A DNA stretch of 41,865 nucleotides from the NCBI RefSeq assembly GCF_000384655.1, contig NZ_ARQI01000102.1, positions 1-41,865 on the forward strand. The letters are read 5' to 3'. Position numbers and translations under genes: made by a program. This stretch comes from Brachyspira innocens ATCC 29796. GTDB lineage: Bacteria > Spirochaetota > Brachyspiria > Brachyspirales > Brachyspiraceae. Position 1 is the first letter of the stretch, and each line of letters starts with the position of its first letter. Shown one piece after another: positions 1 through 41,865 of the stretch. A model generated the notes under the pieces. It searched no databases. It was not told where the DNA came from and saw only the letters and a list, made by a program, of their open reading frames with translations.

Positions 1-114
1 TTTTACTTCAAGTCTTAATCTAGTAGCACAATTATTTACTTTTACTATATTCTCTCTTCCACCTAATAAACTTAAAGGAAGTATAAATTTTATATTTTCT
101 TTATTATCTTTCAT
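1..114 (-). CDS. PTS EIIB domain protein, partial (N-terminal end; runs off left edge)
   Basis: The 38 visible codons start at an ATG at 112-114. They read into a glucose-type EIIB domain with the phosphocysteine motif NNCATRLRLEV, the same motif found at the C-terminus of the adjacent IICB protein. The Cys would receive phosphate from EIIA and pass it to sugar. It begins directly with the EIIB fold, so it looks like a free-standing EIIB paralogue, not the tail of a transporter. It lies downstream of the IICB gene on the same strand, separated by a hairpin at 221-252. What follows the visible part is unknown. Confidence 0.75.
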   Translation of the reverse strand, partial: MKDNKENIKFILPLSLLGGRENIVKVNNCATRLRLEVK

Positions 115-220
115 TATTAAGCCCCATAATATTTATGATATATAATACTAACATAATATGTATTTTATTTCCAGTACAATATACCTGTTCCAAAAGTCAT
201 AAATTTATTTTTTATATAAA

Positions 221-255
221 AACGGCCTGCAATAATAAATACTGCAAGCCGTTCA
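221..255 (-). terminator. Intrinsic terminator of the PTS IICB gene
   Basis: The arms AACGGCcTGCA and TGCAaGCCGTT (221-231 / 242-252) pair with one mismatch. On the minus strand the stem is followed by a T-rich tract. It sits about 20 nt past the stop codon of the IICB gene. Confidence 0.75.
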
Positions 256-274
256 TTTTTTAATAATTTAATAA

Positions 275-1735
275 TTATTTTTTAGCTATTTTTTTGAATT
301 CATCAGCCAAGAATTGTACTTTAGGTCCTACAATTACTTGTACAGAAGTTTTACCAGGTGTTAAAACGCCAGGGAACAATTTTTTAATTTCAGAAGCCTG
401 TATAATACTGTTGTCTTTAACTTCTAATCTTAATCTAGTAGCACAGTTATCAACATCAACTATATTTTCAATTCCTCCAAGCAAAGGAAGAAGAAGCAAT
501 GCTTTTTCAGCATAAGAAGCATCGCCTGAAACAGTAACTTCTACTTCTGCATCATCATCATCTTCTCTTCCAGGTGTTTTAAGATCAAATTTTCTAATAG
601 CAAAATCAAATATAACAAAATAAAGTATAAAGAATACTACACCTTGTACAATAAGCATATACCAATGAGTAGCTAGAGGGTTTTTAGTAGATAACAATAA
701 GTCTATTAAACCAGCAGAGAATCCGAAACCAGCCATCCATTTCATGCTAGCAGAAATAATCAAAGATATACAAGTAAGCAAAGCATGTATAACATATAAT
801 ACAGGAGCTACAAACATAAATGAAAACTCTATAGGTTCAGTAACACCAGTAAAGAAACTAGCAAAACCAGCAGCTAACATTATAGATTTAATTTTATTTT
901 TATTTTCAGGTTTAGCATTTTTTACAAAAGCAACACATGCACCTAAAAGACCGAACATCATAATAGGGAAGAAACCAGCCTGATACATACCAGTAACACC
1001 TATAGTAGCAGTACCTGCATCTATAGAAGCCTGACCGCCTAAGAAATTAGGTATATCGTTAATACCAGCAACGTCAAACCAGAATACTGAGTTAAGAGCA
1101 TGGTGCAAACCAACAGGAATTAAAAGTCTGTTAAAGAAGCCGTATATACCAGCACCTATAGGACCAAGACCTATTATAGCTTCACCAAAAGCTACCAAAG
1201 CACCGTAAATTGCAGGCCATATAACCATTAATATGAAAGATACTACCATCATAACTACAGAAGTGATTATAGGTACAAATCTTCTTCCGCTGAAAAATGC
1301 CAAAAATTCAGGCAATTTTACTTCAGCAAACTTATTATACAAACCACCCGCTATAACTCCGCAAAGTATTCCTATAAATTGGTTATTAATTTTAGCAAAA
1401 CCAGCAGGTACTTGATCAACTGGTTTACTTTGAATCATAGCAACTGTAGCAGGTGCTAAAAGAGTTGTTACAACCAAAAAAGCAACTAATCCAGCCAAAG
1501 CAGCAGCTCCGTTTCTGTCTTTGGACATACCAAATGCTACACCAATAGCAAACAATATAGGCATATTATCAATAATAGCTCCGCCTGCCTTAATAAAAAA
1601 CGCTGCAACAGGACTTCCGCCTCCCCAACCGTTTGGGTCAATCCAATAACCAATACCGAGCAAAATAGCAGCTGCAGGCAATACAGCTACTGGAACCATT
1701 AAAGATTTACCTATTCTTTGTAGATAATTAAACAT
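275..1735 (-). CDS. PTS transporter subunit IICB, N-acetylglucosamine/glucose type
   Basis: This 486-residue membrane protein should take up and phosphorylate a hexose or amino sugar at the cytoplasmic membrane. The start ATG at 1735 is chosen because GGAGG lies just upstream; the reading frame stays open further upstream without a good start signal. The order is EIIC (about 1-400, many membrane segments) and then EIIB (about 410-486) with phospho-Cys431 in DNCATRLRL. EIIC motifs include PVGLHHALN and GVTEPIEFSFMF (the conserved GVTEP glutamate), and LKTPGRED closes EIIC as in NagE-type proteins. The overall pattern is closer to NagE/NagP than to PtsG, but specificity cannot be fixed by eye. 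No EIIA is fused; EIIA is encoded divergently at 2028. Confidence 0.9.
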   Translation of the reverse strand: MFNYLQRIGKSLMVPVAVLPAAAILLGIGYWIDPNGWGGGSPVAAFFIKAGGAIIDNMPILFAIGVAFGMSKDRNGAAALAGLVAFLVVTTLLAPATVAMIQSKPVDQVPAGFAKINNQFIGILCGVIAGGLYNKFAEVKLPEFLAFFSGRRFVPIITSVVMMVVSFILMVIWPAIYGALVAFGEAIIGLGPIGAGIYGFFNRLLIPVGLHHALNSVFWFDVAGINDIPNFLGGQASIDAGTATIGVTGMYQAGFFPIMMFGLLGACVAFVKNAKPENKNKIKSIMLAAGFASFFTGVTEPIEFSFMFVAPVLYVIHALLTCISLIISASMKWMAGFGFSAGLIDLLLSTKNPLATHWYMLIVQGVVFFILYFVIFDFAIRKFDLKTPGREDDDDAEVEVTVSGDASYAEKALLLLPLLGGIENIVDVDNCATRLRLEVKDNSIIQASEIKKLFPGVLTPGKTSVQVIVGPKVQFLADEFKKIAKK

Positions 1736-1917
1736 ATATCCTCCATAAAAATTAAAAAAATAATTATCTTTTATTACTGATAAAAAAATTATTCTCAATT
1801 ATATTTTCGTCTTTAAATAGAAAATAATTTTATAAATTACGGATTACAATAATAAAAAACAATAATTTTTACATATATTACTAGTATAGTACTTATTTAT
1901 GATATTATCAAGCATTT

Positions 1918-1942
1918 TTTGTTAGTTTTGTTAACTAACAAA
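1918..1942. promoter_or_regulatory. Perfect 10-bp inverted repeat, candidate operator between divergent PTS genes
   Basis: TTTGTTAGTT and AACTAACAAA are exact reverse complements separated by 5 bases. The site lies between the divergent IICB (start 1735) and EIIA (start 2028) genes and is not followed by a T tract, so a regulator binding site is more likely than a terminator. The regulator is unknown. Confidence 0.5.
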
Positions 1943-2027
1943 CAAATTAATTATATATTTTACATATAAAGTTATTTACTTTAAAAGCATTTATGATAAA
2001 ATTATAAAAAATATGAGGAGGGATTAT

Positions 2028-2492
2028 ATGGGTTTATTCTCTAAAAAAATTGAAATAAAAAGTCCTATAAAAGGAAAACTTATTGATGTTACTGAAGTAA
2101 AAGACGAAGCTTTTTCAAGTAAAGCACTTGGAGACGGAATGGCTATTATTCCTTATGAAGGAAAAGTTTATTCGCCTGTTGATGGTGAAATTGTTACTAT
2201 GGTAGACAGCAACCATGCTATAGGAATATCTGCTAAAGGTACAGAAATACTTATACACATTGGAATGGATACTGTTAAATTAAAAGGAAAACACTTCAAA
2301 TCTCATGTGAAAGAAGGAAGTAAAGTAAAAGCTGGAACTTTATTAATAGAATTTGATAAAGAAGAAATTGAAAAAGAATATGATATTACTTCGCCTATTA
2401 TAATACCAAACTTCTCAGAATTAAAATCATTAGAAAAAACTGAACATAGAGATGTTGATGTTGGTGATGTTATAATGACTATAGTTAAATAA
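2028..2492 (+). CDS. crr: PTS glucose-type EIIA protein
   Basis: This 154-residue soluble protein transfers phosphate from HPr to the EIIB domain. The start ATG at 2028 follows a strong AGGAGGG site. The EIIA-Glc fold is clear: SPIKGKLIDV near the N-terminus, GDGMAIIP, then the two active-site histidines His63 (SNHAIGI) and His77 (ILIHIGMDTV), then the GDVIM segment at the C-terminus. As a free-standing EIIA next to an IICB transporter that lacks one, it is the obvious partner. It may also have regulatory roles, which are not shown here. The symbol is by family; crr naming in spirochaetes varies. Confidence 0.92.
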   Translation: MGLFSKKIEIKSPIKGKLIDVTEVKDEAFSSKALGDGMAIIPYEGKVYSPVDGEIVTMVDSNHAIGISAKGTEILIHIGMDTVKLKGKHFKSHVKEGSKVKAGTLLIEFDKEEIEKEYDITSPIIIPNFSELKSLEKTEHRDVDVGDVIMTIVK

Positions 2493-2521
2493 TATTTTTT
2501 ATAAATAAAAAAATAATTTTA

Positions 2522-2553
2522 AGGAGGAGTGTTTTTAATAAACTCCTCCTATA
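2522..2553 (+). terminator. Hairpin after the EIIA gene
   Basis: AGGAGGAGT (2522-2530) and ACTCCTCCT (2542-2550) form a perfect 9-bp stem about 30 nt past the stop. The T tract on the plus strand is weak (ATATTTATT). On the minus strand it is stronger, so it may act in both directions. The remaining bases to 2791 are AT-rich, with no gene seen. Confidence 0.55.
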
Positions 2554-2791
2554 TTTATTAAAATAAATAAATATTTATATATTTTTCAGTATTTTTATCA
2601 TTTGGGATTTTTACTTAAAGGCACAAAAAGTACTGTTATGCATACCCAATATTAAAATACCACATTTTAATAGTTTAAATATATAAAACACTCATTTACA
2701 TTCTAAACAATATTATCTATACTGTTTAGAATAAAATAATAAACTTATAAAAATTGTATATCAATAGGTTTTGAAACATGTATAATATAAA

Positions 2792-3286
2792 TTATCTGCA
2801 TGCAAATTCTTTTAAACTTTCATGACTAAGTCTATATGAAATCCAGCCTTTCATCTCTTTTGCCTTAAGTGATAAATAAAAATCAATACTAGATTTATTC
2901 CAATCCAAGCACTGCCAATCAAGTCTTTCACATCCTCTCTCAACAGCAATTTTAGCAACCTCTTTTAAAAGCTTTTTCCCATATCCAAGCCCTCTGTAAT
3001 TTGGAGTTATATATAAATCTTCCAAATATATTCCAGCTTTTCCTAAAAATGTAGAAAAATTATGAAAAAATAATGCATACCCTATTTCAATATTATTTTC
3101 TAATGCTATTAATACCTCGCATTTATTTTTTTCAAATATCCATTCTCTTAATATATCCTCAGTAGCAGTAACTTCATTTTCTAATTTTTCGTATGCAGCA
3201 AGCTCTTTTATAAACTTTAATATTGTAGGTATATCATTGAGAGATGCAAACCTTACAGAAAAATTATTATTTATTTTATCACTCAT
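2792..3286 (-). CDS. GNAT N-acetyltransferase, spermidine/diamine acetyltransferase-like
   Basis: A 164-residue single-domain GNAT protein. It has the acetyl-CoA loop RGLGYGKKLL after the strand YLEDLYITPNYRG, and the late WNKSSIDFY motif seen in the SSAT (diamine N-acetyltransferase) branch. The N-terminus (VRFASLNDIPTILKFIKELAAYEKL) also has the SSAT pattern. It probably acetylates a small amine or amino acid; the substrate is inferred from the family only. It starts 11 nt after the aminopeptidase stop, with AAGGG upstream, so the two are probably co-transcribed. A polyamine operon lies elsewhere in the window, but no direct link is shown. Confidence 0.8.
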   Translation of the reverse strand: MSDKINNNFSVRFASLNDIPTILKFIKELAAYEKLENEVTATEDILREWIFEKNKCEVLIALENNIEIGYALFFHNFSTFLGKAGIYLEDLYITPNYRGLGYGKKLLKEVAKIAVERGCERLDWQCLDWNKSSIDFYLSLKAKEMKGWISYRLSHESLKEFACR

Positions 3287-3297
3287 TTATTGTACCC

Positions 3298-4422
3298 TTA
3301 CTTTAAATTATTAGGATTTAAGCATTTCAAACTATCTTCAACAAATATCCCATCTTTTCTTATTAACTTATCATCAAAATAAATCTCCCCGCCGCCGTAT
3401 TTTTTAGTCTGAATACATACCAAATCCCAATGCACAGAAGAATTATTTCCATTAGGAGCTTCATCATAACAAGCACCAGGTGTAAAATGAAAACTTCCCA
3501 TAATTTTTTCATCAAATAATATATCTTTCATAGGCTCTGTTATATAAGGATTAACTCCTATAGCAAACTCCCCTATATATCTTGAACCGCTGTCAGTATC
3601 TAATATCTTATTTATTCTTTTAGTATCATTACAAGAAGCATTAACTATTTTACCATTTTTAAACTCAAACCTTACATTTTCATAAGTAAAACCATCACTA
3701 TATAAAGAAGGAGTATTATAAGTTAAAACACCATTAACAGAATTTTTTACAGGTGCCGTAAATACTTCACCATCTGGAATATTAAGCTCTCCTGCACATT
3801 TTATAGCGGGTATATTTTTGATAGAAAAAGTCAAATCCGTACCATTTCCTACTATCCTAACTTTATCAGTTTTATTCATAAGAGAAACCAAACTATCCAT
3901 AGCTTTAGACATTTTTGAATAATCTAAATTACAAACTTTAAAATAAAAATCTTCAAACTCATCAGTACTCATAGAAGCCTGCTGCGCCATTGCTGGTGTA
4001 GGATAATTCATCACAACCCATTTTGTATTTTTTACTCTCTCTTTCATGTGAACTGGATTAAGATAAAACTTTTCATATATTTTATTATTTTCTATATCTA
4101 CAGAAGAGTTTTCAGCACTATTTAATCCGCCCCATATACCTATATAAGCGTCCATTTCTTTCATAAGCATCAAATCTGATTTAGCCCAAATTTTCATCTG
4201 TTCTTCATTACAGTGTTTTAATAATTCTCTCATTATATAAGGATCATGATTCCAAACAAATGGACTAGCTCCTGCTTTATAAACTTCATTTATAATAGCT
4301 GTAACTAAATTACGCTCATCACCTACTCCGTATGATTTTATAAGAACCTTTTCACCTTTTTTTAATTTGCATGAATAATTAACTATTGTTTTTGCCAACT
4401 TCTCTATTCTTGGGTCTTTCAT
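3298..4422 (-). CDS. Aminopeptidase, M29 (thermophilic aminopeptidase, AmpS/PepS) family
   Basis: A cytoplasmic metallo-aminopeptidase of 374 residues. The start at 4422 (MKDPRIEKLA) is preceded by AAGGAG; a reading 12 codons longer lacks such a site. M29 signatures are GELNIPDGEVFTAP (metal-binding glutamates), IGEFAIGVNP, GSFHFTPGACYDE and the C-terminal SVHWDLV, which carries the His and Asp ligands. Length and motif order match the family. It is the first gene of a two-gene minus-strand unit with the acetyltransferase. Its role is probably peptide turnover. Confidence 0.9.
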   Translation of the reverse strand: MKDPRIEKLAKTIVNYSCKLKKGEKVLIKSYGVGDERNLVTAIINEVYKAGASPFVWNHDPYIMRELLKHCNEEQMKIWAKSDLMLMKEMDAYIGIWGGLNSAENSSVDIENNKIYEKFYLNPVHMKERVKNTKWVVMNYPTPAMAQQASMSTDEFEDFYFKVCNLDYSKMSKAMDSLVSLMNKTDKVRIVGNGTDLTFSIKNIPAIKCAGELNIPDGEVFTAPVKNSVNGVLTYNTPSLYSDGFTYENVRFEFKNGKIVNASCNDTKRINKILDTDSGSRYIGEFAIGVNPYITEPMKDILFDEKIMGSFHFTPGACYDEAPNGNNSSVHWDLVCIQTKKYGGGEIYFDDKLIRKDGIFVEDSLKCLNPNNLK

Positions 4423-4566
4423 AAATACACAACTCCTTAAAACAATTTTATTAATCAATTTTACACAATTAATTAATAATAATCAATAAAATCAATAATA
4501 TATATAGTAAAAAATTATTTAAATTGTATAATAAAATACATGAAAAAATTACTTTAGGTTATAAAA

Positions 4567-5079
4567 ATGAAAAAAAATATATTATTAATTTTATTTACTG
4601 TTTTATTTTCATATTCAGTATATGCAGCCAATAATGCAAAAGATGTTGAAGGATTTTGGGCTATGCCCGAAAGACCAAAAGGAAGAATGAAAACTGCAAA
4701 AATAATAGTTATAGATAATAAAGTTTATGCATATGCTGTAGAACTGCAAAATAATGTAAAAAGCACATTAGATATACATAATCCCAATAAAAGCCTAAGA
4801 GATAAAGAACTTATAGGACTAATATTTATATATGATATAGTATTTGAAAACGGAGAATGGACTACTGGAAAAATATACCATACGGATCAAGGAAGTACAT
4901 ACTATGCTAATATAAATCTTACTGAAGATAAAAATACGTTGCTATTAAAGGCTTCTCTCGATAAATCAGGAGTTGTAGGAGCAACTGTAAAATGGAGAAG
5001 ACTATCAAAAGAGGAGTCCTCAAAATATAATGATATACCTAGAAATAAACTTCGTACTGTAGAAGGCAAAGGAATATAA
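4567..5079 (+). CDS. DUF2147 secreted/periplasmic protein
   Basis: A 170-residue protein with a hydrophobic signal peptide (residues 4-20, ending near YAANN; no lipobox Cys). The mature part has the DUF2147 pattern: EGFWAMPE near the start, a central D.HNPN..LR..ELIGL block, EWTTGKIYHTDQGSTYYANI, and the closing VKWRRL. The family is small, exported and of unknown biochemical role. It stands alone between the aminopeptidase (divergent) and the pst operon. The ribosome binding site is weak (AGGT). Confidence 0.8.
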   Translation: MKKNILLILFTVLFSYSVYAANNAKDVEGFWAMPERPKGRMKTAKIIVIDNKVYAYAVELQNNVKSTLDIHNPNKSLRDKELIGLIFIYDIVFENGEWTTGKIYHTDQGSTYYANINLTEDKNTLLLKASLDKSGVVGATVKWRRLSKEESSKYNDIPRNKLRTVEGKGI

Positions 5080-5221
5080 AAAATATATTAATGCTTTAAA
5101 AATCGATATATAAGTATACATAATATAGTTAACATATTTTATTATTATGTTAAGTTTCAGCATAGCTAGGTATAGTTTATGTAAAAAATTAAAAAATTAA
5201 AATTAAATTTCATTTTTGTTA

Positions 5222-5250
5222 TTGACATAATCTTTTTTCTAGTATATAAG
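5222..5250 (+). promoter_or_regulatory. Sigma70-type promoter of the pst operon
   Basis: TTGACA at 5222-5227, a 17-bp spacer and TATAAG at 5245-5250 (TATATA at 5243 is an alternative). It lies about 55 nt upstream of pstS. No PhoB box could be recognised by eye. Confidence 0.65.
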
Positions 5251-5303
5251 AGTTGCGTTAATTTTTAGAATTAGCAAAAACTATTTCGGAGTGAATCAAT
5301 ATT

Positions 5304-6110
5304 ATGAAAAAGATTTTGATTTTCCTAATCCTTTCAAGCATGTTCATGCTTATTTCCTGCTCAGGCGGTGCTTCAAATCCAAATGACATAGTAATCACAG
5401 GTTCTTCTTCAGTTTCTCCGCTAATGTTTAAATTGGCTGCAAAGTTTGAAGAGCTTAATCCTGATTATACAGTCATAGTAGAGACTTCTGATTCTACTAT
5501 AGGAATTCAGGACACTGTAAACGGAAATAACAATATAGGAATGGCTTCAAGAAATTTGAAAGAAGATGAGCTTTCTGGTCTTGATACTTATTTATTATGT
5601 CAGGACGGCATAGTAATTATAGCAAATAAAGATGCTGATATAAGTCAGATAAGCGAAGAAGAACTGTATAATCTTTATATGATGAATACTGCAGTAAACG
5701 GTATAACAAAATCAATATCAAGAGAAGATGGTTCTGGTACTAGAAGTGCTTTTACAGATTTAACTTTGATAGGCAAAGATAATCCTCTTCCTTCAACAGT
5801 AGAAATACTTGATGCTACTGGAAAGGTAAAAACTTCTATTATGAGCGATGCATCAAAAATAGGCTATATATCTCTAGGTTCTATTGATGATACAATAAAA
5901 CCTCTGGCATACAAAGCAAAAGAACAAAATGAATATGTTGCTGCTTCTGTAGAGAATATACAGAATAATTCATATAAACTTTACCGTCCTTTCTACATAT
6001 TCACCAAAAATGGAATTGAGCTTGATACTGGAACTAAGGCTTTCCTAGACTTCATAAACAGCGAAACAGGAAAAACGGTTATAAATGAAAACGGGTATGT
6101 AGCTAGTTAA
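5304..6110 (+). CDS. pstS: Phosphate ABC transporter substrate-binding lipoprotein PstS
   Basis: This 268-residue lipoprotein captures phosphate outside the cytoplasmic membrane. It has a signal peptide with the lipobox LISC (Cys20). The PBP-like fold shows ITGSSSVSPLM (phosphate-binding serines) near the N-terminus, DSTIGIQDTVNGNNNIGMASR, and SREDGSGTRSAF, the conserved domain-II binding loop. It is the first gene of the pst cluster, with GGAG upstream of the ATG and a promoter at 5222-5250. A hairpin after the gene would let the binding protein be made in excess over the permease. Confidence 0.93.
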   Translation: MKKILIFLILSSMFMLISCSGGASNPNDIVITGSSSVSPLMFKLAAKFEELNPDYTVIVETSDSTIGIQDTVNGNNNIGMASRNLKEDELSGLDTYLLCQDGIVIIANKDADISQISEEELYNLYMMNTAVNGITKSISREDGSGTRSAFTDLTLIGKDNPLPSTVEILDATGKVKTSIMSDASKIGYISLGSIDDTIKPLAYKAKEQNEYVAASVENIQNNSYKLYRPFYIFTKNGIELDTGTKAFLDFINSETGKTVINENGYVAS

Positions 6111-6120
6111 TAAAAAGCAA

Positions 6121-6162
6121 AGTCGGTATACAAGCAATTAATATTTGTATATCGGCTTTTTT
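6121..6162 (+). terminator. Hairpin with T tract between pstS and pstCA
   Basis: AGTCGGTATACAA (6121-6133) pairs with TTGTATATCGGCT (6145-6157) using G-U pairs, and is followed by a run of Ts. It is a partial terminator by position: the rest of the pst genes follow on the same strand with no obvious new promoter. Confidence 0.75.
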
Positions 6163-6235
6163 ATTACTACAAATTTTTTTTATTATTATAAAAAAATTAA
6201 TATATAAAAATTAATAACAAAATGGGATATATATT

Positions 6236-8026
6236 TTGAACAACAATATTAATAAACATATAATTAATGAAATTGCAGATAATATTATGAGATATATATT
6301 TTTTATATGTTCTATATTTTCAGTTGTAGTTGTATTTTCAATATGTATTTTTATATTTATCTACAGCATTCCAATATTTAAAGAAGTAGGATTTTTAAAT
6401 TTTGTTTTTGGTATGAATTGGTCGCCTTCATCAAAAGAGTTTGGAATATTTCCAATGATAGTAGGCTCTGTATATATAACAATTCTCTCTACAATTCTTG
6501 GAGGAGGATTCGGATTTTTTACAGCAGTTTATATATCTATGTTTGCACCATCAAAATTAAAAACAATATTATCACAGGTTATAGATTTACTTGCTGGTAT
6601 ACCTTCAATAGTTTACGGATTTTTTGGAATGGCGGTATTAGTGCCTTTTCTAAAAAATATCTCTCCAAACAATATTGGCGAAGGAGTTTTAGCAGGCTCT
6701 ATAATACTTGCTGTTATGATACTTCCTACAATAACATCTATTACCAAATATAATTTAGAGGCAGTATACAAATATTATTATGACGGAGCTATAGCATTGG
6801 GTAACACTCATTCTCAGGCTGTTTTTGGCGTTATAGTAAAAGCTGCAAAATCGGGTATATTTTCTGCCATAGTGCTTGGTATGGGAAGAGCTATAGGAGA
6901 AACTATGGCAGTTATGATGGTTGCTGGAAATGCTCCTTTTATACCTAAAGATTTATTCTCATATTTCAGAACTATGACTATTAATATAGCTTTGGAAATG
7001 GGATATGCTACTGGTATTCATAGGTCTGCATTAATTGCAACGGCATTTGTGCTTCTCATTTTTATACTTATAATAAATATTATACTTTCTCTATTAAAAA
7101 GAAATAATTCATATTTTTCATTTTCTTTAAGCAGTTTATTTAATAAAAATAAAGAATTAAAAAATGATATAAATAATTTCTCTTTTAAAAATATAAAAAT
7201 GCAAGTATCAACCGTAAAAGCGGATATACTTAAATATATTTCAATAATAGCTTCTATAATAGCAACGCTTTTTCTTGTATTTATAGTAGTGTTTATACTT
7301 GTAAGAGGATTACCTCATATTAACTTTAATCTCTTATTTGGAAAGAGCAATAATTCTCAAATGACGCTTCTTCCAGCTATAGTTTCTACCGCTATGATAC
7401 TTTTTATGTCATTAATAATAGCAATACCTCTCGGAGTTTTTGCTGCTATTTATTTGACAGAATATTCAAAAGCTAAAAGCAAATTAATATCAGTTATAAG
7501 AATATTTACAGATAGTTTGTCCGGCATACCTTCAATAGTGTTCGGGCTTTTTGGTATGCTGGTATTTGCCAATCTTTTTGGTATAGGAAGAAGTATATTA
7601 GCAGGTTCTTTAACATTAGTTTTGATAATACTTCCTTCTATAATAAGGCAGACTGAAGAAACATTATTATCAATTCCTTCAAGTCTTCGTGAGGGAAGTT
7701 TGGCACTTGGAGCTTCTAAAGTGAGAACTATATTTAAGATAGTACTTCCTTGCGGTTTTTCTGGAATAATGACTTCTGTTATACTAAGCATTGGAAGAAT
7801 AGTAGGAGAAAGTGCGGCATTAATATACACTGCTGGGGCGGTAAGATATATGCCTAGAGGATATTTAAGCTCTGGAAGTACATTTTCTGTTATGATGTGG
7901 ATGTTTTCAAGTGAGGGGCTTTATATTAATCAAACCTTTGCCACAGCAAGTATTCTTCTTATTATGATTATATTTCTTAATGCTTTATTATTCTTTGTAA
8001 ATAAAAAGCTAAAAAAAGATTATTAA
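6236..8026 (+). CDS. pstCA: Fused phosphate ABC transporter permease PstC-PstA
   Basis: One uninterrupted 596-codon frame carries both permease subunits. Residues about 1-290 are PstC-like (periplasmic segment NWSPSSKEFGIFPMIVGS, then LAGIPSIVYGFFGM and the ABC-coupling loop ALGNTHSQAVFGVIVKAAKSGI). A charged linker of about 40 residues follows. Residues about 335-596 are PstA-like (SLSGIPSIVFGLFGM and coupling loop LALGASKVRTIFKIVLPCGFSGI). Both EAA-type loops look intact, so both halves should contact PstB. The proposed start is TTG at 6236 behind a weak GGGAT; an ATG at 6287 is the next option. The two subunits are usually separate genes. Confidence 0.88.
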   Translation: MNNNINKHIINEIADNIMRYIFFICSIFSVVVVFSICIFIFIYSIPIFKEVGFLNFVFGMNWSPSSKEFGIFPMIVGSVYITILSTILGGGFGFFTAVYISMFAPSKLKTILSQVIDLLAGIPSIVYGFFGMAVLVPFLKNISPNNIGEGVLAGSIILAVMILPTITSITKYNLEAVYKYYYDGAIALGNTHSQAVFGVIVKAAKSGIFSAIVLGMGRAIGETMAVMMVAGNAPFIPKDLFSYFRTMTINIALEMGYATGIHRSALIATAFVLLIFILIINIILSLLKRNNSYFSFSLSSLFNKNKELKNDINNFSFKNIKMQVSTVKADILKYISIIASIIATLFLVFIVVFILVRGLPHINFNLLFGKSNNSQMTLLPAIVSTAMILFMSLIIAIPLGVFAAIYLTEYSKAKSKLISVIRIFTDSLSGIPSIVFGLFGMLVFANLFGIGRSILAGSLTLVLIILPSIIRQTEETLLSIPSSLREGSLALGASKVRTIFKIVLPCGFSGIMTSVILSIGRIVGESAALIYTAGAVRYMPRGYLSSGSTFSVMMWMFSSEGLYINQTFATASILLIMIIFLNALLFFVNKKLKKDY

Positions 8027-8059
8027 GAATATTAATAAATGGAGGTTAATAGATATCAT

Positions 8060-8857
8060 ATGACTAAAGAATTAGACTCTAATATAAACTTTGATTTTAA
8101 TATTGATAAACTTATAAGAACTCAGAATCTAAATCTGTATTATGAAAGTTTTCAGGCTTTAAAAAATATTAATATAGATATAAATAAAAACAGCACAACT
8201 GCATTTATAGGTCCTTCAGGCTGCGGTAAGTCTACCCTACTAAAAACTTTTAACAGAATGAATGATTTAGTTGCCAACTGCAAAATAGAAGGCGATATAG
8301 AAATAGCAGGAGTTAATATTTACAATAAAAATGTTAACGTATCATATTTGAGAAAGAATGTTGGAATGGTATTTCAAAAGTCCAATCTTTTTGCTATGAG
8401 TGTTTATGACAATATAGCTTACGGACCTAGAACATTTGGAATAAAAAAGAAATCAGAACTAGATGACATAGTAGAATACAGTTTAACAAAAGCAGCCATT
8501 TGGGACGATATAAAAGATAGACTTAATAAAAATGCTTTAGGACTTTCTGGAGGACAGCAGCAGAGATTATGCATAGCAAGAGCATTATCAGTAAATCCTA
8601 AAATACTTCTTATGGACGAGCCTACAAGTGCATTAGACCCTATAAGTACGGGTAAGATAGAAGACCTTATTAATGAACTTAAAAATGAATACACTATAGT
8701 AATAGTTACTCATAATATGCAGCAGGCTATGAGAGTATCCGATAAAACTGCATTCTTCTTATTTGGCGAAATAGTGGAATATGATGATACAGAAGAAATA
8801 TTTTCTAAACCTAAAGATGAAAGAACAGAAAAATATATTACTGGCAGATTCGGATAA
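8060..8857 (+). CDS. pstB: Phosphate ABC transporter ATP-binding protein PstB
   Basis: The cytoplasmic ATPase of the phosphate importer, about 265 residues. It has Walker [11 protein letters not shown]-loop VFQKSNLF, signature LSGGQQQR, Walker [13 protein letters not shown] and switch His in VTHNM. The Pst-specific YDNIAYGPR and the C-terminal [14 protein letters not shown] are present. GGAGG at 8041-8045 favours the ATG at 8060; the upstream ATG at 8039 has no ribosome binding site, although the spacing to 8060 is rather long (14 nt). It follows pstCA by about 30 nt in the same operon. Confidence 0.95.
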
Positions 8858-8908
8858 TTTATATTTTTTATATTATTTATTTAATAAAAACAAACGGAGA
8901 AATAATAG

Positions 8909-9553
8909 ATGAAAAAATTTGAAGAAGAACTAAATAAATTAACTGATTATGTTGCTGAAGCAGGAGACATGATACTAGAGGCTTTAAGAAACTCATCTAA
9001 CGCCTTGATAAACGGAGACATTGAACTAGCTAATAATGTAATAGAAAATGACAGAAATATAAACAGAATATCATACAAAATAGAGAGTGCATCTTTAAAA
9101 ATGCTTTTATTAGAGCACCCTGTAGCAACAGATTTAAGGATAGTTTCTGCAGCATTAAAAATAGCTACCGACCTAGAGAGAATAGGAGATCAGGCTAAAG
9201 ACATATGCGATTTGATTAGATTTTTACTAGAAGGTAATCTATATAAAAATAATATTGATACAATAATAGAGATGTCAAAAATTATAGACTATATGGTTAC
9301 AAACTGTATTAAGGCTTTTAGAGAAAAGGACTCTCAATTATCAAGAGATGTTATAGAAAGCGATGATAAAGTGGATAAACTATTTTATAAAATGCGTGAT
9401 TCTATGGTTGAGCTGATAAAAAGTGGTGCTGAAAATGCTGACCAAGCTATATATTTAATGATGATAGCAAAATATTTTGAGAAAATGGGAGATCATGCTG
9501 AAAATATAGCCAAATGGGTTTATTACTATACAACAGGTGAAAGATTTAAATAA
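8909..9553 (+). CDS. phoU: Phosphate signalling/transport regulator PhoU
   Basis: A 214-residue all-helical protein with two tandem PhoU repeats. Each carries the E/DXXXD-type metal-binding motif: DLERIGDQAKD in the first half and YFEKMGDHAEN in the second. PhoU couples the Pst transporter to phosphate-dependent control, usually with the PhoR kinase; no PhoR/PhoB genes are seen here. Length is normal for the family. It is the last gene of the pst operon, with CGGAG upstream of the ATG. Confidence 0.93.
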   Translation: MKKFEEELNKLTDYVAEAGDMILEALRNSSNALINGDIELANNVIENDRNINRISYKIESASLKMLLLEHPVATDLRIVSAALKIATDLERIGDQAKDICDLIRFLLEGNLYKNNIDTIIEMSKIIDYMVTNCIKAFREKDSQLSRDVIESDDKVDKLFYKMRDSMVELIKSGAENADQAIYLMMIAKYFEKMGDHAENIAKWVYYYTTGERFK

Positions 9554-9677
9554 TATAGTTATTTAATTAAATATATCTATTGCAATTTTATAGTTTTATA
9601 CAATAATATAACAAGATTGCAGAATGTATTATGAAATAGCTATATACAGTCATAATAAAAATGGGGGTATATATACA

Positions 9678-10568
9678 ATGGAAATAATTATCAAAGACAT
9701 TAAAGTAAAAAGTATACTTACAAAGTCAAATTTACCAGTTGGAGGCTATTCAGTAAATCCTTATGTAGGATGTACTCATGCATGTAAATATTGTTATGCT
9801 TCCTTTATGAAGAGATTTACAAATCATACAGAACCTTGGGGAGAGTTTATAGATATAAAATTATGGACTGATATAAAAAATACTCAAAAATATAAGGATA
9901 AAGAATTATTTATATCTTCTGTTACAGATCCCTATCAACCTATAGAAGAAACTGCATGCCGTACACGAACTTTGCTTGAACAGCTTAAAGGAAGCGGATG
10001 CAAAATCAGTATTTCTACAAAGTCTGATCTTGTACTAAGAGATTTGGATATTATCAAAACTTTTCCTAATGCTAGAGTTTCATGGTCAATAAATACACTT
10101 GATGAAAACTTCCGTGCAGATATGGATAATGCAGTAAGTATTGAAAGAAGATTAAAAGCTATGAAAGAATTTTATGATGCTGGTATACGTACAACCTGCT
10201 TTATATCTCCAATATTTCCATATATTACTAACATTAAGGATATAATACGGCGAGTAAAAAATAAATGCAATCTAATATGGCTTGAAAATCTAAATCTACG
10301 CGGAGCTTATAAAAAAGTAATATTAGATTATATAGAAGAAAAATACCCAGAACTGAAAACTCAATATGATGATATATATTTGAAAGGTAGTAAGAGATAT
10401 TGGTTTGAATTAGATGAACAGATAAGTAAGTTTTGTAAAGAGGAGGGGCTATTATATGTGAGAAATGATGATTCTATTAATCAGCCATTCAATGCTCCTC
10501 CAATTGTTGTAAACTACTTCTTTCATGAGGAAATTATACCTTCAGCAAATAAAAAAACAAAGGCATAA
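9678..10568 (+). CDS. SPL-family radical SAM protein, 'mobile pair protein B' type
   Basis: A 296-residue radical SAM enzyme. The start ATG at 9678 follows a GGGGG site; the in-frame ATG at 9624 has none. The cluster motif is CTHACKYC (Cys32, Cys36, Cys39), preceded by SNLPVGGYSVNPYVG. Later segments (SSVTDPYQPIEE, ISTKSDLVLRD, RVSWSINTLDE) fit the COG1533/SplB-like group. From memory the sequence closely resembles the family named radical SAM mobile pair protein B, normally next to a partner A, but no partner is present here. Its reaction is unknown. It contains CGC/CGG codons that are rare in its neighbours, which fits acquisition by transfer. Confidence 0.75.
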   Translation: MEIIIKDIKVKSILTKSNLPVGGYSVNPYVGCTHACKYCYASFMKRFTNHTEPWGEFIDIKLWTDIKNTQKYKDKELFISSVTDPYQPIEETACRTRTLLEQLKGSGCKISISTKSDLVLRDLDIIKTFPNARVSWSINTLDENFRADMDNAVSIERRLKAMKEFYDAGIRTTCFISPIFPYITNIKDIIRRVKNKCNLIWLENLNLRGAYKKVILDYIEEKYPELKTQYDDIYLKGSKRYWFELDEQISKFCKEEGLLYVRNDDSINQPFNAPPIVVNYFFHEEIIPSANKKTKA

Positions 10569-10656
10569 AGTTTAAAAATAATAAATACACTGTATTTTTA
10601 ATTCTGTTTACAAATAATAAAAATATGTACCAAAAAAGAATTATATTAATAAAATA

Positions 10657-10682
10657 AGCAGATTATAATAATATAGTCTGCT
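10657..10682 (-). terminator. Terminator of the lipoprotein gene at 10688
   Basis: AGCAGA and TCTGCT close a stem extended by TATA/TATA pairs. On the minus strand it is followed by a T-rich stretch. Confidence 0.6.
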
Positions 10683-10687
10683 CTAAA

Positions 10688-11317
10688 TTAATCATTAATA
10701 GTTTCTACAACAACATTATATTCATTAGAACTGTAGCTTTCTTCTAATATATAAGCCTCATTAGTTAAACTTACTGCTTTATTAACTTCTATATTATTAC
10801 TAAGCAATACTTTAAATAAAGATTCATAAGCCCTTTTTAAAGCATTTTGCATAAGCATTTGTCTGGTATATGCATTTAATTTGGCATTTTCTGATATTTC
10901 TATTGAAGCATTTGCCCTGAATATTTTATCATCTATACTGCCCTCTTTTTTTAATCTGTTTAATACCTCTATAGTTCTGTCATATATAGTGTCATCTTTT
11001 AATTTTATCTCTGTATAAAAATTATCATCTTTTTTATATTCTTTAATATTTACAATATCCTCATTAGAAAAATCTATAAGATTACTGTCTTTTAATGAAA
11101 CAGCAACTATATTAAAATCATTTCTGTTGATTAAAGGAGCTGTCTGTTCAGCTATATAATAATACATAGCATCTTCTGCCTTCATTCTGCTTACTTCAAA
11201 ACTTATATCTGTATATGCTTGTGAATGCAATATTCCTCTTCTGATATTATTGCCTGAACATGACATTATAATTATTAATAAAAATATAATAAAAATATAT
11301 AGCTTGTTTTTTTTCAT
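10688..11317 (-). CDS. Hypothetical lipoprotein
   Basis: A 209-residue protein with a lipoprotein signal peptide (hydrophobic residues 7-18, lipobox IMSC with Cys20). The mature part is mixed alpha/beta. The segment SRMKAEDAMYYYIAEQ, followed by repeated VNIK/TEIK strands, faintly recalls the LPP20-type fold, but I do not recognise the family with confidence. It is divergent from the lipoprotein gene at 11447 and ends in its own hairpin. Its probable place is the periplasmic face of a membrane. Confidence 0.7.
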   Translation of the reverse strand: MKKNKLYIFIIFLLIIIMSCSGNNIRRGILHSQAYTDISFEVSRMKAEDAMYYYIAEQTAPLINRNDFNIVAVSLKDSNLIDFSNEDIVNIKEYKKDDNFYTEIKLKDDTIYDRTIEVLNRLKKEGSIDDKIFRANASIEISENAKLNAYTRQMLMQNALKRAYESLFKVLLSNNIEVNKAVSLTNEAYILEESYSSNEYNVVVETIND

Positions 11318-11446
11318 GATTTATAATAAATTATCCTTTAATGTATTAATTATTTTAACTTATCATAGTTACTATTTGTAAAATCATAATTTAAAATACT
11401 TTTAAGTTAAGAGATAAAAATTATATAAATAATTGGAGAGTTCATA

Positions 11447-12190
11447 TTGAATATTAAAGCATTTATTTTGTTATTACTATTAATTATGTTTACATCTTGC
11501 CAAAAGAAACAGGATAATTTTTTGGAAGATATGGCTTCTTTGGATAAAGCATATATGGATACATTATTGATTATAAGAGATGTTAATAATACTGACAGAA
11601 AGGCTTCCATAGAAAAATTTATTATAGTATGGAATGATTTTAAAAAAAAATACTACAATATTAATACAGAAGACCCTCAATGGAAAACCGATTTTGACAG
11701 CTTGCAGGATATATTAATACGCTCTCACTATTATATATCAAGCAAAGAAGATGAAAGTGCTGGATATTCTATACTGCATGATATTAAATATGTATTATCC
11801 GATTTGAGAAAAAGAAATAATGTTAATTGGTTTTTTGATAATTTAAACTCTATATACAAAATAGCATACAGAATGGGAGAACTATCAAAAATATATAACA
11901 TATCTAATACAGTTCTTACTCAGGAAGAGGAAGAAAAATTAATCGTAGTTTATTATCTGCTTGATGCAGCAACTAAAACCACAATATCCGAATTTGATAA
12001 AAGCAATATACATCTGCTTCATCTTTCTCAGCAGCAGCTTGGAACACTTAAACATAATATAGAAACTATAGATGATTTAGTTAAATCGATAGGAAATGAT
12101 TTGTTTTCAAAAAAATATAGTAATATATCCAGTATATCTGAAAATATTTTAAATATATATTTTAACTCTCTGCAAATAATAAGAGGCTAA
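11447..12190 (+). CDS. Hypothetical lipoprotein
   Basis: A 247-residue protein starting at TTG (11447) with GGAGAG upstream. It has a hydrophobic signal sequence and lipobox FTSC (Cys18). The mature part is predicted helical (SLDKAYMDTLLIIRDVNN, many heptad-like stretches) and has no recognised motif. It lies upstream of truB by about 40 nt on the same strand, so co-transcription is likely without implying a shared role. Confidence 0.72.
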   Translation: MNIKAFILLLLLIMFTSCQKKQDNFLEDMASLDKAYMDTLLIIRDVNNTDRKASIEKFIIVWNDFKKKYYNINTEDPQWKTDFDSLQDILIRSHYYISSKEDESAGYSILHDIKYVLSDLRKRNNVNWFFDNLNSIYKIAYRMGELSKIYNISNTVLTQEEEEKLIVVYYLLDAATKTTISEFDKSNIHLLHLSQQQLGTLKHNIETIDDLVKSIGNDLFSKKYSNISSISENILNIYFNSLQIIRG

Positions 12191-12231
12191 AATATATAAT
12201 CCATAATAAATAATATAAGGAATAAATATTT

Positions 12232-13107
12232 ATGAAAGGTTTTTGTATCTTAAATAAACCTATAGGCATAACTTCATTTGACGCTATAAAACAGGTAAAA
12301 AAAACATTAAGAGAAAAAGAAAACATTATAGAAAAAAAAATAGGTCATGCAGGCACATTAGATCCTTTTGCAAACGGAGTTTTAATACTGGCATTTGGAA
12401 GATATACTAAATTATTTTTTTTATTTGATGATATGCCCAAAGAATATACTGCATTAGGAGTATTTGGTGAAATGAGAGATACTGATGATATAGAAGGTAA
12501 TATAATAAAAAAATCTGATACAAATAATAAATTAAGTTTTGAAGAATTAGAAAAAATCATAAAAGAAAATTTTAAAGGAAATATTTTGCAAAAACCTCCT
12601 ATATACAGTGCTAAAAAAATTAATGGAAAAAGAGCTTATGATTTAGCAAGAGATAATAAAAGTTTTGAATTAAAAGATGCTGAAGTATGTATTAACAGCA
12701 TTGAATTACTAGAATATGATTATCCATATTTTAAAATTAAAACTTCAGTAAGCAAAGGCACTTATATAAGGTCTATAATAAGAGATATAGGAAATATAAC
12801 AGATAATTTAGCTTATACAAAAGAATTAACAAGAGTATCTATAGGAGATTATAATATTGATATAGCCTGCAGTATAGAAGATATAAAAAAAGATAAAATA
12901 CTCTCATTCTTTGATATGTTTAATAAACTTGAGAAAAAAACTATTGAAGATGATAATACAATAAAACAAATATTATGCGGCAATACCAAAATGATAGAAA
13001 ATATAGAGATAAAAAATAAATATTTGGCATTAACAGATAATAAAGAAAATCTTCTAGCCATTATAGAAAAAAAAGATAAAAACATATACTCTTTTATAGA
13101 TGTTTAA
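12232..13107 (+). CDS. truB: tRNA pseudouridine(55) synthase TruB
   Basis: This enzyme makes pseudouridine at position 55 in the T-loop of tRNAs. The catalytic motif GHAGTLDPFANG contains the nucleophile Asp44. Other TruB signatures are the N-terminal GFCILNKPIGITSFDA, the KEYTALGVFGEMRDTDD strand, the QKPPIYSAKKINGKRAY block and KGTYIRSIIRDIG. Length (291) is normal for the bacterial enzyme. The C-terminal part is lysine-rich and divergent. Confidence 0.95.
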   Translation: MKGFCILNKPIGITSFDAIKQVKKTLREKENIIEKKIGHAGTLDPFANGVLILAFGRYTKLFFLFDDMPKEYTALGVFGEMRDTDDIEGNIIKKSDTNNKLSFEELEKIIKENFKGNILQKPPIYSAKKINGKRAYDLARDNKSFELKDAEVCINSIELLEYDYPYFKIKTSVSKGTYIRSIIRDIGNITDNLAYTKELTRVSIGDYNIDIACSIEDIKKDKILSFFDMFNKLEKKTIEDDNTIKQILCGNTKMIENIEIKNKYLALTDNKENLLAIIEKKDKNIYSFIDV

Positions 13108-13214
13108 TTAAATTTGTTTGATGATTTTCCTAAAAATGTGTATTTATTATATAATAGACTTGATTCAAAATACAATTAATAAGTAATAGTTTTTAGTGTT
13201 TTTATTATTATGAG

Positions 13215-13395
13215 TTGTACATAACATACAAATTATGCACTGCTATTTATATAGATCTGTTGCTATTTTTATATATGATCTTAGAAAAAGGTAACTTATT
13301 TTTCTCATAAGCACCTACTGGTGGTTACACATACAAAATATGCCTGTGTAAGGAGAAACAGGCACCAAACTTCTGTCTCAAAGAACAGCACATTT
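13215..13395. ncRNA. Candidate structured noncoding RNA
   Basis: The 309-bp stretch between truB and the convergent small-protein cassette has no coding frame but several close hairpins. These are GTACATAA/TTATGCAC with one mismatch (near 13222-13245), GGTaaCTTAT/ATAAGcACC (13290-13315), TTACACA/TGTGTAA (13325-13331 / 13345-13351) and GCCTGT/ACAGGC (13342-13347 / 13358-13363). The last two overlap and exclude each other, and TGGTG/CACCA (13319-13323 / 13063+300 = 13363-13367) could close either fold. A TATAAT lies at 13150-13155. The strand is not settled and I recognise no known RNA family. Confidence 0.35.
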
Positions 13396-13416
13396 AATTA
13401 AAATAATAAATTTACT

Positions 13417-13782
13417 TTATTTCAAAATTATCATCTCTTTGTTCAAAAAAGCATTTTTTAAATCTTTATCAATATCCTTAGCTTTAAATACAATTGTATA
13501 CTTATTTGTATCAATTATTTCTTCTTTTGTTTTATCATATAAAGTACATATTATACGATAACAACCATTCTTATATTCTTTGATAGCAACAGCTAAAAGA
13601 TTACTATCGGCTTCAAGTCTTTGTTTAATATCTTTGTTCTTAAAAAATGCTATTACATCTTCCATTTTTAATAAATTACATTTTTTAACTTGCAAAAAAA
13701 TATTTTTATTTTTTAAGAAAAATATAGTACCAATTACTAATGCAGCTGCAGTTCCTATTATCGGAAATATAACTTTTTTCAT
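13417..13782 (-). CDS. Small membrane-anchored protein with C-terminal 'MIILK' domain (copy A)
   Basis: A 121-residue protein. Residues 4-23 form one N-terminal membrane segment. After a short linker (VKKCNLLKMEDVIAFF) it ends in a domain of about 60 residues: LLAVAIKEYKNG, YRIICTLYDK, FKAKDIDKDLKNAF, then NKEMIILK at the terminus. The same domain ends the next three proteins upstream in the operon. It is closest to copy B (13845), with which it also shares the membrane anchor and linker, so the two are recent duplicates. The function is unknown. It is the last gene of the AAA+ cassette. Confidence 0.75.
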   Translation of the reverse strand: MKKVIFPIIGTAAALVIGTIFFLKNKNIFLQVKKCNLLKMEDVIAFFKNKDIKQRLEADSNLLAVAIKEYKNGCYRIICTLYDKTKEEIIDTNKYTIVFKAKDIDKDLKNAFLNKEMIILK

Positions 13783-13844
13783 AGTTTATCCTTCAATATA
13801 CTATTACATTTCACTTAATATTTATATAATAGTAAATACAATTT

Positions 13845-14225
13845 TTACTTTAAAACAATCATATCTTTATCAGAAAAAGCATTTTTTAAATCTTCATTAA
13901 TATCTTTAGCTTTAAATATTAAAGGAAATTTAAAATCTTTTAGTATTTCTTCTTCTCTTTTATCATACAAAGTACATATTATACGATAACCATTATTTTT
14001 ATGTTCTTTAATAACAACGGCAAGCAAATCATCATCATTTCTAAGAATGTCAATAACTTCTTTTCTTTTAAATGATTTTAGTATTTCTTCCATTGTTAAT
14101 AAATCCACTTCTATAATATCAAAAGCAATATTATCAATATTAAATCTTTTTCTATAAAGTACAATTGATACTACCACTATTATCAAAATAACTGCTGATA
14201 CTATAAAAAATACATACTCATTCAT
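13845..14225 (-). CDS. Small membrane-anchored protein with C-terminal 'MIVLK' domain (copy B)
   Basis: A 126-residue protein with an N-terminal membrane helix (residues 5-24, followed by YRKR, suggesting the C-terminus is cytoplasmic). The linker VDLLTMEEILKSFKRK matches copy A. The shared C-terminal domain runs LLAVVIKEHKNN, YRIICTLYDKREEEIL, FKAKDINEDLKNAF and SDKDMIVLK. It starts 16 nt after the upstream gene, with AAGG before the ATG. The function is unknown; it is inferred to be a partner or substrate of the AAA+ ATPase at the head of the operon. Confidence 0.75.
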   Translation of the reverse strand: MNEYVFFIVSAVILIIVVVSIVLYRKRFNIDNIAFDIIEVDLLTMEEILKSFKRKEVIDILRNDDDLLAVVIKEHKNNGYRIICTLYDKREEEILKDFKFPLIFKAKDINEDLKNAFSDKDMIVLK

Positions 14226-14241
14226 AAAAAATACCTTGAAG

Positions 14242-14568
14242 TTATTTCAATACAATCATATCTTTATTGCCAAAACTCTGTTTAGTTTTTTCATCTAGCC
14301 CATTACTTTCAATACCAATGGCATCTTCTTCCATATCAACAATTTCTTCTTGAGCCTCATCATACAAGCAATTAACAACTCTATAATTATTATTTCCTAA
14401 GTTCTCCTTTATAGAAACAGCAATTATATCTCTATCTTCTTCTAATTTTCTTAACCTATTTCTACTTTTAAAAAAGTTTACTATATTACTTGCAAAATTA
14501 ATAATCTTTACAAATATTCTCTTAATAAAATTCCATATTCTTCTTAAAAGATCAATAAAATAACTCAT
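14242..14568 (-). CDS. Small protein with amphipathic N-terminus and C-terminal 'MIVLK' domain (copy C)
   Basis: 108 residues from the ATG at 14568, which has GGAG 7 nt upstream. The N-terminal 40 residues (FIDLLRRIWNFIKRIF, then VKIINFASNIVNFF) are basic and amphipathic, suggesting peripheral membrane association and not a clean transmembrane helix. The C-terminal domain keeps the family pattern: IIAVSIKEN, NYRVVNCLYDEAQEEIV, KQSFGNKDMIVLK. It sits 6 nt after the preceding gene. The function is unknown. Confidence 0.72.
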   Translation of the reverse strand: MSYFIDLLRRIWNFIKRIFVKIINFASNIVNFFKSRNRLRKLEEDRDIIAVSIKENLGNNNYRVVNCLYDEAQEEIVDMEEDAIGIESNGLDEKTKQSFGNKDMIVLK

Positions 14569-14580
14569 ATACAATCTCCA

Positions 14581-15066
14581 TTATTTTAATACTATCATAT
14601 TTTTATCACCAAATTGGGATAATAAATCTCTATCTAAACTATTAGTATATATAACCCAATGTTTAGCATCTCCATTTAATAGAGGCTCATTATTTTTATC
14701 CAAAAAACATATTTGTATTTCAAATTTATATTTATTAGATTTATTTGTACTACTATTATCTAAAATACAAGCTGATGAATACAATTTTGGATTGAATTCT
14801 TTTTTCACAAGAGCTATACATTTTTCTAATGATAAAGTATCCATATGCAACTCTTCCAGCTTCCAAGCTATTTTTAAAGCTCTAAATAATTCATCTACTT
14901 GAACATTATTAATAGTATCTGATATTTCTTTTTCTATCTTTTCAACAATATTTTTTACACTTTCACCTGTATTCACTGTTACATTTTTTAGTGCTTTTTT
15001 TACACTATCTACTAATTCATCTTTTAAATTAAAATTATTAGTATTATTTTTATCATTTTGTTCCAT
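14581..15066 (-). CDS. Soluble helical protein with C-terminal 'MIVLK' tail (copy D)
   Basis: A 161-residue protein without a membrane segment. Residues about 12-60 form a long helical region (LKDELVDSVKKALKNV, VKNIVEKIEKEISD), followed by LFRALKIAWKLEEL. The last 65 residues are a divergent version of the shared domain (YKFEIQICFLDKNNEPLL, DRDLLSQF, GDKNMIVLK). It starts 3 nt after the AAA+ gene stop, with AGGAGA inside the end of that gene, so translation of the two is probably coupled. The function is unknown. Confidence 0.72.
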   Translation of the reverse strand: MEQNDKNNTNNFNLKDELVDSVKKALKNVTVNTGESVKNIVEKIEKEISDTINNVQVDELFRALKIAWKLEELHMDTLSLEKCIALVKKEFNPKLYSSACILDNSSTNKSNKYKFEIQICFLDKNNEPLLNGDAKHWVIYTNSLDRDLLSQFGDKNMIVLK

Positions 15067-15069
15067 TTT

Positions 15070-16431
15070 TTATTCTCCTATTTTTTTATTAATAGTTTCA
15101 TCTTCTGATTTATCTAAATCATCATTATCATCTGAATCATCAGAATCTTTATTTTTCACTACATAATTTTTAGTTTCTAAATTTTCTTTTATCTGCTTTT
15201 TTAACTCAGTTTTTCTGTTTGCCTTAGCTTTAACAGCATCAAATTTTTCTTTTGATTTTTTGAATACTTCTTCAAATAATTCTCTATTAATATCAGAATT
15301 TTTTTGTATACTTGTTATAAGAACTTCTAAAATCGTATTTTTTATTTCTCTAGGAGCAAAACCTTCTATTTTTTCACTTAAAGAAAGTAAGAAATCATCA
15401 TCTTTTACCTCCTCATCAATAGGAGCTTTACTTGGTATCATCTTTTTTATAATTTTTAATCTCATATTTTTATCAGGAAGTTCAAACTGTATATGTTTTA
15501 AAATTCTGCTTTCAAATGCACTATCATAATTTTCATGCAAGTTTGTAGCAAAAACAACTATACCATTAAAAGATTCAAGTAATATTAACATTTGACTTCT
15601 TAAAGAGTTAACAGCCTGATCTGAACTTGAAGAAACATTTGTTATACGCTTTCCCAAAAAAGAATCAGCCTCATCAAAAAATAAAAGACAATTTTCTTTT
15701 TTAGCTATTTCAAAAGCTTGCACTAAATTTTTAGGAGCATCGCCTACAAATTTAGACTCTATATCTGAATAGTTGAGAGAAAGTATTTTTAAATTTAATT
15801 CGCTTGCTAGTATATGTGCTGACATAGTTTTACCAGTACCTGGAGGTCCGTAAAAATTAATTATACATCTAGGTACAGGGTCTATATCTTCAAATCCCCA
15901 TTCATAATATATTTTATTAATACTTTTCACCATAGTTATAACTTTTTCTAATTCTTCAAAAGTAGAATCATTTAAAACTATTTGGTTAATATTGTATTTT
16001 GGTTCTGTAGGATTTACATTTAATTTTACAGTATCTTCATCATTATTATTACTTTTATTCTTTTTATTTGATGGTATTAAAAATTTATTTTCTATCTCTT
16101 CTTTTGTATAGTTAAAAGCCACAATAATTTTTACTTTTAATTTATTTTCTAATATAAATTTATTTTCTATATGTGATAATCTGGCTTTTAATAAAGATAT
16201 TTTTACATCTTGATCATCATTATATTCTATATCTTCTTTATCCACATAAGCAATATTATTTGTCATTTTTAGCTTATAATCATCATAATTATATATCAAA
16301 AAAATAATTACGCTTTTTAATCTTTTATCTTTAATTTCAAAATCTTCTAGTTTTTCAGTAATTTCATCATACAACTCAGAATCAGTATTATTATCATTAG
16401 TTAATTGATAGACTTCTTTCAACACTCCCAT
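15070..16431 (-). CDS. AAA+ ATPase, SpoVK/Ycf46/Vps4-like, head of the MIVLK cassette
   Basis: 453 residues from the ATG at 16431 (GGAGGT upstream). Residues 1-150 are an unrecognised N-terminal region ending in a low-complexity K/N/D linker. The classic AAA module follows: Walker A GPPGTGKT (195-202), a pore-loop-like SKFVGDAP (226-233), Walker B LLFFDEAD (249-256), sensor-1 Asn297 in FATN, and an arginine finger candidate Arg309 in ESRI. A lid region and an acidic D/E-rich tail complete it. Such single-ring AAA proteins remodel or extract protein partners. It heads an operon of four small proteins with a common C-terminal domain, which are the likely partners. A good promoter lies at 16512-16539. 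Confidence 0.87.
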   Translation of the reverse strand: MGVLKEVYQLTNDNNTDSELYDEITEKLEDFEIKDKRLKSVIIFLIYNYDDYKLKMTNNIAYVDKEDIEYNDDQDVKISLLKARLSHIENKFILENKLKVKIIVAFNYTKEEIENKFLIPSNKKNKSNNNDEDTVKLNVNPTEPKYNINQIVLNDSTFEELEKVITMVKSINKIYYEWGFEDIDPVPRCIINFYGPPGTGKTMSAHILASELNLKILSLNYSDIESKFVGDAPKNLVQAFEIAKKENCLLFFDEADSFLGKRITNVSSSSDQAVNSLRSQMLILLESFNGIVVFATNLHENYDSAFESRILKHIQFELPDKNMRLKIIKKMIPSKAPIDEEVKDDDFLLSLSEKIEGFAPREIKNTILEVLITSIQKNSDINRELFEEVFKKSKEKFDAVKAKANRKTELKKQIKENLETKNYVVKNKDSDDSDDNDDLDKSEDETINKKIGE

Positions 16432-16511
16432 AACACCTCCAATAAAAAATATTATCACACTAATATATAAATTATTATAATAATATTTAAATATATTAAC
16501 ATATATTAAAC

Positions 16512-16539
16512 ATTATAAACTAATTACAATATTTGTCAA
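16512..16539 (-). promoter_or_regulatory. Promoter of the AAA+ cassette
   Basis: On the minus strand there is TTGACA (16539-16534), a 16-bp spacer and TATAAT (16517-16512). Both hexamers are perfect. It lies about 80 nt upstream of the AAA+ start codon. Confidence 0.7.
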
Positions 16540-16565
16540 TAGTATTTATTATATATTTTTAAATA

Positions 16566-16604
16566 AAAGTATATTTTATATTACTATAATATAAAATATA
16601 CTTT
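16566..16604. promoter_or_regulatory. Perfect 18-bp inverted repeat between divergent promoters
   Basis: The arms at 16566-16583 and 16587-16604 are exact reverse complements with a 3-base loop (CTA). The site is upstream of both the AAA+ cassette promoter and the promoter of the small membrane protein, so it cannot be the terminator of either. It is a candidate operator or cruciform site. A weaker AT repeat (TTAAATTT / AAATTTAA) follows further right. Confidence 0.55.
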
Positions 16605-16689
16605 AAAATAATAAAATTAAATTTAAAAAACATATAAAAATTTAATATAAAATAAATACTACTTTAAAAAAATTTTATAATATTATTTA

Positions 16690-16717
16690 TTGACTTTTTT
16701 AAAATATTTAATATAAT
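16690..16717 (+). promoter_or_regulatory. Promoter of the small membrane protein at 16748
   Basis: TTGACT (16690-16695), a 16-bp spacer and TATAAT (16712-16717), about 30 nt upstream of the start codon. Confidence 0.7.
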
Positions 16718-16747
16718 TTATCTAAATATTATATGGAGGAATATTAT

Positions 16748-17014
16748 ATGTTATGGTGGTTATTAGGTGCTGCTCTGCTTGGTGCTGCTGTTTTATTGAC
16801 TTTAGATGCTTTAGCTGATATCTTAAGAAAAAAATATCCAAATGCTAATTATGCTGTTATAAAAAAAGTAAAGAGAAATTTTAATAGCGGTAATTATAAT
16901 GAAATCAAAGTTGATTTATACAATGGAAATGGAAGAAAAATGCAAAGAGCATCTATTGAAGCAGAAGAAATTTCAGATGAAATCGAAGAAGGTGAAGTTT
17001 TAGAATTATATTAA
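16748..17014 (+). CDS. Small membrane-anchored protein related in design to the MIVLK cassette (copy E)
   Basis: 88 residues from the ATG at 16748; GGAGGA at 16735-16740 sets this start. An N-terminal membrane segment (WWLLGAALLGAAVLLTL) is followed by a domain of about 55 residues. Its layout mirrors the small proteins of the divergent AAA+ operon: NYAVIKKVKRN, NYNEIKVDLYNGNGRK, ASIEAEEISDEI and the terminal GEVLELY. The similarity is weak and rests on pattern, so homology is inferred. It is transcribed divergently from the AAA+ operon across a region with two strong promoters and a palindrome. Confidence 0.7.
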   Translation: MLWWLLGAALLGAAVLLTLDALADILRKKYPNANYAVIKKVKRNFNSGNYNEIKVDLYNGNGRKMQRASIEAEEISDEIEEGEVLELY

Positions 17015-17040
17015 ATCAAGAATATTTTCTATAAATAAAA

Positions 17041-17078
17041 AAAGACAGAATAGTTTTATAATCTATTTTGTCTTTTTT
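17041..17078. terminator. Bidirectional terminator
   Basis: AAAGACAGAATAG (17041-17053) pairs with CTATTTTGTCTTT (17063-17075), flanked by A and T runs on opposite sides. It ends the gene at 16748 on the plus strand and overlaps the end of the decayed gene on the minus strand. Confidence 0.75.
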
Positions 17079-17444
17079 GTTATTTTAAAATTATTAAAAA
17101 TCTGTCTATTATTAAATTTTGATTCTGCTAATTTATCATAAAGCCTATTGGACATTACCTTTAAACTAGCAAATGTAAGCCCTCCTGAAGCCATACCTAC
17201 TAATATTGGTATAACTTTTGCCGCCACACTTTTGCAGCTACATCTTTAGTTAATTTGATGCCTACTAATTTTAACAAAGCCTCAATAGTATTCCACCCTA
17301 TAACTTTAGTTAATGCCATTTTAGGAAGCTGTTTTAAAGCAACACCTGACAAATACTGAGCTACAGTTTTTAATTAAGCCTGAGTATCTCAAAACATAAC
17401 ACTTAAATAAATCAAAACAATATTAGCCTCATCATTAGTTAAAA
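17063..17444 (-). pseudogene. Decayed gene, frameshift and in-frame stops (possibly EcsC-like)
   Basis: Reading the minus strand, a protein-like sequence runs from after the groEL terminator (LTNDEANIVLIYLSVMF), through two in-frame stops, then QYLSGVALKQLPKMALTKVI and KLVGIKLTKDVAAK. A one-base frameshift near 17230 leads into VAAKVIPILVGMASGGLTFA and SLKVMSNRLYDKLAE, ending at TAG 17063. The glycine-rich IPILVGMASGG block next to repeated K/A helices resembles the C-terminus of EcsC-type proteins; this is tentative. No intact frame exceeds 60 codons, so it is read as a remnant. Confidence 0.6.
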
Positions 17445-17471
17445 TAAAAACCCCAGTACATAATACTGAGG
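17445..17471 (-). terminator. Terminator of groEL
   Basis: CCCCAGTA (17451-17458) and TACTGAGG (17464-17471) form the stem. On the minus strand it is followed by GTTTTTATTTT. Confidence 0.85.
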
Positions 17472-17501
17472 TTTTATATATAAAAATGTATTAATTATTT
17501 A

Positions 17502-19148
<1,647 letters not shown>

Positions 19149-19271
19149 TTAATTATTATTAAATTAAATTATTAGCATTATTAAACTTTTAAAATTATTT
19201 AGTTTTAAAATTGTAAAAATTATACATTAAAAAATAAATATTTTCAAGTATGCAAATGTGTTAATTAGATT

Positions 19272-19307
19272 AAAAAAAAGCACTGATATATTTGATATCA
19301 ATGCTTT
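19272..19307 (-). terminator. Terminator of the tRNA-rpsU unit
   Basis: AAAGCACTGATAT (19277-19289) and ATATCAATGCTTT (19295-19307) pair with one G-U. On the minus strand the stem is followed by a run of Ts. The rest of the gap to groEL (19134-19270) is AT-rich, with nothing else recognised. Confidence 0.8.
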
Positions 19308-19327
19308 AATAAAAAATAACAGATAAA

Positions 19328-19537
19328 TTATAGCAAACCTAATCTGCGTTCTTTTTTGATTTTTCTTTTCATTCTTTTAAGAGCTTTTTCTCTCTGAAGT
19401 TTTTTCTCAAGAGAAGGTTTTTTATAGAACTGTTTTTCTTTAAGGTCTTGTAAAATACCTTCGTTCTCACAAGCTCTGCGGAATCTTTTAATAACGCTTT
19501 CTACTGGTTCGCCTTCATTAGCGAATACTCTTACCAA
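19328..19537 (-). CDS. rpsU: 30S ribosomal protein S21
   Basis: A 69-residue basic protein of the small ribosomal subunit. The family pattern is clear: VRVFANEGEPVESVIKRFRR, ACENEGILQDLKEKQFYKKP, then a lysine/arginine-rich tail (KRMKRKIKKERR). Translation starts at TTG 19537 with AGGTGA upstream. It lies directly downstream of two tRNA genes on the same strand and before a terminator, so it may be read through from them. Confidence 0.96.
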   Translation of the reverse strand: MVRVFANEGEPVESVIKRFRRACENEGILQDLKEKQFYKKPSLEKKLQREKALKRMKRKIKKERRLGLL

Positions 19538-19566
19538 TTAACTCACCTGCCTTTTTATAAAATTAT

Positions 19567-19640
19567 TAGCGGCGAAGGGACTTGAACCCCTGACACTGCG
19601 GATATGAGCCGCATGCTCTAACCACCTGAGCCACGCCGCC
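19567..19640 (-). tRNA. tRNA-Met (CAU), elongator type
   Basis: A 74-nt cloverleaf without an encoded CCA. The acceptor GGCGGCG pairs with CGCCGCT (G1-U72 wobble). The D stem is GCTC/GAGC, the anticodon stem TGCGG/CCGCA with loop CTCATAT (anticodon CAU), and the T stem AGGGG/CCCTT with TTCAAGT. The anticodon stem lacks the three GC pairs of an initiator. The sequence resembles elongator Met tRNAs; a lysidine-modified Ile2 identity cannot be fully excluded by eye. Confidence 0.92.
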
Positions 19641-19669
19641 AAAAATAATAAGCCTATATTTTCGGCTAT

Positions 19670-19742
19670 TAGCGGGGGCAGGACTTGAACCTACGGCCTT
19701 TGGGTTATGAGCCCAACGAGCTACCAACTGCTCCACCCCGCG
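19670..19742 (-). tRNA. Initiator tRNA-fMet (CAU)
   Basis: A 73-nt cloverleaf without an encoded CCA. The anticodon stem has the three consecutive G-C pairs typical of initiators (TTGGG CTCATAA CCCAA). The acceptor starts CGCGGGG and ends CCCCGCT, so position 1-72 is an unpaired C.U, an initiator-type mismatch (C.A in E. coli). It is followed by the elongator Met tRNA 29 nt downstream. Confidence 0.94.
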
Positions 19743-19798
19743 GTATTTAATAAATAATGAAACCAATATACACTTTTTTAAAAAAATGTCAAGTATTT

Positions 19799-20734
19799 TT
19801 ATATAAACTTATTTAAAAACTCTTCAGGTTTTAATGCTTCTCCAGACTCAAATAAGTTTATTATATACTTATTAACAAATATTTTCTCTTTTTTTAATTT
19901 TGTCTCGATAAATAAACCTTCGCTTTTTAATCTTGATAATAGTCTTGCTGCCTTATCTCTTTTCCAATCAAACATACTCATTAAATCTATTATCCTAATA
20001 TAAGGCGTGATAAATATCATATAAAACACGCTTGAATCAGCTAGTTTCTTAAAATTTTTATTTTGTAAAAGTTTATCTCTTAATACTTTTAAATTACTAT
20101 GCACAAAGCTAATAGTATCAACAGCATACAAACATATACCGCGTAAAAACTGCAAATATCTTATTATAGATTCCTTATTAAAACTTTCATTCATACTCAT
20201 TTCAAAAAATTGATAAGGATAAAGTATAGGCTTATCTAATAATTTTAATTTGTATGAATAAATATTAAACACAACCCTGCATATTATAAAACAGCTTTGA
20301 TAATCTTTAACATATTCATAAGATATTTTTTGATAAACCAATAACTTTAATAAAGGATCTAAATCTAGATTATCTATATAAGATATTTTCTCATCGTAGC
20401 TTTTATCGATATTAATTTCTTTATCTTCAAGCCTGCTTATTATTCTTGAAAGAACTTCTGAATTATAATCACTTTGTACAAACTCTTTTAATATAGCAAA
20501 CTCTTTATACTTTGAATGATATTCTTCCAATATGCTATACGATATCATAGCTATATCTTTAAACTCATAACTGCTTGAAGGATTTAATATTAATGATAAT
20601 ATACTTAAAAGATACTCTGAATTTTTTAAAGATATGCATGACATTCTAAAATCATAATAAGCATGCCAAGTTTTAGCCAATTCTTTAAGCACATCAACAT
20701 CGTCAAACATCTCTGTATTAAATTTATTACTCAT
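19799..20734 (-). CDS. Unrecognised protein with C-terminal winged-helix-like segment
   Basis: 311 residues, mostly helical and soluble. I do not recognise the family. Residues about 250-290 (RIIDLMSMFDWKRDKAARLL, SRLKSEGLF, followed by a KKEKIFVNKYI wing) read like a winged-helix DNA-binding unit of the kind that ends some Fic-type proteins. No HPFxxGNGR motif is present, so it is not a Fic enzyme. It lies downstream of the gene at 20790 on the same strand and upstream of the tRNAs. It may be a regulator; this is inference only. Confidence 0.6.
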   Translation of the reverse strand: MSNKFNTEMFDDVDVLKELAKTWHAYYDFRMSCISLKNSEYLLSILSLILNPSSSYEFKDIAMISYSILEEYHSKYKEFAILKEFVQSDYNSEVLSRIISRLEDKEINIDKSYDEKISYIDNLDLDPLLKLLVYQKISYEYVKDYQSCFIICRVVFNIYSYKLKLLDKPILYPYQFFEMSMNESFNKESIIRYLQFLRGICLYAVDTISFVHSNLKVLRDKLLQNKNFKKLADSSVFYMIFITPYIRIIDLMSMFDWKRDKAARLLSRLKSEGLFIETKLKKEKIFVNKYIINLFESGEALKPEEFLNKFI

Positions 20735-20789
20735 ATACGTATATTAACACAATAATGCTTATATATCAATACATATTTTTTTGTAGAAG

Positions 20790-21680
20790 TCATATGCTGT
20801 TAAGTTTTTTTATAGCCTCTTCTATAGCTTCCATTTTAGCTTCATATTTGTTAATCTCTTCTATTCTGTTTATACCATCACATGCCTGCCATAATGAAAC
20901 TAGAGCAACATAATCTTCTGCCTTATCATCAATATTATAATTATCAAAATGATATGTTATCCCTGAAAGAACACATTCAAAATCTGTAATAACAGCATCA
21001 TACATCTTTTCAGCTTTCTCAAACTCCTCTATTTCTTCAAAGCATAAAGCAGTTTTTATCATGTCAGGACCAACTAAACCTCGGTAATTAGACATAACAT
21101 TACATGTAATATAACTTTTATAGTACATCACTTCTGCCCTAGATCTGGCATCTCCTGCTATTTCTGAAAAATCTGAAAGAACATCTAATATAGCTCTGTA
21201 TATAGACGATGTTATAACTATACTTACTCTATTAATAGCAGCAGAATTTTTAAAGCCTGATACTATATTGTGAGATATATTTGAAATAAGTTCATATATA
21301 GTTTTTACTAATATATTAAGCTCTTCTCTATATCCTCCGAAATAGAAGGCATATATAAATCTTACAAAATCACCGTATAATAATGCGTTATTTGCTGTTA
21401 AATTAAAATCTATATTATCTATGCCGCTTATATCTTTATTATCAATCAAATTTTTTATAACTTTAATAACACTCCCGTCATCTTCATAATGAAGTTTGGA
21501 ATTTTCTGAAGTAAATAATTCCAGAGCATTTAATTTTCTCTTTCCGCTAAACTCTCTTATATAAGAGTTTAATGTAGATTTAGCCAAAAAAGTATTTCCT
21601 ACAGACAATGGCTTTAATATATCAGAATATTCGCCGTTAAATAACTCATTAACTAAATGTTTTATCTCTTTACTGTCCAT
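20790..21680 (-). CDS. Unrecognised helical protein
   Basis: 296 residues, acidic and almost entirely helical, with no signal peptide or membrane segment. The second half (MIKTALCFEEIEEFEKAEKM, YDAVITDFECVLSGI) looks like a TPR-like helical repeat, but no consensus repeat is clear. It precedes the winged-helix-like gene by about 55 nt on the same strand. The function is unknown. Confidence 0.6.
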   Translation of the reverse strand: MDSKEIKHLVNELFNGEYSDILKPLSVGNTFLAKSTLNSYIREFSGKRKLNALELFTSENSKLHYEDDGSVIKVIKNLIDNKDISGIDNIDFNLTANNALLYGDFVRFIYAFYFGGYREELNILVKTIYELISNISHNIVSGFKNSAAINRVSIVITSSIYRAILDVLSDFSEIAGDARSRAEVMYYKSYITCNVMSNYRGLVGPDMIKTALCFEEIEEFEKAEKMYDAVITDFECVLSGITYHFDNYNIDDKAEDYVALVSLWQACDGINRIEEINKYEAKMEAIEEAIKKLNSI

Positions 21681-21826
21681 ATTAAAACAACCTCATTATA
21701 TTATATAGATGTATTATACAATATATTAATAAATAATAGTATAGTAAATAATCATTAAATAATATATACTTTTTATTAATTTTAATATAAAATACACAAA
21801 ATAAAAACTGATAGGATATATAAATA

Positions 21827-23062
21827 ATGGAACTTTTAGCACCAGCTGGAAATAAAGAAAAATTAGAAGTAGCATATCATTACGGAGCAGACGCTGCATA
21901 TATAGGCGGAGCATTATTTAATTTAAGACATCAAAGTAAAAATACAACTATAGAAGAGCTTGCTGAATGTGCTGAGCTTGCAAAAAAATTAAATAAAAAA
22001 ATGTATTTAACTTTAAACGCTTTTTTGCATGAATATGATAAAAACAATTTAAAAGAATATCTAAAAGAAATTCAAAACTTAAATATAGACGCTTTTATAG
22101 TTTCAGATTTAGGGGTATTAGGAATAGTTAAAGAAATTATACCAGAGGCTAATATTCATATAAGCACTCAGGCTTCTGTAACTAACAGCTATTCCTGCAA
22201 AATATATGAAAGTCTTGGAGCAAGCAGAATAATACTTGCAAGAGAATTATCATTAGATGAGATAAAAGAAATTAGAGATAATACTGACTTGGAATTAGAA
22301 ACTTTCGTACATGGAGCAGTATGTATGTCATATTCTGGAAGATGTTTATTATCAAACTTCTTAAATAACAGAGATGCAAACGGAGGAGAATGCTCGCAGG
22401 TTTGCAGATGGAATTTCAAAACATACATAGAAGAGAAAACAAGACCTGGAGAGTTTATGGAAATAGAAGAAGGCGAAAACCATTCTACGATATTAAGCAG
22501 CAGAGATTTGCAGATGGCTGAATATTTGCATTTGCTTCAGAAAGCTGGTATTGACTCCATAAAAATAGAAGGAAGAATGAAAAGCGTATATTATGTTGCA
22601 AATACTGTGAGAGTTTATAGAGTATTATTAGACTTACTCGACAGAATAGGATACGAATCCTACCCTGAAGCAATAAAAAAAGAACCTATTGCAAGCTATT
22701 TAAAAGAACTTGATACCATAAGCAGAAGAGAAAGCGATACTGGTTTTTATTTCGGAAGAGATAATATCAAGCCTACATTAAAAGGATATTTGAAAGGAAG
22801 AAGACTTATGGGTATGATTTCTGATGACAGTGAAGAATATGCTAAAATTACAGTATACAACACCATAAAAAATGGAGACAATTTAGTGTACATAGGCAAA
22901 GATTTTATTAATCATAATGACAACAGATTCAAACTATTTATAAAAACAGATGATAATGAGTTTGTAGAAGTTGATAACATTAGAAATATAGACAATGCCT
23001 ATATAAAATCAGGAGCACATAATTTTAAAAAATATGATATTATAACTATAGAAGAAGATTAA
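21827..23062 (+). CDS. U32 family protein, tRNA hydroxylation (TrhP-like) type
   Basis: 411 residues. The N-terminal TIM-barrel-like domain begins MELLAPAGNKEKLEVAYHYG. The U32 signature is ETFVHGAVCMSYSGRC, followed by GGECSQVCRW, giving four conserved cysteines that in TrhP-type members bind an iron-sulphur cluster. DSIKIEGRMKS and a C-terminal beta domain (GYLKGRRLMGMI) follow. The family is annotated as peptidase U32, but many members (TrhP/RlhA) act in prephenate-dependent RNA hydroxylation; a tRNA role is inferred from family, not proven here. The next gene starts 17 nt after its stop. Confidence 0.85.
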   Translation: MELLAPAGNKEKLEVAYHYGADAAYIGGALFNLRHQSKNTTIEELAECAELAKKLNKKMYLTLNAFLHEYDKNNLKEYLKEIQNLNIDAFIVSDLGVLGIVKEIIPEANIHISTQASVTNSYSCKIYESLGASRIILARELSLDEIKEIRDNTDLELETFVHGAVCMSYSGRCLLSNFLNNRDANGGECSQVCRWNFKTYIEEKTRPGEFMEIEEGENHSTILSSRDLQMAEYLHLLQKAGIDSIKIEGRMKSVYYVANTVRVYRVLLDLLDRIGYESYPEAIKKEPIASYLKELDTISRRESDTGFYFGRDNIKPTLKGYLKGRRLMGMISDDSEEYAKITVYNTIKNGDNLVYIGKDFINHNDNRFKLFIKTDDNEFVEVDNIRNIDNAYIKSGAHNFKKYDIITIEED

Positions 23063-23078
23063 GAGAATATTAAAAAAT

Positions 23079-23504
23079 ATGGTACTTGGTGTAGATTTCG
23101 GACGCAAAAAAACTGGCACTGCTTTTATGGATATGAATATAAAAATTCCTTTTCCTTTGCTCCTTATAGAAGAGAGTAATGCCAGAAAAGTTAAGCGTGC
23201 TTTGATGGATATAATAGAAGATAAAAATATTGATACTGTTGTATTCGGGCTTCCTTTATCTGATGAAGGAAAAGAAAGCGAGTGGTGTTCTGAAATAAGA
23301 CGTTTTTCCGAGTTTCTTTTAAAAAGTGTCAAAGTGAATATTATTTTTGTTGATGAATACGGCACTTCAAAAGAGGCTGATTATATATTGAGAGGCAAAA
23401 AAAAGAGTGTTAAAAAAAAAGCTAATGATTTAATAGCTGCCGTTTTAATACTAGAAAATTATTTAAACGTTTTGAATATGAACAATAAAAATGATAAACT
23501 ATAA
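23079..23504 (+). CDS. ruvX: Holliday junction resolvase-like / pre-16S rRNA nuclease RuvX (YqgF)
   Basis: A 141-residue RNase H-fold protein. The N-terminal VLGVDFGRKKTGTAF carries the first catalytic Asp, TVVFGLPLSDEGKES is the second family block, and IIFVDEYGTSKEA followed by KKKANDLIAAVLILENYL supplies the C-terminal acidic residue. Family members process the 5' end of 16S rRNA; a role in Holliday junctions is debated. It is co-directional with the U32 gene, 16 nt apart. Confidence 0.88.
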   Translation: MVLGVDFGRKKTGTAFMDMNIKIPFPLLLIEESNARKVKRALMDIIEDKNIDTVVFGLPLSDEGKESEWCSEIRRFSEFLLKSVKVNIIFVDEYGTSKEADYILRGKKKSVKKKANDLIAAVLILENYLNVLNMNNKNDKL

Positions 23505-23585
23505 TTATTTACTATTTTTATAATTAAATAGTTATAATAATAAAAAATATAAGTTTTCAAAATATAATAAAAAAGGTAATAAAAT

Positions 23586-24515
23586 ATGAATCAAAATATA
23601 ACTAAAAAATATATAACACTATCATCTATAATAGCAGTATTAATAATAATATTAATAGCTGTAATTCTATTAAAAAATAAAGGTTACTCCTTACCTACCC
23701 TAAAAGCAATAAATTCAAATATATCTGAAATTATTATAAAAAGAGGAGCTAATGAAACTATATCAATAAAATATAATGATAACAAATGGACTGTTAATGA
23801 TAAATATAATGCTGACAATTCATTGATAGAAGCTATGACAAATGCATTAAATATCATTCAGCCTACAGAAATAGTTTCTAGGGGTGATGATGAAGCTATG
23901 CTAAAATATAAATTATCTGATGATGAAGTATTATCAGTTGAAGCATTTGACAGTTCTTCAAAAAATGTAAGAAATATAAAGTTTGGTATGAAATCAGCAT
24001 TTGGAAATAGTGTATATGCTAAAATAAATAATGATAAAAATATATACTTACTTGGAAATACATCTTCTAATCCTAAAGATATTTTTGATAAAACAGAAAA
24101 TGACTTGATAAATAAAACCATATCAAAAATAAAAAACGATGACATAGAAAATATAACTATAGAATACAATAACAATGCATATACTTTAGAAAAACCTAAA
24201 GATAATACAAACAATGTATGGATTAAAACTTGGAATAATACAGAAGTAAAAGCTAATGATGTTTATACAAGCATATTTACATTAGCTAATTTAAATGCTG
24301 ACGGATTAATAACTAATGAAAATATAAATAAAAATAATACATTATATAAAATCAATATAAAAACTTCTGACAACAACAATAAAACATACGAGATATTAAA
24401 CAAATTAGATGACAATAATTATGAAATAGTTAATACCGATGACGATAACAGATATTATATGACAGAAAATTCATTTAATACTTTTATAGAGGCGATTAAT
24501 TACATAACAAAATAA
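23586..24515 (+). CDS. Membrane-anchored DUF4340 domain protein
   Basis: 309 residues. One N-terminal membrane helix (residues 11-29) is followed by an exported beta-rich region. DUF4340 features are IIIKRGANETISIKYNDNKW (a W-containing first strand), a central DDEVLSVEAFD segment, and a second similar half starting IENITIEYNNNAYTLEKP. The asparagine content is very high, in line with the AT-rich DNA. The family often sits beside ABC-type gliding/export genes in other bacteria; here it is isolated. Its function is unknown. Confidence 0.72.
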   Translation: MNQNITKKYITLSSIIAVLIIILIAVILLKNKGYSLPTLKAINSNISEIIIKRGANETISIKYNDNKWTVNDKYNADNSLIEAMTNALNIIQPTEIVSRGDDEAMLKYKLSDDEVLSVEAFDSSSKNVRNIKFGMKSAFGNSVYAKINNDKNIYLLGNTSSNPKDIFDKTENDLINKTISKIKNDDIENITIEYNNNAYTLEKPKDNTNNVWIKTWNNTEVKANDVYTSIFTLANLNADGLITNENINKNNTLYKINIKTSDNNNKTYEILNKLDDNNYEIVNTDDDNRYYMTENSFNTFIEAINYITK

Positions 24516-24519
24516 TTAT

Positions 24520-24875
24520 TAGACTTGTTTCAAAACTAAATTTGTTAATATTTATAAATTTTTAATTTAACATTTTTAAATTATAGTTTGGGCTTTGCCC
24601 TTACGAAGTACACAGCGTGACCGCTCTGCGTGCTTCGCAAAACCCCAGTTCTTTTATGACGTCTGTCCGCCTGTGGCGTGGTATAAGGCACAGCCCGCCT
24701 TCGGCGAGAACCATACTCTGTACGCCTGTGGCGAAAGAACTGCATTTTGTAGCTTAAATAATATAATTTATACAATATATAAAACATCTATTTAAATAAT
24801 AATTAATATTATTAAATTTAGCATAAAATAACAAACTTACAAAATTATTTGTCAAGTACTTTTGAAACAAGTCTA
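24520..24875. mobile_element. MITE-like element with 16-bp terminal inverted repeats and GC-rich core
   Basis: TAGACTTGTTTCAAAA (24520-24535) and its exact reverse complement (24860-24875) bound a 356-bp noncoding segment. The outermost TA on each side could be a TA target duplication as made by IS630/Tc1-type transposases, leaving a 14-bp repeat. The core (about 24590-24745) is far richer in GC than anything nearby. It holds small hairpins (GGGCTTTGCCC, CGCCTGTGGCG twice, CGCCTTCGGCG) and an inner inverted repeat CAGTTCTTT/AAAGAACTG. No transposase is encoded, so it would be non-autonomous. Confidence 0.6.
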
Positions 24876-24921
24876 TTTAAAAAATTTAAGAAAATAAAAA
24901 ATATTTAAAAGATATTTATAA

Positions 24922-24955
24922 TAACGGCTTTGCAGTGCAGAGCTTTATTTTTATA
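24922..24955 (+). terminator. Possible terminator in the convergent gap before lptB
   Basis: GCTTTG and CAGAGC form a short stem around 24926-24942, followed on the plus strand by TTTATTTTTAT. It lies between the MITE-like element and the convergent lptB gene. Confidence 0.35.
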
Positions 24956-24968
24956 TAATTTATATAAA

Positions 24969-25802
24969 TTACATAGTAAAAGATTCGCCCAAATATACTT
25001 TACGTGCTAACGGGTTATTAACTATCTCTTCAGGAGTACCTTTTACCAATATTTGACCATTACCCATAATATATGCTCTGTCTGTAATTCTCAAAGTTTC
25101 ACGTACATTGTGGTCAGTAATTAATATTCCCAAACCTTTATCTTTAAGGGAAGCTATGATATTTTGTATATCTATAACAGCAATAGGGTCTACCCCTGCA
25201 AAAGGCTCATCTAATAGTATAAACTTAGGATTAACAGTGAGTGCCCTTGCTATCTCGCATCTTCTTCTCTCTCCTCCTGAAAGAGTATATCCGTTTTGTT
25301 TTCTTACATGAGTAATATTAAACTCAGCAAGAAGCATATCAGTTATATCCATTCTGTCTTTAGCTGATAATGCTTTATTATATTCTAGTATAGAAAGCAA
25401 ATTATCTTCTACTGACATCTTACGGAAAATAGAAGCCTCCTGAGGAAGATATCCTATACCAAGTGTAGCTCTCTGATGCATATGAAGATTTGTAATATCC
25501 AAATCATTTAAATATACATTTCCAGCAGTAGCTTTAACAAAGCCAACCGTAATATAAAAACTAGTAGTTTTACCCGCCCCATTAGGTCCTAAAAGCCCTA
25601 CAATCTCACCTTGTTTTACACTATAAGAAATATCACCTATTATTTTTCTTTTACCATAATATTTTGTAAGATTAACAGCACGAATTTCATAAGGATTTTC
25701 TTTATCATAATTAAAGAAATTTTCTGCGGTTATTGGATTATTAGAGGGTATATTACTGACATCATCTTTTTTTTTGAAAATATTTAAAAATTTACCAAGC
25801 AT
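24969..25802 (-). CDS. lptB: LPS-export-type ABC transporter ATP-binding protein LptB
   Basis: 277 residues. After an N-terminal extension of about 40 residues (KKKDDVSNIPSNNPI) comes a standard LptB ATPase: Walker A GPNGAGKT, YLPQEASIFRKMSVEDN (the LptB-specific region after the Q-loop), signature LSGGERRR, Walker B FILLDEPFAGVDP and switch His in ITDHNVRETL. In the family it powers lipopolysaccharide transport across the envelope from the cytoplasmic face. No lptFG or lptA gene lies beside it. GAGGG precedes the ATG. The extension is unusual in length. Confidence 0.9.
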   Translation of the reverse strand: MLGKFLNIFKKKDDVSNIPSNNPITAENFFNYDKENPYEIRAVNLTKYYGKRKIIGDISYSVKQGEIVGLLGPNGAGKTTSFYITVGFVKATAGNVYLNDLDITNLHMHQRATLGIGYLPQEASIFRKMSVEDNLLSILEYNKALSAKDRMDITDMLLAEFNITHVRKQNGYTLSGGERRRCEIARALTVNPKFILLDEPFAGVDPIAVIDIQNIIASLKDKGLGILITDHNVRETLRITDRAYIMGNGQILVKGTPEEIVNNPLARKVYLGESFTM

Positions 25803-25833
25803 ACACCCTCTCTATTTTATTTTTTTTATAAAA

Positions 25834-26364
25834 TTATAAATTCACACTTGTGCCATGTTTTTGAGCATCCAAATTACCAATGGCTTTATCAAATGTATAT
25901 AAATTTCTGCCTTTTAAATCGCCCAAGATTTTTATTTTATCAAGAATATCATTAAATAATTCCTGTTCTTCAAGCTGTTCTTGTATAAACCAATCTAAGA
26001 ATCTTAAAGTAATATAATCTTTTTTCTCAAAAGAATAACCTACAAGCTCATTTATGCATGAAGTAATATATTCTTCATGTTTAACAACTGTTTCAAATAA
26101 ATCTTCTACTGATTTAAAATCATTTTGAGGAGCATTCATTTCTCCAATAGTAGCCTGTCCTCCTACTTTGTTGATAAAATCTCTAAACTTTTCAAAATGT
26201 TCTAATTCTTCTCTGTAATGACCGTATAAGAATTTACTGCAGCCTTTAAGTCCTTGTTTATCGCACCAGCTAGCCATATTAAAATAAAGGCTTGCTGAAT
26301 ACAATTCTTTATTCAATTGAACATTCAATACTTTAATTGTTTCTTCATTATTGATTATAGACAT
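25834..26364 (-). CDS. ftnA: Ferritin (bacterial non-heme, FtnA-like), copy 1
   Basis: A 176-residue iron-storage four-helix bundle protein. Ferroxidase ligands line up with E. coli FtnA: Glu20 (NKELYSAS), Glu53 and His56 (REELEHFEKF), the central glutamate in KHEEYITSCI, and the QEQLEEQELF block. FtnA-type EMNAPQNDF is present. It starts at 26364 with AAGGAG upstream. A close paralogue lies at 30909-31424 on the same strand, and the polyamine operon lies between them on the opposite strand. Confidence 0.95.
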   Translation of the reverse strand: MSIINNEETIKVLNVQLNKELYSASLYFNMASWCDKQGLKGCSKFLYGHYREELEHFEKFRDFINKVGGQATIGEMNAPQNDFKSVEDLFETVVKHEEYITSCINELVGYSFEKKDYITLRFLDWFIQEQLEEQELFNDILDKIKILGDLKGRNLYTFDKAIGNLDAQKHGTSVNL

Positions 26365-26524
26365 AATAAAAACTCCTTTTTAAATATATATTTTATATCC
26401 TTTTTTATTTTATAATAATGTAAAAAAATTATCAATTAAAAATCTTAATTGTATATTATATATTATAAATTTAAAAAAATGAACAAATTTATAATAAAAA
26501 TATATAAAAAATATAAAAAAACTA

Positions 26525-26552
26525 TTGCACAAAAATAAAAAAAATATATAAT
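26525..26552 (+). promoter_or_regulatory. Promoter of the polyamine operon leader
   Basis: TTGCAC (26525-26530), a 16-bp spacer and TATAAT (26547-26552). A start near 26559 would give a leader of about 350 nt before speD. Confidence 0.65.
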
Positions 26553-26558
26553 TCCTAA

Positions 26559-26909
26559 CCGTAATAGAAAATCGAGTGGTTTATTTGATTGCTATTGCAT
26601 CCATTTTGGTAAAATTATTTTGACCTTAACCTTCACAAAAGGGGAAAAGAGGCCATACGGACAGCCGGGTCAAAAGCCGATTTGCGATTCAATCGTGTTA
26701 AATTATTTATAAGGAATAAACGTACTTGTGAATGATCAACATGAGCAGTAAAAGTATAAATTACTGTATAGGCTCAAATAAACTAAAAAATAGTTAAAGA
26801 TCTAATCAAGTACAATTATTTATCTTTATGTAAGGAAACTTATGTTAGAAAAATAATTGTATTTTTTTATATAAGATTTCCTTCTGCACAAGATGTGAGG
26901 AGGATTTTT
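26559..26909 (+). promoter_or_regulatory. Structured 5' leader of the polyamine operon, candidate riboswitch/attenuator of unrecognised class
   Basis: The leader holds a compact fold. AAATCG (26569-26574) pairs with CGATTT (26678-26683); GATTGC/GCATC forms a hairpin (26587-26601); TTTTGACC pairs with GGTCAAAA (about 26619-26626 / 26668-26675). The last stem encloses CCTT/AAGG and GGC/GCC hairpins. CCGTA (26559-26563) matches TACGG (26656-26660), a possible pseudoknot. After a linker with the nested stem GAGCAGTAA/TTACT..GCTC (26742-26774) comes an intrinsic terminator (26811-26868) and then GAGGAGG and speD. I could not assign it to SAM, cobalamin, ykkC, GEMM or other classes I know. Confidence 0.6.
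26811..26868 (+). terminator. Intrinsic terminator in the speD leader (attenuator)
   Basis: TACAATTATTT (26811-26821) pairs with AAATAATTGTA (26851-26861) and is followed by TTTTTTT. The stem continues inward with few mismatches to ATGTAAG/CTTATGT around a GAAA loop. It lies 40 nt upstream of the speD start, downstream of the operon promoter and of the structured region. Confidence 0.8.
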
Positions 26910-27722
26910 ATGCCAGACAAGATTAAACTATACGGGTTTAATAATCTTACAAAAAGTTTAAGTTTCAATATCTACGATGTTTGCTATGCAAAAACAGAAC
27001 CAGAGCAAAGAAAATATATAGATTATATTGATGAGCAGTATAACTCTAAAAGATTAACAGAAATACTTTGCAATGTAACTGACTTGATAGGTGCTCATAT
27101 ACTAAACATATCAAAGCAGGATTATGACCCTCAGGGTGCTAGCGTAACTATACTAATTTCAGAAGAACCTTTAAATGATACTGTGCTTGATGAAACATGT
27201 AATAAAGGCAATATTTCATTTGTAGAAAAAGAAACAGTATGTGCACATTTGGACAAAAGCCATATAACAGTACATACATACCCAGAGTATCACCCAAATA
27301 AAAGTATATCATCATTCAGAGTTGATATTGATGTATCTACATGCGGTAAAATATCCCCTCTTAAAACACTTAATTATTTAATACAATGCTTTGATTCTGA
27401 CATAATATCCATAGACTATAGAGTTAGAGGATTTACTCGTACTATAGACGGAAAAAAATGCTTTATAGATCATAAAATAACAAGTATACAAGATTATATA
27501 AGCGAAGAAATTCAAGAAAGATACGATGCTCATGACATAAATATATATAGTGCAAATATATTTCATACTATGATGATAATTAAAGAACTTAATCTTAGTA
27601 ATTATCTCTTTGGAAAAGATGTTAATGAGTTTACTCCAAAAGAAAGACTTAAAATATCTAATGATCTTCGTCAAGAAATGATAGAAATATATTCAGGAAG
27701 CAATGTATACGATAATGAATAG
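26910..27722 (+). CDS. speD: S-adenosylmethionine decarboxylase proenzyme (E. coli-type SpeD)
   Basis: A 270-residue pyruvoyl enzyme that makes decarboxylated AdoMet, the aminopropyl donor for spermidine. The start ATG at 26910 follows GAGGAGG. The self-cleavage site is Lys116-Ser117 in [14 protein letters not shown], matching the E. coli class (264 residues) and not the short Bacillus class. [20 protein letters not shown] is also typical. It is the first gene of speD-ADC-speE-speB; the next gene starts inside its last codons. Its mRNA carries the terminator-bearing leader described above. Confidence 0.94.
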
Positions 27723-29160
27723 ACAAGAGAGAACACCTATTGTTGAAGCATTAAGACAATACAGAAAAAAAAGAATAGTAAGTTTCGATGTACCAGGTCA
27801 TAAGCAGGGAAAAAGCACAAAAGTTTTGATAGATGTACTTGGAGAAAAATGCGTTCAAATAGATTATAATTCATCAAAGCCTTTAGACAATGCCACTCAC
27901 CCTATAGGAGTTATAAAAGAAGCTCAGGAATTAATGGCTGAAGCATTTAAGGCTAAAGAATCATTTTTTATGGTTGGAGGCACTACATCTGCTGTTCAGG
28001 CTATGATATTTACGGCCTGCAAATATGGAGAGAAAATAATACTTCCTAGAAATGTACATAAAAGTGCTATTAATGCTCTTGTTTTATGCGGTGCTGTGCC
28101 TATATATGTAAATCCGGGAGTAAATAAGGAATTGGGTATATCTTTGGGTATGTCTATAGAAAATATAAAAAAGGTAGTAGAGAAAAATCCTGATGCTAAA
28201 GCTATATTTGTTAATAATCCCACCTACTATGGAATATGCTCTGACTTAAAAAAAATAGTAGAATTAGCTCATAAAAATAATATGCTTGTTTTAGCAGATG
28301 AAGCACATGGCACACATTTTTATTTTGGTGATAATCTTCCAATAAGTGCTATGGAGGCAGGTGCTGATATGAGCTGTGTAAGTCTTCATAAAACAGGCGG
28401 ATCTCTCACTCAGTCATCAGCACTTTTAATAAACAATAATGTCAATGGTAATCATGTAAGACAGATAATTAATCTTACTATGACTACAAGTCCTAGCTAT
28501 ATACTTATGAGCAGTCTTGATATAGCAAGAAGCGAATTAGCTATTAACGGCAAAGAAATTTTTAAAACTGTTATTAATATGGCCAACTATGCCAGAAAAG
28601 AAATTAATAAAATAGGCGATTACTATGCATTTGGTGAAGAGATAATAAACAATGATGATATATATTCTTTTGACAATACAAAACTATGCATACATACTAG
28701 AAAAATAGGTCTTGCTGGAATTGAAGTATATGATAAATTACGTGATGAATATAATATACAAATAGAGTTCGGAGATATAGGAAATATTCTAGCTATAATA
28801 TCGGTAGGAGACAGAAATCTTGAACTTGAAAGACTTATAGCAGCATTGGCTGAATTAAAAAGAAAGTATAAAAAAGACTATACTCATTTATTTGATCATG
28901 AATATATTAATCCAATAGTAAAATACAGTCCTCAAAAGGCTTTTTATAGTAATAAATATTCTGTAAAATTAGATGACTCAATAGGCAAAACTTCGGCAGA
29001 ATTTGTAATGGCATATCCTCCGGGTATACCTATAATAGCCCCGGGAGAAGAAATCACTCAAGAGATTATAACATATATAAAATATGCAAAAGAAAAAGGC
29101 TGTGTAATGCAAGGCACAGAAGATATAGAATTAAATAATATACAAGTAATGGAGGAATAA
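27703..29160 (+). CDS. speA: Arginine decarboxylase (PLP, Orn/Lys/Arg decarboxylase fold type I)
   Basis: A 485-residue PLP enzyme that, from context, converts arginine to agmatine. The N-terminus has [12 protein letters not shown], the cofactor region has [10 protein letters not shown], and the Schiff-base lysine is Lys230 in [13 protein letters not shown]. The C-terminal domain has [14 protein letters not shown]. The start at 27703 lies 20 nt inside speD behind AGGA; 27715 is an alternative. Arginine specificity is inferred from the agmatinase gene two genes downstream; lysine or ornithine use cannot be excluded from sequence alone. It is the short Bacillus SpeA/Cad type without the receiver-like wing domain. 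Confidence 0.88.
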
Positions 29161-29161
29161 A

Positions 29162-30022
29162 ATGGAACTTTGGTATACAGAAAATCATACTGAGGAATCT
29201 AAATTTTCAATAAAAGTAGAAAAACAATTATATTCAGCACAAACTAATTTTCAAAGAATAGATGTATTTGAATCAAAAGAATTCGGCAAGTTCTTTACAT
29301 TAGACGGACTTATTATGGTAACAGAAAAAGACGAGTTTATTTATCATGATATGATAGTGCATATTCCAATGGCAAGCAATGGCAATATAAAAAATGTACT
29401 TGTGATAGGAGGCGGAGACGGAGGCACTGTAAGAGAATTAACACGCTACAAAACTATAGAAAAAATTGACATGGTAGAAATAGATGAACAAGTTGTAGAA
29501 GTATGCAAAAAATATTTTCCATCAACAACTTCTGGATTGAGCGATAAAAGAGTAAGTTTATATTTTCAGGACGGATTAAAGTTTGTAAGAGATGCCAAAG
29601 AAGGAGAATACGATTTAATAATAGTAGACTCCACAGATCCATTTGGACCTGGAGAAGGATTATTTACAAGAGAGTTTTACGGCAACTGTCATAAAGCATT
29701 AAGTAAAGACGGCATACTCGTAAATCAGCATGAATGTCCTTATTACAGTGATTATGCCTATAATATGCAAAGGGCTCACAGAAATATATACGAAACATTT
29801 AATATAGCTAAAGTGTATCAGGCTCATATACCAACCTACCCTAGCGGACATTGGCTTTTTGGATTTGCCTCAAAAACTATAGACCCTATAAAAGACCTCA
29901 AAGAAGAAGAGTGGCTTAAACATAATTTGGATACAAAATATTATAATCTTGATATACATAAGGGCTGTTTTGCTTTGCCTACTTATGTAAAAAAACTATT
30001 GGAGCAGTCTCATCATGAATAA
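29162..30022 (+). CDS. speE: Spermidine synthase (polyamine aminopropyltransferase)
   Basis: A 286-residue enzyme joining an aminopropyl group from decarboxylated AdoMet to putrescine. Family motifs are the N-terminal QTNFQRIDVFESKEFGKFF, LDGLIMVTEKDEFIYHDMI, the nucleotide-binding VLVIGGGDGGTVRELTR, DMVEIDEQVVE, the catalytic DSTDPFGPGEGLF, and HIPTYPSGHWLFGF. Length agrees with E. coli SpeE. GGAGG sits inside the end of the upstream gene, one base separates the two frames, and speB overlaps its end by 8 nt. Confidence 0.96.
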   Translation: MELWYTENHTEESKFSIKVEKQLYSAQTNFQRIDVFESKEFGKFFTLDGLIMVTEKDEFIYHDMIVHIPMASNGNIKNVLVIGGGDGGTVRELTRYKTIEKIDMVEIDEQVVEVCKKYFPSTTSGLSDKRVSLYFQDGLKFVRDAKEGEYDLIIVDSTDPFGPGEGLFTREFYGNCHKALSKDGILVNQHECPYYSDYAYNMQRAHRNIYETFNIAKVYQAHIPTYPSGHWLFGFASKTIDPIKDLKEEEWLKHNLDTKYYNLDIHKGCFALPTYVKKLLEQSHHE

Positions 30023-30857
30023 TAAGCCTAATATATTTATGGCATTGGATTCTAATTTTGAAGAAAGTAATATAGTGGTATTTGGTGCTCCTTATGACGG
30101 AACTGTAAGCTACAGACCAGGTACAAGATTTGCACCTAATGCTATAAGAGTGGAATCTTTTGGTATAGAAACTTATTCACCGTATCAGGAAAAAGACTTG
30201 GAAGATTTGAAAGTTTTTGATTATGGAGATTTAGAACTTCCTATGGGAAACAGAGAAAAGGCTCTTGATATCATATATCAAACTTCTAAAAAAATTGTAG
30301 AAAGCAACAAAATACCTTTTATGATTGGCGGGGAGCATTTAGTGACCTTGCCTGCATTTAAGGCCGTGTTTGAAAAATATAATGATATAGTTTTAATACA
30401 ATTTGATGCCCATGCAGATTTAAGAGATAATTATTTAGGAGAAGGTTTAAGTCATGCATGTGTTATGCAAAGATGTTATCAGATTATGAAAAGTAAAGAA
30501 TTATATCAATTTGGCATAAGGTCTATGACTAAAGAAGAACATGAATTTGCTAAAAAACATACTATATTAGAAAAGTTTTCAGCAAATACTGTATCAGAAG
30601 CAAAAGAAAAAATAAAAGATAAACCTGTATATATTACAATAGACCTTGATGTTTTAGACCCTTCAATATTCTCAGGTACTGGAACTCCAGAGGCAGGAGG
30701 ACTTACTTATAAAGAACTTCAGAAAGCTATACTTGATATGAGGGGATTGAAGATTGTAGGTGCTGATGTTAATGAGCTTTCTCCAGATTATGACAACAGT
30801 AAAGTATCAACTATAACAGCCTGCAAAGTTATAAGAGAAATGCTTATGATAATATGA
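30015..30857 (+). CDS. speB: Agmatinase (ureohydrolase family)
   Basis: A 280-residue manganese enzyme converting agmatine to putrescine and urea. Metal-binding motifs are IGGEH, QFDAHADLR and TIDLDVLDPS, with FAPNAIR and GTGTPEAGGLTYKEL as further family marks. It completes the route arginine to agmatine to putrescine, which SpeE then turns into spermidine. It overlaps speE by 8 nt and ends in a perfect terminator. Arginase-fold agmatinase is preferred over arginase because of the neighbours. Confidence 0.93.
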   Translation: MNNKPNIFMALDSNFEESNIVVFGAPYDGTVSYRPGTRFAPNAIRVESFGIETYSPYQEKDLEDLKVFDYGDLELPMGNREKALDIIYQTSKKIVESNKIPFMIGGEHLVTLPAFKAVFEKYNDIVLIQFDAHADLRDNYLGEGLSHACVMQRCYQIMKSKELYQFGIRSMTKEEHEFAKKHTILEKFSANTVSEAKEKIKDKPVYITIDLDVLDPSIFSGTGTPEAGGLTYKELQKAILDMRGLKIVGADVNELSPDYDNSKVSTITACKVIREMLMII

Positions 30858-30867
30858 TTATAATAAT

Positions 30868-30899
30868 TGGGTATATTAATAATTTAATATACCCATTTT
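30868..30899 (+). terminator. Terminator of the polyamine operon
   Basis: TGGGTATATTAA (30868-30879) and TTAATATACCCA (30884-30895) form a perfect 12-bp stem with a 4-base loop, followed by TTTTA. It is close to the end of the convergent ferritin gene and may serve both. Confidence 0.88.
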
Positions 30900-30908
30900 A
30901 TCAAATAT

Positions 30909-31424
30909 TTATGAATTATGTTCTCTAGAATCTAAATTACCTACATACTTGTCAAATGTATAAAGATTTCTTCCTTGCAAATCGCCTAAAATCTTTATTT
31001 TTTTGATAATATCATTAAATAATTCTTCCTCCTCTAATTGCTCTTCAACAAACCACTCTAAAAATTTCAATGTAACATAGTCTTTGTTGTCAATAGCTAT
31101 ACCAACTAATTTATTAATACATGAAGTAATATATTCTTCATGTTTAATAACTTTTTCAAAAAGCTCTCCTACATTATTAAAACTAAACTCTGGGGCTTTC
31201 ATCTCTCCCATTATAGCCTGACCTCCAGCTTTATTTATAAACTCTCTGAACTTCTCTAAATGTGTATGCTCTTCAGCTGAATGATTATATAAAAAAACAC
31301 TGCATCCTTTTAATCCTTCTTTCTCACACCAGCCAGCCATGTTAAAATATAAATTAGCTGAATAATGCTCCAAGTTTAAATGTTCATTTAATAATTTTAC
31401 TGTTTCTTCTTTTATTATTGACAT
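30909..31424 (-). CDS. Ferritin (bacterial non-heme, FtnA-like), copy 2
   Basis: 171 residues from the ATG at 31424 (MSIIKEETVKLLNEHL), preceded by GGAG; the frame stays open 11 codons further upstream but without such a signal. It is a close paralogue of the ferritin at 25834, sharing SIINEET-type N-terminus, GLKGCS.FLY, the GGQA.MGEM.AP loop, KHEEYITSCIN and the C-terminal KIKILGDL.GRNLYTFDK. Ferroxidase residues are kept (EHYSANLY, EEHTHLEKF, EEQLEEEELF). It could store iron under different conditions from copy 1. Confidence 0.93.
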   Translation of the reverse strand: MSIIKEETVKLLNEHLNLEHYSANLYFNMAGWCEKEGLKGCSVFLYNHSAEEHTHLEKFREFINKAGGQAIMGEMKAPEFSFNNVGELFEKVIKHEEYITSCINKLVGIAIDNKDYVTLKFLEWFVEEQLEEEELFNDIIKKIKILGDLQGRNLYTFDKYVGNLDSREHNS

Positions 31425-31621
31425 ATAAAAACTCCATTTTTTAGATTTTACTAACATTATTTTATACTATTCTAACATTTTTTACAATATACTAACAATA
31501 AATAAAAGCTATATTTTTTTGGATTTTTGTAAATATTATTATAGAAATTAAAACATTTATAACAAATTTTTAATAAAAATAAGCATTAAAAACTTGTTAT
31601 AAGAATTATACTTTGTAAAAA

Positions 31622-32425
31622 CTACTGTAATAGGCTCAAAGCATTTTGAGGCATATTATTGGAATGAATAAGCATAGCCAAAGCTGATTGAGATTTTATA
31701 GAGCTTATTGTTTCATAAATAGAAGCCTCTGCTATATCCTTATCCATTTTTTTACTTCCATAAGAAACCATATTTTCATAATAAGTCATAAGTCCATGAG
31801 TGTACTCATCAAATCTATTCTGATATGCTCCCAAATCTGCTCTTTGCTTAATTACATATTTAATTGCCTCATCTATTATGCCTATACTCTTATTCGCCTT
31901 GCTCACAGAAGATATGGATATATAACTGTTAAGCTCATTTTTTAATTTTAGAGAATTTGCTGTGATTGTAGCAATATAAACTCTTTTCCTTTGATACCTT
32001 CCAGCTCCTATATGTATCCACATACTTGCTGAAGCATTGGCAAAGTTTGCAAATCTTCCTGTAAATATTTTTAAAGTATTAAACTGTGCCTGACTTGCTA
32101 TTTTATCTATTTCGTCTATCAAACCTGATACCTCTGTCTGCATATATAATCTGTCAGTATTGCTGTATATACCGTTTGATGCTTTTATAGATAATTCTCT
32201 TATACGCTGAAGTATACTCATAGTTTCTTCTATGTATCCATCAGCAGTTTGAATAAATGATATTCCGTCCTGAGTGTTTTTTTCGGCACGCATTAAATAT
32301 CTAGCCTGTACAAGCGGACCTTTTTCACTTGCAAATAATTTTGGAAATTTTTTTCTGCTGTCATTGGCATTAACTTTCAAAAATCTGTTCGCTCTTATAG
32401 CATTCACATTATTAGTTATTATCAT
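31622..32425 (-). CDS. Divergent FlaB-like flagellin homologue
   Basis: 267 residues. The flagellin D0/D1 N-terminal helices (MIITNNVNAIRANRFLKVNA, then TQDGISFIQTADGYIEETMS, ILQRIRELSIKASNGIYS) and the C-terminal helices (RADLGAYQNRFDEY to NNMPQNALSLLQ) are clear. This makes it a spirochaete core flagellin relative. The usual conserved segment between them (SSGxxINxAxDDAxGLA) is replaced by KLFASEKGPLVQARYL, and the C-terminal half is basic and atypical. It stands alone with no other flagellar gene near. It may be a minor filament protein or a degrading duplicate. No clear ribosome binding site was seen. Confidence 0.82.
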   Translation of the reverse strand: MIITNNVNAIRANRFLKVNANDSRKKFPKLFASEKGPLVQARYLMRAEKNTQDGISFIQTADGYIEETMSILQRIRELSIKASNGIYSNTDRLYMQTEVSGLIDEIDKIASQAQFNTLKIFTGRFANFANASASMWIHIGAGRYQRKRVYIATITANSLKLKNELNSYISISSVSKANKSIGIIDEAIKYVIKQRADLGAYQNRFDEYTHGLMTYYENMVSYGSKKMDKDIAEASIYETISSIKSQSALAMLIHSNNMPQNALSLLQ

Positions 32426-32731
32426 AAATTACTACAATAACTATCCCCCAGTAACCCACAATATAAATTATAACTAATTAAAAATATTTTTCAAATTTTA
32501 ATTCAATTATTCTATTATAAAATAGAAAAAATAATATATTTTCTATAAAATTACATAAAGTTATCATAATATAATTTTTATTTTATATTTTATAAAATCG
32601 GAATTCTTAATAATTGCTGTAATAATTATAAGTAATTATAAAGTACTAAATAAAAAAAATATACAATAATAAAACGTAATGATAAAAATATAAAACAAAA
32701 CATACATAATTAACTTATATAATAATAAACA
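32426..32731. other. AT-rich intergenic stretch, nothing recognised
   Basis: 306 bases between the flagellin start and the end of the DUF285-DUF4132 array. No coding frame, strong hairpin or promoter pair was convincing here. Confidence 0.6.
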
Positions 32732-35320
32732 CTAAAATGAATCAGTAAGCCTAAAATCTGAAATTATAAATACCAAAAAGGTATAAACAAATCTCATGCT
32801 GATTTCTTTTTTATTTTCAGCCTTTTTAAAATCGATAGTTATATCTACTGGATCATCATATTCTATATCTGCATCGACTTTTGCAGACATTGTAAAAATA
32901 TCTCCGTCATTTGCAGGAAATGTATATGTTATAGTATCATTATATCCTAATACATCATTGGTATACATATCATATCTTTTAGCAAATGCCTTAAAAGCTC
33001 CGTAACTTGCTTCTATACTTTTTATCTTTTTTATTTCTTTTTTCAAATTCTTTTTATCCAATTTTATAAGTATTAATTGATTTATTGGCTGTGATAATTC
33101 ATAATCCTCAAGCTGTTTTCTCCATTTATCTATAGTGTTATTATCCATTTCTACAGGAGTTGCCAAACTTATAAAATTGTCAGAATTAATTTTTACTTCT
33201 TCATCATCACAATTTGAATAACTTCCATCATTTGAATATCTAAAAGTTGTTATAATTCTTTTATCTTTATCACACAGATTCCATATCAAAGAAGATGCAA
33301 ATTTATTCATTAAATAATTATCGATAAAAACTTCTTTAAACAAATCATAACTGTATATATCACCATCTATTAATGTAATACTTAAAATACTAGCAGTATG
33401 ATTAATAAACTTTTGTACTTCTTTTCTTAATTCTTTTATTTCTTCTTTTAATTTTTCATCAAAGTTTTGAGGAATCTTTTTCAATTCTTTATTATTTTTT
33501 ATATCGAATAAAGTTAAACTATAATCACTATTAGCAATTAATTTATAATCATCATTTAATATTTTTTCACCTTTAGAATCAAATCCGTAATTAGGCGTAC
33601 ATCTTAATCTAAATTCAGTATAACCTATATTCATTTTTTCAAGTAATTCATTAATCATTTTTCCAGCTTCTTTGCGAACTTCGGTTTTCTTTGTATCTGA
33701 ATATATTTCATATAATAAACTTTGAGCATATCTGCTTTCTATATTGAATTTTATCATTATAAGGAAAACTTTTGAATCAATACCTAATAATATTAATTCA
33801 GATATCTCTTTTAAAGCTTCATCTCCTCCATACATAGCATAAATAAAACCTGCAATCTCTGTGTTTTGATTTTCTAAATAAATTTCTCTAATGAACTTTA
33901 AAAATGATTCAAAGTCAAGCAAATTAACTATATTATCAATTTTTTCTAATCTGTTAATCATTCTTTTTAAAGATAAATACTCTGAATATATATACTTTAT
34001 CACTGTAATATTTACTTCTCTTGATTTATCTTTTACTAGAACATGGCAATCTTTTATAAATTCAAGTTTTTTATCTTCTTTTTTAGCATTATATTTTTTT
34101 TCGGCATACTTTTCTGCTTTTTCTATAGTTTTGAAATTATAATCTTTTGTAACAAATGAAAGCTCATTAGAAAAATCACTTTCAATTCTTTTTCTCAATC
34201 TTACAATTCTTTTATTTTTATCTTTTGCAATAAGATCGTATATTTCTTTAACATTAAATTTTGTTATAGTTATATAATCTTCTTTAGGATAAAATGCCTG
34301 CATATATACTTTAAGTCTTATATGTAATTTATCCTCATCATCGCAAAAAGTACCAACTTCTTCTAAATTATCTAAATTCCAATTTTCTAAAGACTCATAA
34401 TGATCAAACTTATACACAAATCTAAATAGTCCCGCAGCAGTGATTAGCTTTTGTGTATTCCATTTATCAAGAGGCTGATTAAAACTTTGAGCCATATAAA
34501 ACATCATATCCATATTTTCAACGTTTGACACATTCCAGCTATTTAAAGGCTGATCAAATTTCATGCATGAGAAAAATGTCTTTTCCATGTTTACAACATT
34601 AGAAGTATTCCATTTATCAAAAGGCTGATTTAATTTTTCGCATTGCCTAAACAAAGAATCCATATTTGTAACATTAGAAACGTCCCAATCATTAAGAGGC
34701 TGATTAAAAACATCACAATATGCAAACATACTTGATAAATCTTTAACTTTAGAAGTATTCCATTTATTTAAAGGCTTATTAAAAACTTTTGCACGAGTAA
34801 ACATATTAGACATATCTTCAACATTAGAAGTATCCCATTTATTCAAAGGCTGATTAAAGTTTTCGCATTCTTGAAACATGCCTTTCATATTTTTAACTTT
34901 TGATACATTCCAATTATTTAAAGGCTGATTAAACTCATTCGCACCATAAAACATAAATGACATATCTTCAACATTTGAAACGTCCCATTTATCAAGAGGC
35001 TGATTAAAATTAGAACAATTAGCAAACATATTATTCATACTTTTTACTTTAGATACATTCCAATTACTTAAATCAGGATTAAAATCTATAGTTGAATATC
35101 TTACCAACGTATTATAGCCCATATATGCAAACATCATATCCATATTTGTAACATTAGAAACGTCCCAATCTTCTATGCCTTCAAAATCTTTTCTTTTACT
35201 TTCATAAAAAAGCTTGCTCATATCTGTGATAAGACTTGTATCAATATAACAAAGTTTTATACCGTCAGTAAATACTAATTTTTTGAGTTCTTCTTTTGTT
35301 TCTGGTTTGTATTTTCTCAT
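32732..35320 (-). CDS. DUF285 (BspA-type) repeat protein fused to DUF4132 domain, copy 1
   Basis: 862 residues from the ATG at 35320, preceded by GGAGAG. The N-terminal 40 residues (YKPETKEELKKLVFTDGIKL) lead into nine 25-residue DUF285 repeats of the form FNQPLDKWDTSNVxxMSxMF. From about residue 320 a helical region begins, and near residue 720 comes PVEMDNNTIDKWRKQLEDYE followed by LSQPINQL, the hallmark of DUF4132 (MolR-related). There is no signal peptide or lipobox, so it is probably cytoplasmic, unlike classical BspA surface proteins. DUF285 repeats are thought to mediate binding; the DUF4132 function is unknown. It is the last gene of a four-copy tandem array. Confidence 0.85.
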   Translation of the reverse strand: MRKYKPETKEELKKLVFTDGIKLCYIDTSLITDMSKLFYESKRKDFEGIEDWDVSNVTNMDMMFAYMGYNTLVRYSTIDFNPDLSNWNVSKVKSMNNMFANCSNFNQPLDKWDVSNVEDMSFMFYGANEFNQPLNNWNVSKVKNMKGMFQECENFNQPLNKWDTSNVEDMSNMFTRAKVFNKPLNKWNTSKVKDLSSMFAYCDVFNQPLNDWDVSNVTNMDSLFRQCEKLNQPFDKWNTSNVVNMEKTFFSCMKFDQPLNSWNVSNVENMDMMFYMAQSFNQPLDKWNTQKLITAAGLFRFVYKFDHYESLENWNLDNLEEVGTFCDDEDKLHIRLKVYMQAFYPKEDYITITKFNVKEIYDLIAKDKNKRIVRLRKRIESDFSNELSFVTKDYNFKTIEKAEKYAEKKYNAKKEDKKLEFIKDCHVLVKDKSREVNITVIKYIYSEYLSLKRMINRLEKIDNIVNLLDFESFLKFIREIYLENQNTEIAGFIYAMYGGDEALKEISELILLGIDSKVFLIMIKFNIESRYAQSLLYEIYSDTKKTEVRKEAGKMINELLEKMNIGYTEFRLRCTPNYGFDSKGEKILNDDYKLIANSDYSLTLFDIKNNKELKKIPQNFDEKLKEEIKELRKEVQKFINHTASILSITLIDGDIYSYDLFKEVFIDNYLMNKFASSLIWNLCDKDKRIITTFRYSNDGSYSNCDDEEVKINSDNFISLATPVEMDNNTIDKWRKQLEDYELSQPINQLILIKLDKKNLKKEIKKIKSIEASYGAFKAFAKRYDMYTNDVLGYNDTITYTFPANDGDIFTMSAKVDADIEYDDPVDITIDFKKAENKKEISMRFVYTFLVFIISDFRLTDSF

Positions 35321-35367
35321 AATTCTCTCCAAATTGATTTTAATATAGTGTTATTTTTTATATTTTT

Positions 35368-36555
35368 TTAATCATAATCTTTTGTAACAGATGAAAGTTC
35401 TTCTGAAAAATCACTTTCAAGTTTTTTTCTTAATTTGGATATTCTTCTATTTTTATCTTTTGAAATAAGATTATATATTTCTTTAACATTATCTTTTGTT
35501 ATAGTTATATAATCTTCTTTAGGATAAAAAACTTGCATATATACTTTAAGTCTTGTATGCAATTTATTTTCATCATCACAAATTAAAGTTATATCTTTTA
35601 ATTTATCTAAATTCCAATGTTCTAAAGATTCATAATGATCAAACTTATCGGCATATTTAAACAAAAATGCTATACTAATTACTTTTTTTGTATCCCACTT
35701 ATCAAGCGGCTGATTAAAACTTTTTGCTAACTGAAACATGCAGGCAATATTTGTTACATTGGATACATTCCAGCTATTTAAAGGCTGATTAAATTTTTTA
35801 CAATCATTAAACATTCTAAACATATTTTCAACATTAGAAGTCTCCCATTTATCTAAAGGCTGATTAAAATTAGAACAACTATCAAACAAAGATTCCATAT
35901 TTTTTACATTAGATACGTCCCAATCATTAAGAGGCTGATTAAAAATAGTACAATAACTAAACATATTTGACAAATCTTCAACTTTAGATATATTCCAATT
36001 ATTTAAAGGCTGATTAAAGTTTTTTGCCAGATTAAACATAAAAGACATATCAGAAACATTAGAAGTATCCCATTTATCCAAAGGCTGATTAAAACTTTCT
36101 GCTAACTTAAACATATATCTCATATCTTTTACTTTAGAAACATTCCAATCATTAAGAGACTGATTAAAAACTTTTGCCCCCAAAAACATAAATGACATGT
36201 CTTCAACATTAGAAGTATCCCACTTATCTAAAGGCTGATTAAAATTAGAACAATAAGCAAACATATTACTCATCTTTTTAACTTTAGATACATTCCAATT
36301 ATTTAAATTAGGATTAAAATCTATTCTTGATAAATCTAAAATAAAATTATAGTCCATATATGCAAACATATAAGACATATCCTCAACATTAGAAACGTCC
36401 CAATCTTCTATGCCTTCAAAATCTTTTCTTTTACTTTCATGAAAAAGATAACTCATATCCGTTATAAGACTTGTATCAACACAATTAAGCTTTATACCGT
36501 CTGTAAATACTAATTTTTTGAGTTCTTCTTTTGTTGTTGGTTTGTATTTTTTCAT
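35368..36555 (-). CDS. DUF285 repeat protein, truncated paralogue lacking DUF4132 (copy 2)
   Basis: 395 residues with the shared N-terminus, about nine DUF285 repeats and the start of the helical linker. The frame then stops at ..SSVTKDYD exactly where its sisters read ..TKDYNFKTIEEAE. The DUF4132 half is entirely missing; only 47 bp lie between this stop and the next start, so the rest was deleted. It may still make a repeat-only protein, or it may be a remnant. AGGA lies upstream of the ATG. There is no signal peptide. Confidence 0.75.
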   Translation of the reverse strand: MKKYKPTTKEELKKLVFTDGIKLNCVDTSLITDMSYLFHESKRKDFEGIEDWDVSNVEDMSYMFAYMDYNFILDLSRIDFNPNLNNWNVSKVKKMSNMFAYCSNFNQPLDKWDTSNVEDMSFMFLGAKVFNQSLNDWNVSKVKDMRYMFKLAESFNQPLDKWDTSNVSDMSFMFNLAKNFNQPLNNWNISKVEDLSNMFSYCTIFNQPLNDWDVSNVKNMESLFDSCSNFNQPLDKWETSNVENMFRMFNDCKKFNQPLNSWNVSNVTNIACMFQLAKSFNQPLDKWDTKKVISIAFLFKYADKFDHYESLEHWNLDKLKDITLICDDENKLHTRLKVYMQVFYPKEDYITITKDNVKEIYNLISKDKNRRISKLRKKLESDFSEELSSVTKDYD

Positions 36556-36598
36556 AATCTAGTATCCTAATTATAAATTTAAAAATTATTTATTATAA

Positions 36599-38992
36599 TC
36601 AAAATAAATCTGTAAGTCTAAAATCCCAAATCATTAATACTAATAAACTATAAACAAATCTTTTACTTATATATCTTTGATTTTCGCTCTTTTTAAAATC
36701 AATAGTAATATTTATTTGTTCATCATATTCTCCCTGAATTTTTGAAGTCATAGTCAAAATATCTCCATTATTCGATGTAAATGCATATGTTACGATACCA
36801 TCATATGCAATTACATTACTAATAGGCATTTCATATTTTTTAGTAAAATATTTTAAAGCTCCATAAGCTGCATCTATATTTTTTATTTTATTTATTTCTT
36901 TTTCCAAATTATTTTTATCTAATTTTATAACTGTTAATTGCTGTAAAGGCTGTGCTATTTCATAATCTTCAAGCTGCTTTCTCCATTTATTTATAGTGTT
37001 ATCGTCCATTTCTACAGGGCTTGCCAAACTTATAAAACTATTATAATCAATTTTTACTTCTTCATCTTCACAGTTTGAATAACTTCCATCACCTGAATAT
37101 CTGAAAGTTGTTATAAAATTAGAATCTTTATCATATAAATTCCATATCAATGATGGAGCAAATCTATTCATCATAACATTATCAATAAAAATATCTTTGA
37201 ATATATCATAACTGTATTTATTACCATTTATTAATGTAATTGCTAAAAGATTAGAATTATCTTTAATAAACTTTTTTATTTTTTTTCTTAATTCTTTTAT
37301 TTCTTTTTTTAACTCTTCATCAAGATTTTGAGGAATCTTTTTTAATTCTTTGTTATTTTTTATATCAAATAAAATTAAAGAATAATTGTTATTTAAAATC
37401 AATCTATACTCATCATTTAGATTTTTCTCCCCTTTAGAATTAAAACCAAAATCAGTAGCATATCTTAATCTAAATTCAGTATAATCAATATTCATTATTT
37501 CAAGTAATTCATTAATTATTCTTTTTGCTTCTTCTCTAACTTCTGTTTTCTTTGTATTTGTATATATTTGATATAATAATTTAAGTGCATATTTACTTTT
37601 ATTATTTAATTTGATTATTATAAGTGAAAGTTTTGTATCATGTGCTTTTTTATATATATTCTTTAAAGCCTCATCACCTCCATATAAACAATAAATAAAA
37701 GCAGCTGTTTCTTTATTAGTTTCATCATAAATATTTTTAATAAACTTTATAAAAGATTCTTTATCAAGTAAATTAATTATATTATCAATTTGCACTAATC
37801 TTTTAACATCTCTTTTAAGAAACAAATATTCTAAATATATATATTTTAAAACTTTAGTGTTCACCTCTCTTGATTTATCCTTTATTAAAACCTTATAATC
37901 ATCATTTATAAAACTTACTTTTTTATCATCTTTTTTATTATAATTATTTTCAAGATACATTTCTGCTTCTTCTATAGTTTTGAAATTATAATCATTTGTA
38001 ACAGATGAAAGTAACAAAGAGAAATCACTCTCAAGTTTTTTTCTTAATACTACAATTTTTTTATTTGTATCTTTTGAAATGAAATCGTATATTTCTTTGA
38101 CATTATCTTTTGTGATAGTTAAATAATTTTGATAAGAACCATAAAATGCCTGAAGATATGCTCTGATTCTTAAAGGCAATTTTTCTTTATCATCGCATAA
38201 ATCACTCATATTTAATATTTTATTTAAATCCCAATTTGCTAATGAGTTATAACAATCAAACACTTTAGAATACTTAAACATTGAGTCAATTTTTTTTAAG
38301 TTTTTTGTATCCCATTTATCAAGAGGCTGATTAAATGAAAGAGTATCACAAAACATAGCTTCCATATTTTTTACATTGTATACATTCCAGCTATTTAAAG
38401 GCTGATTAAAAGCTTTGCATTGTACAAACATCTCATGCATGTTTTCAACATTTGAAGTATTCCATTTATAAAGCGGCTGATTGAATTTATAAGCTCTTCT
38501 AAATGTACCTTCCATAGTTTTGACATTAGATACGTCCCAATTATTAAGAGGCTGGTTAAAAACTTCACACTCACAAAACATATAACTCAAATCTTCAATT
38601 TTACTAACATTCCAATTATTTATATTTTGATTAAATGATTTAGCATAATTAAACATAAAGCTCATAGTCTTAACATTTGAAGTATCCCATTTATCAAGAG
38701 GCTGATTAAATTTTATAGCTGCCTGAAACATACCGCTCATATTTTTGACATTAGATACATTCCAGTTATTTAAAGTATGATTAAAATTTATTGCCCAAAA
38801 AAACATAAATGACATATCCTCAACATTAGAAGTATCCCAATCTTCTATGCCTTCAAAATATTTTCTTTCACTTTTATGAAAAAGATAACTCATATCAGTA
38901 ATAAGGCTTGTATCGATACAATCAAGTTTTATATCATCAGTAAATGCTAATTTTTTAAGTTCTTCTTTTGTTTCTGGTTTGTATTTTTTCAT
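36599..38992 (-). CDS. DUF285 repeat protein fused to DUF4132 domain, copy 3
   Basis: 797 residues, full-length architecture: the shared N-terminus, about seven DUF285 repeats (to about residue 235), the helical linker (KDNVKEIYDFISKDTNKKIV and on), and a DUF4132 region with SPVEMDDNTINKWRKQLEDY and EIAQPLQQL. Its C-terminal half is more like copy 4 than copy 1, ending KRFVYSLLVLMIWDFRLTD. No good ribosome binding site precedes the ATG at 38992, so it may depend on upstream translation or be weakly expressed. Confidence 0.83.
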   Translation of the reverse strand: MKKYKPETKEELKKLAFTDDIKLDCIDTSLITDMSYLFHKSERKYFEGIEDWDTSNVEDMSFMFFWAINFNHTLNNWNVSNVKNMSGMFQAAIKFNQPLDKWDTSNVKTMSFMFNYAKSFNQNINNWNVSKIEDLSYMFCECEVFNQPLNNWDVSNVKTMEGTFRRAYKFNQPLYKWNTSNVENMHEMFVQCKAFNQPLNSWNVYNVKNMEAMFCDTLSFNQPLDKWDTKNLKKIDSMFKYSKVFDCYNSLANWDLNKILNMSDLCDDKEKLPLRIRAYLQAFYGSYQNYLTITKDNVKEIYDFISKDTNKKIVVLRKKLESDFSLLLSSVTNDYNFKTIEEAEMYLENNYNKKDDKKVSFINDDYKVLIKDKSREVNTKVLKYIYLEYLFLKRDVKRLVQIDNIINLLDKESFIKFIKNIYDETNKETAAFIYCLYGGDEALKNIYKKAHDTKLSLIIIKLNNKSKYALKLLYQIYTNTKKTEVREEAKRIINELLEIMNIDYTEFRLRYATDFGFNSKGEKNLNDEYRLILNNNYSLILFDIKNNKELKKIPQNLDEELKKEIKELRKKIKKFIKDNSNLLAITLINGNKYSYDIFKDIFIDNVMMNRFAPSLIWNLYDKDSNFITTFRYSGDGSYSNCEDEEVKIDYNSFISLASPVEMDDNTINKWRKQLEDYEIAQPLQQLTVIKLDKNNLEKEINKIKNIDAAYGALKYFTKKYEMPISNVIAYDGIVTYAFTSNNGDILTMTSKIQGEYDEQINITIDFKKSENQRYISKRFVYSLLVLMIWDFRLTDLF

Positions 38993-39031
38993 AATTTAAT
39001 CAAAATTAATTATGTATATTTATTATTTTTT

Positions 39032-39062
39032 AGAGCAGGCACAAAACTATTATGCCTACTCT
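39032..39062. repeat. Intergenic hairpin sequence, repeated near 41546
   Basis: AGAGCAGGCA and TGCCTACTCT form an imperfect stem around ACAAAACTATTA. A very similar sequence without the outer pairs (CACAAAACTATGATGCCTACT) lies near 41550-41570, upstream of the first gene of the array. Neither strand has a convincing T tract. Confidence 0.4.
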
Positions 39063-39076
39063 ATATTATATAAAAA

Positions 39077-41484
39077 TTAAAATAAATCTGTGAGCCTAAA
39101 ATCCCAAATCATTAATACTAACAAAGTATAAACAAATCTTTTACTTACTTCTTCTCCATTTTCATTATCAAAATAAATATTAATTTTTACTCTGTCATGA
39201 AAATCAGTTTTAGAATTAACGTCAGCATCTATAGTAAAAGTATCTCCATTCTTTGTTTTTAATGAATAGCTTTTAACGACATCGTATCCTATATACTCAG
39301 AATACATTTCATATCTTGCACCAAAAGCCTTGAAAGTACCATAAGCTATTTCTGAATTATCTATTTTTTCTATTTCGCTTTTCAAATTATCTTTATCTAA
39401 TTTTATAACAGTTAATTGCTGTAAAGGCTGTGCTATTTCATAATCTTCAAGCTGCTTTCTCCATTTATCTATAGTGTTATCGTCCATTTCTACAGGGCTT
39501 GCCAAACTTACAAAACTATTATCATCAATTTTTACTTCTTCATCTTCACAGTTTGAATAACTTCCATCACCTGAATATCTGAAAGTTGTTATGAAATTAT
39601 AATCTTTATCATATAAATTCCATATCAAAGATGAGACAAATCTATTCATCATAGCATTATCAATGAAAACATCTTTGAATACATCATAATTGTACTTTTC
39701 TCCGCTTGCTAATAAAACAGCCAAAAGAGAAGAAGTATCTTTCATAAAGGAAGGAATTTTTTTTCTTAATTTTGTTATTTCATCTTTTAAATCTTCATCA
39801 AAGTTTTGAGGAATCTTTTTTAACTCTTTATTATTTTTTATATCAAACAAGCTCAAAGAATAATCACTATTCAAAATTAATTTATAATCTTCATTTAATA
39901 ATCTCTCACCTTGAGAATTAAAGCTAAAATCAGGAGAAAATCTTAATTCAAACTCCTCATAGCTAATATTCATTTTTTTAATCACTTCTTCAATTAGATT
40001 ATAAGCTTCATAACGAACTTCAGATTTTTTTGTACTTGAATATATTTCATATAATATTCTAAGTGCATATTTACTTTCTATATTTAATTTAATTATTAAA
40101 AGTGAAAGTTTAGTATCTTTTTCTTTTTCATATATATTTTTTATGGCCTCATCTCCTCCATATATTCCATAAATAAAAGCTGCAGTTTCTTTATTAGTTT
40201 CATCATATATATTTTTAGCAAAATTTATAAATGATTCTTTATCAAGTAAATTAACTATATTGTCAATCTGTGTTAATTTTTTAATATCTCTTTTTAGAAC
40301 CAAATACTCTAAATATATATATTTTAAAACTTTATTTTCAACTTCTCTTGATTTATCCTTTATCAAAACCTTATAATCATTTATAAAACTTACTTTCTTA
40401 TCATCTTTTTTATTATAATTATCTTCAACATACTTTTCTGCTTCTTCTATAGTTTTGAAATTATAATCATCAGTAACAGATGAAAGTTCTTTACTAAACT
40501 CTGTTTCTAATTTCTTTTTTAATGCCATAACTTTTTTGTTTGTGTCTTTTGATATTGCATTATATACTTCTTTTACATTATTTTTTGTAATAGTTATATA
40601 ATCTCTTGATACTAAATCATATTCTTCTGATATAAAATCATCATCATCATATTCTTTATCACTATTTTCTATAGGTACATAAACTTTGTGAGAACCATAA
40701 AATGCCTGCATATATACTCTAAGTCTTAAAGGCAATTTTTCATAGAATCTTTCATAGTTAGAACAAAAATCACTAATATCTGATACTTTACTTAAATCCC
40801 AATTTGCTAATGAATCATAAGAGTCATAGCTGTCAGTATATTTAAACATTGAGTACATTTTACTTAATTTTTTGTATTCCATTTATCAAGCGGCTGATTA
40901 AAAGAATCGGCAGAATAAAACATAGATTCCATAGTTTTTACATTGGATACATTCCAGCTATTTAAAGGCTGATTAAATTGTTTACATCGGCAAAACATAT
41001 CATGCATGTTTTCAACTTTTGAAGTATTCCATTTATCAAGAGGCTGATTAAAAGAAATGGCAGAATGAAACATAGCCTCCATAGTTTTTACATTGGATAC
41101 GTCCCAATCATTAAGAGGCTGATTAAAAGAGCCACATGCATTAAACATATAACTCATATCTTCAACTTTACTAACATTCCAATTATTTATATTCTGATTA
41201 AAAGTTTTAGCAAGACTAAACATACCGCTCATATTTGTAACATTAGAAGTATCCCATTTATCTAAAGGCTGATTAAAACTTAAACATTCTCTAAACATCC
41301 AAGACATATTCTCAACATTAGAAGTATCCCAATCTTCTATGCCTTCAAAATCTTTTCTTTCACTTTTCTGAAAAAGTTCACTCATATCTGTAATAAGGCT
41401 TGTATCTACATCGCTAAGTTTTATACCGTCAGTAAATACTAATTTTTTAAGTTCTTCTTTTGTTGCTGGTTTATGTTTATTCAT
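39077..41484 (-). pseudogene. DUF285 repeat - DUF4132 protein with a frameshift, copy 4
   Basis: The first part starts at ATG 41484 behind AGGAGG and encodes the shared N-terminus and about six DUF285 repeats, ending at a stop at 40864 just after DKWNTKN. In the next frame the sequence continues as KLSKMYSMFKYTDSYDSYDS, then NWDL and a full linker and DUF4132 region (SPVEMDDNTIDKWRKQLEDY) to 39077. Comparison with copy 3 (DTKNLKKIDSMFKYS) shows that one base is missing at the A6 run (T6 at 40868-40873). Adding one base restores about 800 codons. It could be a pseudogene, a phase-variable gene or a sequencing error. Confidence 0.8.
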
Positions 41485-41651
41485 CAATTCCTCCTAATTT
41501 CAATATGGATATATAATATTATAAAAATCAATTATATTTTTATAGAAGACACAAAACTATGATGCCTACTTATTTGATAACCCCAACAAAAAACGAGTCA
41601 AAAAACAACTAATATATTCATATAATTAATTGCATAATATTAAATATGAGT

Positions 41652-41865
41652 TTAATTTGTGGAGTTATCATTATCTATAAATTCATAATTATTTAACAAT
41701 AGATGCTCAATTAATTTAAATATATATTGAGCATCTTCTTCAGATACAGATTTAATTTCATGATTAGCTTCATTTCCTATTTCTCTAACTTTATCTATAA
41801 GCCCCTTTTGTTTTTTATGTATGATACCTTCATTGTATAAATAATCTATATAGTTTTTGAATGTA
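41652..41865 (-). CDS. DUF4145-like protein, partial (C-terminal end; runs off right edge)
   Basis: The last 70 codons of a minus-strand gene end at TAA 41652. The visible part is helical, with a KKQKGLIDKVREIGNEANHE segment, then SEEDAQYIFKLIEHLLLNNYE. The IGNEANHE block followed by a helix of this kind is the pattern of DUF4145, a small domain common in restriction- and defence-associated or stand-alone bacterial proteins. The N-terminal part is outside the window, so the role cannot be judged. Confidence 0.6.
   Translation of the reverse strand, partial: TFKNYIDYLYNEGIIHKKQKGLIDKVREIGNEANHEIKSVSEEDAQYIFKLIEHLLLNNYEFIDNDNSTN

Follow-up and report, generated by a model that had tools for sequence, protein, structure and literature searches.

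The anti-phage system IetAS pairs an AAA+ ATPase, IetA/IteA, with IetS, a subtilase-type protease. The mechanism of IetAS was still undescribed in PMC9958689. ESCRT tails and MIT domains make up a C-terminal tail binding code (PMC9477494), and AAA+ remodellers act as threshold switches for variable effectors in TRIP13-HORMA and MoxR-vWA NTP-dependent conflict systems (PMC7159879). Here we describe a cassette of Brachyspira innocens in which an AAA+ ATPase is encoded together with several small proteins, most of which carry a common C-terminal domain. Throughout, "the window" denotes the whole 41,865-nucleotide stretch of DNA that was analyzed. The cassette ATPase matched PADLOC IetA at 8e-32 and NCBIfam IteA at 1.3e-28, in the latter case with 100.2 bits, where the curated cut-off is 510, and TRIP13 more weakly, at 2e-10.

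Gene layout and the AAA+ ATPase

The cassette lies between truB and groEL as a minus-strand operon with the order ATPase-A-B-C-C2, and gene D is transcribed divergently (Table 1). All open reading frames of the preliminary description were found where it had placed them. Successive genes of the operon are separated by 3, 6, 16, and 62 bp. C and C2 are 71% identical in DNA sequence over 201 nt, which indicates a tandem duplication, and the cassette therefore comprises three tail-domain classes plus D. Because of the placement of Shine-Dalgarno sequences, the true starts are likely the ATG codons at 16431 (ATPase), 14568 (B), and 16748 (D). Consensus matches in the ATPase-D intergenic region fit two facing promoters; promoter-like matches were overall as frequent in shuffled sequences, the 12/12 match being the only one of its grade. 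Searches for an Rfam element in the region and for flanking direct repeats marking an insertion found none.

Table 1. Positions of cassette features in the window
Feature	Position	Strand	Basis
Class D: Gly/Ala-rich transmembrane helix + short beta-rich C-part, divergent	16733..17014	+	class D HMM
Promoter-like TTGACT-16-TATAAT, 11/12, for D	16690..16717	+	consensus scan
Promoter-like TTGACA-16-TATAAT, 12/12, for ATPase operon	16512..16539	-	consensus scan
AAA+ ATPase of the classical AAA clade with an alpha/beta N-terminal region	15070..16458	-	PF00004, E = 1.1e-28
Walker A, GPPGTGKT	15826..15849	-	sequence; alignment columns invariant or near-invariant
Pore loop 1, SKFVGD (SKYVGE in most relatives)	15739..15756	-	alignment
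Walker B, LLFFDEAD	15664..15687	-	sequence; alignment
Class A: soluble helical N-part + common C-terminal domain, end GDKNMIVLK	14581..15066	-
A tail (last 10 residues)	14584..14613	-
Class B: cationic amphipathic N-part + common C-terminal domain, end GNKDMIVLK	14242..14574	-
B tail (last 10 residues)	14245..14274	-
Class C: one transmembrane helix + common C-terminal domain, end SDKDMIVLK	13845..14225	-
C tail (last 10 residues)	13848..13877	-
C2, duplicate of class C, end LNKEMIILK	13417..13782	-	71% DNA identity to C
C2 tail (last 10 residues)	13420..13449	-

The AAA core of the ATPase is structurally like proteasome Rpt, p97, FtsH, and Vps4, and as modelled it has the standard form of a ring subunit of the classical AAA type. 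The model of the N-domain is of low confidence. GPPGTGKT, FFDEAD, and SKFVGD, the features expected of a substrate-threading remodeller, are present and conserved among homologues, so that the protein first read as an AAA+ ATPase indeed has intact Walker A and B motifs and an aromatic pore loop. Across homologues this loop reads SK[FY]VG[DE], and we take SKFVGD to be the aromatic-hydrophobic-Gly motif found in AAA proteins that thread their substrates. A maximum-likelihood tree of AAA domains groups the 15 cassette ATPases together, set apart by a branch with support 95/89; the apparent sister group (92/91) consists of ATPases adjoining ZorA/ZorB-like genes. Every Brachyspira genome also has a second matching AAA protein, of FtsH size. 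The family phrog_3757, which matches the ATPase at 1.4e-53, was discarded as evidence of phage carriage, as it also matches other AAA proteins and all control genomes.

The common C-terminal domain and its tail

A, B, C, and C2 have homologous C-terminal domains of ~60 residues ending in MI[VI]LK. An HMM of the class C tail (last 70 residues) found B of the window at E = 2.6e-11 and A at 4.6e-5; the best of 5,600 shuffled sequences scored 0.055. Comparison of the C-terminal domains by hhalign gave probabilities of 93% (A/B), 94% (A/C), and 95% (B/C), and of 44%, 75%, and 85% once the last 8 residues had been removed. Because the signal persists without these residues, the domain itself, beyond the tail, is common to A, B, and C. 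Column shuffles gave, for some pairs, an anomalous hhalign score near 130 in about 1 per 40-60, which was taken as a program artefact; the homology was therefore retested by hmmsearch with shuffled sequences. The common domain proposed in the preliminary description thus stands above chance, and profile comparison gives homology of A, B, and C. The N-terminal parts differ, as it had also claimed: hydropathy and moment calculations show one hydrophobic helix in C and C2 (Kyte-Doolittle 19-residue means of 3.4 and 2.4), a cationic amphipathic segment in B (moment 0.81, +3), and a soluble N-part in A.

D had been regarded as a fifth protein of the same design. It is recognized by a class D HMM built from other phyla (E = 8.3e-9; best shuffle, 0.041) and, judged by this match, is a genuine conserved component of the cassette. 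Its status as a divergently transcribed membrane member is thus upheld, but the A/B/C domain was not detected in its C-terminal part (hhalign ≤14%), and D was rejected, at that sensitivity, as a fifth carrier of the common tail.

The AlphaFold model of class C consists of a membrane helix (residues 3-27) and a b-a-a-b-b-b-a-b domain, with pLDDT >90 in most 10-residue blocks. Tail residues 122-124 form the last strand, at the edge of the domain. In this model the C tail is folded in and is not simply a free degron, at least in isolation; as a folded strand, it would have to be pulled out or recognized as an edge strand. Foldseek searches with the model returned no PDB match and no viral match at E<0.001. 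A sequence profile of the tail domain found nothing convincing in the PDB, no curated Pfam or NCBIfam family and nothing in PADLOC matched it, and PHROGs gave a single weak unnamed match. No tail protein was found in phage records.

The tails of different classes co-vary within systems. Over their final 10 residues, A and C were more alike within systems (score 18.9) than between them (11.7; 10 systems; 0 of 20000 permutations), with p = 0.06 for the preceding 50 residues and p = 0.23 for the N-parts. In the A-B comparison, p was 0.005 for the tail (92/20000 permutations) and 0.29 for the body; B and C, being closer paralogues, show co-variation across the entire domain. With one system per clade, the A-C tail signal has p = 0.003; independent clades are few (6), and gene conversion could mimic such co-variation. 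Pairs of A/C tails include MIVLK/MIVLK in the window, QLNFK/ELNLK in L060, and YVIPFED/FVIPVE in L180. That the A and C tails co-vary while the domain body does not points to one binding partner in common. A gammaproteobacterial relative encodes a TM-wHTH protein ending in TEIELD and a TerB protein (PF05099, 1.4e-10) ending in QTIELD, with similarity between the two detectable nowhere else. The domain is also portable, being common to Hsp70-TPR and one-helix proteins: the C-terminal 98 residues of a Planktothrix Hsp70-TPR protein are 53% identical to a one-helix neighbour (E = 2e-32). We favour a short C-terminal signature that would be read by a common partner, for which the ATPase is the natural candidate.

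The earlier proposal that the ATPase recognizes the tail hence gains indirect support from the co-variation and from the portability of the domain, but the tail is modelled as an edge strand, and the co-variation fits contact between tails equally well. C-terminal strands swapped among A, B, and C could build a membrane polymer, which the ATPase would disassemble through another site, like Vps4 on ESCRT-III. Such tail-to-tail assembly is compatible with the modelled position of residues 122-124 of C, with the co-varying tails of the paralogues, and with the full-domain co-variation of B and C. The common [TQ]xIELD end of the otherwise dissimilar TM-wHTH and TerB proteins, however, suggests a short tag for a third partner, and we consider tail-to-tail assembly rather unlikely.

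Distribution and genomic context

An identical set of 5 of 26 Brachyspira genomes encodes tail proteins and the ATPase (E≤1e-80), and the remaining 21 had neither at comparable scores. Assuming independence, identical sets of five would arise by chance 1 time in 65,780. The conserved neighbourhood that the preliminary description had proposed to look for therefore exists: the ATPase and the small proteins co-occur in other genomes. Gene order is D-ATPase-A-B-C in G022 and ATPase-A-B-C in G021, where a likely decayed remnant of D lies upstream; G017 and G002 have ATPase-A-B-C with further membrane and B-like genes. Cassettes of Bacteroidales show the order A-B-C-D-ATPase (L059, L178, and L179; partial in L075 and L161). 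A second type has a large A of ~640 aa (L060, L062, and L180), which is split in L061, and shorter sets occur in Clostridia (L183) and Bacteroidales (L181). On a Planktothrix plasmid, six tail-domain proteins, one of them the Hsp70-TPR protein, precede the ATPase. Among sampled Bacteroidales, the cassette was present in 6 of 393 genomes (~1.5%, centre genome counted). Loci L184-L187, L190, and L192 (Bacteroidota) and L182 (Clostridia), whose ATPases match at 1e-88 to 1e-95, have none of the small proteins and were set aside as different systems.

Rows of the ATPase clade come from Spirochaetota, Bacteroidota, Bacillota, and Cyanobacteriota, i.e., at least four phyla for the cassette. Because the clade spans four phyla, horizontal spread is the simplest reading, with the caution that one contig (L060/L035) probably entered a Brachyspira bin by contamination. 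In G022 the cassette is located between groEL and uvrB; in G016 and G014 these two genes are adjacent and the site is empty. Relatives were found on plasmids and on one IMG/VR virus contig. A scan of viral contigs with the ATPase yielded one real cassette (L075); the AAA proteins on the other contigs read were different ones. A second scan, which used the cyanobacterial ATPase, gave no match.

At one Bacteroidales locus (L179) a DpdE/ZorD-like SNF2 helicase (3e-172) adjoins the cassette, together with a WYL regulator (8e-25), and at another (L059) the neighbours are Leo-type dynamin-like genes. WYL regulators are also present upstream of the more distant systems L195 and L063. The neighbours at these individual loci (L179 and L059) favour an anti-invader role. 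The neighbourhood in some relatives thus favours the defence function suggested at the outset; that of the Brachyspira loci, which sit among housekeeping genes with no defence neighbours, does not.

In three of the five Brachyspira cassettes (G021, G002, and G022) the ATPase frame is broken by a single-base indel, at three different places; these frameshifts might stem from misassembly of metagenome bins. B and C are open in all three genomes, and so is A, which appears shortened at its start in G022. If the frameshifts are real, the small proteins probably do not act as poisons that the ATPase keeps in check: since the tail-protein genes are kept despite the broken ATPase frames, a role of the ATPase as a mere restraint is unlikely, and it is more likely that the ATPase is needed for the small proteins to act. 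This bears on the possibility of a membrane-toxin module for plasmid or island maintenance or abortive infection, in which B and C/D would damage membranes and the ATPase would be an antitoxin keeping them disassembled. B does resemble membrane-active amphipathic helices in its moment and charge, and a Comamonas relative is carried on a 10-kb plasmid with adjoining toxin-antitoxin genes. Nevertheless, a constitutive toxin would not allow three genomes to keep these genes next to a frameshifted ATPase, unless the frameshifts are artefacts, and we regard a toxin module as quite improbable. Least probable in our estimate is membrane-protein quality control, housekeeping or stress-linked and with no conflict role, for although the AAA+ core is related to FtsH/p97, an Hsp70-TPR fusion occurs in a cyanobacterium, and the Brachyspira copies lie among housekeeping genes, the cassette is carried on plasmids and at varying sites with empty counterparts, brings no protease of its own, and is so sporadic (5/26 Brachyspira genomes and ~1.5% of Bacteroidales) that the housekeeping form of this early idea is unlikely.

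Proposed mechanism and comparison with known systems

Our preferred reading, in which belief and doubt are about evenly balanced, is of an accessory, horizontally spread, probably anti-invader cassette built around a hexameric pore-loop AAA+ remodeller acting on membrane-anchored tail-domain proteins. The N-terminal parts would place the C-terminal domains at the inner membrane, on its cytoplasmic side, and a mixed assembly would form there. The ATPase ring would grip any subunit by the C-terminal end that all have in common and pull or unfold it, and would thereby toggle the assembly between a quiet state and an active one that acts on the membrane. D may anchor or complete the complex. In relatives, Hsp70-TPR, TerB, and DUF1232 modules might plug in as sensors or effectors, as might a CHAT protease or ZorA/ZorB-like motors in more distant lineages. 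More tentatively, and with doubt outweighing belief, we propose a tail-coded bacterial AAA+ membrane machine acting against phages or plasmids: the ring would read one short C-terminal strand common to variously anchored subunits and to Hsp70-TPR fusions, and tail and ring would co-evolve as a closed code within each lineage.

A search of the published literature, preprints excluded, found no description of the cassette. The initial remark that no system of this layout had been described agrees with that search and with PADLOC (2023 version). None of the catalogues searched contains this layout, and the client proteins could not be assigned to a known family; relative to PADLOC 2023 and the published, non-preprint literature, the cassette matches no described system.

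For IetAS, Zorya, TRIP13-HORMA, FtsH, and Vps4-ESCRT alike, a defining feature that was tested is missing from the cassette. IetAS is similar in that the IetA/IteA models are the nearest to the cassette ATPase and in that the cassette is mobile and sporadic. However, the ATPase reaches a fifth of the IteA cut-off, Pfam and PADLOC detected no protease family in the cassette proteins, no IetS-type protease is adjacent, and IetAS lacks the four-class set of small proteins. Zorya is approached through the apparent sister clade with its ZorA/ZorB-like neighbours; the window cassette had no significant ZorA/ZorB match (ZorA1 matched the coiled part of A weakly, at 0.0024), nor did those other tail-domain cassettes that were inspected by eye show one. 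With TRIP13-HORMA and MoxR-vWA systems the cassette shares the theme of an AAA+ remodeller as threshold switch; Pfam and PADLOC found no HORMA, vWA, CD-NTase, or effector domain in its proteins. FtsH has a homologous AAA core, but Pfam recognized AAA only, and no M41 metalloprotease domain, on the cassette ATPase.

Vps4-ESCRT-III and archaeal CdvC-CdvB resemble the cassette by analogy, not membership. Pfam found no MIT, Vps4 C-terminal, or ESCRT-III/PspA domain in the cassette proteins, and in the model the client domain is alpha/beta, unlike the helical hairpin of ESCRT-III. What is alike is the plan of one AAA+ ring with several paralogous membrane-acting clients and, to judge from the co-variation, C-terminal tails that may be engaged as a binding code. 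If the proposed mechanism is true, bacteria would have their own version of ESCRT-like logic, one AAA ring with many tail-tagged membrane clients, put to the service of an accessory, probably defensive, system.

ATPase frameshifts and surroundings of the Brachyspira cassettes

The coordinates of the features discussed here are collected in the table. Single-base frameshifts interrupt the ATPase genes of three cassettes (L031, L033 and L034) and represent three independent events, which may reflect decay, assembly error or phase variation. A tandem repeat in which the codons for RIASH recur lies between the cassette and groEL in L034 (genome G022). In the window, the interval between the divergent gene D and groEL contains two small overlapping ORFs that look like the remains of one broken gene; neither has a Pfam match.

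Coordinates of cassette-associated features and related ATPase loci
Locus	Positions	Strand	Feature
L031	5268-6600		Frameshifted ATPase gene
L033	5376-6706		Frameshifted ATPase gene
L034	5544-6936		Frameshifted ATPase gene
L034	7406-7702		Tandem repeat
Window	17063-17352	-	Two overlapping ORFs
L178	5996-6217		73-aa protein
L179	6616-6837		73-aa protein
L180	9256-11123		~250-aa protein, radical SAM
L062	9963-11826		~250-aa protein, radical SAM
L178	5212-5604		DUF1232 protein
L060	8868-9233		DUF1232 protein
L061	8005-8592		DUF1232 protein
L074	3892-9879		Related ATPase cluster
L195	5525-9074		Related ATPase row
L068	5935-6822		Lone related ATPase
L228	8001-17194		Hsp70-protein homologue, DUF87
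L063	8977-13372		Sister-clade ATPase locus
L064	8938-13376		Sister-clade ATPase locus
L073	5794-10249		Sister-clade ATPase locus
L226	5746-9716		Sister-clade ATPase locus

Genes beside Bacteroidales and type II cassettes

In two Bacteroidales cassettes (L178 and L179) the ATPase gene is followed by one for a similar-looking 73-aa protein, next to which, in L179, lies a WYL regulator. Two cassettes of type II, the type with a large A protein, are followed by a gene for a ~250-aa protein with Cys in its C terminus and by a radical SAM gene (PF04055 match of 8e-9 in L180), a pair with a possible role in peptide modification. Membrane proteins of the DUF1232 family are encoded near three cassettes. 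One of these, L060, is the same contig as L035, reversed, and is filed under a Brachyspira bin that has 7% contamination; since its genes cluster with those of a Bacteroides bin (L062), the contig is probably misbinned.

Related ATPases and an Hsp70 homologue outside the cassettes

On a plasmid of Streptomyces sp. NBC_00467 (L074), two small proteins and a ~1,200-aa CHAT-domain protein accompany a related ATPase, and a Shedu-like gene is found near this cluster. The related ATPase of a Lactobacillus paragasseri plasmid (L068) stands alone, 3' of a cluster of lantibiotic-dehydratase-like and AMP-binding genes, and is adjoined by integrase and AbiE genes. The more distant L195 encodes, in row order, a WYL regulator, the ATPase, a TM protein, a soluble protein, a TM-wHTH protein and TerB; the last two are unrelated, and both end in IELD. 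On Anabaena cylindrica plasmid pANACY.04 (L228), a DUF87 protein adjoins a homologue of the Planktothrix Hsp70 protein; neither an AAA ATPase nor small tail proteins were found among the annotated genes.

Apparent sister ATPases and Zorya-like genes

ATPases of an apparent sister clade, which group next to the cassette ATPases in the AAA-domain tree, are accompanied by an amphipathic protein (~414-433 aa in L063, L073 and L226) and by ZorA-like and/or ZorB-like genes. L073 additionally carries a PDC-M27C-type helicase. Together, the sister-clade ATPase, the amphipathic protein and the ZorA/ZorB-like genes possibly constitute an undescribed Zorya-like system.
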